A stretch of DNA of 39,638 bases from Bacteroidota bacterium (GTDB taxonomy: Bacteria > Bacteroidota > Bacteroidia > B-17B0 > Aurantibacillaceae). Each line of letters opens with the position of its first letter. The first letter of the stretch is position 1. Positions 1 through 39,638 of the stretch are shown piece after piece. The position numbers and the translations under genes were made by a program. The DNA lies in assembly GCA_016185125.1 (NCBI GenBank), contig JACPOC010000018.1:1-39638 (forward strand), written 5' to 3'. The notes beneath the pieces are model-generated. The model was not told the origin of the DNA, searched no databases, and saw only the letters and a program-made list of their open reading frames with translations.

Positions 1-124
1 CCTTAAAAAAGCCAAAGTCCGCAGTTGGAAATAATTTTACGACTGCTAATAAAAATCAAAAAAATTAACTAATTTTAAAAAAGAAAATGTCCAAAGTTAT
101 TTAGGCTTAAAAGTACAGATTGGT

Positions 125-302
125 TTGACTACATACATACACGCGAGTATCAGGAAAGAAGCAATTTGATACTAATGATTCAATAGATAACCAGAATAAA
201 ACCATTGAGGATTTTGCAAAGAGGTACGGCTTACAAATTGTAGCTGGATTCGGAGCGACATACGAAAGCGCAAAGACAGACGAAAGAAAAGAATTTCAGC
301 GA
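125..302 (+). other. Displaced 5' coding part of the serine recombinase (apparent frameshift)
   Basis: From position 129, in the frame of the downstream recombinase, the sequence reads LHTYTRVSGKKQ, then a DSIDNQ stretch and the TYESAKTDERKEFQRM motif. This is the normal start of a resolvase domain, with the catalytic serine in RVS. This frame is closed by TGA at 126 and has no ATG, GTG or TTG before 303. In another frame TTG at 125 gives LTTYI, which would join naturally to YTRVS if two bases (TA) were restored near 133-138. I infer that the original protein began at about 125 and that a two-base loss separated its start from the catalytic serine. Confidence 0.6.
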
Positions 303-1721
303 ATGATTGAGTTCTGCAAACGAAGCAAAGGAAAGGTAAGTACGATTCTTGTTTATAAAATGACAAGATTTAGCCGTACAGGTGGTAAAGCAATTTCCAT
401 AGCAGACGAATTAAGAAACAAGTACGGCATTCACATTATTGCGGTTACTGAGCCAGTAGATACAAGCAATAGCAGCGGAGTGCTTATGCAGGACATTCAA
501 CTCATTTTTGCAAAGTGGGATAATGTGCAGCGTCAGCAGATCACTCAGGATGGCTTAAAAAGAAAATATAGCCAGGGTGAATGGTGTATTCCTGCGCCCA
601 TAGGTTATGATTCTATTAAAATCAACGGAGTAAAGAAGATTGTTCTGAACGACTACGGAAAAAAACTGCGTAAAGCCTGGGAGTGGAAACTTCAGGGTTA
701 TAAAAACGAAGACATCATTAAGATGCTTGAAAAGATCGGTATCAAAACTTACAAGCAGCGCATCTACAAAATTTTTAAGAACCCTTTTTATTGCGGATTA
801 ATAGCTCACGGAATTTTGGATGGTAAAGTGGTGGAAGGTAAACATGAACCAATGGTTAGCAAGGAGGCATTTTACAAGATCAATGATATTCGGTTAAGTT
901 CAACAAAGTATGGAGTGCCGCATAAAAGAGAGAATGAAGGTGTGCCTTTGAAAGTATTTTTGAAATGTTCCGACTGCAATGATCCGCTTACTGGATATAT
1001 CGTAAAGAAAAAGAACCTGTATTACTACAAATGCAGGAAAGTAGGATGCAAGTGCAATAAGAGCGCAAAAGACATGCACAAACTTTTCCTTGATGAACTT
1101 TCAAAATACCAGGTCAGGGAAGACCTTACGAGCGCCATCGTGTATAAAATGGTTCATGCCTATGACGATGCCAATAAAGATAATAATGAGAAGCAGGAAC
1201 GATTTGAAAAGCGTATTTCGGAGATAGATGCAGGTATGCTGAATCTTCAAGAAAAGTATTATGTGAAAGAGGAAATGACACGCGAAGTATTCGACCGCTT
1301 GATGAGTAAATTAATTGCTGAAAGGGAGGAGATAACCAAAGATTTAGGCAAAATGGGCTTAACCATTTCGAACCTTGAAGAAAAGCTAAAAGAAGTTGTT
1401 GCTTTCTGCCTTAAACTCCCGTCAATATGGGCTTCTGCGGGTATCAGCATAAGAGAGAAAATCCAAAAATTGATATTTCCGTCCGGTTTAGCCTATGATA
1501 AAAAAATACAGGCATTTCGAACCACTCAGGTAAATTTCGTGATCGCTGAAATCGCTTTACAATCAATCGATTTGGGGGAAGTTAAAAAGGGACTTCCCCC
1601 TTTTTTATATGGGAAGTCCCTTCTTGCGGAGAAAGAGGGATTCGAACCCTCGGTACGGTTGCCCGTACGCATGTTTAGCAAACATGTCCTTTCGGCCACT
1701 CAGGCATCTCTCCGAAATTAA
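303..1721 (+). CDS. Large serine recombinase (resolvase family), 5' part displaced
   Basis: Site-specific DNA recombinase of the large serine family, which cuts and rejoins attachment sites of mobile elements. From the first ATG the protein keeps the back half of the resolvase domain (VYKMTRFSR, residues about 18-26), the recombinase domain (GEWCIPAPIGY near 92-102; NPFYCGLIAHG near 160-170), a zinc ribbon with paired cysteines (CSDC near 222, CRKVGC near 246) and a coiled coil near 300-370. The catalytic serine lies upstream of this ATG, so the open frame alone should be inactive. The C-terminus from about residue 430 reads through a hairpin and antisense across a tRNA-Ser gene; this tail (EKEGFEPSVRL) is a typical tRNA-antisense peptide and is probably not ancestral coding. 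No other element genes are visible, so the window catches only one edge of the element. Confidence 0.8.
   Translation: MIEFCKRSKGKVSTILVYKMTRFSRTGGKAISIADELRNKYGIHIIAVTEPVDTSNSSGVLMQDIQLIFAKWDNVQRQQITQDGLKRKYSQGEWCIPAPIGYDSIKINGVKKIVLNDYGKKLRKAWEWKLQGYKNEDIIKMLEKIGIKTYKQRIYKIFKNPFYCGLIAHGILDGKVVEGKHEPMVSKEAFYKINDIRLSSTKYGVPHKRENEGVPLKVFLKCSDCNDPLTGYIVKKKNLYYYKCRKVGCKCNKSAKDMHKLFLDELSKYQVREDLTSAIVYKMVHAYDDANKDNNEKQERFEKRISEIDAGMLNLQEKYYVKEEMTREVFDRLMSKLIAEREEITKDLGKMGLTISNLEEKLKEVVAFCLKLPSIWASAGISIREKIQKLIFPSGLAYDKKIQAFRTTQVNFVIAEIALQSIDLGEVKKGLPPFLYGKSLLAEKEGFEPSVRLPVRMFSKHVLSATQASLRN
1582..1622 (-). terminator. Rho-independent terminator of tRNA-Ser
   Basis: A perfect 12-bp stem (AAGGGACTTCCC at 1587-1598 with its complement at 1611-1622) encloses a 12-base loop. 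Read on the minus strand it is followed by TTTTT. It lies 4 bases beyond the tRNA-Ser 3' end, so it fits as that gene's terminator. It also sits inside the read-through end of the recombinase frame. Confidence 0.8.
1627..1713 (-). tRNA. tRNA-Ser (anticodon GCU)
   Basis: On the minus strand the sequence folds as a class II tRNA. The acceptor arms are GGAGAGA and TTTCTCC with discriminator G. The anticodon arm is CATGT-TTGCTAA-ACATG with anticodon GCT (complement at 1677-1679). The long variable arm CGTACGGGCAACCGTACC is typical of tRNA-Ser, and the T arm is GAGGG-TTCGAAT-CCCTC. CCA is not encoded. A -7 box stands just upstream and a terminator just downstream, so it looks like a single-gene unit. 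It is a likely integration target for the adjacent recombinase element. Confidence 0.96.
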
Positions 1722-1726
1722 GAATG

Positions 1727-1734
1727 CAAATGTA
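1727..1734 (-). promoter_or_regulatory. -7 promoter box of tRNA-Ser
   Basis: TACATTTG on the minus strand, 13 bases before the tRNA 5' end, matches the Bacteroidota TAnnTTTG box exactly. I see no convincing -33 TTTG partner. Confidence 0.6.
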
Positions 1735-2303
1735 ATTATTTTTTTTTAGCTATATTAATTATATAAAATATTTTATTTCCTCCAATTCCACAAAATCACC
1801 TTTTTATAAGACTAATTTTCCTATTATAAAAAAAAGCCATTCTCAATCTGTGTAACAAACAATATCTACACAAAATATTTAGCTTAAAATAACTGGAGTT
1901 TCCCCATTTTTTCAATCAAAATTAAAAAGGAGTTGAAAATCGTTAGGTGGCATAGTTTTTTTGTTGATAGGTGTATTGTATGATTTGAGGAGGTTGTAAA
2001 TTCCATCTGCCATAGAGTAGCAGAAGAATACCGGTATTGCAAAGAAAAGTTTGCTCATCACCGTCCCATATTCCACAAAGGTGTTCCATATCTTTGGCAT
2101 AAGGTTTATTTATATCTCCGGGGTAATGGCGATCACCTCCTGGTTATTTACTTTTGCCCGATGACAACCTCCATAGTTGTTGGTTTATATGTTCGCTTAA
2201 ATCAAAATTCATCATGTTACGACTTAATCTGTTTTCTGTTTTATCAAAGTTGTCTACCTAAATTTTAGCACATCTTTCAGTTTTTTTATTCTCGTTAAAT
2301 AGT
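1735..2303. other. Long intergenic region between tRNA-Ser and bioB
   Basis: AT-rich spacer with one doubtful small frame (1912-2100, minus). On the minus strand at about 2215-2100 short in-frame runs appear (a 23-codon frame starting MMNFDLSEHINQQ, then VNNQEVIAITPEI in another frame). They may be remains of a decayed gene; I cannot name it. Nothing else is recognisable. Confidence 0.4.
1912..2100 (-). CDS. Doubtful small protein, 62 aa
   Basis: The frame runs from ATG at 2100 to TGA at 1912. It contains a hydrophobic middle part (MSKLFFAIPVFFCYSMADG, residues about 15-33) that could span a membrane. I do not recognise a family. The base composition is compatible with coding, but there is no promoter box of the local type and no conserved neighbour. 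It may be real, a relic of the mobile element next door, or chance. Confidence 0.2.
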   Translation of the reverse strand: MPKIWNTFVEYGTVMSKLFFAIPVFFCYSMADGIYNLLKSYNTPINKKTMPPNDFQLLFNFD

Positions 2304-2311
2304 TATTTTTG
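2304..2311 (+). promoter_or_regulatory. -7 box directly before bioB
   Basis: TATTTTTG fits TAnnTTTG. Only 5 bases separate it from the bioB ATG at 2317, so transcription would begin about at the start codon and the message would be leaderless. TTTT at 2281-2284 stands at the right distance (19 bases) for a weak -33 element. Confidence 0.45.
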
Positions 2312-2316
2312 TTTCT

Positions 2317-3318
2317 ATGATCATAGAACGCAGCAAAGAAGAAATTCTTGCAATATATAACACTCCTTTATTAGAACTCATAAGCAAAGCTGTCGAAGTT
2401 CACGGCCAATACCACAAAACCGGCGAAGTTCAGGTGAGTTCCTTACTTTCCATAAAAACAGGCGGTTGTCCCGAAGATTGTTCTTATTGTCCGCAGGCTG
2501 CACGCTATCACACCGAGGTTAAGGTTCATAAATTAATGGGTGTGGAAGAAGTTAGTGCTTGTGCCGATAACGCTAAAAAAGGAGGCGCCAGTCGCATGTG
2601 TCTTGGTGCTGCCTGGCGCGAAGTGCGCGATAACAAAGATTTTGATAAGGTGCTCGACATGGTTAAAACCATTAACAGCAAAGGCCTGGAAGTTTGCGCC
2701 ACTTTAGGCATGGTTACCGAAGATCAGGCAAGACGTTTGGCCGAAGCGGGATTATATGCTTATAATCATAACATTGATACTTCTGAAGAAAATTATAATA
2801 ACGTTATTTCAACCCGAACTTTTGATGACCGCTTAAACACCATAAAAAATGTACGTAAGGCAGGCTTAACCGTTTGTTCCGGCGGCATCATTGGTATGGG
2901 CGAAAGTGCTGAAGACCGTATTGGAATGTTATATACTTTAAGTTTATTGCGTCCTCAGCCCGAAAGCGTTCCCATCAACGCGCTGGTTGCCGTAGAAGGC
3001 ACGCCACTTGCAGATCAACCCCCTGTGCCTATTTGGGACATGGTGCGCATGATTGCTACTGCAAGAATCGTGTTGCCAAAAACCTCCGTACGTTTAAGCG
3101 CGGGACGTTTGCAAATGAGTATGGAAGGCCAGGCTTTATGTTTTTTAGCAGGCGCTAATTCTATTTTCGCAGGCGATAAATTATTAACTACCCCCAATCC
3201 TAAATACAACGAAGATATGGAAATGTTTAAGCTATTGGGACTTACTCCTAAAAAAGCGTTCGCAGAGAAACCTGAAGAAATTTTACAATCAATTTATGTC
3301 AACACTTCAACTACCTGA
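2317..3318 (+). CDS. bioB: Biotin synthase
   Basis: Radical-SAM enzyme that inserts sulfur into dethiobiotin, the last step of biotin synthesis. The 4Fe-4S motif CPEDCSYC gives C51, C55 and C58, followed by [10 protein letters not shown]. The [11 protein letters not shown] segment (about 190-200) and the C-terminal RLSAGRLQM are typical of BioB, and 333 aa is the normal family length. The ATG at 2317 is chosen because the usual N-terminus follows at once. It is the first gene of bioB-bioF-bioD; its last 23 bases overlap bioF, which suggests translational coupling. A -7 box ends 5 bases before the ATG. No birA, bioC, bioH or bioW is seen here, so the pimeloyl source must lie elsewhere. Confidence 0.97.
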
Positions 3319-4429
3319 TCACTTGCTCAAATCGCTTATGGAGCGTGAGCAAAAAGGCTTGTTGAGAAAATTAAATAAGAACACCCCCGCTATTGATTTT
3401 TGCAGCAACGATTATTTAGGCTTTTCCAAATTGGGATTGCTTACCAAAACATTAAGAACAACAGAATCTGTAGAAGCGGTGCCTTACGGATCAACAGGCT
3501 CACGGTTAATCAGCGGAAACTCTGAACTGATTGAAAGTGCCGAAAAACACATTGCTTTATTTCATCACGCCCCCAGCGCGCTAATCTTTAATTCAGGTTA
3601 CGACGCTAATGTAGGCTTGTTTTCATGCATTCCGCAAAAAAAAGATCTGGTGTTGTTTGATGAACTTATACATGCATCTATTTATGATGGCATTCGTTTA
3701 AGTCATGCAACACATTATAAATTCAAGCATAACAACATCGGCAGTTTACAGGAACTAATTGCACGGCATAAAAGCAGTTACGAAAACATTTATATAGCAG
3801 TAGAAAGTGTGTATTCCATGGATGGTGATACTGCTCCATTATTGGAAATGGTTGACATTTGTAAAATGAATGCACGTACTTACTTGATGGTGGATGAGGC
3901 GCATGCTGTGGGCGTTTTCGGCAAGCAGGGCAGAGGCTTGTGCAGCGCCTTGAACATCGAGAACAAATGTTTTGCAAGAGTTTATACCTACGGCAAAGCT
4001 ATGGGTTGCCACGGCGCCACGGTGGTGGGCAGCGAGGCTTTACGTAATTATTTAATTAATTTTTCAAGAGCCTTCATTTATTCAACCGCGCTCCCGGGCC
4101 ATAGCATTGAAGCAATCACAGCAGCTTACCGTTTATTGATTGAAACCAATCAGCAGGAAAAACTTCAGCAAAACATTGCTTATTTTTATTCAAGAACTTC
4201 CGGCTTAAAAAATATGATAAAGAGTCAGAGTTCAATACACTCCTTAATTGTAGGAAATAATATTCGAGCGCAGGAACTTGAAATAATTTTCGCTAAAAAT
4301 CATATTTGCGCAAGAGCTATTAAAAGTCCAACCATTAAAGAAGGCACAGAACGAATTCGATTTTGTTTGCATGCTTACAATACTAAAGAAGAAATTGATC
4401 AGTTAATGGTATTGCTTAACGTTATTTAA
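3296..4429 (+). CDS. bioF: 8-amino-7-oxononanoate synthase
   Basis: PLP enzyme that condenses pimeloyl-ACP or pimeloyl-CoA with L-alanine to give 8-amino-7-oxononanoate (KAPA). The signature [11 protein letters not shown] stands near residue 30, [12 protein letters not shown] near 62, the [10 protein letters not shown] cofactor-binding segment near 200, and the PLP lysine is K234 in [11 protein letters not shown]. Length (377 aa) is normal. The start at 3296 lies inside the end of bioB (23-base overlap); the motif [11 protein letters not shown] then falls at the usual distance from the N-terminus. It is followed after one base by bioD. Related 2-amino-3-ketobutyrate CoA ligase is the main alternative, but the biotin context makes BioF nearly certain. 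Confidence 0.96.
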
Positions 4430-4430
4430 A

Positions 4431-5054
4431 ATGGGACGTTTTTTTATAACAGGCATTGGTACAGGTGTTGGAAAAACAGTTGTTTCGGCTGTATTAACTG
4501 AAGCATTAAAAGCAGATTATTGGAAACCTGTGCAATGCGGCATTGCCGAAGGAACAGACAAAGAAAAAGTGGAAAGTTTAATATCCAATTCAACGTCAGC
4601 ATTTCATAAAGAGAGTTATTGCTTTCAGGAACCTGTTTCGCCGCATTTAGCCGCCGGCCTTGAGAATATAAAGATTAAGATGGATGGCTTTCTGATTCCT
4701 GAATCCGGTGAACATTTAGTCATTGAAGGGGCGGGAGGTTTGTTAGTGCCATTGAACGATGATGCTTTTGTAATTGATCTGGCGCGTGAATTTGAAGCAG
4801 AAGTTATATTGGTAGTAAGGAGTTACTTGGGCTGTATCAATCATTCGTTGTTAAGTATTGATTATTTGGTGAAGAATGATTTTCCTGTAAAAGGTATTAT
4901 ACTGATTGGAAATTTTGATAAGGCAGTACGCTCGGTGATCATTAACTATTCTGAAATTCCGGTGCTTGCCGAAATGCCGGAGTTATCTGAAATAACTAAA
5001 GAAGTTGTTTTGAATCAAGCTTCTAAAATTGATGCCGAGTTGTTTAAGGATTGA
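4431..5054 (+). CDS. bioD: ATP-dependent dethiobiotin synthetase
   Basis: Closes the ureido ring of 7,8-diaminononanoate (DAPA) with CO2 and ATP to form dethiobiotin. The P-loop GIGTGVGKT lies at residues 8-16 (K15), WKPVQCG near 34 holds the conserved substrate lysine, and EGAGGLLVP near 104 is the family signature. The protein has 207 aa, near the usual 200-230. It starts one base after the bioF stop, so it belongs to the same transcript. After it comes a 450-base gap before bioA, unlike the tight spacing of the first three genes. Confidence 0.95.
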   Translation: MGRFFITGIGTGVGKTVVSAVLTEALKADYWKPVQCGIAEGTDKEKVESLISNSTSAFHKESYCFQEPVSPHLAAGLENIKIKMDGFLIPESGEHLVIEGAGGLLVPLNDDAFVIDLAREFEAEVILVVRSYLGCINHSLLSIDYLVKNDFPVKGIILIGNFDKAVRSVIINYSEIPVLAEMPELSEITKEVVLNQASKIDAELFKD

Positions 5055-5477
5055 ATTTGTCTTTACGAGAAATAATTCCTGTGGAACATGAATAAATTGA
5101 CGAAAAAGGTAGCAATTGGTTAGATAGTGCTCAAAATATGTAACCACATTGTCTAGTACAGAGGTTCAGAGAAAAAGAGAATATAAGAAGCACAGAGAAA
5201 TATTTTCCTACGTGAAATATTTTAAAACTGGGATAGTTCAAAATTAAGTAGATAATAAAAACGTCAATGGTAGTAGAAGCGACTTAAGGAGATTCGTATT
5301 GAGAAAAGACAATCCCGCAGTTGTTCTCGATACAAAATTCAAAGAGGCAGAATTTTTTACTCGAACTGACAGTGGTTATTCTTTGTCCCTTCGAGTAGAA
5401 CCAACGGTAGGAGGTTGTATCGAGAAGAGGAATCTGTTTGTGTCGTTCTTAATATAAATATTCAAGAAAACTTAATT
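5055..5477. other. Intergenic region between bioD and bioA
   Basis: This stretch of over 400 bases holds no plausible gene. Its right half carries a nested inverted repeat (5324-5426, listed separately) and the bioA -7 box lies at its end. The left half has no feature I can name. Confidence 0.6.
5324..5426. repeat. Nested inverted repeat (intergenic palindromic element)
   Basis: The outer arms TTCTCGATACAA (5324-5335) and TTGTATCGAGAA (5415-5426) are perfect 12-bp complements. Inside them TACTCGAA (5358-5365) pairs with TTCGAGTA (5390-5397). The TCGA-rich arms with CTGACAG between them resemble the short interspersed palindromes often seen between genes in Bacteroidota. The sequence could fold as one long structured RNA or be a relic of a miniature mobile element. 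Whether other copies exist in the genome cannot be seen from here. Confidence 0.7.
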
Positions 5478-5485
5478 TATATTTG
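5478..5485 (+). promoter_or_regulatory. -7 box of bioA
   Basis: TATATTTG is a perfect TAnnTTTG box 23 bases before ATG 5509. It overlaps the region just before the alternative TTG at 5488, so it favours the ATG as the real start. Confidence 0.6.
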
Positions 5486-5508
5486 AATTGACAGATAAAT
5501 TAATAAAA

Positions 5509-6780
5509 ATGAACATCTCTGAAAAAGATAAACAATACGTGTGGCATCCTTTTACGCAGCAATTAAACGATAGAGAAGTTGTTAATATTGTAAAAGGACA
5601 AGGTGTGTATTTGATTGATGAGCACGGTAATAAATACATCGATGCAATCTCCAGCTGGTGGGTAAATTTACACGGCCATTGCAATGCTTATATTTCAAAA
5701 AAAATCAGTGAGCAATTAATGCAATTGGAGCATTCTATTTTCTCAGGTTTTACTCATCCCTCCGCGGTTTTGTTGGCAGAAAGATTGTTGCAGCATCTCC
5801 CTTCTAACCAAAGTAAAATATTTTATTCAGATAATGGATCCACAGCGGTGGAAGTCGCTTTAAAAATGACGCTCCAGTACTGGCATAATAAAGATATAAA
5901 TAAAACTATGTTTATTGCCTTTGAAAACGCCTATCATGGCGATACTTTTGGCGGCATGAGTGTGGGCGCGCGAAATGTGTTTAACAATGCATTTGAAAAT
6001 TTATTATTTGATGTAAAACACCTTCCTTTGCCAACAGCAGATAATTTTGAACGGGTTAAAGCTCAGCTCAGAAATTTGATTAAGCAAAATGCGATAGCGG
6101 GTTTTATTTTTGAGCCGCTGATACAAGGTGCTGCCGGAATGCTGATGTATAGTAAGAAATATCTGGATGAATTGATTGAGATATGCAATGAGAATAATGT
6201 AATAACAATTGCTGATGAAGTAATGACCGGCTTTGGAAGAACCGGAAAGTTTTTTGCCTCTGATCATCTTAAAAACAAAGCGGATATTATTTGTTTAAGC
6301 AAGGGCTTAACAGGCGGTTATATGCCTTTGGGTGTTACAAGCTGCGCTCAATTTATTCACCAAGCTTATTTAAGTGAAGATAAAACAAGAACATTTTTCC
6401 ACGGACACAGTTATACCGCCAATGCTACTTCTTGCAGCGCGGCATTGGCCAGCCTTGATCTGATGGAAGAAAATAACACATGGCATCAGATTGAAATGAT
6501 AAGCACCTCACATCTTGATTTTAAGAATAAAATTGGAAACGCAAAAAAATTAAACGATGTTCGCGTTTTAGGAACCATTATTGCTTTTGAATTAAAAACT
6601 GAAGAACATACACATTATCTCAACAAGGCTTCATTCTCCATCAGTTCTTATTTTTTGAAAAAAGGAATCATAATCCGGCCGCTGGGAAATATCTTTTATT
6701 TGATCCCTCCTTATATTATTACTAAGGAAGAGCTTCAAAATATCTATGGGGTTATTAAAGAATTTATTGACGAAATCTAA
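5509..6780 (+). CDS. bioA: Adenosylmethionine-8-amino-7-oxononanoate aminotransferase
   Basis: Class III PLP aminotransferase that converts KAPA to 7,8-diaminononanoate using S-adenosylmethionine as amino donor. VWHPFTQ near the N-terminus, the SSWWVNLHGH segment, DNGSTAVEVALKM, ADEVMTGFGRTG and the PLP lysine K265 in CLSKGLTGGYMPLG are all BioA signatures. The frame stays open to a TTG at 5488, but ATG 5509 lies at the correct distance from the -7 box at 5478-5485 and gives 423 aa, the usual length. It is separated from bioBFD and has its own promoter, so it may be controlled separately. It ends 7 bases before the convergent phosphatase gene. Confidence 0.95.
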   Translation: MNISEKDKQYVWHPFTQQLNDREVVNIVKGQGVYLIDEHGNKYIDAISSWWVNLHGHCNAYISKKISEQLMQLEHSIFSGFTHPSAVLLAERLLQHLPSNQSKIFYSDNGSTAVEVALKMTLQYWHNKDINKTMFIAFENAYHGDTFGGMSVGARNVFNNAFENLLFDVKHLPLPTADNFERVKAQLRNLIKQNAIAGFIFEPLIQGAAGMLMYSKKYLDELIEICNENNVITIADEVMTGFGRTGKFFASDHLKNKADIICLSKGLTGGYMPLGVTSCAQFIHQAYLSEDKTRTFFHGHSYTANATSCSAALASLDLMEENNTWHQIEMISTSHLDFKNKIGNAKKLNDVRVLGTIIAFELKTEEHTHYLNKASFSISSYFLKKGIIIRPLGNIFYLIPPYIITKEELQNIYGVIKEFIDEI

Positions 6781-6787
6781 GAAAAAC

Positions 6788-7426
6788 CTAATCTGTAATA
6801 GTTTTAACTGAGCCCAAAGTGGATTTAAGTTCTTGTCTTCTTCTTATAAGTTTATCAATATACCACGTTAAATAACCGGCACCTACCCCAACAACTATGC
6901 CTGCTAAAATATCAGTAGGATAATGTACGCCTAAACGCATACGCGAATAGGAAACAAAACCTGCATAGACATAAGCGGGAACCGTTATGTACCATTTGTT
7001 GTAACTAAGGCTTAACGCGGTTGCGCTTACAAATGCGGCAGTAGCATGGCCACTGGGAAAGGAGTAGGAGCCTACCTCATAATCTCGTTGTGTGATTTGG
7101 GTCGGGTATTGCGCAAAGGGTCTCGTTCTGTTAATGGCAAATTTTAATCCAGTAGATACAATAGAGGCAAACGTTATAGCAATGGCGCTTTTGTAGCCGT
7201 TACGCATTAAGGTTTTATCTTTTTTAATAAATCCGTGTGTCCATACTGTTAAAGGCACCGCAGGCATTACCGGATAAATGGAAAACGAAGTGCCTCGCAT
7301 AGTTTTGTCCCAGCATGGAAGTTCGGTTTGATTAATGGACTTTAAAATCTTGAGATCAATATTTTGAGAATAAGATAAGCCTGTAAGGAACAGTAAAAGG
7401 CTGCAATACACATTTCGAAACCTCAT
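6788..7426 (-). CDS. PAP2-family membrane phosphatase
   Basis: Phosphatidic acid phosphatase type 2 family, which dephosphorylates lipid phosphates (for example undecaprenyl pyrophosphate or phosphatidate) at the membrane surface. All three active-site motifs are present: KX6RP (K95, R102-P103), PSGH (124-127) and SRX5HX3D (S161-R162, H168, D172). The N-terminus has a signal-like stretch ending at about residue 20 (LTGLSYSQ), and several hydrophobic segments follow. It has 212 aa, within family range. It starts 3 bases after the stop of the STAS-like gene, so the two are probably co-transcribed. The substrate cannot be told from sequence. Confidence 0.9.
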   Translation of the reverse strand: MRFRNVYCSLLLFLTGLSYSQNIDLKILKSINQTELPCWDKTMRGTSFSIYPVMPAVPLTVWTHGFIKKDKTLMRNGYKSAIAITFASIVSTGLKFAINRTRPFAQYPTQITQRDYEVGSYSFPSGHATAAFVSATALSLSYNKWYITVPAYVYAGFVSYSRMRLGVHYPTDILAGIVVGVGAGYLTWYIDKLIRRRQELKSTLGSVKTITD

Positions 7427-7429
7427 ACC

Positions 7430-7813
7430 TTAACTATGTATATATGTTTTTAGCCACTGGAGTGCTTTTTCACGATCATCAAAAAAACGTGTTGGTACAA
7501 CAGGCTTACTTACCTTAATAAACAGATTACTTAAAATTTTAAGGGTTAAATGGTTTGTGTATAAAGCGTGCGCTTGCACGTGCTGAGCATATTCTTTAGA
7601 GGCACCGGCGTGGCGCGCCCCCTGTGTAACTTTAAATTCATCCTCGGCTTCGGTTAATACAACAAATTTTTTCCCGGGTAACTGTTCTGTTGAAATATCT
7701 CGCGATAGCCATACATCAGATTCTGTTAAGGAAACTCCTTTTTTAATTTTGAATTCAACAAGCCCGTTGTTGTGAACATTCATTGTAAAATTTGGCGAAT
7801 CAAAGTTTTTCAT
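7430..7813 (-). CDS. Small STAS/SpoIIAA-like protein of unknown role
   Basis: A soluble 127-aa protein without signal peptide or membrane segment. The alternation of short strands and the ending RFFDDREKALQWLKTYI resemble SpoIIAA/STAS-like domain proteins common in Bacteroidota, where the last helix follows a motif of the form F-x-D-R-x-x-A-x-x-WL. This is a family-level resemblance only. It leads a two-gene unit with the PAP2 phosphatase (3-base gap). No partner kinase or phosphatase is adjacent, so a signalling role is not shown. Confidence 0.7.
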   Translation of the reverse strand: MKNFDSPNFTMNVHNNGLVEFKIKKGVSLTESDVWLSRDISTEQLPGKKFVVLTEAEDEFKVTQGARHAGASKEYAQHVQAHALYTNHLTLKILSNLFIKVSKPVVPTRFFDDREKALQWLKTYIHS

Positions 7814-7932
7814 TTGTAAAATAGCTACGTATTAACAATAATGTTTGTACAACAAAGGTTATAATTAATTATAAATGTATTAAAAAAAATTAAAAAAATT
7901 AATCTAAATAAGCTAATTCTCTTTACAAAAGT

Positions 7933-7940
7933 TACCTTTA
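7933..7940 (+). promoter_or_regulatory. -7 box of trxB
   Basis: TACCTTTA is one base off TAnnTTTG and ends 16 bases before ATG 7957. The GTG at 7942 would fall at or before the expected transcription start, which favours the ATG. Confidence 0.45.
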
Positions 7941-7956
7941 CGTGCAAATTAAAATT

Positions 7957-8907
7957 ATGGCAACTACTACAGAACACATTACTTGTTTAATAATAGGCTC
8001 CGGTCCTGCCGGTTATACAGCCGCAATATACGCTGCGCGTGCCGATTTAAAGCCTGTGCTTTATACGGGATTAACACCAGGCGGCCAATTGACCGAAACT
8101 ACAGAGGTGGATAATTTTCCGGGATATCCGAAAGGCATTACCGGACCGGTATTGATGGATGATTTAAAAGCTCAGGCAGAACGATTTGGAACGCAGGTAA
8201 GGTTCGGTTTAATTACTAAGGCAGATCTTAAGTCGACTCCAAAACGCTTTTGGGTAGATGAAACAATAGAGATTACAGCGGATACTGTAATTATTTCAAC
8301 CGGGGCAAGCGCTAAATGGATAGGCCTTGAAAATGAGAACCGTTTGCGCTTGAATGCCGGCGGCGTAAGTGCCTGCGCGGTTTGCGACGGTTTCTTTTTT
8401 AAAGGACAAGATGTGGCCATTGTGGGTGCCGGAGATACGGCTGCGGAAGAGGCTACGTATCTTTCAAAATTATGCAAAAAAGTATATATGATCGTTCGAA
8501 GAGGTGAAATGCGAGCAAGTAAAGCAATGCAGCACCGTGTAAAAAACACCGCGAATATTGAAATATTATGGGATTCTGAAACCAAAGATATTTTGGGTAA
8601 AGAAACTGTTGAAGGAGCTGTTGTAACAAACAATAAAAGCGGCGAAGAAAGAACACTAACGGTTAGCGGTTTTTTCGTTGCTATTGGCCATAAGCCCAAT
8701 ACCGATATTTTTAAAGGGCAGTTGGATATGGACGATTTGGGATATTTGCACATACAGCCCGGAAGTACAAAAACAAATATTGATGGCGTGTTTGCAGTTG
8801 GTGATTGTGCGGACAAAACCTATCGCCAAGCTGTTACAGCTGCTGGCTCGGGATGTATGGGTGCCTTGGATGCGGAAAGATATTTATCAGCAGTAGGTGC
8901 GCATTAA
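7957..8907 (+). CDS. trxB: Thioredoxin-disulfide reductase
   Basis: NADPH-dependent FAD flavoprotein that reduces thioredoxin in the cytoplasm. The FAD-binding GSGPAG lies at residues 14-19, the redox-active CAVC at C140 and C143, the NADPH-binding GAGDTAAEEA follows near 155, and the FAD-binding GVFAVGDCAD is near 280. About 316 aa is standard. An in-frame GTG exists at 7942, but ATG 7957 gives the usual N-terminus and fits the promoter box. The next gene begins 34 or more bases downstream in the same direction. Confidence 0.96.
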   Translation: MATTTEHITCLIIGSGPAGYTAAIYAARADLKPVLYTGLTPGGQLTETTEVDNFPGYPKGITGPVLMDDLKAQAERFGTQVRFGLITKADLKSTPKRFWVDETIEITADTVIISTGASAKWIGLENENRLRLNAGGVSACAVCDGFFFKGQDVAIVGAGDTAAEEATYLSKLCKKVYMIVRRGEMRASKAMQHRVKNTANIEILWDSETKDILGKETVEGAVVTNNKSGEERTLTVSGFFVAIGHKPNTDIFKGQLDMDDLGYLHIQPGSTKTNIDGVFAVGDCADKTYRQAVTAAGSGCMGALDAERYLSAVGAH

Positions 8908-8941
8908 TTTTAATAAAGAAAGAATTTAACAAGAATAAATT

Positions 8942-11900
8942 TTGACATTACAAATTATACAAGGCAAAGGGTTTATTTTTGTTAATCTGACGAAGAAGTT
9001 ACTGATTTTTTTACTAGTACTTCCCATCCTCATTTTCGCGCAAAGCTCAAAGAAATACCCTGCATTATTGTGGAAAATAACAGGGCAAGGGCTTAAAAAA
9101 CCATCTTACTTATATGGAACCATGCATGTAAGTAACCGTGTTGCCTATCATCTCTCCGAACAGTTTTTTGAAGCGCTGAAAAGTGTTGATGTTGTTGGTT
9201 TAGAAACCAATCCGGGAGAGTGGCTTCAAAATATGGAGAAGACCGGTGAGTTAAATCAGATTAATCAATTTAGTAATCCTTATGCTTACAATCAAAGCTT
9301 TTATAAGTCCACTTTTTCACTCACGCCACCGGATAAACGCTTGTTGCAGGGTATTTTAAGTTACGATCCTGATATTATAAATGGTTTACTTTACCGACAT
9401 AACCGCAGCAAAGAAAATTTTGAAGAAAGTACCTACATAGATCTTTTTATTTATCAATCTGCTTCTAAATTAAACAAGCAAGTGATAAGTCTGGAAGATT
9501 TTGTTCAGGCAGAAATCAAAGCAAGGCTGTCTGCCATACCCGATGATGCTTCGGAAGAAAGCAACGGCTATAAAGATTATTATTCTGCCGCTCAAAAAAT
9601 AGAAGATGCTTACCGTGATGGAAATTTGGATATGCTAGACAGCCTAAGTAAATTAACTACTACACGAAATACTCAAAAATATTTGATCGTTGATCGAAAT
9701 GTTTTTTTTGCGAATACAATAGATTCGGTACTAAAAACAAAATCATTATTCAGCGGAGTTGGAGCTGCCCATTTACCGGGAGAAGAAGGTGTGATTGAAC
9801 TTTTGCGTAAAAAAGGATATACCGTTGAGCCTTTGGTTTCAAAAAACACAAACAAGAGCGACAGAATTAGGGACGATTTAGAACGCAAAGTTAAGGCAGT
9901 TTCATTCAGCAGGCAATTTATATCAGACTCTTCCTTATCTGTAAACCTTCCTGGCAAAATAACGCAGATAGTAAATTTGGAGAATGTAAAATATTATATT
10001 CACGCGGATATGGTGAACGGAAGTTTTTACACCATTGTGCGTTTGAAATATTTTGGCCCTCTGTTTAATGTGAGTCCGGCTCAAATGATGCAAAAAATCG
10101 ACAGTTTACTTTTTGAATATATTCCTGGCAAAATAATTTCCAAGAAAGAGCTTGTTTCCAATAATGGATTAAAAGGAATTGAAATAATAAATAAAACAAG
10201 AAGCGGCGATGAGCAGCATTATCAAATCTATTTTTCAGATATTGAAATGATCTTATTTAAATTGGGGGGTAAACAGCAATACGCTACAGGCAGCGAGGCA
10301 AAGCAATTCTTTACTTCCATTCAGTTTCAAACCAAAAGCGATGAACTGCTTGAATTTTCGCCCAAAACCAAAGGCTTTAGGTTGAAACTACCTGCCAATT
10401 TTAGTTATGTAAAAAACGAAGGCTCCTCTTTAAAAGGATTAGTTGAAGATGTTTATGCTTATCAAAAAGGCAGTAAACAATATTATGGATTAAAGCATTC
10501 GGTTTACAACGATTTCGATTATCTTGAAGAAGATACGTTTGAATTAAATCAATTCGCTAAGAATATTACGGTAAACTTTAATTATAATGAGAGTGTAAAA
10601 AATGAAATTACTGAGGATTTGGGCTTTCCCTGCATTAAAATAAAATCAAAGAATAAGGCAGGAAACAATTTTTCTGCTAAGCTTTATATTAAAGGGGTTC
10701 ACTATTATCTTGTTTACCTGATATCTGAAAAAGAAATTGATTTTAATAATGACTATTTTACCTCATTTAAATTAATTGATTTTGAACTTGCTAATCCTGT
10801 AAAGGAAATTACTGATCAAAGTTTTTATTTTAAGGCAGTGGATGAAGTTACCAATAATGCCCTAAGTCGATTTAATGATTATTACGCCAGGGAGTTTGAA
10901 CGATCAAAAAGCGAAAAAACAAAAGAAAGCGAGCTAAAAATATTTGATTTTAATTATAAGACTTCCTCAAAATCTTATTTTTCACCTTCCAGCAATGAAT
11001 ATGTAAGTATAACTTACGAAAAGTTTAATGACTACGATCATAAAACCATTAAAGAGTTTGAGGAGTTTCTCTTGAAAAATATAAAGGAGCAAAATTCTTT
11101 AGTTCCTACACACATCAAAATTGAGAATAAGAATGGCTTATATTCATTTAAAACTATTTTGAAAGATACTGCTACACGCAGGGCTATAGATTTGCGAATG
11201 CTTATAAAAGGTGGAATAAGGTATGAGATAAGTACCGCTTTTGATACTGTGATTGGCTTAAAGAATTGGGCAAAAGGGTTTATGGATTCATTTACATTAA
11301 AGGATACTGTGATAGGCAAGAATATTTTCGAAAATAAATTCGCTAAATTATTAGATGATCTTTGCAGTTCTGATACCACTGTTCGCAAGGAAGCTAATTC
11401 CTCATTGTTAGGAGGAGTAAGCATGCAGAAAAAGTATGGTGAAGATTTTGTGAAGTTTGTGACCAGTAAAAAAATTGATCTTGTTAATGAGGATAGTAAG
11501 GCTCAGTTGCTTGTAAATGGTGGAACTCTTGAAAATGATAAGATAATTACTCCGTATAAAAATCTTTATAAGCAATATACGGATAGTTTTTATCTGCAAT
11601 TGTGTTTACTAAAAGGTCTGGCTTATTTAAAAACACAAAGATCTTATGATACTTTTCTGACTTTGATAATGGCTGAAACACCATTAGTGGGAGCTGAAAG
11701 TACGGTTAGTGATGTGTTTGCAGCGCTTAATGATTCTCTTGAATTATGCAAAGGTTTTTTTCCTTCGATGCTTACACTTACTCGTTACGACGAATATAAA
11801 TCGTCCGTTTATACACTTCTTGCAAGCTTGGTAAATAAAAAAATCATTTCAGCTTCGGTCTATAAAGATCAAAAAGAAAATATTCTTGCGGATGCAAATC

Positions 11901-12727
11901 TTGCTTTAAAGCGTTATAACCCCGGCAAGCCTTCTTCTGCAACTGATTATTCTAAAGAGTATGAGTACATTGATAAAAATGTAAAGGAGCTGGCAGAATC
12001 TATTCAGAATAGTTTGGATGGCTTAGCTAACAATAATCAATACAAAGGCACGAATTATTTGAAGAACATGGAAGCAATAAACCGACCGCAATTGGTTAAT
12101 TACGCTTATGTTATTGCGCCTTGGTATAAAACAGATGAAAAGGCAAAGTTGTTTTTTACCAAGTTATCAAAAATAAAGGCAGAAAACATTACCATGCCTG
12201 TACTGATTAATTTACTTAAACAAAATATTGTAATTAATGATACACTGATTGATTATTATTGCCGTAATAAAATTACCCGTGCGTTTTTTTACAGCGAACT
12301 TGACAAACAAAAACTGCTGGAAAAATTCAATAAAAAATATCTTAGTCAGGAAAGTATTGTTCAGTCGGTTGTTTACAGTGAAAAGCAATTGGCAGGAATA
12401 TATAAATATGATAAAGATAAAAAACTAAAAGATAGTCTTGTATTTATTAAGCAGGTTGCGGCTAAGAATAAATTTCAAACCGGTAAATTATATATATACA
12501 AATCATCTAAATCAAAAAGTGAGGATGAAACCTGGGCAATTGCCTTTGTGGCTAATTCAAAAAACATTATAAATCCTAAAGTGGATGTAATTAATATTGC
12601 TTTTATTGTTGACACTTCAAAAAGTGAGGAGGAGAATCTGAACCAAGTGCTGAGTGATTTTTATTTAAGCTTTAGGAAAAGAGCCGTTGCGCCCAATAAC
12701 AATGTTTACCTTCCGGGGTATAATTAA
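8942..12727 (+). CDS. Very large secreted TraB/GumN-family protein
   Basis: The N-terminal third (about 40-300) is a TraB/GumN domain, a putative metalloprotease-like fold. It has the SYLYGTMH motif (GTMH at 59-62), VDVVGLETNP and VGAAHLPGEEGVIELLRKKGY (H277). Usual family members have about 300 aa; this one has some 1,250. The rest holds two stretches of similar strand-rich character (about 305-460 and 470-630) and an alpha-helical, HEAT-like C-terminal half. I do not recognise a named family there. A signal peptide (TKKLLIFLLVLPILIFAQ) lies at 17-34, unusually deep if translation starts at TTG 8942. A CTG at 8987, 5 bases after a TATTTTTG box, would place it at the N-terminus. The stop overlaps the stop of the convergent glycosyltransferase by three bases. 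Confidence 0.85.
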   Translation: MTLQIIQGKGFIFVNLTKKLLIFLLVLPILIFAQSSKKYPALLWKITGQGLKKPSYLYGTMHVSNRVAYHLSEQFFEALKSVDVVGLETNPGEWLQNMEKTGELNQINQFSNPYAYNQSFYKSTFSLTPPDKRLLQGILSYDPDIINGLLYRHNRSKENFEESTYIDLFIYQSASKLNKQVISLEDFVQAEIKARLSAIPDDASEESNGYKDYYSAAQKIEDAYRDGNLDMLDSLSKLTTTRNTQKYLIVDRNVFFANTIDSVLKTKSLFSGVGAAHLPGEEGVIELLRKKGYTVEPLVSKNTNKSDRIRDDLERKVKAVSFSRQFISDSSLSVNLPGKITQIVNLENVKYYIHADMVNGSFYTIVRLKYFGPLFNVSPAQMMQKIDSLLFEYIPGKIISKKELVSNNGLKGIEIINKTRSGDEQHYQIYFSDIEMILFKLGGKQQYATGSEAKQFFTSIQFQTKSDELLEFSPKTKGFRLKLPANFSYVKNEGSSLKGLVEDVYAYQKGSKQYYGLKHSVYNDFDYLEEDTFELNQFAKNITVNFNYNESVKNEITEDLGFPCIKIKSKNKAGNNFSAKLYIKGVHYYLVYLISEKEIDFNNDYFTSFKLIDFELANPVKEITDQSFYFKAVDEVTNNALSRFNDYYAREFERSKSEKTKESELKIFDFNYKTSSKSYFSPSSNEYVSITYEKFNDYDHKTIKEFEEFLLKNIKEQNSLVPTHIKIENKNGLYSFKTILKDTATRRAIDLRMLIKGGIRYEISTAFDTVIGLKNWAKGFMDSFTLKDTVIGKNIFENKFAKLLDDLCSSDTTVRKEANSSLLGGVSMQKKYGEDFVKFVTSKKIDLVNEDSKAQLLVNGGTLENDKIITPYKNLYKQYTDSFYLQLCLLKGLAYLKTQRSYDTFLTLIMAETPLVGAESTVSDVFAALNDSLELCKGFFPSMLTLTRYDEYKSSVYTLLASLVNKKIISASVYKDQKENILADANLALKRYNPGKPSSATDYSKEYEYIDKNVKELAESIQNSLDGLANNNQYKGTNYLKNMEAINRPQLVNYAYVIAPWYKTDEKAKLFFTKLSKIKAENITMPVLINLLKQNIVINDTLIDYYCRNKITRAFFYSELDKQKLLEKFNKKYLSQESIVQSVVYSEKQLAGIYKYDKDKKLKDSLVFIKQVAAKNKFQTGKLYIYKSSKSKSEDETWAIAFVANSKNIINPKVDVINIAFIVDTSKSEEENLNQVLSDFYLSFRKRAVAPNNNVYLPGYN
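8974..8981 (+). promoter_or_regulatory. Possible -7 box inside the 5' end of the TraB-family gene
   Basis: TATTTTTG, 5 bases before CTG 8987, has the same geometry as the box before bioB. If used, translation from TTG 8942 is impossible and the gene would have a leaderless CTG start. Confidence 0.3.
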
Positions 12728-13911
12728 TTTTTGTTTCTTTTTAGTAAATCACGGTAAAGTAAATCCATATCGCTACACAATCTTTTGTAACTGAATTTTT
12801 GCGTTATGGCTTCACTGATTTCTTTTGAACTAACATTTAATTTTCCAAGCTCTGAAACTGCCTTTAGCAAATTTTTTTTATATCCCTCATCATCCCCTAA
12901 TTCTGACAGCAGCCCTGCTTTAGGAATGAGAATATCTTTTATTCCTCCTACGTTAGTACTAACAATATAACAGCCGGCGGCCTGCGCTTCAATTAAACTA
13001 ACAGGAGTTCCTTCATTTTTTGAAGTAAGGCAGATAAGGTCTAAGCCGGGCAGCGCTTCATCAACTTGTTTTATCCAACTGGTAAAAACGAATGTAGCAT
13101 TTTGGTCGTTGGCTGTTGTATAAGAAATTTTTTTTGCTTTTATATATGAAAACAATTCTTCTTTTGTTTCACCATCTCCAATGATAACAGCTTTTATTTT
13201 TTTATTTGTATTTTTTAAAAGGTGTTCGATGCCGTCAATAAACAATCGATGATTTTTAATAGGTGCAAGTCTTCCAACAATTCCAATAGCCGTTTCCTCA
13301 TCTTGTATATTATATTTTTCTCTGAAAAGCTTTCTTTTTTGTTCGCTGTTATGTGTGAATTTTTCGAGGTTAAATCCAAGCGGAATAACAAATATTTTTG
13401 CAGGATCGCAGATTTTATGGATAGTGGAAATTTCTTGTTTCTGAATATTGCTTATGGCCACAATGGCAGTGCTTTTTTTAGCGAACGCGCGTTCAATTAT
13501 TTTAAAAATATTGCTCTTAAAGTTAGAGAAATAATTATTAAAAACATGTCCGTGAAAGGTGTGAACAATTACCGGAACTTTACAATGATAAGCTGCAAGT
13601 CGTCCAATAGCACCAGCTTTACTGGCATGTGTGTGAACAATGTCAGGCTTAAAATCACGAATAATTTTTACTACTTTTTTGTAAGCGAAATAATCATTTA
13701 GCGGGTTAATGCTTCGTTTAAGCTCTTGAATAATGATGGGCTTTAATCCTAAGGAGTGTGGTATAAATAAAGAACTTTCTTCACCTTCTTCTTGTGGTCC
13801 TCCAATGAGTAATGTTTCATAATCAGCCGGCAAATATTTGCTGAGGTAAGAAACGTTATAAGTAATTCCACCCAGGTTAAACCGATTAATTATCCTCAGA
13901 ACTTTAGGCAT
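12724..13911 (-). CDS. Glycosyltransferase family 4-like
   Basis: Retaining GT-B glycosyltransferase that moves a sugar from a nucleotide donor to a lipid-linked or polysaccharide acceptor in the cytoplasm. The N-terminal domain starts MPKVLRIINRFNLGGITYNV and has DIVHTHASKAGAIGRLAA. The C-terminal GT4 domain has GRLAPIKNHRLFI, ENEGTPVSLIEAQAAG and a C-terminal helix, about 395 aa. The frame stays open upstream to 14007, but that part overlaps the asparagine synthase gene; ATG 13911 gives a proper Rossmann start with only an 8-base overlap, so the two are probably translationally coupled. It likely acts in surface polysaccharide synthesis. The sugar specificity is unknown. Confidence 0.92.
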   Translation of the reverse strand: MPKVLRIINRFNLGGITYNVSYLSKYLPADYETLLIGGPQEEGEESSLFIPHSLGLKPIIIQELKRSINPLNDYFAYKKVVKIIRDFKPDIVHTHASKAGAIGRLAAYHCKVPVIVHTFHGHVFNNYFSNFKSNIFKIIERAFAKKSTAIVAISNIQKQEISTIHKICDPAKIFVIPLGFNLEKFTHNSEQKRKLFREKYNIQDEETAIGIVGRLAPIKNHRLFIDGIEHLLKNTNKKIKAVIIGDGETKEELFSYIKAKKISYTTANDQNATFVFTSWIKQVDEALPGLDLICLTSKNEGTPVSLIEAQAAGCYIVSTNVGGIKDILIPKAGLLSELGDDEGYKKNLLKAVSELGKLNVSSKEISEAITQKFSYKRLCSDMDLLYRDLLKRNKN

Positions 13912-15727
13912 GAGGTTTAATATATTCGTTAAAGTTTTGTAGCCACTGTTCAAATACAATAACGGCCCATAGCTTGGCGGCACTGTCCCCCGGGTTGTCA
14001 GAAACAATTTGTTTATTAAGGTCAGCTATATAATTGTAATTCAAATAACCTTCATTTTTTATTTTATCTTTATTAAGCCACTCGTTCATAACCTTAGCAT
14101 TAAGGGATGTACTCAGCCATTTTTGCAGAGGGAGTTCAAAACCTTTTTTACTTCTTTCGAAAATAGCTTTGGGTAATAGATAACTGAATTCTTTATGTAA
14201 AATAACTTTTTGTTTATTTGAATTGATCTTTAATTCTTTATTCAGATTCAGGGCATATTCTACAACCCTATAATCCAAAAAAGGATTTCTGATCTCGATG
14301 CCGTGCTGCATGCTAAAACGATCTGCTTTCACTAACATGTCATCTGCTAGAACTATCTTTAGATCCAACAGATCTTCGCGGTTAAATTTGGTCCCGCCTA
14401 ATTTAAAAATCGAATCAAAATATTCCGGACTTGATTTGCCCAATAAAGAAACTACTTCGCTATCGGTAGAAATAGAAGCAAGGTATTGAAAGGTTTCGGT
14501 TTCATTTAGATTTTGAATGGATTTAAATTTTGTAATTCTTCTTTTAACATTGCCCAGGCGGGAATTTCTGGAAGAGTTGTTAAAAGATAATAAAGGACGT
14601 GCAATATCAGCGAGAAATCTATATTTAAAATCGGTTTTTAAAAAAATGGCTTTGTGTTTATGATAACCTTTAAATAATTCATCCGCGCCATCTCCGCTTA
14701 AAGCAACTTTAACTTTTTGCTTGGTGAATTTGCTGAGCATGTAAAAATTAAACGCCGAAGAATCGGCAAAAGGCTCATCAATACAAGCTAAAAAAGGTTC
14801 TATGTTTTGAATAAAATCTTCTTCTGCCAGTTTAAATGTGAGATGATTGGAATTGATATGTTTTGCTACTAATTCTGCATAATTGCTTTCGTCAAAAAAA
14901 GATTCATCCTTAAACCCTATGCTGAATGTTTGAAGATCGGGTTTATGTTTTATAGCCAGGGCCGAAATTATCGACGAATCCATTCCTCCGCTCAAAAAAC
15001 TTCCAACAGGAACATCCGCCTGAAGCCGCATTCGAACAGAGTTATCAAGCAAAGTGTTTAAATTTTGTGTTATAAGTTCTTTTTTTGGCTGATACCATTT
15101 TACCAAATCTACTTCGCCGTTTTTTATAGTAACATAATGGCCGGGGAGTAAGCGATAAATGTTTTTAAATATTGTTTCGTGGCCGCTGCAATAATTTAAT
15201 CTAAAATAAGTGTAAAGCTGATGATGATTAATTTCCTGAGCACCCGTTAATTCTAACAGAGGTTTTAGTTCAGAGGAAAATGAAAGTTTTTCTTTATCCA
15301 AATGAAAATATAATGGTTTAACGCCAAAGCGATCGCGCGCCACTAAAAATGTGTTTTTTAATTTGTCATAAAAGGCAAATGAAAAAAAGCCGTTAAGTTT
15401 ATCCAGGCAATTAGTATTTTCATTAATTAAAAGATTAAAAAGTACTTCCACATCGCCTTTTGCGTTGGGCTGTAACTCCTTATAATTGAATATTTCACCG
15501 TTAAAAACCATTGCGTGTTTATCTTCAGCATCTATAAAAGGTTGGTTGCTGCAGGAAGTGGTATCAATAATACTTAGCCGTGTGTGATAAAAAAGACAGT
15601 TTCCCACTTCGCGAAAGGCCTGATTGTCAGGCCCGCGATGTTGAAGTAGGTGCAGAATTTTTTGGTGGTTGTTAAACCTTTTGGAAACGTTGGTGTTTAA
15701 ATAATATACTCCCGCAATGCCACACAT
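13904..15727 (-). CDS. asnB: Asparagine synthase (glutamine-hydrolysing)
   Basis: Two-domain amidotransferase. The N-terminal glutaminase starts MCGIAGVYY with the nucleophile Cys2 exposed after Met removal, and has HRGPD at 30-34 and FNGEIFNY near 75-82. The synthetase domain carries the pyrophosphate-binding loop SGGMDS at 246-251 and ALSGDGADELF near 340. Length 607 aa is standard for the AsnB type. The start is fixed by MCGI. Because it overlaps a glycosyltransferase by 8 bases, it may serve amidation of a sugar acid in polysaccharide synthesis (as with WbpS or AsnB-like genes in O-antigen clusters) rather than free asparagine supply. That is inference. Confidence 0.92.
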   Translation of the reverse strand: MCGIAGVYYLNTNVSKRFNNHQKILHLLQHRGPDNQAFREVGNCLFYHTRLSIIDTTSCSNQPFIDAEDKHAMVFNGEIFNYKELQPNAKGDVEVLFNLLINENTNCLDKLNGFFSFAFYDKLKNTFLVARDRFGVKPLYFHLDKEKLSFSSELKPLLELTGAQEINHHQLYTYFRLNYCSGHETIFKNIYRLLPGHYVTIKNGEVDLVKWYQPKKELITQNLNTLLDNSVRMRLQADVPVGSFLSGGMDSSIISALAIKHKPDLQTFSIGFKDESFFDESNYAELVAKHINSNHLTFKLAEEDFIQNIEPFLACIDEPFADSSAFNFYMLSKFTKQKVKVALSGDGADELFKGYHKHKAIFLKTDFKYRFLADIARPLLSFNNSSRNSRLGNVKRRITKFKSIQNLNETETFQYLASISTDSEVVSLLGKSSPEYFDSIFKLGGTKFNREDLLDLKIVLADDMLVKADRFSMQHGIEIRNPFLDYRVVEYALNLNKELKINSNKQKVILHKEFSYLLPKAIFERSKKGFELPLQKWLSTSLNAKVMNEWLNKDKIKNEGYLNYNYIADLNKQIVSDNPGDSAAKLWAVIVFEQWLQNFNEYIKPHA

Positions 15728-15734
15728 TTGTTTG

Positions 15735-15742
15735 CAAATATA
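15735..15742 (-). promoter_or_regulatory. -7 box of the asnB-glycosyltransferase operon
   Basis: TATATTTG on the minus strand is a perfect TAnnTTTG box, 7 bases before the asnB ATG, giving a very short leader. It is placed back to back with the box of the divergent sensor-phosphatase gene. Confidence 0.6.
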
Positions 15743-15767
15743 CTTGTATAGAATGGTAAATAATAAT

Positions 15768-15775
15768 TATATTTA
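15768..15775 (+). promoter_or_regulatory. -7 box of the sensor-phosphatase gene
   Basis: TATATTTA is one base off TAnnTTTG and stands 9 bases before the TTG start at 15785. Confidence 0.4.
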
Positions 15776-15784
15776 AAAGCTATT

Positions 15785-18700
15785 TTGAAAATAAAGCTAT
15801 TTATATTTTTTTCGTTTTTAATTGCTTTCTGCGGCATCTTTAATGCACAGCAATTGCGATTTAAATATATTACCAGCGAAGATGGTTTAAGCACCAATTA
15901 CGTTACTTCTATCATTCAAGACGAAAAAGGATTTATGTGGTTTGGCACGCAGGATGGTTTGAATAAATACGACGGCTATCAGGTTAAAGTATTTAAAAAC
16001 GATCCTACCAATGTTAATTCTTTGTCTTCTTCTGAAATTACGTGTATCAGGCAATTAAGGCCGGATTTAATAGTAATTGGTACCTTGGCAGGCATTAATT
16101 TTTTTAATCCCGTTAATCAATCTTTTAGTAGATTAAAGCATAAAGGGTTGGAAGTAAAGATTACAGCAATTTGCCCATTGGATAGTACCAAAATTCTTAT
16201 AGGCACCGAAGAAGGACTTTTTTCTTTTAATATAAACACCAAGGAAATTATTCCAATTTCGCAACGCAATGGTAAAATAAATATCACAGCTCTTTATTAC
16301 GATGGAAAAACCGCATATATAGGAACCTTTGATAAAGGATTGTGGACATTTAAGAACAATAAACTTGATAAAGTTAATTTGATTAAAATGGATTACAGCG
16401 ATATAAAGCTTGAAGAACTTAATCACATTACAGAAATAAAACATTATGGCGGAAAATTGTATTTGGGCACATTTGGCAAAAGTATTTTTGTAGCAGACCT
16501 ACATTTATTTGAAATAGAAAGAAAACTACAGTTAAGTGACTTTGAAGAAAGCGATTTTATAAATAACTTCATTGTAAAAAATAACCGTTTGTATATTGGA
16601 ACAAATTATGGATTTATAATTTATAATTTATTAAACCAAAGTAAAGTGTTTTATTCTAAAAATGAAGTAGAAGTTAGTCCCTTAAACCATAATAAAATTA
16701 AATTTGTTTTCTTAGATAAAGAAGAGAATGTTTGGTTAGGGACAGAACAAGGCGGGGTTAATGTAGCGTATAAACAATCATTAAAATTTCCAAATTCCAA
16801 CTCTAAGTACGAATCAAATTTTACCAATGTTTTTTCATTTTTGGAAGATAATAATGGAATTGTTTGGTTAGGAGGAGTAAAAATTTTCCACGCTTTAAAT
16901 ACTCAAACCGGAAAATATATTGATTACTCCCATTTATTAGAAACAAATACCGCGCTGAGCCTAATAAAAGAATCTGAAAATATTTACTGGATCGGTACTT
17001 GGGGCTTGGGTCTTTTTCGATTTGATAAAAGTTCTGGAAAAATCACAAATAAACTTCTCAGTAAAGAATTAGGTAGTACCGTTTTATGTTTAAATATTGT
17101 AGGTGATAATCTATACGCAGGTACAGTTGGGGATGGCTTATTTAAAATAAATTTAAAATCTTTTGAGACTAAACGTTTTACAGAAAAGGACGGGCTTCCT
17201 AATCCAAGTATAAATACAATGTTCATAGATTCCAAAAAAAATGTATGGTTGGGTACCTACGATGGCGGTTTGGTAAAAATGAGCGGATTTGATAAAAACG
17301 GAAAGCTGCCTATAGTGCATAAATTCAGAAATGAAGGAAAAGGCGGTCAAATAGCCTCAAATATTGTACTTGGAATAAATGAAGATAAAAATAGTACTAT
17401 TTGGGTTACAACTTCAAACGGCCTAAGTAAGTTATTGCCTGATAATTCATTTTATAACTTTTACGAAAAAGACGGCTTAATAAATTCCTATTTATATTGC
17501 ATTTTAAAAGATAGTTTAAATGATTTTTGGATGAGCTCTAACGGAGGGCTTATCCATTTTAACCCTCTATTACCTGAAAAAGAAATAACTTTTAAAAATT
17601 ACAGTATTAAGGATGGCTTGGTTAATAAAGAATATAATCAGGGTTCCGGTTTCTCAAGCCCTTCAGGTATAATGTATTTTGGAGGTGCCCGTGGGTTTAA
17701 TCTATTTAGGCCTACCGCAATTAAAGATAATCTTCAACCTCCACCCGTGTATGTAGTAAATTATAAAAGAGGTGGAAAAGATGTAGTAACCGATTCTTCC
17801 ATCACACACAAAAAACATTTAAAGTTAAGCTGGCGCGAAAATTACTTTCAGTTTGAGGTTGTTGCTTTGGATTATACAGATCCTTTAAAAAACAAATTCA
17901 GATATAAGTTAGAAGGATATGACGAGGATTGGTCGTCACCAACAAATGTCCGCTATGTGTCTTATACCGAACTACCCGGAGGCGAATACGTGTTTAAAGT
18001 AAAAGCCGCCAACAATGATGGAATTTGGAACGAAACTCCCTACGAAATTTCTATTACCGTGGTGCCTCCTTTTTGGAAAACAAAATGGTTTTATGTACTC
18101 ATCATTATTTTTGCCGTGGGAGGAATCTATGCGTTTACACAATACCGAACCAAGGCCATCAAAAAAGAGAATAAAATTCTTGAAAACAAAGTTGCCGAAC
18201 GCACTAAAGAATTGGAAGAAAAGAACAGAGACATTACCAGCAGTATTGAATACGCAAAACGCATTCAAGAGGCTATACTTCCCTCAAAAGATCATATATT
18301 TTCACGCTTCGAGCGCGCTTTTATTTTATATAAACCTAAAGATATTGTAAGCGGAGATTTTTATTGGTTCGGAGAAAAATCAGGGGTTAAAATTTTTGCC
18401 GTTGTAGATTGCACAGGCCATGGGGTACCCGGTGCTTTTATGAGTATGATTGGCCATAATCTCCTGCATCAAATCATTAAGGAAAAATCTATTGTTGATC
18501 CGGGCGAAATTTTAAATCAACTCCACAAAGGCGTGCAGCTAGCTTTAAGACAGGGTCAAAATGAAATCAATACCAACGACGGTATGGATCTGTCTATTAT
18601 AGCCATTAACGACAATTTGGGAGAAATAAAATGGGCCGGCGCAAACAGACCTTTGGTTTTAATAAATACCCAAGGAACAATGGTAAAATATGATGGAAAT

Positions 18701-18988
18701 AAATATCCCGTTGGAGGAGCCCAAATGGATGTGAACAGGGTATTCACTACCCACACCATAAAAAAAACACTTCCCGCAATGGCCTATATGTTTACCGATG
18801 GATATGCCGATCAATTTGGCGGCGATAAAGGCAAAAAATTTATGGTTAAACGATTTAACGAAGTGCTGTTAACTATTTATTCGCAAACAAGCGAGAATCA
18901 AAAAAGAGAATTGGAAAAACACCTCGAAGACTGGCGAAGGAATCACGAGCAGGTAGATGATGTTTTAGTAGTGGGTATTGCAATTTAA
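15785..18988 (+). CDS. Two-component-type sensor fused to SpoIIE/PP2C phosphatase (SiaA-like)
   Basis: A 1067-aa membrane protein. The order is: signal peptide (1-21, ending IFNAQ); a long periplasmic beta-propeller of reg_prop type (repeats such as MWFGTQDGL, VWLGTEQGG, YWIGTWGLG, VWLGTYDGG, about 25-680); a Y_Y_Y domain (YKLEGYDEDWSS to about 755); one membrane helix (about 767-786); a coiled coil (790-830); and a SpoIIE-type PP2C phosphatase. The phosphatase keeps its metal-binding acids: SGDFYW near 855, VVDCTGHGVPGAFMS near 873, NDGMDL, FTDGYADQFGGD and DDVLVVG at the end. It has no histidine kinase domain. The start is TTG, giving a clean signal peptide. With the SiaB- and SiaC-like genes downstream it would be the signal-gated phosphatase that dephosphorylates the SiaC-like protein. 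Confidence 0.93.
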   Translation: MKIKLFIFFSFLIAFCGIFNAQQLRFKYITSEDGLSTNYVTSIIQDEKGFMWFGTQDGLNKYDGYQVKVFKNDPTNVNSLSSSEITCIRQLRPDLIVIGTLAGINFFNPVNQSFSRLKHKGLEVKITAICPLDSTKILIGTEEGLFSFNINTKEIIPISQRNGKINITALYYDGKTAYIGTFDKGLWTFKNNKLDKVNLIKMDYSDIKLEELNHITEIKHYGGKLYLGTFGKSIFVADLHLFEIERKLQLSDFEESDFINNFIVKNNRLYIGTNYGFIIYNLLNQSKVFYSKNEVEVSPLNHNKIKFVFLDKEENVWLGTEQGGVNVAYKQSLKFPNSNSKYESNFTNVFSFLEDNNGIVWLGGVKIFHALNTQTGKYIDYSHLLETNTALSLIKESENIYWIGTWGLGLFRFDKSSGKITNKLLSKELGSTVLCLNIVGDNLYAGTVGDGLFKINLKSFETKRFTEKDGLPNPSINTMFIDSKKNVWLGTYDGGLVKMSGFDKNGKLPIVHKFRNEGKGGQIASNIVLGINEDKNSTIWVTTSNGLSKLLPDNSFYNFYEKDGLINSYLYCILKDSLNDFWMSSNGGLIHFNPLLPEKEITFKNYSIKDGLVNKEYNQGSGFSSPSGIMYFGGARGFNLFRPTAIKDNLQPPPVYVVNYKRGGKDVVTDSSITHKKHLKLSWRENYFQFEVVALDYTDPLKNKFRYKLEGYDEDWSSPTNVRYVSYTELPGGEYVFKVKAANNDGIWNETPYEISITVVPPFWKTKWFYVLIIIFAVGGIYAFTQYRTKAIKKENKILENKVAERTKELEEKNRDITSSIEYAKRIQEAILPSKDHIFSRFERAFILYKPKDIVSGDFYWFGEKSGVKIFAVVDCTGHGVPGAFMSMIGHNLLHQIIKEKSIVDPGEILNQLHKGVQLALRQGQNEINTNDGMDLSIIAINDNLGEIKWAGANRPLVLINTQGTMVKYDGNKYPVGGAQMDVNRVFTTHTIKKTLPAMAYMFTDGYADQFGGDKGKKFMVKRFNEVLLTIYSQTSENQKRELEKHLEDWRRNHEQVDDVLVVGIAI

Positions 18989-18999
18989 AAACTTAATAC

Positions 19000-19007
19000 T
19001 ATATTTG
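19000..19007 (+). promoter_or_regulatory. -7 box of the lipoprotein-siaB-siaC group
   Basis: TATATTTG is a perfect match, 22 bases before ATG 19030. It suggests that the downstream genes can be transcribed apart from the phosphatase gene. Confidence 0.6.
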
Positions 19008-19029
19008 TATATCATAAAATAAAGTGAAC

Positions 19030-19947
19030 ATGAAAAGATCAATTAAAATATTTTTATCGGTTAGCTGCATAGCCGCCCTTATCACTTTTGGTTGTAAGAA
19101 AAAAGAAACTACCGAAGTAGATAACGAAACCCAATCAGCGGTGGATAACGCCGTAGCAGATCAGGAATATAGCGCTGTGGTACCAAACGTGCAAAATTTT
19201 GCAATTAACACTAAAGGAACCGGTGCAAATTCCGGAAAATTAGCTGCCGCGCCTTGCGACACCTTAACCTGGTTAAATAAAAGCACTTCCTATACCTATC
19301 CCGGTTCAACAACTTATCCTATGGCAGATACAGCCTTGAATACCACAGGCGATCTTACAAAATATAAAAAAGCTCCTATTTATGAATTAAACCTTGCCAC
19401 AAATTGTGCTCAGGGCTTTACCGATGGAAAAATCCGTTCCGGTAAATGGATTATTAGAATTACAGGTCCTTTAAAAACTGCAGGCAATCAAATGATAATT
19501 AAATTGCTTAATCATAAAACCAATAATGCAATAACTTATGCCTGTGATAGTATGGTCATTACAACGGTTGCATCTAGCACATTATCAACCACTTATAACA
19601 TTAAACTGATAAATGGGGTTTGTCAAAGCTCTAGTTGGGTTATTAAATACAGCTCCGACAGAACCATTACGCACTATGCTAAAGGAAATCCGTACGGAAG
19701 CGACCCTGTAACTGAGCTATTTGGAAGTGCAAACGGAACTAACCGCCAGGCAAGAGCATTTACAGTGAGCATTCCATCCTCTTCTCCTTTAATTAAACAT
19801 AAAGCTTGTCAGTTTATTGATAAAGGAATAATGACTTTAACCCCCGAAGGCTTTAAAGAGCGTATAGTAAATTTTGGTCCGGGAACCTGCGATGATGACG
19901 CAACCTTTACAGTTAACGGAAACACCGTTGCCTTTAAACTTAAATAA
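19030..19947 (+). CDS. Lipoprotein of unknown function inside the Sia-like cluster
   Basis: The first 22 residues form a lipoprotein signal with lipobox cysteine C22 (ALITFGCKKK). The mature part is acidic at first (TTEVDNETQSAVDNAVADQE), then strand-rich with several cysteines, and ends GTCDDDATFTVNGNTVAFKL, a tail seen in many Bacteroidota surface lipoproteins. I do not recognise a named domain. GTG 19024 is also possible, but ATG 19030 gives the shorter, typical signal. It lies 41 bases after the phosphatase gene and 25 bases before the SiaB-like gene and has its own -7 box. It could be a ligand-binding or accessory part of the switch, or simply co-transcribed. Confidence 0.85.
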   Translation: MKRSIKIFLSVSCIAALITFGCKKKETTEVDNETQSAVDNAVADQEYSAVVPNVQNFAINTKGTGANSGKLAAAPCDTLTWLNKSTSYTYPGSTTYPMADTALNTTGDLTKYKKAPIYELNLATNCAQGFTDGKIRSGKWIIRITGPLKTAGNQMIIKLLNHKTNNAITYACDSMVITTVASSTLSTTYNIKLINGVCQSSSWVIKYSSDRTITHYAKGNPYGSDPVTELFGSANGTNRQARAFTVSIPSSSPLIKHKACQFIDKGIMTLTPEGFKERIVNFGPGTCDDDATFTVNGNTVAFKLK

Positions 19948-19972
19948 CAAGGGCTCATTGGTAAACCCTATC

Positions 19973-20527
19973 ATGGTGGATGTTTTTGATATTTATGATA
20001 AAATGGAGCGGAATAATATTCTGCTCTCATTTAAAGGTGAAATAACATCCGATCTTCTCACTTCCATCCTCCAGATAATGGAAAATAAAATGGATAATAT
20101 GCAGGAAGAACCTAAAATGAAAAAAAAGGTTTACAATGTATTAGTGGAATGTCTGCAAAACCTTTATCACCATTTAGATGATTGCGCCGATGTGGCCGGT
20201 ATAAATGAAAAAGTGCGCTCTGCTATTTTTATGATAGGCAAACTTGAAAACAAATATTCAATCTTTACCGGTAACTATATTTTAAATGAAAACATTCACG
20301 GCCTTAAAAGCCGTTTGGATGAAGTTAATTCTTTAACAAAAGAAGAGTTAAAAGAATATTATAAAAAAGTGCTTAATAATGGCGAAATGTCGCTTAAAGG
20401 CGGCGGCGGTTTAGGCATGATTGATATTGCACGCAAAACAGGCGAAAAATTAGAATATAATTTTTTGGATATTGATAATAAAGTTTCTTTCTTTACACTA
20501 AATATAAAAGTATCACAACAACAATAA
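19973..20527 (+). CDS. siaB: SiaB-like protein kinase (DUF6272 type)
   Basis: A cytoplasmic 184-aa protein resembling the SiaB family, whose Pseudomonas member phosphorylates the partner SiaC. It shows a GHKL-like N box (VLVECLQNLYHH, about 57-68, with the conserved E and N) and a glycine-rich loop GGGGLGMIDIARKTG (about 143-157) for ATP binding. The conserved opening is MVDVFDIYDKMERNN. The open frame extends upstream into the lipoprotein gene, but ATG 19973 gives the family N-terminus and leaves a 25-base gap. It is followed 24 bases later by the SiaC-like gene. The symbol is given by resemblance; no SiaD-type diguanylate cyclase is in the window. Confidence 0.85.
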   Translation: MVDVFDIYDKMERNNILLSFKGEITSDLLTSILQIMENKMDNMQEEPKMKKKVYNVLVECLQNLYHHLDDCADVAGINEKVRSAIFMIGKLENKYSIFTGNYILNENIHGLKSRLDEVNSLTKEELKEYYKKVLNNGEMSLKGGGGLGMIDIARKTGEKLEYNFLDIDNKVSFFTLNIKVSQQQ

Positions 20528-20551
20528 GTACAATATTAAAAATTAAAAATT

Positions 20552-20932
20552 ATGGATAAATACGCAATTGAAGGCTCTCCAAAAACCCCAAGCATCACGT
20601 TTGATTTAAACGGCGGAGTATTAGAAATTAAAGGTCGTTCAATACCTGAAAATTCTATTGAATTTTATAAACCTTTAGTAGATGCTTTAGATAAGTATAC
20701 ATCGGCTGCAAAACCTGCCACCACAGTTAACGTGCAGTTAGAATATTTTAATACTTCATCCTCAAAATGTATTTTAGATGTATTTAAAAAACTGGAAGGA
20801 ATTCACAAAAGCGGAAGCGCAGTTACCATTAACTGGCATTACGAGGAAGATGATGAAGATATGTTAGAAGCAGGCGAAGATTATCAAGCCATCATTAACG
20901 TGCCATTTAAAATGGTAATGGTTAACGAATAA
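20552..20932 (+). CDS. siaC: SiaC-like regulatory phosphoprotein (DUF1987)
   Basis: A 126-aa cytoplasmic protein of the DUF1987/SiaC family. It opens with IEGSPKTPSITFDLNGGVLEIKG in two parts, as family members do, and carries the core YFNTSSSK with Thr68, the position I recall as the phosphosite of Pseudomonas SiaC. It is the natural substrate of the SiaB-like kinase just upstream and of the SpoIIE phosphatase four genes up. In Pseudomonas, dephospho-SiaC activates a diguanylate cyclase; the target here is unknown. It ends the cluster; a terminator-like hairpin follows at 21059. Confidence 0.88.
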   Translation: MDKYAIEGSPKTPSITFDLNGGVLEIKGRSIPENSIEFYKPLVDALDKYTSAAKPATTVNVQLEYFNTSSSKCILDVFKKLEGIHKSGSAVTINWHYEEDDEDMLEAGEDYQAIINVPFKMVMVNE

Positions 20933-21058
20933 ATCTCTTTAGGAAACTTCTAAACATGTTTTTAAAAACTTGGAATACTAACGTATTTGAGGCTTTTTAA
21001 AAATGAAGTTCAACAAAAAAGCAATTTATTGAACCTCCTTTACTTATTTTATATTATA

Positions 21059-21085
21059 CCTCCTGCCAAAGCAGGGGGTTTTTTT
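21059..21085 (+). terminator. Rho-independent terminator after the Sia-like cluster
   Basis: CCTCCTGC and GCAGGGGG pair (one T-G wobble) around a CAA-type loop, directly followed by seven T. It lies about 130 bases after the SiaC-like stop and just before the aldolase promoter. Confidence 0.8.
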
Positions 21086-21087
21086 AT

Positions 21088-21095
21088 TATATTTA
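21088..21095 (+). promoter_or_regulatory. -7 box of the aldolase gene
   Basis: TATATTTA is one base off TAnnTTTG, 20 bases before ATG 21116 and immediately after the terminator T run. Confidence 0.4.
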
Positions 21096-21115
21096 CATCC
21101 TAAAATTTACACATT

Positions 21116-22171
21116 ATGTCATCTAATATCGTTGAGTTATTAGGCACTCAGGCCAACAGTTTATTAAACCATTCCTGTAAAACAATTTTAAAAGAAAATA
21201 TACATTTACCGGGTAATGATTTTATTGAAAGAATATTTTCACAAACTAACCGCAGTCCGCAGGTTTTAAGAAGCCTGCATCAGCTTTACAACACCGGCCG
21301 CTTATCGGGCACAGGTTATATGAGCATTTTGCCGGTTGACCAAGGAATTGAACACAGCGCCGGCGCCAGTTTTGCGCCAAACCCCATGTATTTTGACAGT
21401 GAAAACATTGTAAAACTAGCCATTGAAGGCGGTTGTAACGCCGTTGCATCCACTTACGGCGTGTTAGGTTCAGTGGCGCGAAAATACGCTCATAAAATTC
21501 CTTTTATTGTAAAAATAAATCATAACGAAATTTTAAGTTATCCTAATAAGTTTGACCAAATTATGTACGGAAGCGTAGACGATGCCTGGAATATGGGTGC
21601 TGTGGCTGTTGGAGCTACCATTTATTTTGGTTCTGCCGAAAGCGGACGACAGATTATTGAAGTTTCACAAGCATTTGAGCGTGCGCATGAATTAGGAATG
21701 GCCACTATTTTATGGTGCTATACCCGAAATAACGCGTTTAAAAAAGACGGGGTTGATTATCATACTGCAGCCGATCTTTCCTCGCAGGCAAATCACTTGG
21801 GCGTTACTATTCAGGCAGATATTATCAAGCAAAAATTATCTGATAAAAATGGTGGTTATACAGCAGTTGGGCATGGTAAAACGCATCCGAAAGTATATTC
21901 CGAATTAACAACCGATCATCCAATAGACCTTTGCCGTTATCAGGTGGCCAACTGCTACATGGGCCGCATGGGTTTAATTAACAGCGGCGGCGAAAGCAAA
22001 GGCGCCAGTGATTTGGGAGAGGCAGTAACAACAGCGGTAATTAATAAGCGTGCCGGTGGGCAAGGTTTAATTAGCGGAAGAAAAGCCTTTCAAAAGCCTT
22101 TAAAAGAGGGTGTGGCCTTATTAAATACCATACAAGATGTTTATCTTGATAAAACAATTACAATAGCCTAA
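21116..22171 (+). CDS. fbaB: Fructose-bisphosphate aldolase, class I (DhnA type)
   Basis: Schiff-base aldolase that interconverts fructose 1,6-bisphosphate with dihydroxyacetone phosphate and glyceraldehyde 3-phosphate in glycolysis and gluconeogenesis. The segments [37 protein letters not shown] and [13 protein letters not shown] match the bacterial/archaeal class I (DhnA/FbaB) family, and 351 aa is the family size. It has no class II zinc-binding histidine pattern. It is flanked by a terminator upstream and a spacer with repeated AACTAAAAACT motifs downstream, so it is probably a single-gene unit. Confidence 0.93.
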
Positions 22172-22259
22172 GGGCAGTAATTAAATTTTTGGTGTTTAGT
22201 TTTTAATAATCTCGGCTTTTTATTAATAACTAAAAACTAGTAACTAAAAACTTTTTAGA

Positions 22260-23105
22260 ATGGGTTGGTTTAAACGATTAAAAGAAGGTATAACAACATC
22301 CACCAAGGAGAAAAAAGAAACTCCCGAAGGCTTGTGGTACAAATGCCCGTCATGCAAAAAAATTCATACCTCGCAGGATCATGTAAGCAATAAATACGTT
22401 TGTTCTGAATGTAATTATCACGAAAGGATTGGCAGTAAAGAATATTTTGAGATCATTTTTGATAATAATCAATTTACGGAGTTAAATGAGAATTTGGTGA
22501 GCGGCGACCCCCTAAATTTTAATGATACTAAAAAGTACACCGATCGATTAACCGATACTATCCAAAAAACAGGTTTAAAAGACGCTTTACGAAGCGCATA
22601 CGGACAAGTTCATGGCCAGGCATTGGTTGTTTGCTGTATGGATTTTACCTTTATTGGCGGAAGCATGGGAAGCGTGGTAGGCGAAAAAATAGCGCGTTCT
22701 ATCGATTTTTGCATTCAAACAAAATCTCCCTTATTAATTATTTCAAAAAGCGGTGGTGCCCGCATGATGGAAGCCGCATTTAGTTTAATGCAAATGGCCA
22801 AAACTTCAGCCAAATTAAGTCAGCTTGCAAAAAAAAATATTCCCTATATATCTTTATTAACCGACCCTACAACTGGCGGAGTTACAGCAAGTTACGCTAT
22901 GCTTGGCGATTTTAACATAGCCGAGCCCAACTCACTCATTGGTTTTGCCGGGCCACGAGTGGTAAAAGAAACCATAGGAAAAGATTTGCCAAAAGGCTTT
23001 CAAACAGCCGAGTTTGTGCTTGAGCATGGCTTTTTAGATAAAATTGTTCCCCGTACCGAATTAAAGGAAAAACTTGGCACACTGCTTAAAATGTTAAAAA
23101 ACTGA
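22260..23105 (+). CDS. accD: Acetyl-CoA carboxylase carboxyltransferase subunit beta
   Basis: Beta half of the carboxyltransferase that moves CO2 from biotin to acetyl-CoA, the first committed step of fatty acid synthesis. The N-terminal zinc ribbon has CPSC and CSEC. The crotonase-like core has [35 protein letters not shown] and [17 protein letters not shown], and it ends with GFLDKIVPR. Length 281 aa is normal. It uses biotin, which the bio genes earlier in the window provide. The upstream spacer holds two direct copies of GTAACTAAAAACT-like sequence just before the ATG. Confidence 0.96.
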
Positions 23106-23207
23106 TCCTTCACTCATTGGTTAAGGGCTTTGGCTAAAATAGAGGCAAAAAAGCCAACCTTTTAGTATCTTTATTCGTATTAATTATTAGGGAATCCCTG
23201 TTTTTAT

Positions 23208-23759
23208 ATGAATATTCAGCCTCAGATAATTGCCCGGTGTATTAAGCGCGAGCGCAAGGCCGAATATGAGCTCTATAAAAACACCTACAGTTATCTGATG
23301 AGCATCTGTTTAAGATACACGCGCAATAAAGATGCCGCTTCTGCTTCCTTAAATATGGGTTTTATGAAGATTTTATCTAATCTTGATAAATACAATCTGT
23401 CCATTCCATTTAAAGTTTGGATACGTACAATTATGGTAAACACCTTAATTGATGAATACCGTAAAAATAAACGCGAGCGCGAAAAAGTAACTTATGTAGA
23501 AGAATATTATGATAATGCCGGTTTTTCTGAAGCCAATGACGCCATAAGTAAAATGGATTGCAAGCAGATTTATCTTCTTATTGATAAATTGCCCGAGGCA
23601 ACCAAACAGGTTTTTAATTTGTTTGTAATTGATGGATATGCGCATAAAGAAATAGCGGACATGCTAGGCATTAGCGAAGGAACTTCCAAATGGCATGTTA
23701 ACGCGGCTAGGCAAAAGTTAAAAGAACAAATAGATAGAAAAGTATTAATCTCCAGTTAA
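23208..23759 (+). CDS. RNA polymerase sigma factor, sigma-70 family (ECF type)
   Basis: A 183-aa ECF-like sigma factor. Region 2 spans about 25-90 (YSYLMSICLRYTRNKDAA, then FKVWIRTIMVNTLIDEYRK). Region 4 spans about 125-175 with the helix-turn-helix AHKEIADMLGISEGTSKWHV. There is no long N-terminal region or region 3, as expected for ECF types. It is followed after 4 bases by a protein with a cytoplasmic N-terminus and one membrane helix, a typical anti-sigma position. A TATCTTTA box at 23166-23173 may drive it. The regulon is not visible. Confidence 0.9.
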   Translation: MNIQPQIIARCIKRERKAEYELYKNTYSYLMSICLRYTRNKDAASASLNMGFMKILSNLDKYNLSIPFKVWIRTIMVNTLIDEYRKNKREREKVTYVEEYYDNAGFSEANDAISKMDCKQIYLLIDKLPEATKQVFNLFVIDGYAHKEIADMLGISEGTSKWHVNAARQKLKEQIDRKVLISS

Positions 23760-23763
23760 AGAA

Positions 23764-25140
23764 ATGAAACCTGAACAACAATTCGATAAAAATTTAAGAA
23801 AGAAAATGGAAAGCGCCGAGGAGGAGTTTGCCTTTAATGAAGCAGACTGGCAAAAGGCAAGCAAGATGATGGATGCGGAGCGAGCAGCCCTTGGAAGTAA
23901 ACTTAAAAAAGTTCTATTGTTATCTGCTTCTGTTTTTTTAATACTTGGCTCTATTGTTTTTTTAGGATATAAATATATAGGCACTGAAACCAACAATAAC
24001 CTTGCGCAATCTTCCTCGCAAAAAACAAATTTTAATGAAACAAGAACAACGGCTTCCGTTGATTATTTACAAGAAATCAATAATGAAAATTCAGATGCCT
24101 TGCCAAAGAAAGAAAATTTTATAGATGCTAAACTTATTAATTCCTCGGCTAAAGAATTAAATAAAACCACAGGAAGCAATTCTGATGCGGAGTTATTAAG
24201 CAATCCATCTTTAAATAACAGTACTTCAAATTCAGGTAAGATAGTTGCATCGAAATTAGAGAAGGTTTATAATTCTTCATCACAAAAATATGCTTTCGCT
24301 AGCTATGAAGATAATAATGTAAGAAATCAAGAGCAGCAGACTTCTTTAAATAAAGAACAAGCAGTAAATAATAGTGAAAATGCCGGCTCCAACATGTATG
24401 AAAATTTTTATCTTAAAACAAAAATTTCTGTTTTGCCCGAGCATTTGATAGAGGGAGATATTAAAAATACGTCTTATGATTTTATAAGAATTTATGATGA
24501 AGATTATTATAAAACAAAAAAACGCAAGCTGCATTATTTTGAAGCGGAGGCCGGCACCGCTTATATGTTTGGATGGAACAATCCGAAAGGAACAGATGCC
24601 AAAGGATTTAACGCTTACGCCGGTTTAAATTATGGCTTCCTTATCAAAAAACATTTTAGCGCAAGCATAGGAGCCCAGGTTTACAACATTGGCAATGTAA
24701 CCAAACCATTTTTTACCGCTTCTGATGTAAGTTATGATTTTGGGTCTAACGGAACTTTTACAACTGTTACTACTAATTCATTAATATATTTTTCACTGCC
24801 TGTAAAAATCAATTACGCAATCAACAAACGCAATAGTATTGGCATAGGTGTTAACACTGCATTTCTTTTTAACGGAAAAAATACCATTGAAACCTACAAC
24901 ATGGCCGATGGTGTAAAGTCAAACGTTAAACAAATACATAATACCGGCTTTTATGAGGGAACCAATACCACTAACGTAATGCTAACGGCAAGTTATTCGC
25001 GCGCTGTTTCAAGCCGTATTAAGTTAAACACCGAATTGGTATTTGGCCTTAGTGATATTTATAAAAATACAGAATCAAATGTTACTTTTGAAAACAGCAA
25101 AGGAATTCGTATCGGACTTCAATATATCTTATTCAAATAA
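23764..25140 (+). CDS. Single-span membrane protein with barrel-like C-terminus (possible anti-sigma)
   Basis: 458 aa. Residues 1-49 are charged and cytoplasmic-looking (EEEFAFNEADWQKASKMMD), 50-69 form one membrane helix, about 75-240 is a low-complexity Asn/Ser-rich linker, and from about 255 the sequence has the alternating strands and aromatic ends of a PorT-like outer-membrane beta-barrel (YAGLNYGFLIKKHFSASIGA; terminal IRIGLQYILFK). Proteins with this layout often follow ECF sigma genes in Bacteroidota. The N-terminal part could hold the sigma factor and the C-terminal part could be embedded in or near the outer membrane. Both roles are inference. It overlaps the next gene by one base (TAATG). 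Confidence 0.8.
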   Translation: MKPEQQFDKNLRKKMESAEEEFAFNEADWQKASKMMDAERAALGSKLKKVLLLSASVFLILGSIVFLGYKYIGTETNNNLAQSSSQKTNFNETRTTASVDYLQEINNENSDALPKKENFIDAKLINSSAKELNKTTGSNSDAELLSNPSLNNSTSNSGKIVASKLEKVYNSSSQKYAFASYEDNNVRNQEQQTSLNKEQAVNNSENAGSNMYENFYLKTKISVLPEHLIEGDIKNTSYDFIRIYDEDYYKTKKRKLHYFEAEAGTAYMFGWNNPKGTDAKGFNAYAGLNYGFLIKKHFSASIGAQVYNIGNVTKPFFTASDVSYDFGSNGTFTTVTTNSLIYFSLPVKINYAINKRNSIGIGVNTAFLFNGKNTIETYNMADGVKSNVKQIHNTGFYEGTNTTNVMLTASYSRAVSSRIKLNTELVFGLSDIYKNTESNVTFENSKGIRIGLQYILFK

Positions 25141-26252
25141 TGAAATTTTTAGCTTTAAATATTTTTCTTTTACCGCTTATTTTTTTTAGTGGATGTAAGA
25201 AGAACGACCTTCCTCCAAAATTGGAAAATGCTTCCTCTGTTTTTTACATTAAAGGAAATATTAATAACACCGCCGTTGAATTAAAGGCCGGAGAAAACGG
25301 TTATTATATGTCATCCTCTTATTATCAAGATGCAAATAATGTATATGTTTATAAAGGTGAACTTAATCAGCGCTCCTGCAACGGACCTTGCGGTTATGGA
25401 ATTACTATTTTAATCAACGATTTTAAAGAATCTCCCTCAGGTGCTGTTATGAAACCCGACAGTGGTTTATACATCGGTTCGTTTCAATTTAACGATGGCA
25501 GCCTAACACCCGTTATGTACTCAGGAATATTTACACCCATCATTGGAAACAGCAATACCAGTTATACATGGACGTACAGCGATGGTCAGGTGCAAACAAC
25601 CCAACAGGGAGCGCGCAAGTTTAATGCCGGCCAAACATACTCCATTGGCTTAACATTAAACAATAACGGTTGCGTTCAATCGCACACCAATGAATTTAGA
25701 ATTGGCAGCCCGCTTCAAACAAACATAAGCGCTTTGTGTAACTGGACAGCCACGCCTGCAACCTACAGTTTTTACGCTTCATCATCATCGGGTTTAATAC
25801 CTCAATGGAATTTTGGTGATCTTGCCACTTCCTCGGCTATAACGCCGGTGCATACATACGGCAATTTTAATAAATATTATACAGCGCGTTTGCGATTAAC
25901 CAATAGCAATAATGATACCTGTTACTCGTATTACCAGGTTCCTGTTTCCATGTCTTCGCCGGTTTGCCATGCCAACTATAACAGTTTTTTTACGGCCGTG
26001 CCAAATAGCAAGGCTTTATCAAGCATTACCATATTGGTTACCGATCCTTCGGGTAAAATTTATTCTTCGCAAAGTATCAATCAATCTGTTGCTAATAAAA
26101 TTGAAATTGTTTGGGTAGAAGATTATAAAAATAACGCACAAGATCAACGTACTAAAAAAGTGAAGATCAGATTTAACTGCGATGTTGCAAATGGTGCAGA
26201 TATGCTAAAGATCAGTAATGGCGAAGCGGTAATTGCGGTGGCTTATAAATAA
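25140..26252 (+). CDS. Lipoprotein with PKD-like domain
   Basis: 370 aa with a lipoprotein signal, lipobox cysteine C19 (IFFSGCKKND). The middle part contains a PKD-like repeat near 220-265 (WNFGDLATSSA, then THTYGNF-type strand and YTARLRLTNS), and an earlier similar stretch near 135-180 (TWTYSDGQ). The PKD fold usually supports adhesion or carbohydrate contact at the surface. Its ATG shares the A of the preceding TAA, so it is translationally coupled to the membrane/barrel gene and ends the sigma operon. It stops 9 bases before the convergent oxygenase gene. The exact function is unknown. Confidence 0.82.
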   Translation: MKFLALNIFLLPLIFFSGCKKNDLPPKLENASSVFYIKGNINNTAVELKAGENGYYMSSSYYQDANNVYVYKGELNQRSCNGPCGYGITILINDFKESPSGAVMKPDSGLYIGSFQFNDGSLTPVMYSGIFTPIIGNSNTSYTWTYSDGQVQTTQQGARKFNAGQTYSIGLTLNNNGCVQSHTNEFRIGSPLQTNISALCNWTATPATYSFYASSSSGLIPQWNFGDLATSSAITPVHTYGNFNKYYTARLRLTNSNNDTCYSYYQVPVSMSSPVCHANYNSFFTAVPNSKALSSITILVTDPSGKIYSSQSINQSVANKIEIVWVEDYKNNAQDQRTKKVKIRFNCDVANGADMLKISNGEAVIAVAYK

Positions 26253-26261
26253 TAAATTACA

Positions 26262-26852
26262 CTACGGCTTCACACTTTTAAGCCAGCCGGTAATACTCAG
26301 TCGGTCAACGTTGCTCATCACCACCTCGTGTTCCAATTCGCTTTCAAAAACAACCAGGGTTCCGGCTTTGGGAGCTACTGTTACTTTGGCGTTATCGAGA
26401 TAAATCTTCAGCTCGCCGCCATCATTTTGTTCCCAGTTTTTATTTAAATAAACAATTACTGAAACTTTACGTGAATCATCCGTTTTAAAAGCGTCCTGAT
26501 GCTTTTTGTAAAAGGTTCCCGGTTCGTATAGCGCAAAATGAAATTCAGAATTGTTAAGACCCATAAAACAACGTCGGTTGAGTTCGAGTTGAATTTCGTC
26601 CATCACTTTAAAAAAGAGCGTATCGAGTTCATTGCTTTCTCCCTTATTAATCCAGGCTATTTTATCGCCTCTTACAGATTTATTTTTTTTTAAGTCTAAT
26701 TTTTTTCCTGTTCCTGCTTCCTTAAACAACTTTTGTTTATTTTGAAAGGCAAGCAAAAAAGCATTCACAGAATTTTCATCAAAAAAATCTTCAATAATGG
26801 CATAACGGCTGCTATAAATACCTGAAACAGCTTGTTCAATTTTTAAGGTCAT
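26262..26852 (-). CDS. 2-oxoglutarate/Fe(II) dioxygenase (prolyl-4-hydroxylase-like)
   Basis: Non-heme iron dioxygenase of the P4H-like family. The iron triad is H118-x-D120 (KKHQDAF) and H175 (LEHEV), and R184 (DRLSITGW) binds the 2-oxoglutarate carboxylate. The jelly-roll strands (SVIVYLNKNW, GGELKIYL, GTLVVFES) are in the usual order, and 196 aa is complete for the family. Close homologs often act on proteins (proline hydroxylation); the substrate here is unknown. A TATCTTTA box lies 4 bases before the ATG, so its message is probably leaderless. It is divergent from the MATE transporter. Confidence 0.9.
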   Translation of the reverse strand: MTLKIEQAVSGIYSSRYAIIEDFFDENSVNAFLLAFQNKQKLFKEAGTGKKLDLKKNKSVRGDKIAWINKGESNELDTLFFKVMDEIQLELNRRCFMGLNNSEFHFALYEPGTFYKKHQDAFKTDDSRKVSVIVYLNKNWEQNDGGELKIYLDNAKVTVAPKAGTLVVFESELEHEVVMSNVDRLSITGWLKSVKP

Positions 26853-26856
26853 CTTG

Positions 26857-26864
26857 TAAAGATA
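26857..26864 (-). promoter_or_regulatory. -7 box of the dioxygenase gene
   Basis: TATCTTTA on the minus strand is one base off TAnnTTTG. The ATG begins only 4 bases later, which implies a leaderless transcript. Confidence 0.45.
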
Positions 26865-26890
26865 AAATACTTTCGTTTATAAAGAACATT

Positions 26891-26898
26891 TATCTTTG
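26891..26898 (+). promoter_or_regulatory. -7 box of the MATE transporter gene
   Basis: TATCTTTG is a perfect TAnnTTTG box, 10 bases before ATG 26909, so the leader would be only a few bases long. Confidence 0.55.
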
Positions 26899-26908
26899 CT
26901 TTCCTTAA

Positions 26909-28249
26909 ATGTTAAAACTCTTTAAAGATTCCCATACCAAAGAAACTATACACCTGGCATGGCCGCTGGTTATTACGCAGGTGGGGCATATTATCACCGG
27001 GATGGTGGACAATATTTTTTTGGGTCAAATTGGACCAACAGAACAAGCTGCCGGTATTTTATCAAACAATTTATATGTTCTGGTGCTGGTTTTTGGTATT
27101 GGTGTAAGCTATGCCTCCACGCCATTGGTTACCGCGGCTCATGAAAAGCATGATATTCTAAAAAAAGCCTCTCTTTTTAAAAATTCACTTTTCATGAATT
27201 TATTTATTGCTTCTTTTTGTTTTTTGGTATTGTTTTCGAGTGCCGGAGCTTTAAAATACATGAAGCAGCCCGCGGAAGTGATTGATCTTGCCTTACCGTT
27301 TTACGATGTACTTATTTTTTCAATTATACCCGTTTCGCTGTTTTTTACCTGTAAGCAATATTGCGAAGGCATGAGTAATACGCGTACCGCTTTGGTGATA
27401 AGTATTCTTGGAAACCTCCTCAATTGCGTATTAAACTATTGTTTAATATATGGCAAATGTGGTTTGCCTGCAATGGGTTATATGGGCTCTGCTTGGGCTA
27501 CTTTTACTGCCAGGCTTTTTATGGGAATTGTTTTTTTGATTGTTATTTTTAAATCTTCGGCTACCAATCAAATTTTAATAGTATACAAACTGGTTAAGGT
27601 TAATTGGGTTGAATTAAAAGAACTATTGCGGATTGGCATAAATTCCGGGCTCCAATTTACCTTTGAAGTGGCGGCCTTTGTGGTGGCGGGTTTAATGGCA
27701 GGCGTGTTTGGCAAAGAACAAATAGACGCTCACGGAATTGCCCTGAGTTTGGCCGCGTTTACATACATGTTTGGGAGTGGCATCAGCAGCGCGGCAACAA
27801 TTCGTGTTGGTATTTACAAAGCACAAAACGATTGGGTGAGTATTAAAGATGCAGGAATGTCGGCCATAAAACTGGTTATGTTTTTAATGGGTTGCTGCGG
27901 CATATTATTTTTAATATTAAGATCAATATTGCCTTTAACGTTCACAAAAAATAAGGAAATTGTTGAAATGACATCAAATTTACTGATTATTGCCGCTTTA
28001 TTTCAGTTATTCGATGGATTGCAGGTAACGGTAACCGGCATTTTACGGGGCCTGGAAGACGTAAAAGTGCCAACCGTTATCATACTTATTTGCTATTGGC
28101 TGATAGCCTTGCCTTTAGCCTATTTTTTAGCTTTTAATCTGCAAATGGAAACGGTAGGAATTTGGATTGCTTTATTAGTAAGCTTAATTATTGTAGCTAT
28201 TAGTTTGTACTGGCGTTTCAGGTTTATTTTAAAGAAGCATTTGAATTAA
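26909..28249 (+). CDS. MATE family efflux transporter
   Basis: A 446-aa inner-membrane antiporter that exports drugs or metabolites against Na+ or H+. It has about 12 hydrophobic segments in two similar halves. The N-terminal signature AWPLVITQVGHIITGMVDNIFLGQIG and the second-half start GINSGLQFTFEVAAFVVAGLMAG are typical of the MatE domain (NorM-like branch). The ATG is placed 10 bases after a perfect -7 box. It stands alone; the next gene is convergent. The substrate cannot be predicted. Confidence 0.93.
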   Translation: MLKLFKDSHTKETIHLAWPLVITQVGHIITGMVDNIFLGQIGPTEQAAGILSNNLYVLVLVFGIGVSYASTPLVTAAHEKHDILKKASLFKNSLFMNLFIASFCFLVLFSSAGALKYMKQPAEVIDLALPFYDVLIFSIIPVSLFFTCKQYCEGMSNTRTALVISILGNLLNCVLNYCLIYGKCGLPAMGYMGSAWATFTARLFMGIVFLIVIFKSSATNQILIVYKLVKVNWVELKELLRIGINSGLQFTFEVAAFVVAGLMAGVFGKEQIDAHGIALSLAAFTYMFGSGISSAATIRVGIYKAQNDWVSIKDAGMSAIKLVMFLMGCCGILFLILRSILPLTFTKNKEIVEMTSNLLIIAALFQLFDGLQVTVTGILRGLEDVKVPTVIILICYWLIALPLAYFLAFNLQMETVGIWIALLVSLIIVAISLYWRFRFILKKHLN

Positions 28250-28472
28250 TACAATCCCTCAATATAAAACCGTCCAATAAACCTGTTATTTGTTTTAGGA
28301 TTTAAACGTACCTTAATAGGTAACAGCATTAATTTTTTAAATTGTTTTTGGGCATTCTAATTTTAATTTAAAGTAACTGAAAATGAAATACTTATGAATA
28401 TTAAAACGAGAATGGAGCAGGGAAGAAGGCGCGGTAAAATAATACAAAAAGAGTAAAAAAGGGCAATAAAAC

Positions 28473-30839
28473 CTATTTTTGGCCGTAGCCCTTGCCATAA
28501 CCGTAGCCATAACCGTAGCCATAACTGTAGCCGTAACCCTGGTAATAGTACCGATTGCCCAAAGTTTTAACACCATTGAGTAAAAGTGAAATGTTTGTAA
28601 GATTGTTGTTTGCAATCAGGTCTTCAATAAAAGTAATTACGCGTTTGGTGCTTGATCGTGTGTTTAATACAAAAATGGAGGCATCTACATATTGTATGAG
28701 GTAAACCGAATCGGATAAGAGGCCGGCCGGAGGTGTATCAATGATAACGTAATCAAAATTAGCTTTGGCATATTCGATCAATTCCTTCATTTTTTCAGCC
28801 AATACCAATTCTGAGGGATTGGGTGGAATAGGGCCGGCGAACATGCAATATAAATTAGGAATATTAGTTTCAGTAATAATCTCTTCTAAAGAATTTTGAC
28901 CGGTAATAAAAGTAGTAATGCCTTTTGTTTGAGCCGGAACATTGAAGCGTTTAAAAATCCGTGGTTTATGAAGATCGAGTTCCAGTAAAATGGTTTTTTT
29001 ACCGCTTTTGGATAAGGTGGTGGCCAAATTGGTGCTGGTAAAGGTTTTCCCTTCGCCCGGTAAAAAAGAAGTGACTAAAAAAGTTTTGGCATTAACGCCC
29101 ACATTGGCATATTGTAAATTAGTACGGAAGTTGCGGAAGGATTCTGAAACGGCGGAGGTGGGACTATTTTCCACTACAATTCCCTCGTCAGCTCCCCCTT
29201 TAATGTAAGGTAAAACCCCTATAAGGGGAAGATCGGTTAATTCTTTTAAATGTTCAACAGTTTTTATTTTAGAAAGTAAAAATGTTCTAATTACAATAAT
29301 TAATAAGGTTAGTAAAAGACCAACTGTTAAAAACTGTTTTTCAAGGGCGGGTTTATTAGGGGAGTCGATTCCTGCAAAACGGGGAGATTCAACAATTTTA
29401 ATATCCGGTATAATGCTGGCACGTGCAATTTTTGTACTGGCTTTTTTCTCTAAAAGAAAATTATATAATTGCTCACTTACCGTGGCCTTGCGTTGAATAT
29501 TTAAAATATCGCGTTGTTTGCCGGGAATTGTTTTGGCGTTGTTGATGTAATTGGTAATTTCCTTGTTTACACTTTCCGTTTGCATGGCAATGGCTTTACG
29601 CGTATTATTTATGTAAACCAATAAATCCTGTTTGGTTTTTTTAATACTGGTTTTAAGGTCGGTTATTAAAGGATTTGTTTCCTTTACTACATTATACAAC
29701 CCGTTTAATTGAATCTGTTTATTGTAAAGATCATTTACCGCCTGCAACATAAAACCGCTTTTTTCTGTAACAAAAATGTTAGGCGGAAGAAACTGCGGAT
29801 CTTTATCTTCAATAATGTATTTTTCAAGGTCGTTTAAAGCGTCTTGCTGAAGCTTTAAAGAAGATTTTTGATTGTCGTATTGGCCAATTTTGCTTAAAAA
29901 ATCACTCTGCTCCCAATCTAAATTAATAATAGATTTTTTTTCCTTATAATTCTGCATGGTATCTTCAATGCTTTTAAGGGCAAAGCTTATTTCGCTCAAT
30001 TGCCTGTCTATATAAGAAATTGTGCGGTCATTCAAATCATATTTTGATTGTAATTTGCTTTCGGCATAAACCGTGTTAAGGGTATCTAAAATAAGAACCG
30101 CTCGTTCCGGTAAAACATCTTTTAAATCAATTTTTAAAATTTGCGTATAATCAGGGTTTTCTACGGTAAGATTTTGTCTAATGTTTTGAATCAAGTAATC
30201 TTGGCTATGAATACTGAACTGGTAAAAAATATTTTTGAGAGCATCGGCTGTTTTTTCGGCCAGGTTTTCCGATTTTATTACTTTAATGGGCAAATCAAGG
30301 TCTACCAATTCAACTCCAAATTCACCCTTTTTTTGTTGTTTAACCCCGTTTTGCTCGTAACTTATTTCATAATGCTGAAAATCAATAACTCTGAAATCAA
30401 ATAGTTGTTCGTAAAAAGCAGGATTGATGCTGTTTACCACTATTTTATAAGGCATGCCACTAAATTGCTCAGTAGTTCTAACCTTGCCAACAATAAAATA
30501 GGAAACCTGTATTTTATCAAGCAGTTTATCCACTACTTTTTTTGAGAGATCGTATGATTGCAGAATACGTGTTTCGTTGAGGTTATCTACATAAGAAGCG
30601 CTTGAGTAAAAATTAGCATCGGTAACTACATTATTCTGGTAATAAGTATCGTTATTTTTTAATAAAAATTCGGTAGAAGCCTTATAAATATTGGTTAAAC
30701 GGTAAACATAAAAGGAGCCCGCGGCATAAAAAAGAGGTAAAATAACTAAAGGAACCCACCAGTTTGATTTAAGTATACGCAAGATAAGACTTACGTCCTT
30801 TTGCGATAATATTCCTTGTTTTTTTTTTAAATTAGCCAC
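28473..30839 (-). CDS. Wzc-like polysaccharide co-polymerase / tyrosine autokinase
   Basis: 788-aa inner-membrane protein that sets chain length and drives export of capsule or exopolysaccharide. The N-terminal Wzz domain has a first helix at about 28-50 (WWVPLVILPLFYAAGSFYVY), then a long coiled-coil periplasmic part (250-430) and a second helix near 515-535. The cytoplasmic BY-kinase domain has Walker A FLPGEGKT (about 593), Walker A' LLELDLHKPR and Walker B YVIIDTPP (about 698). The C-terminus is a tyrosine tail with 11 Tyr in about 25 residues, mostly Gly-Tyr repeats, the expected autophosphorylation site. No Wza-type exporter gene is in the window. It has its own -7 box and is divergent from the exosortase operon. 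Confidence 0.93.
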   Translation of the reverse strand: MANLKKKQGILSQKDVSLILRILKSNWWVPLVILPLFYAAGSFYVYRLTNIYKASTEFLLKNNDTYYQNNVVTDANFYSSASYVDNLNETRILQSYDLSKKVVDKLLDKIQVSYFIVGKVRTTEQFSGMPYKIVVNSINPAFYEQLFDFRVIDFQHYEISYEQNGVKQQKKGEFGVELVDLDLPIKVIKSENLAEKTADALKNIFYQFSIHSQDYLIQNIRQNLTVENPDYTQILKIDLKDVLPERAVLILDTLNTVYAESKLQSKYDLNDRTISYIDRQLSEISFALKSIEDTMQNYKEKKSIINLDWEQSDFLSKIGQYDNQKSSLKLQQDALNDLEKYIIEDKDPQFLPPNIFVTEKSGFMLQAVNDLYNKQIQLNGLYNVVKETNPLITDLKTSIKKTKQDLLVYINNTRKAIAMQTESVNKEITNYINNAKTIPGKQRDILNIQRKATVSEQLYNFLLEKKASTKIARASIIPDIKIVESPRFAGIDSPNKPALEKQFLTVGLLLTLLIIVIRTFLLSKIKTVEHLKELTDLPLIGVLPYIKGGADEGIVVENSPTSAVSESFRNFRTNLQYANVGVNAKTFLVTSFLPGEGKTFTSTNLATTLSKSGKKTILLELDLHKPRIFKRFNVPAQTKGITTFITGQNSLEEIITETNIPNLYCMFAGPIPPNPSELVLAEKMKELIEYAKANFDYVIIDTPPAGLLSDSVYLIQYVDASIFVLNTRSSTKRVITFIEDLIANNNLTNISLLLNGVKTLGNRYYYQGYGYSYGYGYGYGYGKGYGQK
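28481..28542 (-). repeat. 12-base tandem repeat coding the Gly-Tyr tail
   Basis: About four imperfect copies of a 12-base unit (plus strand CGTAGCCATAAC) encode the GYGY tail of the Wzc-like kinase. Two inner copies are identical. The unit length is a multiple of three, so copy number can change without a frameshift. Confidence 0.75.
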
Positions 30840-30857
30840 ATCAATATTTAATCACCG

Positions 30858-30865
30858 CAAATATA
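30858..30865 (-). promoter_or_regulatory. -7 box of the Wzc-like gene
   Basis: TATATTTG on the minus strand is a perfect match, 18 bases before the ATG at 30839. Confidence 0.6.
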
Positions 30866-30983
30866 GGTTTTATAGCTTAAAGATGATATTTTTTATTCTT
30901 CATATATCTATATCGCTGTAAATGTAAAACATAAGTTGATTAGTAAATATTACCGCAGAAAAAGAAATTAATAAGAATGGATA

Positions 30984-31014
30984 TTGATGGAATGCAATAA
31001 CTTTTGTATATTTA
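30984..31014 (+). promoter_or_regulatory. Promoter of the PID-CTERM/exosortase operon
   Basis: TTG at 30984-30986 and TATATTTA at 31007-31014 are 20 bases apart, close to the Bacteroidota -33/-7 arrangement. ATG 31026 follows 11 bases later. The upstream ATG at 30984 lies inside the promoter and is not the start. Confidence 0.5.
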
Positions 31015-31025
31015 CAATTTTTAAA

Positions 31026-31244
31026 ATGAAAACATTTAAGGCAGGTATATTATTTTTAGTTTTTTTTTGTTTGAGTCAGGTTGTATTATCAGCCCCACCA
31101 CCGCCTCCGGCAGGAATGCCCGGTTGTTGGCCTCCACCTTGCATACCAATTGATGGAGGTATTTCTGTTTTAATTGCCGCCGGTGCTGCTTATGGCGCTA
31201 AAAAGCTGTATAATTCCCGTAAAAAGCCATCCAAAATCTCTTAA
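31026..31244 (+). CDS. Mini-protein with PID-CTERM-like sorting signal
   Basis: 72 aa. Residues 1-23 form a signal peptide (ending VLSA), followed by a proline- and cysteine-rich linker (PPPPPAGMPGCWPPPC). The C-terminus shows the tripartite sorting layout: PIDGG motif at 41-45, hydrophobic segment 46-57 (ISVLIAAGAAYG) and a basic tail (KKLYNSRKKPSK). This matches what is called the PID-CTERM signal, handled by a cognate exosortase. The exosortase gene starts 12 bases downstream. The mature part between signals is only about 18 residues, so it may be a structural peptide, a regulator or a pilot substrate. Start chosen for signal peptide and promoter distance. Confidence 0.82.
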   Translation: MKTFKAGILFLVFFCLSQVVLSAPPPPPAGMPGCWPPPCIPIDGGISVLIAAGAAYGAKKLYNSRKKPSKIS

Positions 31245-31256
31245 TTTATGCTTTAA

Positions 31257-31784
31257 ATGAAGGCTCTTTTAAAGCAAAACGCCTTTACGAGATTTATTTG
31301 CATTTCAGGTTTTTTATATCTTTTTCTCTATCTTATTTATCAATTTGTTGTAAAAAAGTATACTTATTACGATCAAAAATTTATAGGTTCCATTATTCAA
31401 GCTGCAGATTATCTTGTTAAACTTGTTGGATACCATACGTTTATGGTGTTGCAAGACCGTGATTTACAGGTAATTGGCTTGGATGGCGGAACCGGCGTTT
31501 GGGTGGGTTCCAATTGCAATGCCATCACTTTATTTAGCCTTTTTGCCGTGTTTATTATTGCCTATCCCGGACATCATAAAAGTAAATTATGGTTTGTTCC
31601 GGCGGGTATTATTGCCATTCATATCTTAAATATTTTAAGGGTTGTGGCTCTTATGTTTATTAATTTAAAGGCTCCTGAATATCTTTCCTTTAATCATACC
31701 TATACGTTTACCTTCCTTGTTTATGCTTTTATTTTTTGGCTTTGGATGGTATGGATCAATAAGTTTTCGCACAAACAGAATTAG
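31257..31784 (+). CDS. Exosortase/archaeosortase family protein (probably XrtX type)
   Basis: A 175-aa multi-spanning membrane transpeptidase-like protein. The active-site residues are present: C87 (GSNCNAITLF), R128 (LNILRVVAL) and H147 (FNHTYTF). Exosortases cut C-terminal sorting signals of exported proteins and are usually linked to exopolysaccharide genes. This protein lacks extra domains and is short, as in the Bacteroidota types. It directly follows its likely substrate gene (12-base gap), is followed by a small membrane protein, and lies opposite a Wzc-like kinase. The subtype name XrtX is from memory of the PID-CTERM pairing and is less sure than the family. Confidence 0.87.
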   Translation: MKALLKQNAFTRFICISGFLYLFLYLIYQFVVKKYTYYDQKFIGSIIQAADYLVKLVGYHTFMVLQDRDLQVIGLDGGTGVWVGSNCNAITLFSLFAVFIIAYPGHHKSKLWFVPAGIIAIHILNILRVVALMFINLKAPEYLSFNHTYTFTFLVYAFIFWLWMVWINKFSHKQN

Positions 31785-31884
31785 GTTAAAAATGAGATAT
31801 TTACATCCCCATCACTCATTCAAAAACCTCCTTTTATTCACACAATTACCTTAAATTTATAGTTCAATAATTGCTATCTGTTCA

Positions 31885-32391
31885 ATGAATATTAAGCGAC
31901 TTATTATTTTTATGCTTCTCTTTGCTTTTGCAGGTTATTTTCGCGAGCGTTTTTTTGAACACATGAATATTATTTTGGCAAGCGTTTACCGAGGCACGGA
32001 TGAATATGCCAATTTACATATCACCATTCCGCTAATAATGAAGCCTTTTAGGTATTGGTCGTACCCTGCACTGTATTACTCAAAATATGTATTTACATTT
32101 TTATGGACAGTCTTGTTTTTTTTATTGAGTTATTATACCATCAACTATACTTCCTCAAATAAAATTATTAATAAATATCTGGTGGGTGTTTATCTTAGTT
32201 TAATAATCATTGCAGGCTTGTCAATGGGCATAGGCTATATCATTAACAGCACTTTAAAAAACGATGAATACACCCTCAGCCGATGGTTATTAGGCATTGC
32301 ACAATCTCCAATTATTTGCTTAATTTTATTGGCTGCAGAAAACCTTTATACAAAATCATTTTATTCACATCATAAAAATAAATCTCTATGA
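31885..32391 (+). CDS. Small membrane protein associated with the exosortase
   Basis: 168 aa with about four hydrophobic segments (1-18, 68-88, 98-122, 138-157) and charged loops ([12 protein letters not shown] near 17; [16 protein letters not shown]). I recall similar proteins next to this exosortase type in Bacteroidota (XrtX-associated membrane protein). No catalytic motif is visible. It begins 100 bases after the exosortase gene and its TGA overlaps the glyA ATG (ATGA). It may be an exosortase partner or an assembly factor. Confidence 0.7.
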
Positions 32392-33665
32392 TCTCAAAAG
32401 ATACTACCGTTTTTAAATTAATAAAAGAAGAATTACACCGGCAAACAGAAGGCATTGAATTAATTGCCAGCGAAAATTATGTAAGCGACCAAGTGATGAA
32501 AGCCATGGGAAGCGTATTAACCAATAAGTATGCCGAAGGGTTACCTTTTAAACGTTATTACGGAGGTTGCGAAGTGGTAGATAAAGTAGAACAATTAGCC
32601 ATTGACCGCGCAAAGGAATTATACGGCGCGGCTTGGGTAAATGTGCAGCCTCATTCGGGCGCGCAGGCAAACGCGGCAGTAATGCTTGCCTGTTTAAAAC
32701 CGGGCGATACCATTTTAGGTTTAGACCTTTCGCATGGCGGACATTTAACGCATGGCTCTCACGTAAATTTTTCGGGTAAATTATATAACCCCACTTTTTA
32801 CGGAGTTGAAAAAGAAACGGGTTTAATTAATTACGATACTTTAGAAGCAACCGCTAAAAAGGAAAAGCCTAAAATGATCATCTGCGGAGCAAGCGCATAC
32901 TCTCGTGATTGGGATTATAAGCGATTAAGGACGATTGCCGATGAAGTGGACGCTATTTTATTTGCCGATATTTCTCATCCCAGCGGATTAATAGCCAAAG
33001 GAATTTTAAATGATCCTATGCCGCATTGCCATATCATTAGCACCACCACACATAAAACATTACGCGGGCCAAGAGGCGGAATGATTATGATGGGAAAAGA
33101 TTTTTTAAATCCCTTCGGCGAAAAAACTCCTAAAGGCGAAACAAAAATGATGAGTACTTTATTGGATATGGCTGTATTTCCTGGAACACAGGGCGGACCG
33201 TTAGAGCACGTGATTGCCGCTAAAGCAGTTGCTTACGGCGAGGCATTAACAGATGATTACATGCATTATTGCGTACAATTAGTAAAAAACTCGCAAGCCA
33301 TGGCTAAAGGTTTTACTGATCTTGGTTATAATATTGTTTCCAAAGGCACCGATAATCACATGTTTTTAATTGACTTGAGAAATAAAAACCTTACCGGAAA
33401 AGAAGCGCTGGCTGCTTTGGAGCAGGTAAATATTACGGTAAATAAAAACATGGTTCCTTTTGATGATAAATCAGCTTTTGTAACATCCGGCATCCGCATA
33501 GGTTCGCCTGCTATTACAACCCGGGGTTTAAAAGAAAAGGAGTGTTTGAAAATTGTTGAACTTCTTGACCATGTTTTAATGAATAAAGATAATCCTAAAG
33601 AATTGGCAAAAGTTAAAAAGAAAGTAAATACCATGATGGTGAAATATCCTTTGTTTAAAGGGTAA
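32388..33665 (+). CDS. glyA: Serine hydroxymethyltransferase
   Basis: PLP enzyme that converts serine and tetrahydrofolate to glycine and 5,10-methylene-THF, feeding one-carbon metabolism. [20 protein letters not shown] opens the protein, [18 protein letters not shown] follows, and the PLP lysine is K223 in [13 protein letters not shown]. 425 aa is standard. The ATG overlaps the end of the exosortase-associated gene by 4 bases, so this housekeeping enzyme is translationally tied to the sorting operon. The next gene starts at the base after its stop. Confidence 0.96.
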
Positions 33666-34743
33666 GTGAAGCTACTCACGATCATATTATTTCTGAGTGC
33701 TTTCAACCTCAGTTCAAATACCGACTCTACAAAAAAGTTGCGAAAATTTTTATTTCTGCCCATTGTATTTAAATCTCCTGAAACCGGATTGTCCGGAGGA
33801 ATTTCGGCAGGGTATAATTTTAAAACTACAAATAAAGAAGATACCCTAACCCGATCATCAATTATACAAGGTGTTACTTTATTTACAAAACGAGGACAAA
33901 ATGTTCAGGCATTGGATGTTGCCATTTATTTTCCGCTCGAAAAGAATATCCTTTACCTGCAGAGCTCTCATGCTTATTACCCTGATAAATTTTGGGGTTT
34001 GGGCCCTAAAACAGCAGATAAATGGCAGGAACGTTATATTTTTGAACAGTTTTATTTTTTTCCGCATTATAAATATCAATTTAAAAAACACTTTTTTATT
34101 GGGGTGCTGTATGAATTTCAAAAAGTATTCAACATTAGTTATAAAAAATATGGCATTTTTGATACAACCTTTTTTCCGGGAAAAAGTGAATACAAGACTT
34201 CCGGAGCAGGGGGGCAGCTTTAGTCATGATACCCGAAATAAAGCGTATTGGCCTACCAAGGGTTTATTTTCGCAGGTTACTTTTACAGGATTTAATACAG
34301 TTTTTTTTAGTGATTTTAATTATGGAAAGATGATAATTGACATTAGATATTTTAAAACGGTTTTTAAAAATCAGGTTTTCGCCTTTCAGTTTTATTCTTT
34401 TAGTACATTTGGCCGGCCACCTTTAAGAGACTTGGCCGCGCTTGGTGGCCAAACTAATTTAAGAGGTATTTATAATGGCAGGTATCGTGATAATAATTTT
34501 TACAGTTTTATTGGGGAGTACCGAGTGCCTGTATATAAACGTTTTGCCTGTGTGTTTTTTGCGGGTTTTGGAAGCGTTTACAATTCTATTAATCAAATAA
34601 CAGCAGAGGATGTTAAAGGTAGTTACGGCGGAGGGCTTAGATACGCCTTGCTTAAAAAAGAAAGACTAAACCTTAGGCTCGATTATGGTTATAGCAACCG
34701 CCACAACAAAGGATTTTATTTTACAGTAGCGGAATGCTTTTAA
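33666..34743 (+). pseudogene. Omp85/BamA-like outer-membrane barrel, frameshifted
   Basis: The first frame (33666-34223) has a signal peptide and the start of a surface-antigen barrel (KSPETGLSGGISAGYNF) and stops at TAG 34221. The barrel continues in the next frame from about 34209 to 34743: SFSHDTRNKAYWPTKGLF, LGGQTNLRGIYNGRYRD (the family LRG-RD loop motif) and a closing strand ending in Phe. Removing one G from the G6 run at 34209-34214 joins both into one protein of about 358 aa. There are no POTRA repeats, so it is a short barrel-only member. The start is GTG directly after the glyA stop. The break may be an assembly error, decay or phase variation. Confidence 0.85.
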
Positions 34744-34754
34744 TCAAAAGAATT

Positions 34755-34775
34755 CCTCGAAGCTTTGCTTCGGGG
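34755..34775. repeat. Hairpin, CCTCGAAGC type
   Basis: CCTCGAAGC and GCTTCGGGG pair (one wobble) around TTT. It lies 11 bases after the barrel gene stop and could end transcription, though no T run follows. A sister hairpin lies at 34876-34895. Confidence 0.6.
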
Positions 34776-34792
34776 TTTGTGTTGCTATTTTG

Positions 34793-34859
34793 GCCACAAA
34801 TTTCACGAATTAACAATGTCGATTTATTATTGATAGGTGAAATTAGTGAAATTTGTGGC
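34793..34859. repeat. Inverted repeat GCCACAAATTTCAC
   Basis: Arms at 34793-34811 and 34841-34859 match in 18 of 19 bases, with 14 perfect outer pairs, around a 29-base centre. Such ACAAATT-CAC palindromes are common between genes in Bacteroidota. Confidence 0.75.
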
Positions 34860-34875
34860 GAATATTACACCGATA

Positions 34876-34895
34876 CCTCGAGGCTCGCCTCGGGG
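34876..34895. repeat. Hairpin, CCTCGAGGC type
   Basis: CCTCGAGGC and GCCTCGGGG pair (one wobble) around TC. It has the same design as the hairpin at 34755 and flanks the inverted repeat on the other side. Confidence 0.6.
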
Positions 34896-34938
34896 TTATT
34901 CATTACATTCAGATTTTTTTTACGAAACAAAAATTATT

Positions 34939-35790
34939 CTAAATTTCAAACTCCATCTTAGTTAATTCTTTCTCCTGAGATTTTAATCCAATGGTATATT
35001 TTCCTTTTGCTAAACCTTTAACCGGTACATTTAACTCATAGTTTTCATTGGCGCATGCTTTTAGCCATTGCGATTTTATTAAACAAACTTCCTTCCCGTT
35101 TTTATCCAACAGAAACAAAGTAACATACCCATCGCTAGGATTGCTGTAATTTAATTTACCTTTTAATTTTTGAGGGAAAGTAACCATGGCTCCCGATTGA
35201 TATACAAATACTTTTGATAGAATAGTATACCATGGCAGTGGTTCGTTTTTTAAGCCCGCTACTAATTTCCTGAGCGGTAACGCCAAAGAATCATTAACTC
35301 CCGCAATATTTGCAGTTAGCTTTTTATCGCTGATAGCCCAAATGGCTTGCTGCTCTATGTTTTCATCAAATGTACTCACGTTTAAAAATCGCGCAAGCGT
35401 TACCAGGGCGCTATCAGCCAGTTTATTTATTGCATAGCTGGCGTTTTGCTGGGGGCTGTGATTGGAAGCCTGACAGCAATAACCTTTCACCTTCACCCAT
35501 TTATTTTCTAACGATGAAAGTAAAATGGTTTCTTCCTTTACAATTAATATATCCTGATTTTTATCATCACAGGAATTTAACCTTCGCCCCGCTTCCACAA
35601 CCACTATTAATGAATCCGGGCTACTATTAATTAGATTGAGATTGATGCAATAGCCCTGATAGCCTCCCCTGCTGAGGGCCTTTGCCTTTACCAAGCGGGC
35701 ATCAATAGCCTTTTGCAAGTTTAATTTTTTGTGCTTCGCATTCATTGAAAATGAAAACAAAAGCGCGCTGATAATAATTAAATAATTCAT
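34939..35790 (-). CDS. Secreted protein of unknown function
   Basis: 283 aa with a signal peptide (1-18, ending SMNAK). The body has two parts. About 25-190 contains cysteines in suggestive places (YQGYCINLN, LNSCDD, YCCQASNHS), a segment QQNASYAI, and helices (about 110-190). About 195-283 is strand-rich with an immunoglobulin-like ending (KGKYTIGLKSQEKELTKMEFEI). I do not recognise a named family. Unusually for this phylum, the ATG is preceded by a full AAAGGAGGG ribosome-binding site. It is divergent from the nucleoside transporter and stands alone. Confidence 0.75.
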   Translation of the reverse strand: MNYLIIISALLFSFSMNAKHKKLNLQKAIDARLVKAKALSRGGYQGYCINLNLINSSPDSLIVVVEAGRRLNSCDDKNQDILIVKEETILLSSLENKWVKVKGYCCQASNHSPQQNASYAINKLADSALVTLARFLNVSTFDENIEQQAIWAISDKKLTANIAGVNDSLALPLRKLVAGLKNEPLPWYTILSKVFVYQSGAMVTFPQKLKGKLNYSNPSDGYVTLFLLDKNGKEVCLIKSQWLKACANENYELNVPVKGLAKGKYTIGLKSQEKELTKMEFEI

Positions 35791-35794
35791 AATT

Positions 35795-35803
35795 CCCTCC
35801 TTT
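35795..35803 (-). promoter_or_regulatory. Strong Shine-Dalgarno site of the secreted protein gene
   Basis: AAAGGAGGG on the minus strand, 4 bases before the ATG at 35790. Strong SD sites are rare in Bacteroidota and none as strong stands before the other genes I checked here. Confidence 0.7.
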
Positions 35804-35827
35804 TAAATAATAAGTCAAAACAAATAC

Positions 35828-35858
35828 TTTGGTTACATATTATTTATTAGTATTTTTC
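35828..35858 (+). promoter_or_regulatory. Promoter of the nucleoside transporter gene
   Basis: TTTG at 35828-35831 and TATTTTTC at 35851-35858 are separated by 19 bases, the spacing expected for Bacteroidota -33 and -7 elements. ATG 35873 follows 14 bases later. Confidence 0.55.
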
Positions 35859-35872
35859 TGAAAAGATTTACA

Positions 35873-37138
35873 ATGGAAAGATTTACAGGATTGATAGGCA
35901 TAGTTCTTATCTTCGGCATTGCGGTTTTAATGTCAAATAATCGTAAGGCCATTAATTTACGATTAGTGTTCAGCGGGCTGGCTTTGCAAATAGTTATTGC
36001 CTTATTGGTTTTAAAAGTTTCTTTTATTACAAGATTCTTTGAATTCTTAGGAAGAGGAATGTCTAAGATTGAACAATTTGCTACTCAAGGCGCATCATTT
36101 GTTTATGGCGGTATTATGGTTGATACCCACGATGGATCAGCTGCCTCCTTTGGCATGAAACATACCTTTGTATTTGCTTTTAGTGTTACCTCTACCATCA
36201 TTTTAGTTTGCGTATTAGTTGCCATCATGTATCATCTTGGTATCATGCAACGCGTTGTAGCTGTAATTGCAAGAGCCATGAATTTTATTATGCGTGCCAG
36301 CGGTGCAGAAGCGTTAAGTAATATTGCCAGCGCCTTTGTTGGCCAAGTAGAAGCTCAGGTGATGATTAGGCCATATTTACCAAGTATGACTAAATCTGAA
36401 TTACTTTCTTCCATGGCCGGAAGCATGGCTTGCATAGCAGGAGGAATTTTAATTGTATATGTGAACATGGGCGCTAAGGCGGAATATCTTTTAACTGCCA
36501 GTTTAATGGCTGCACCCGCGGCAATAGTTATCTCTAAAATAATTTTTCCGGAAACCGAAGAGCCTGTTACAAAAGGAAAAGTAAAACTTGAAGTAAAAAA
36601 AGAACATACCAATTTAATTGATGCTATATCACACGGTGCGGCCGACGGAATGAAAATAGCCATTAATGTTATTGCCATGCTGATTGGTTTTATAGGTTTA
36701 ATTGCTTTGCTGAATTATTGTTTGGGTTATATTTCTTGGAATGAAATTATAAACGGGCAATTAACTACCGTACATTTATCGCTTGATTATGTTTTCGGAA
36801 AATTATTTTATCCAATGGCTTGGGCAATGGGAGTTCCGGTGCAAGACGTTCAGCAGGTAGCAACTTTAATGGGACAAAAATTAACTATTAATGAGTTTGT
36901 GGCTTTTGATACAATGACCCATCACCTGGCAAAACCTTTGAGCGATAAAGGATTGATCATAGCCAGTTTTGCAATCTGCGGATTCGCTAATTTCAGCTCG
37001 GTAGGAATGCAAATTGGCGGTATTGGCGCATTGGCTCCCGAGCGCAGGGCAGATCTTGCCAAGCTTGGCTTACGCGCATTAGTAAGCGGAACACTGGCAA
37101 GTTATTTATCTGCCACTATTGCGGGTATGCTTTTGTAA
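35873..37138 (+). CDS. Concentrative nucleoside transporter (NupC/CNT family)
   Basis: 421-aa inner-membrane symporter that takes up nucleosides with H+ or Na+. The three family parts are present in order: N-terminal domain (NRKAINLRLVFSGLALQ), gate domain (YHLGIMQRVVAVIARAMNF) and C-terminal domain (FNFSSVGMQIGGIGALAPERR-like end, here NFSSVGMQIGGIG). Conserved GQVEAQ near 160 and AKAEYLLTASLMAAPAA near 195 also fit. It starts at ATG 35873 after a good promoter. It is a single gene; the next sequence belongs to the repeated cassette. Confidence 0.94.
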   Translation: MERFTGLIGIVLIFGIAVLMSNNRKAINLRLVFSGLALQIVIALLVLKVSFITRFFEFLGRGMSKIEQFATQGASFVYGGIMVDTHDGSAASFGMKHTFVFAFSVTSTIILVCVLVAIMYHLGIMQRVVAVIARAMNFIMRASGAEALSNIASAFVGQVEAQVMIRPYLPSMTKSELLSSMAGSMACIAGGILIVYVNMGAKAEYLLTASLMAAPAAIVISKIIFPETEEPVTKGKVKLEVKKEHTNLIDAISHGAADGMKIAINVIAMLIGFIGLIALLNYCLGYISWNEIINGQLTTVHLSLDYVFGKLFYPMAWAMGVPVQDVQQVATLMGQKLTINEFVAFDTMTHHLAKPLSDKGLIIASFAICGFANFSSVGMQIGGIGALAPERRADLAKLGLRALVSGTLASYLSATIAGMLL

Positions 37139-37217
37139 GTATCATATATCAAATGCAGTACCAAAAAAACTTTAACAGTTATTTGCATATTAATAAATAA
37201 TCTTTAAATTTGGTATA
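37139..37217. other. Spacer left of the cassette array
   Basis: AT-rich, with no gene or clear hairpin. The cassette repeat starts at 37218. Confidence 0.4.
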
Positions 37218-37422
37218 AACAATAAACAACACCGTTTATATTTCCACTACAAAGGGAGTATTTACTAAAGACTATTCTAAATTTTATAATTATAAATAAA
37301 TTAAATATTAATTAATATAAAAAAATTATGTTTCATTGCTTTAATAATTATAAGCCATTATAGCTTTAAAGAAAGCTAAGTAAATTAAATCGGCAATTTT
37401 ATTATGTTTAAGCTTTTACTAA
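37218..37422 (+). repeat. Direct repeat, left copy (205 bases)
   Basis: Matches 39434-39638 with a constant offset of 2216 and one difference seen (A at 37281, T at 39497). It contains the last 26 codons of the lipoprotein gene of the cassette, an AT-rich spacer with a hairpin (TAGCTTT-AAAG-AAAGCTA, 37361-37378), and ATG TTT AAG CTT TTA, the start of the next cassette gene. The right copy is cut by the window end, so the true length may be greater. Confidence 0.95.
37219..37299 (+). pseudogene. 3' remnant of the cassette lipoprotein gene
   Basis: Reads TINNTVYISTTKGVFTKDYS to the stop, as in the gene at 38385-39515, with one Lys for Asn change. A TAA stands directly before it in frame. The body of this copy is missing, so an earlier cassette was deleted down to its tail. 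Confidence 0.85.
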
Positions 37423-37452
37423 ACTATTTTAATAAGTAGTGGAATTGGTTTT

Positions 37453-38196
37453 GTGTGCTTTAATAGCAACGGTGCGCAAATTAAATACACTATAAAAGGA
37501 AATAGCAGTACTATAACTTTTAGTGATACCAATAAGGTAATTAATGTTTGCGATGCTTTGCATACTGGTATTGTAGCGGGCAAAATGTATACCGTTACTT
37601 TGGTTGTAAAAAAAGATTTAGGGGCTTGCGGCACTTATAAAAGCGTTGATAGCCTTACCAAATATTTTTATATGTGGCCCGTTTTACAAAACAATACAGT
37701 AAATGGGTGCACTTATAATTGGCTGCCTGGCTATACATACCCTTATAATTATTATTACCGCCCTATTTGCGGTACATACATTGGCACTTTTAAAAGTAAC
37801 CCTACCCAAACCGTTGCGGTTACCTACCAGGATACTGTAATGCTTATGCCAACAACTAATGGTGTCGGTTCAGCTTGTGATGTGGCCTTTCCACCAAATC
37901 ATTATGAACGCACTAGCTTTTTAAAAAACCTACCTTATAATAATTGGTCGTCTTTAAATTTTAGAAAATATAATGATACGTATAATAGTGATAGTTGGGC
38001 AGCAAGTGTGGCTTTATTTAGTGGGAATTCTTACGACCCAAATTATATTTGCAATGGCTCTCATTGGATACCACTTAACGGTTATGGTGTTTTAGATATA
38101 AATAATACGAATAAAGTAACTTTTGTGTATAGCTATCCTGATACCTTAACAGGTAATTGGGTAAATGATAGTTTTACCGGAATTAGAAGAAATTAA
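37453..38196 (+). CDS. Secreted protein of unknown function (cassette gene 1), 5' end uncertain
   Basis: The frame from GTG 37453 gives 247 aa rich in Asn, Thr, Tyr and Cys with a strand-rich pattern (SSTITFSDTNKVINVCDA, GTYIGTFKSNPTQTVAV) and an ending of the form VNDSFTGIRRN, as in many Bacteroidota surface proteins. No named family is recognised. The frame is open from 37423 and reads TILISSGIGFVCF before the GTG, like the second half of a signal peptide. The first half, MFKLLL from ATG 37404, lies in the frame next to it. Removing one A near 37421-37423 would restore a full signal peptide. So the start is either this GTG or a frameshifted ATG 37404. Confidence 0.7.
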   Translation: MCFNSNGAQIKYTIKGNSSTITFSDTNKVINVCDALHTGIVAGKMYTVTLVVKKDLGACGTYKSVDSLTKYFYMWPVLQNNTVNGCTYNWLPGYTYPYNYYYRPICGTYIGTFKSNPTQTVAVTYQDTVMLMPTTNGVGSACDVAFPPNHYERTSFLKNLPYNNWSSLNFRKYNDTYNSDSWAASVALFSGNSYDPNYICNGSHWIPLNGYGVLDINNTNKVTFVYSYPDTLTGNWVNDSFTGIRRN

Positions 38197-38209
38197 AATT
38201 AAAAAAATT

Positions 38210-38350
38210 ATGAGAAACATAAAATGGACTAAACACAAATCCATTTGGTATAAATCATATCTTATTCGTTTCTTTGTAAATACAAACGAGTTTTCGGCTG
38301 ACGAATGCCCGGTATTAGAAGCCTTAAAGAAGCTAGTTAAGGATAAATAA
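38210..38350 (+). CDS. Small basic protein, 46 aa (cassette gene 2)
   Basis: Starts at ATG 38210, 13 bases after cassette gene 1 stops, and reads MRNIKWTKHKSIWYKSYLIR then FSADECPVLEALKKLVKDK. The first half is basic and aromatic, the second an acidic-to-basic helix. It has no signal peptide. The tight position between two larger genes supports coding. I do not recognise it. An AT-rich hairpin follows (38353-38376). Confidence 0.5.
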   Translation: MRNIKWTKHKSIWYKSYLIRFFVNTNEFSADECPVLEALKKLVKDK

Positions 38351-38352
38351 AC

Positions 38353-38376
38353 TTTTTGTATTTAAATATACAAAAA
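38353..38376. terminator. AT-rich hairpin between cassette genes 2 and 3
   Basis: TTTTTGTAT (38353-38361) and ATACAAAAA (38368-38376) are perfect complements around a 6-base loop. It may act as a weak two-way terminator or as a promoter-proximal structure, since ATG 38385 follows 8 bases later. Confidence 0.4.
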
Positions 38377-38384
38377 ATAAAATT

Positions 38385-39515
38385 ATGAAAATCACTTATA
38401 AACGGACTATTTTAAAACTATTAATTACAACTCTTGTAATTAGTAGTTTATTTACTAATTGCCGTAAACCAAAAACAGTTGAAGTTGAAAAAAAAATCTA
38501 TGAGCATGATACTATTAAAACCAGTTGGAGTGAATATAAAAAATTACAATTTGGATATAATTTTCAGAAGATTATAGCCTCAAGTTTCTCCAATCATCCT
38601 TTAATACTTTTTTATTCACCTGACTTTAGTTTTGTTTATGATTCTATAACTAAACAATGGGGCAGTTATCCTTCACCAAATTTTACTTTTGCTGACCCTT
38701 TAGTTAGAGCACCCCAAATAAATAAAAATGTTTGTTTTTCTACATCTGTTGTAAGTGGTAGATTTTCAGTATTCTGTCCATACCAATCTTCCGTTATACC
38801 ATCCTATGGGGTGCCACCTTTTAGCCAATATTTTTCTACTATTGACACTTCATTTTCTACTATAGTTTTTAATAGTGGGGGCGATGGTTGGTTTAATTCT
38901 TCTGCAGCTATATTAAGTGATAGCGATAGAGTAATGGTACCTGTTAGATCTAAACAAAATAATAATGAGTTTTATGTATTTGATATTAATCCAAATAATA
39001 ACATTAATTATGCCGTGCAAAATTTTAATAAAATAACTTACACTGGGTCTAATTCTATTTATGTAATTGGAACGTTTGGAAATAGATTTTTATTTCAAAC
39101 CCCTACTAATGGGCCATCCTTAATGCGTAGTAATTTTACGGTTAAAAGTTTAGGTATGCCAACGGTTATTTTTATTAATCCTTTTGTATTTGAAGGTAAA
39201 GTGTATTGTGCAGATTCAAACTCAGGTAAAATGTATGTTTCATCTGATTTGGGTGAAAACTGGACAGTTATATATACTTACGTGCCAACAAATATAAAAT
39301 ACTTTATTATTAAAAATAAGATTATTGGGGTATTTTTTGATAAACTATACGATGTTACAATGAATAGTAGCTTTATTGAATTTAAAGAATTAAAAAATGA
39401 TGGTTTTGAGAATAATAAAATATCATCTATAATAACAATAAACAACACCGTTTATATTTCCACTACAAAGGGAGTATTTACTAAAGACTATTCTAATTTT
39501 TATAATTATAAATAA
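38385..39515 (+). CDS. Lipoprotein with propeller-like repeats (cassette gene 3)
   Basis: 376 aa with a lipoprotein signal and lipobox cysteine C26 (SSLFTNCRKPK). After an acidic-basic spacer (VEVEKKIYEHDTIK) the body has repeated four-strand blocks with BNR-like pieces (KMYVSSDLGENWTVIYTY near 285-305; NTVYISTTKGVFTKD at the end), which suggests a beta-propeller. No enzyme motif is visible. Codon choice is very AT-rich. Its last 26 codons are the part that is duplicated at 37219-37299. It is probably surface-exposed. Confidence 0.75.
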   Translation: MKITYKRTILKLLITTLVISSLFTNCRKPKTVEVEKKIYEHDTIKTSWSEYKKLQFGYNFQKIIASSFSNHPLILFYSPDFSFVYDSITKQWGSYPSPNFTFADPLVRAPQINKNVCFSTSVVSGRFSVFCPYQSSVIPSYGVPPFSQYFSTIDTSFSTIVFNSGGDGWFNSSAAILSDSDRVMVPVRSKQNNNEFYVFDINPNNNINYAVQNFNKITYTGSNSIYVIGTFGNRFLFQTPTNGPSLMRSNFTVKSLGMPTVIFINPFVFEGKVYCADSNSGKMYVSSDLGENWTVIYTYVPTNIKYFIIKNKIIGVFFDKLYDVTMNSSFIEFKELKNDGFENNKISSIITINNTVYISTTKGVFTKDYSNFYNYK

Positions 39516-39638
39516 ATTAAATATTAATTAATATAAAAAAATTATGTTTCATTGCTTTAATAATTATAAGCCATTATAGCTTTAAAGAAAGCTAAGTAAA
39601 TTAAATCGGCAATTTTATTATGTTTAAGCTTTTACTAA
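39434..39638 (+). repeat. Direct repeat, right copy (cut by window end)
   Basis: Second copy of the 205-base repeat. After the lipoprotein stop at 39515 it repeats the spacer and ATG TTT AAG CTT TTA at 39620, so another copy of cassette gene 1 probably begins here and continues outside the window. Confidence 0.95.

What the first reader, a model, noticed from the sequence alone, without database searches (positions are those of the whole stretch)
15785..20932. SiaABC-like partner switch driven by a reg_prop/Y_Y_Y sensor
The window holds a SpoIIE phosphatase with all metal-binding acids, a SiaB-like kinase with N box and glycine loop, and a SiaC-like protein with YFNTSSSK (Thr68). In Pseudomonas these three form a phosphorylation switch controlling a diguanylate cyclase. 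Here the phosphatase is fused to a propeller/Y_Y_Y periplasmic sensor normally found on hybrid histidine kinases, and no diguanylate cyclase is adjacent. The switch must have another target, perhaps polysaccharide or envelope genes nearby. This is the best candidate for an undescribed signalling system here.
Basis: partly seen in the sequence, partly recalled or inferred. Interest (0 to 1): 0.75.

Follow-up and report, generated by a model that had tools for sequence, protein, structure and literature searches.

The report
Four-gene phosphorylation switch in Bacteroidia
Many Bacteroidia carry a conserved four-gene signalling operon that looks like the Pseudomonas biofilm switch SiaABC, but with a different kind of receptor, an extra lipoprotein and, since these bacteria almost never have the enzyme that the Pseudomonas switch controls, an unknown target.

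Summary
The operon has four: a reg_prop/Y_Y_Y sensor fused to a SpoIIE/PP2C phosphatase, an undescribed lipoprotein (LIP, 19030-19947), SiaB and SiaC. LIP and a SpoIIE protein both precede siaB in 50 of 70 Bacteroidia loci with room upstream; flanking genes change with distance. Catalytic residues and the SiaC phospho-site (N67-T68-S69-S70) are kept. The target cannot be SiaD-like: the own genome has no GGDEF match, nor have 119 of 123 SiaC-bearing genomes in a class sample. Most SiaC residues that contact SiaD in Pseudomonas are replaced, some with reversed charge, in 81 of 81 close orthologues. This genome has 30 SpoIIE, 2 SiaC and 2 STAS hits; of 60 genomes, all 40 with ten or more SpoIIE carry SiaC, against 2 of 12 with three or fewer. 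SiaC may thus be a hub for many sensor-phosphatases. A target among nearby envelope genes is not supported. Lead: a TerB-ABC exporter-like gene follows other siaC copies in 10 of 76 loci. New variant of a known kind; phosphorylation untested.

The parts
15785..18988 (+). Sensor-phosphatase (SiaA-like), 1067 aa: signal peptide, periplasmic reg_prop propeller and Y_Y_Y, one TM helix (about residues 768-784), coiled-coil linker, SpoIIE/PP2C domain. The longest frame starts with TTG.
   Evidence: Pfam; sequence; PP2C aligns with 6k4e_A at 1.1e-33; five acidic positions identical in 44-45 of 45. Signal peptide, TM helix and topology read by eye.
18140..18985 (+). Coiled coil and SpoIIE/PP2C catalytic part
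   Evidence: Stretch searched; Pfam SpoIIE residues 870-1064
19030..19947 (+).
   Evidence: No Pfam or NCBIfam hit; 47 sequences aligned, Cys22 invariant; +3 Lys 47 of 47; AlphaFold2 pLDDT 88.6
19973..20527 (+). SiaB-like kinase (DUF6272), 184 aa from ATG 19973
   Evidence: Glu that aligns with the predicted catalytic E61, Asn and glycine loop in 77-78 of 78
20552..20932 (+). SiaC-like phosphoprotein, 126 aa; predicted phospho-acceptor Thr68
   Evidence: N67/T68/S69/S70 in 81 of 81
20753..20755 (+). Codon of Thr68 (in NTSSSK)
   Evidence: Position 68 of the SiaC frame from 20552
21058..21079 (+). Terminator-like hairpin with T run, about 125 bases after siaC: possible end of the operon
   Evidence: Consensus scan, 9 pairs, 6 G-C; 7 sites found against 4.0 expected by chance, so weak on its own

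Best explanation
It is a four-component partner switch. The periplasmic propeller, probably together with the LIP lipoprotein, senses an envelope signal. Through one membrane helix and a coiled coil it switches on the cytoplasmic PP2C, which removes phosphate from Thr68 of SiaC. SiaB puts the phosphate back with ATP. Unphosphorylated SiaC then binds and changes a partner that is not a GGDEF diguanylate cyclase, through a surface with altered charge. Because SpoIIE phosphatases greatly outnumber SiaC, SiaC probably collects signals from several sensors. Shown: gene content, conserved operon, conserved catalytic and acceptor residues, absence of GGDEF, altered interface residues. Inferred: the phosphorylation cycle, the role of LIP, the direction of control, the hub.
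For: Each protein matches its Pseudomonas counterpart with a solved structure; SpoIIE acids 44-45 of 45, SiaB Glu/Asn/Gly 77-78 of 78, SiaC N67-S70 81 of 81. Operon: 79 of 81 loci (80 fetched plus window) have SiaB directly upstream of SiaC; of 70 with over 1.5 kb upstream of SiaB, 55 have LIP, 54 a SpoIIE protein, 50 both; the two go together (50/5/4/11, Fisher p 2e-6, not corrected for kinship). In a class sample of 198 genomes 27 of the 30 best LIP hits have SiaC 623-837 bases downstream on the same strand, in 12 families. GGDEF: 0 of 60 genomes, own included, 6 of 198 in the class; SiaC in 123 of those 198, 119 of them without a GGDEF match. SiaD-contact residues listed in PMC8457831 (passage) are replaced, among them D29->R, D79->K, R103->D, L107->A, D114->I in 81 of 81. 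Own genome: 30 SpoIIE, 2 SiaC, 2 STAS (PF01740) hits; 40 of 40 genomes with ten or more SpoIIE have SiaC, 2 of 12 with three or fewer, Spearman 0.75 over 60.
Against: No phosphorylation or binding was tested. The 80 fetched SiaC relatives are the best 80 of 554 and 74-97% identical to the query, so '81 of 81' is one lineage's state, not 81 events. LIP is missing from 4 of the 54 loci with SpoIIE, SpoIIE from 5 of the 55 with LIP, both from 11 of 70 (some lie near contig ends). LIP paralogues also occur away from SiaC. Of 76 other SiaC loci 36 have no SiaB or SpoIIE neighbour and none has LIP, so the four-gene arrangement holds for this orthologous group only. 37 of the 60 genomes are one genus, which inflates the SpoIIE-SiaC correlation; SpoIIE counts near 44 are capped. 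Substrate families other than SiaC and PF01740 were not counted. The target is unknown.
Confidence: 0.72

Rival explanations
1. It is an ordinary SiaABC(D) system: SiaC controls a diguanylate cyclase encoded elsewhere in the genome.
For: Full homology of A, B and C, with T68 conserved. Four SiaC-bearing genomes of the class sample do have GGDEF hits (G121, G229 over the cut-off; G153, G184 below it).
Against: No GGDEF at E <= 0.001 in the own genome (99.9% complete) or in the 59 relatives searched with it; 119 of 123 SiaC-bearing genomes in the class sample have none; most SiaD-contact residues replaced.
Confidence: 0.04
2. The switch is closed on itself: SiaB is the effector. Unphosphorylated SiaC sequesters SiaB, and SiaB (as RsbW-type kinases do) binds some other client such as a sigma factor when SiaC is phosphorylated.
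For: Classical partner switches work this way (established knowledge, RsbW/SpoIIAB, recalled). A lone SiaB without a SiaC beside it exists in this genome (C54). An ECF sigma gene lies downstream in close relatives.
Against: The ECF family clusters with 0 of 35 distant loci. In the window's SiaB Pfam finds DUF6272 and no HATPase_c family at E <= 0.001.
Confidence: 0.17
3. LIP is not part of the pathway but a passenger or a regulated output that happens to sit in the operon.
For: LIP paralogues sit away from SiaC: of 15 unlinked loci that I chose, 13 gave a LIP with my HMM and 2 of those 13 lay beside SpoIIE genes. L037 and L038 keep sensor, SiaB and SiaC without LIP.
Against: The operon's LIP subfamily is kept in 12 families and co-occurs with the sensor-phosphatase (50/5/4/11, p 2e-6).
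Confidence: 0.3

Closest known systems
SiaABC(D) of Pseudomonas aeruginosa (PLoS One 2020 PMC7647112; eLife 2021 PMC8457831; passages read)
   Same: PP2C phosphatase, DUF6272 kinase and PF09345 phosphoprotein in one operon; tested catalytic residues; Thr68 at the same position; the position aligned with the F of the F612 loop is F in 35 and Y in 10 of 45
   Different: Sensor is a reg_prop propeller with Y_Y_Y instead of a HAMP-bearing receptor with two membrane-spanning regions; extra lipoprotein gene between A and B; no GGDEF in the genome; most SiaD-contact residues replaced, some with reversed charge; all three proteins score below NCBIfam's SiaA, SiaB and SiaC equivalog cut-offs
Hybrid two-component systems (HTCS) of Bacteroidetes (recalled)
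   Same: Periplasmic reg_prop propeller plus Y_Y_Y
   Different: Output is a SpoIIE phosphatase; no histidine kinase, receiver or AraC domain was found at E <= 0.001
RsbU/RsbW/RsbV and SpoIIE/SpoIIAB/SpoIIAA partner switches (recalled, not read)
   Same: PP2C, kinase and STAS-like phosphoprotein logic
   Different: Kinase is DUF6272, substrate is PF09345; no sigma factor gene stays with the cassette in distant loci

Membership tests
SiaABC(D) partner switch | SpoIIE/PP2C phosphatase with metal-binding acids | tested here: met
   five acidic positions, 44-45 of 45
SiaABC(D) partner switch | SiaB-family kinase with catalytic Glu, N box and glycine loop | tested here: met
   NF038262 167 bits over cut-off 85; residues 77-78 of 78
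SiaABC(D) partner switch | SiaC with Thr68 | tested here: met
SiaABC(D) partner switch | A, B and C linked in one operon | tested here: met
   Window spacing; 54 of 70 loci with room have a SpoIIE gene upstream of SiaB-SiaC
SiaABC(D) partner switch | SiaD diguanylate cyclase as target | tested here: not met
   GGDEF in 0 of 60 genomes, own included; 6 of 198 in class
SiaABC(D) partner switch | SiaC residues that contact SiaD | tested here: not met
   Y65, N67, T68, S69 kept and E110 -> D; D29, Y31, I71, M75, D79, R103, L107, D114 replaced in 81 of 81, Q10 replaced too (P in 80, K in 1)
SiaABC(D) partner switch | NCBIfam equivalog cut-offs for SiaA, SiaB and SiaC | tested here: not met
   182.5 of 700, 93.2 of 225, 95.8 of 150 bits
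SiaABC(D) partner switch | Reversible phosphorylation of Thr68 | not testable with these tools
   Needs protein biochemistry
Hybrid two-component system (HTCS) | reg_prop and Y_Y_Y periplasmic sensor | tested here: met
Hybrid two-component system (HTCS) | Histidine kinase, receiver and AraC output in the same chain | tested here: not met
   No such Pfam hit at E <= 0.001 in the 1067 aa
Surface lipoprotein with export signal C-X-K-(D/E)2-X (PMC5080379, passages) | K at +3 followed by two acids | tested here: not met
   The window has CKKKE: K at +3, K at +4, E at +5. In 47 sequences K at +3 in 47, +4 is K in 25 and E in 12. Other export signals are not excluded
Known solved fold for LIP | Clear structural match in the PDB | tested here: inconclusive
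   Foldseek best E 0.058; VIA-align Z up to 10.6 to an outer-membrane barrel at rmsd 5.1 over 169 residues

The most novel reading that the evidence does not exclude
Bacteroidia have built a large Ser/Thr signalling network in which dozens of sensor-phosphatases (SpoIIE) converge on a handful of SiaC proteins that act without c-di-GMP, on new targets such as a TerB-ABC exporter found in the siaD position of other SiaC operons; the window's operon, with its lipoprotein co-sensor, is a widely kept input of that network.
Probability: 0.4. Interest if true: 0.78.

Novelty: new variant of a known kind. Interest (0 to 1): 0.6.

Why it matters
In the papers that my searches of the held library brought up, the PF09345 kind of SiaC appears only as the activator of one Pseudomonas diguanylate cyclase. 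Here the family abounds in a class sample that almost lacks the GGDEF domain, so it must have another job there. It makes a concrete open question testable: what does SiaC bind when there is no SiaD, and where do the many Bacteroidia SpoIIE phosphatases (30 in this genome) send their signal? It also names a conserved lipoprotein family with no described domain as a possible co-sensor.

Tried and rejected
Target among the neighbours: flanking genes were compared in 81 loci. asnB, glycosyltransferase, aldolase, accD and ECF sigma follow kinship, not the cassette: of 35 loci set aside as distant, 0 keep the last three and 2 each keep the first two (a very weak ECF-like hit of 26 bits at L081 is not counted). 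Rejected.

LIP as a family exclusive to the switch: rejected. 156 of 198 class genomes have a LIP hit (at most 12 candidates per genome were scored, so counts are lower bounds), and the own genome has two more. Of 15 unlinked loci that I chose, 2 gave no LIP with my HMM and 2 of the other 13 lay beside SpoIIE genes (L182, L189).

LIP fold: Foldseek in the PDB gave no match with E <= 0.001. VIA-align gave middling Z to outer-membrane beta-barrels and to oxysterol-binding domains. I read no function from this.

Other upstream genes in loci without LIP or sensor (ten proteins scanned): four of 414-513 aa directly before SiaB have no Pfam hit (L055, L059, L062, L065); L068 has a PAS-SpoIIE phosphatase; the others were unrelated genes. 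Not followed further.

Literature: no paper on PF09345-type SiaC in Bacteroidota came up (open-licence PMC only; the term Y_Y_Y was read as 'yyy', so that search was weak; of 501 papers only 25 were listed, and of 42 only 12). The name SiaC also belongs to an unrelated Capnocytophaga sialidase. PMC9239204 (passages) mentions SiaABCD only as the P. aeruginosa case. Chen et al. 2020 (SiaB-SiaC complex) was seen only as a citation. One of two structure predictions and all Rfam and RNA tools were left unused.

Rows dropped: 11 of 81 loci were left out of the 70: 2 without SiaB (L082 with 180 bases upstream of SiaC; L090 with 1857 bases, where the absence may be real) and 9 with at most 1.5 kb upstream of SiaB. 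In one search, 4 of 80 fetched loci had no SiaC ORF after my ORF filter and were dropped. In one search, 5 of 89 SiaC hits of 170 aa or more were dropped. The SiaC rows and the LIP rows are capped lists.
Full report
WHAT IS THERE. The window is contig 13 of a 3.34 Mb genome in 59 contigs, 99.9% complete. The best matches of its SiaC in named records are metagenome bins of Bacteroidota. On the + strand lie four closely spaced genes: 15785-18988, 19030-19947, 19973-20527 and 20552-20932, with gaps of 41, 25 and 24 bases, then 183 bases with a terminator-like hairpin before the next gene. The first is a sensor-phosphatase: reg_prop repeats, Y_Y_Y, one transmembrane helix, coiled coil and SpoIIE (helix, coiled coil and signal peptide read by eye). 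The third is SiaB-like, the fourth SiaC-like.

THE FOURTH COMPONENT. The second gene encodes a lipoprotein (LIP) without a Pfam or NCBIfam hit. In 47 aligned sequences the lipobox cysteine is invariant, with Lys at +3 in all 47. AlphaFold2 gives a confident model (pLDDT 88.6, pTM 0.81) of a helix followed by many strands. No clear relative was found in the PDB (Foldseek best E 0.058; VIA-align Z up to 10.6 to an outer-membrane barrel at rmsd 5.1). The surface-export signal C-X-K-(D/E)2-X described for Capnocytophaga lipoproteins (PMC5080379, passages) is not met in the window's LIP, so I think it likelier that LIP faces the periplasm, where it could meet the propeller; this is inference.

THE OPERON IS CONSERVED. 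The best 80 of 554 SiaC relatives in named genome records were fetched. With the window, 79 of 81 loci have SiaB directly upstream of SiaC; of the other two, L082 has 180 bases upstream and L090 has 1857. Of the 70 with more than 1.5 kb upstream of SiaB, 55 have LIP, 54 a SpoIIE protein, 50 both and 11 neither; the two go together (Fisher p 2e-6, not corrected for kinship). At least one of the 54 SpoIIE proteins (L068) is a PAS type without a propeller hit. In a class sample of 198 Bacteroidia genomes, 27 of the 30 best LIP hits have a SiaC hit 623-837 bases downstream on the same strand, in 12 families; the three others had none among the listed SiaC rows. Flanking genes are not part of it: aldolase and accD families occur in 43 and 40 loci but in 0 of the 35 that I set aside as distant (L059-L094 without L087). 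In 80 further SiaC loci from related genomes LIP was found in none, so the four-gene form belongs to this orthologous group.

THE CHEMISTRY IS KEPT. Five acidic PP2C positions are identical in 44-45 of 45 homologues over 1000 aa, and the SiaB Glu, Gln, Asn and loop glycines in 77-78 of 78. In SiaC, N67, T68, S69 and S70 are identical in 81 of 81; in 84 SiaC sequences of the other loci position 68 is Thr in 60, Ser in 23 and Leu in 1. In P. aeruginosa SiaB phosphorylates and SiaA dephosphorylates SiaC at T68 (PMC7647112, abstract and passages), so the same cycle is the natural reading here, but it was not tested.

THE TARGET IS NOT A GGDEF DIGUANYLATE CYCLASE. GGDEF was found in 0 of 60 genomes (own plus 59 relatives), while 8 of 14 control genomes were positive; SiaC is in 50 of the same 60, up to 15 copies. 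In the class sample SiaC is in 123 of 198 and GGDEF in 6 of 198; four of these six also have SiaC (G121, G229 over the family cut-off; G153, G184 below it), so 119 of 123 SiaC-bearing genomes have no GGDEF match. Of the SiaC residues reported to touch SiaD (PMC8457831, passage; the residue letters agree with the numbering used), Y65, N67, T68 and S69 are kept and E110 is D, but D29 became R, Y31 I, I71 S, M75 L, D79 K, R103 D, L107 A and D114 I in all 81, and Q10 became P in 80 and K in 1. The surface is conserved in its own way, which fits a different partner. These 81 are close relatives (74-97% identical to the query).

MANY PHOSPHATASES, FEW KNOWN SUBSTRATES. The own genome has 30 SpoIIE hits, 2 SiaC, 2 STAS of PF01740 (other STAS families were not counted) and 4 DUF6272 domains in three genes. 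Over 60 genomes SpoIIE and SiaC counts correlate (Spearman 0.75); 40 of 40 genomes with ten or more SpoIIE have SiaC, 2 of 12 with three or fewer do. SpoIIE counts near 44 are capped and 37 of the 60 genomes are one genus. The simplest reading is that SiaC is a major substrate of Bacteroidia SpoIIE phosphatases and collects several inputs.

A LEAD ON OUTPUT. Of the 80 further SiaC loci fetched (my pick from the capped list), 76 gave a SiaC ORF; within three genes 33 have SiaB, 29 a SpoIIE protein, 22 both and 36 neither. In 10 of the 76 a protein of about 1020 aa lies downstream on the same strand, next after the last SiaC-bearing gene in 9 and one gene later in 1; the one scanned has TerB, ABC_tran and ABC2_membrane domains (L120). 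[quoted passage not shown] Among the window-type loci such a gene lies near SiaC in 5, but on the other strand, and the own genome's copy (49% identity, C43:10221-13274) has no SiaC, SiaB, SpoIIE or LIP gene in the 16 kb around it. So it is a candidate effector for other SiaC branches and only weakly for this one.

HOW IT PROBABLY WORKS. Envelope signal, then propeller (with LIP), then coiled coil, then PP2C on, then SiaC loses its phosphate, then SiaC binds its target; SiaB reverses this. Inferred: every arrow. Shown: parts, order, residues, lack of GGDEF.

NOVELTY. The held open-licence library gave no paper on PF09345-type switches in Bacteroidota. The eLife paper says that DUF1987 is widespread and suggests that such proteins modulate adjacent proteins (passages), so the general idea is in print; I did not find the lipoprotein, the propeller sensor, the near-absence of GGDEF or the altered interface in the passages that I saw. 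I file it as a new variant of a known kind.

Noticed in passing
L114:6386-9496 and nine other SiaC loci (L097, L103, L107, L110, L115, L120, L125, L133, L152); own genome C43:10221-13274 (L201:6222-9305): A protein of about 1020 aa (TerB + ABC_tran + ABC2_membrane in the one scanned, L120) follows siaC in 10 of 76 further SiaC loci; a protein of about 300 aa of one family, lipoprotein-like by eye, lies near it in all 10.
   Followed up: partly
L095:7616-9111 (own genome C17): Second SiaC of the genome beside a kinase of 374 aa with two SiaB domains in one chain, facing a TPR-type SpoIIE phosphatase (TPR by eye). Double-SiaB chains recur in related genomes (L114 by Pfam; L126, L143, L147 by length only).
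   Followed up: partly
L107:6369-7439; also L103, L110, L115, L133: Proteins of 356-377 aa that match SiaC (Pfam on L107: C-terminal third) with an undescribed N-terminal part, just after a normal SiaC.
   Followed up: no
L096:5463-6038 (own genome C54): A lone SiaB gene without SiaC, directly after a deoxynucleoside kinase gene.
   Followed up: no
L055:4918-6456, L059:199-1440, L062:6123-7367, L065:1866-3107: Proteins of 414-513 aa without any Pfam hit directly upstream of SiaB in loci where neither LIP nor a SpoIIE gene was found: a possible alternative input.
   Followed up: no
window 8942-12727: Protein of 1261 aa in which only residues 42-297 match a family (TraB/PrgY/GumN); the rest has no Pfam hit.
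   Followed up: no
window 28473-30839: Wzz-type chain-length protein with an AAA_31 ATPase domain (recalled as the build of tyrosine autokinases), so an exopolysaccharide-type gene does lie in the window, about 7.5 kb from the switch.
   Followed up: no
L027:6533-7399, L030:3294-6539: LIP (L027) and the sensor-phosphatase (L030) are each split over two frames in these bins; sequencing error or decay not told apart.
   Followed up: no
L177-L191: LIP paralogues away from SiaC; in 13 of these 15 loci LIP was found again, and in L182 and L189 it is next to SpoIIE phosphatases (L189 also has a SiaB about 4.5 kb away).
   Followed up: partly
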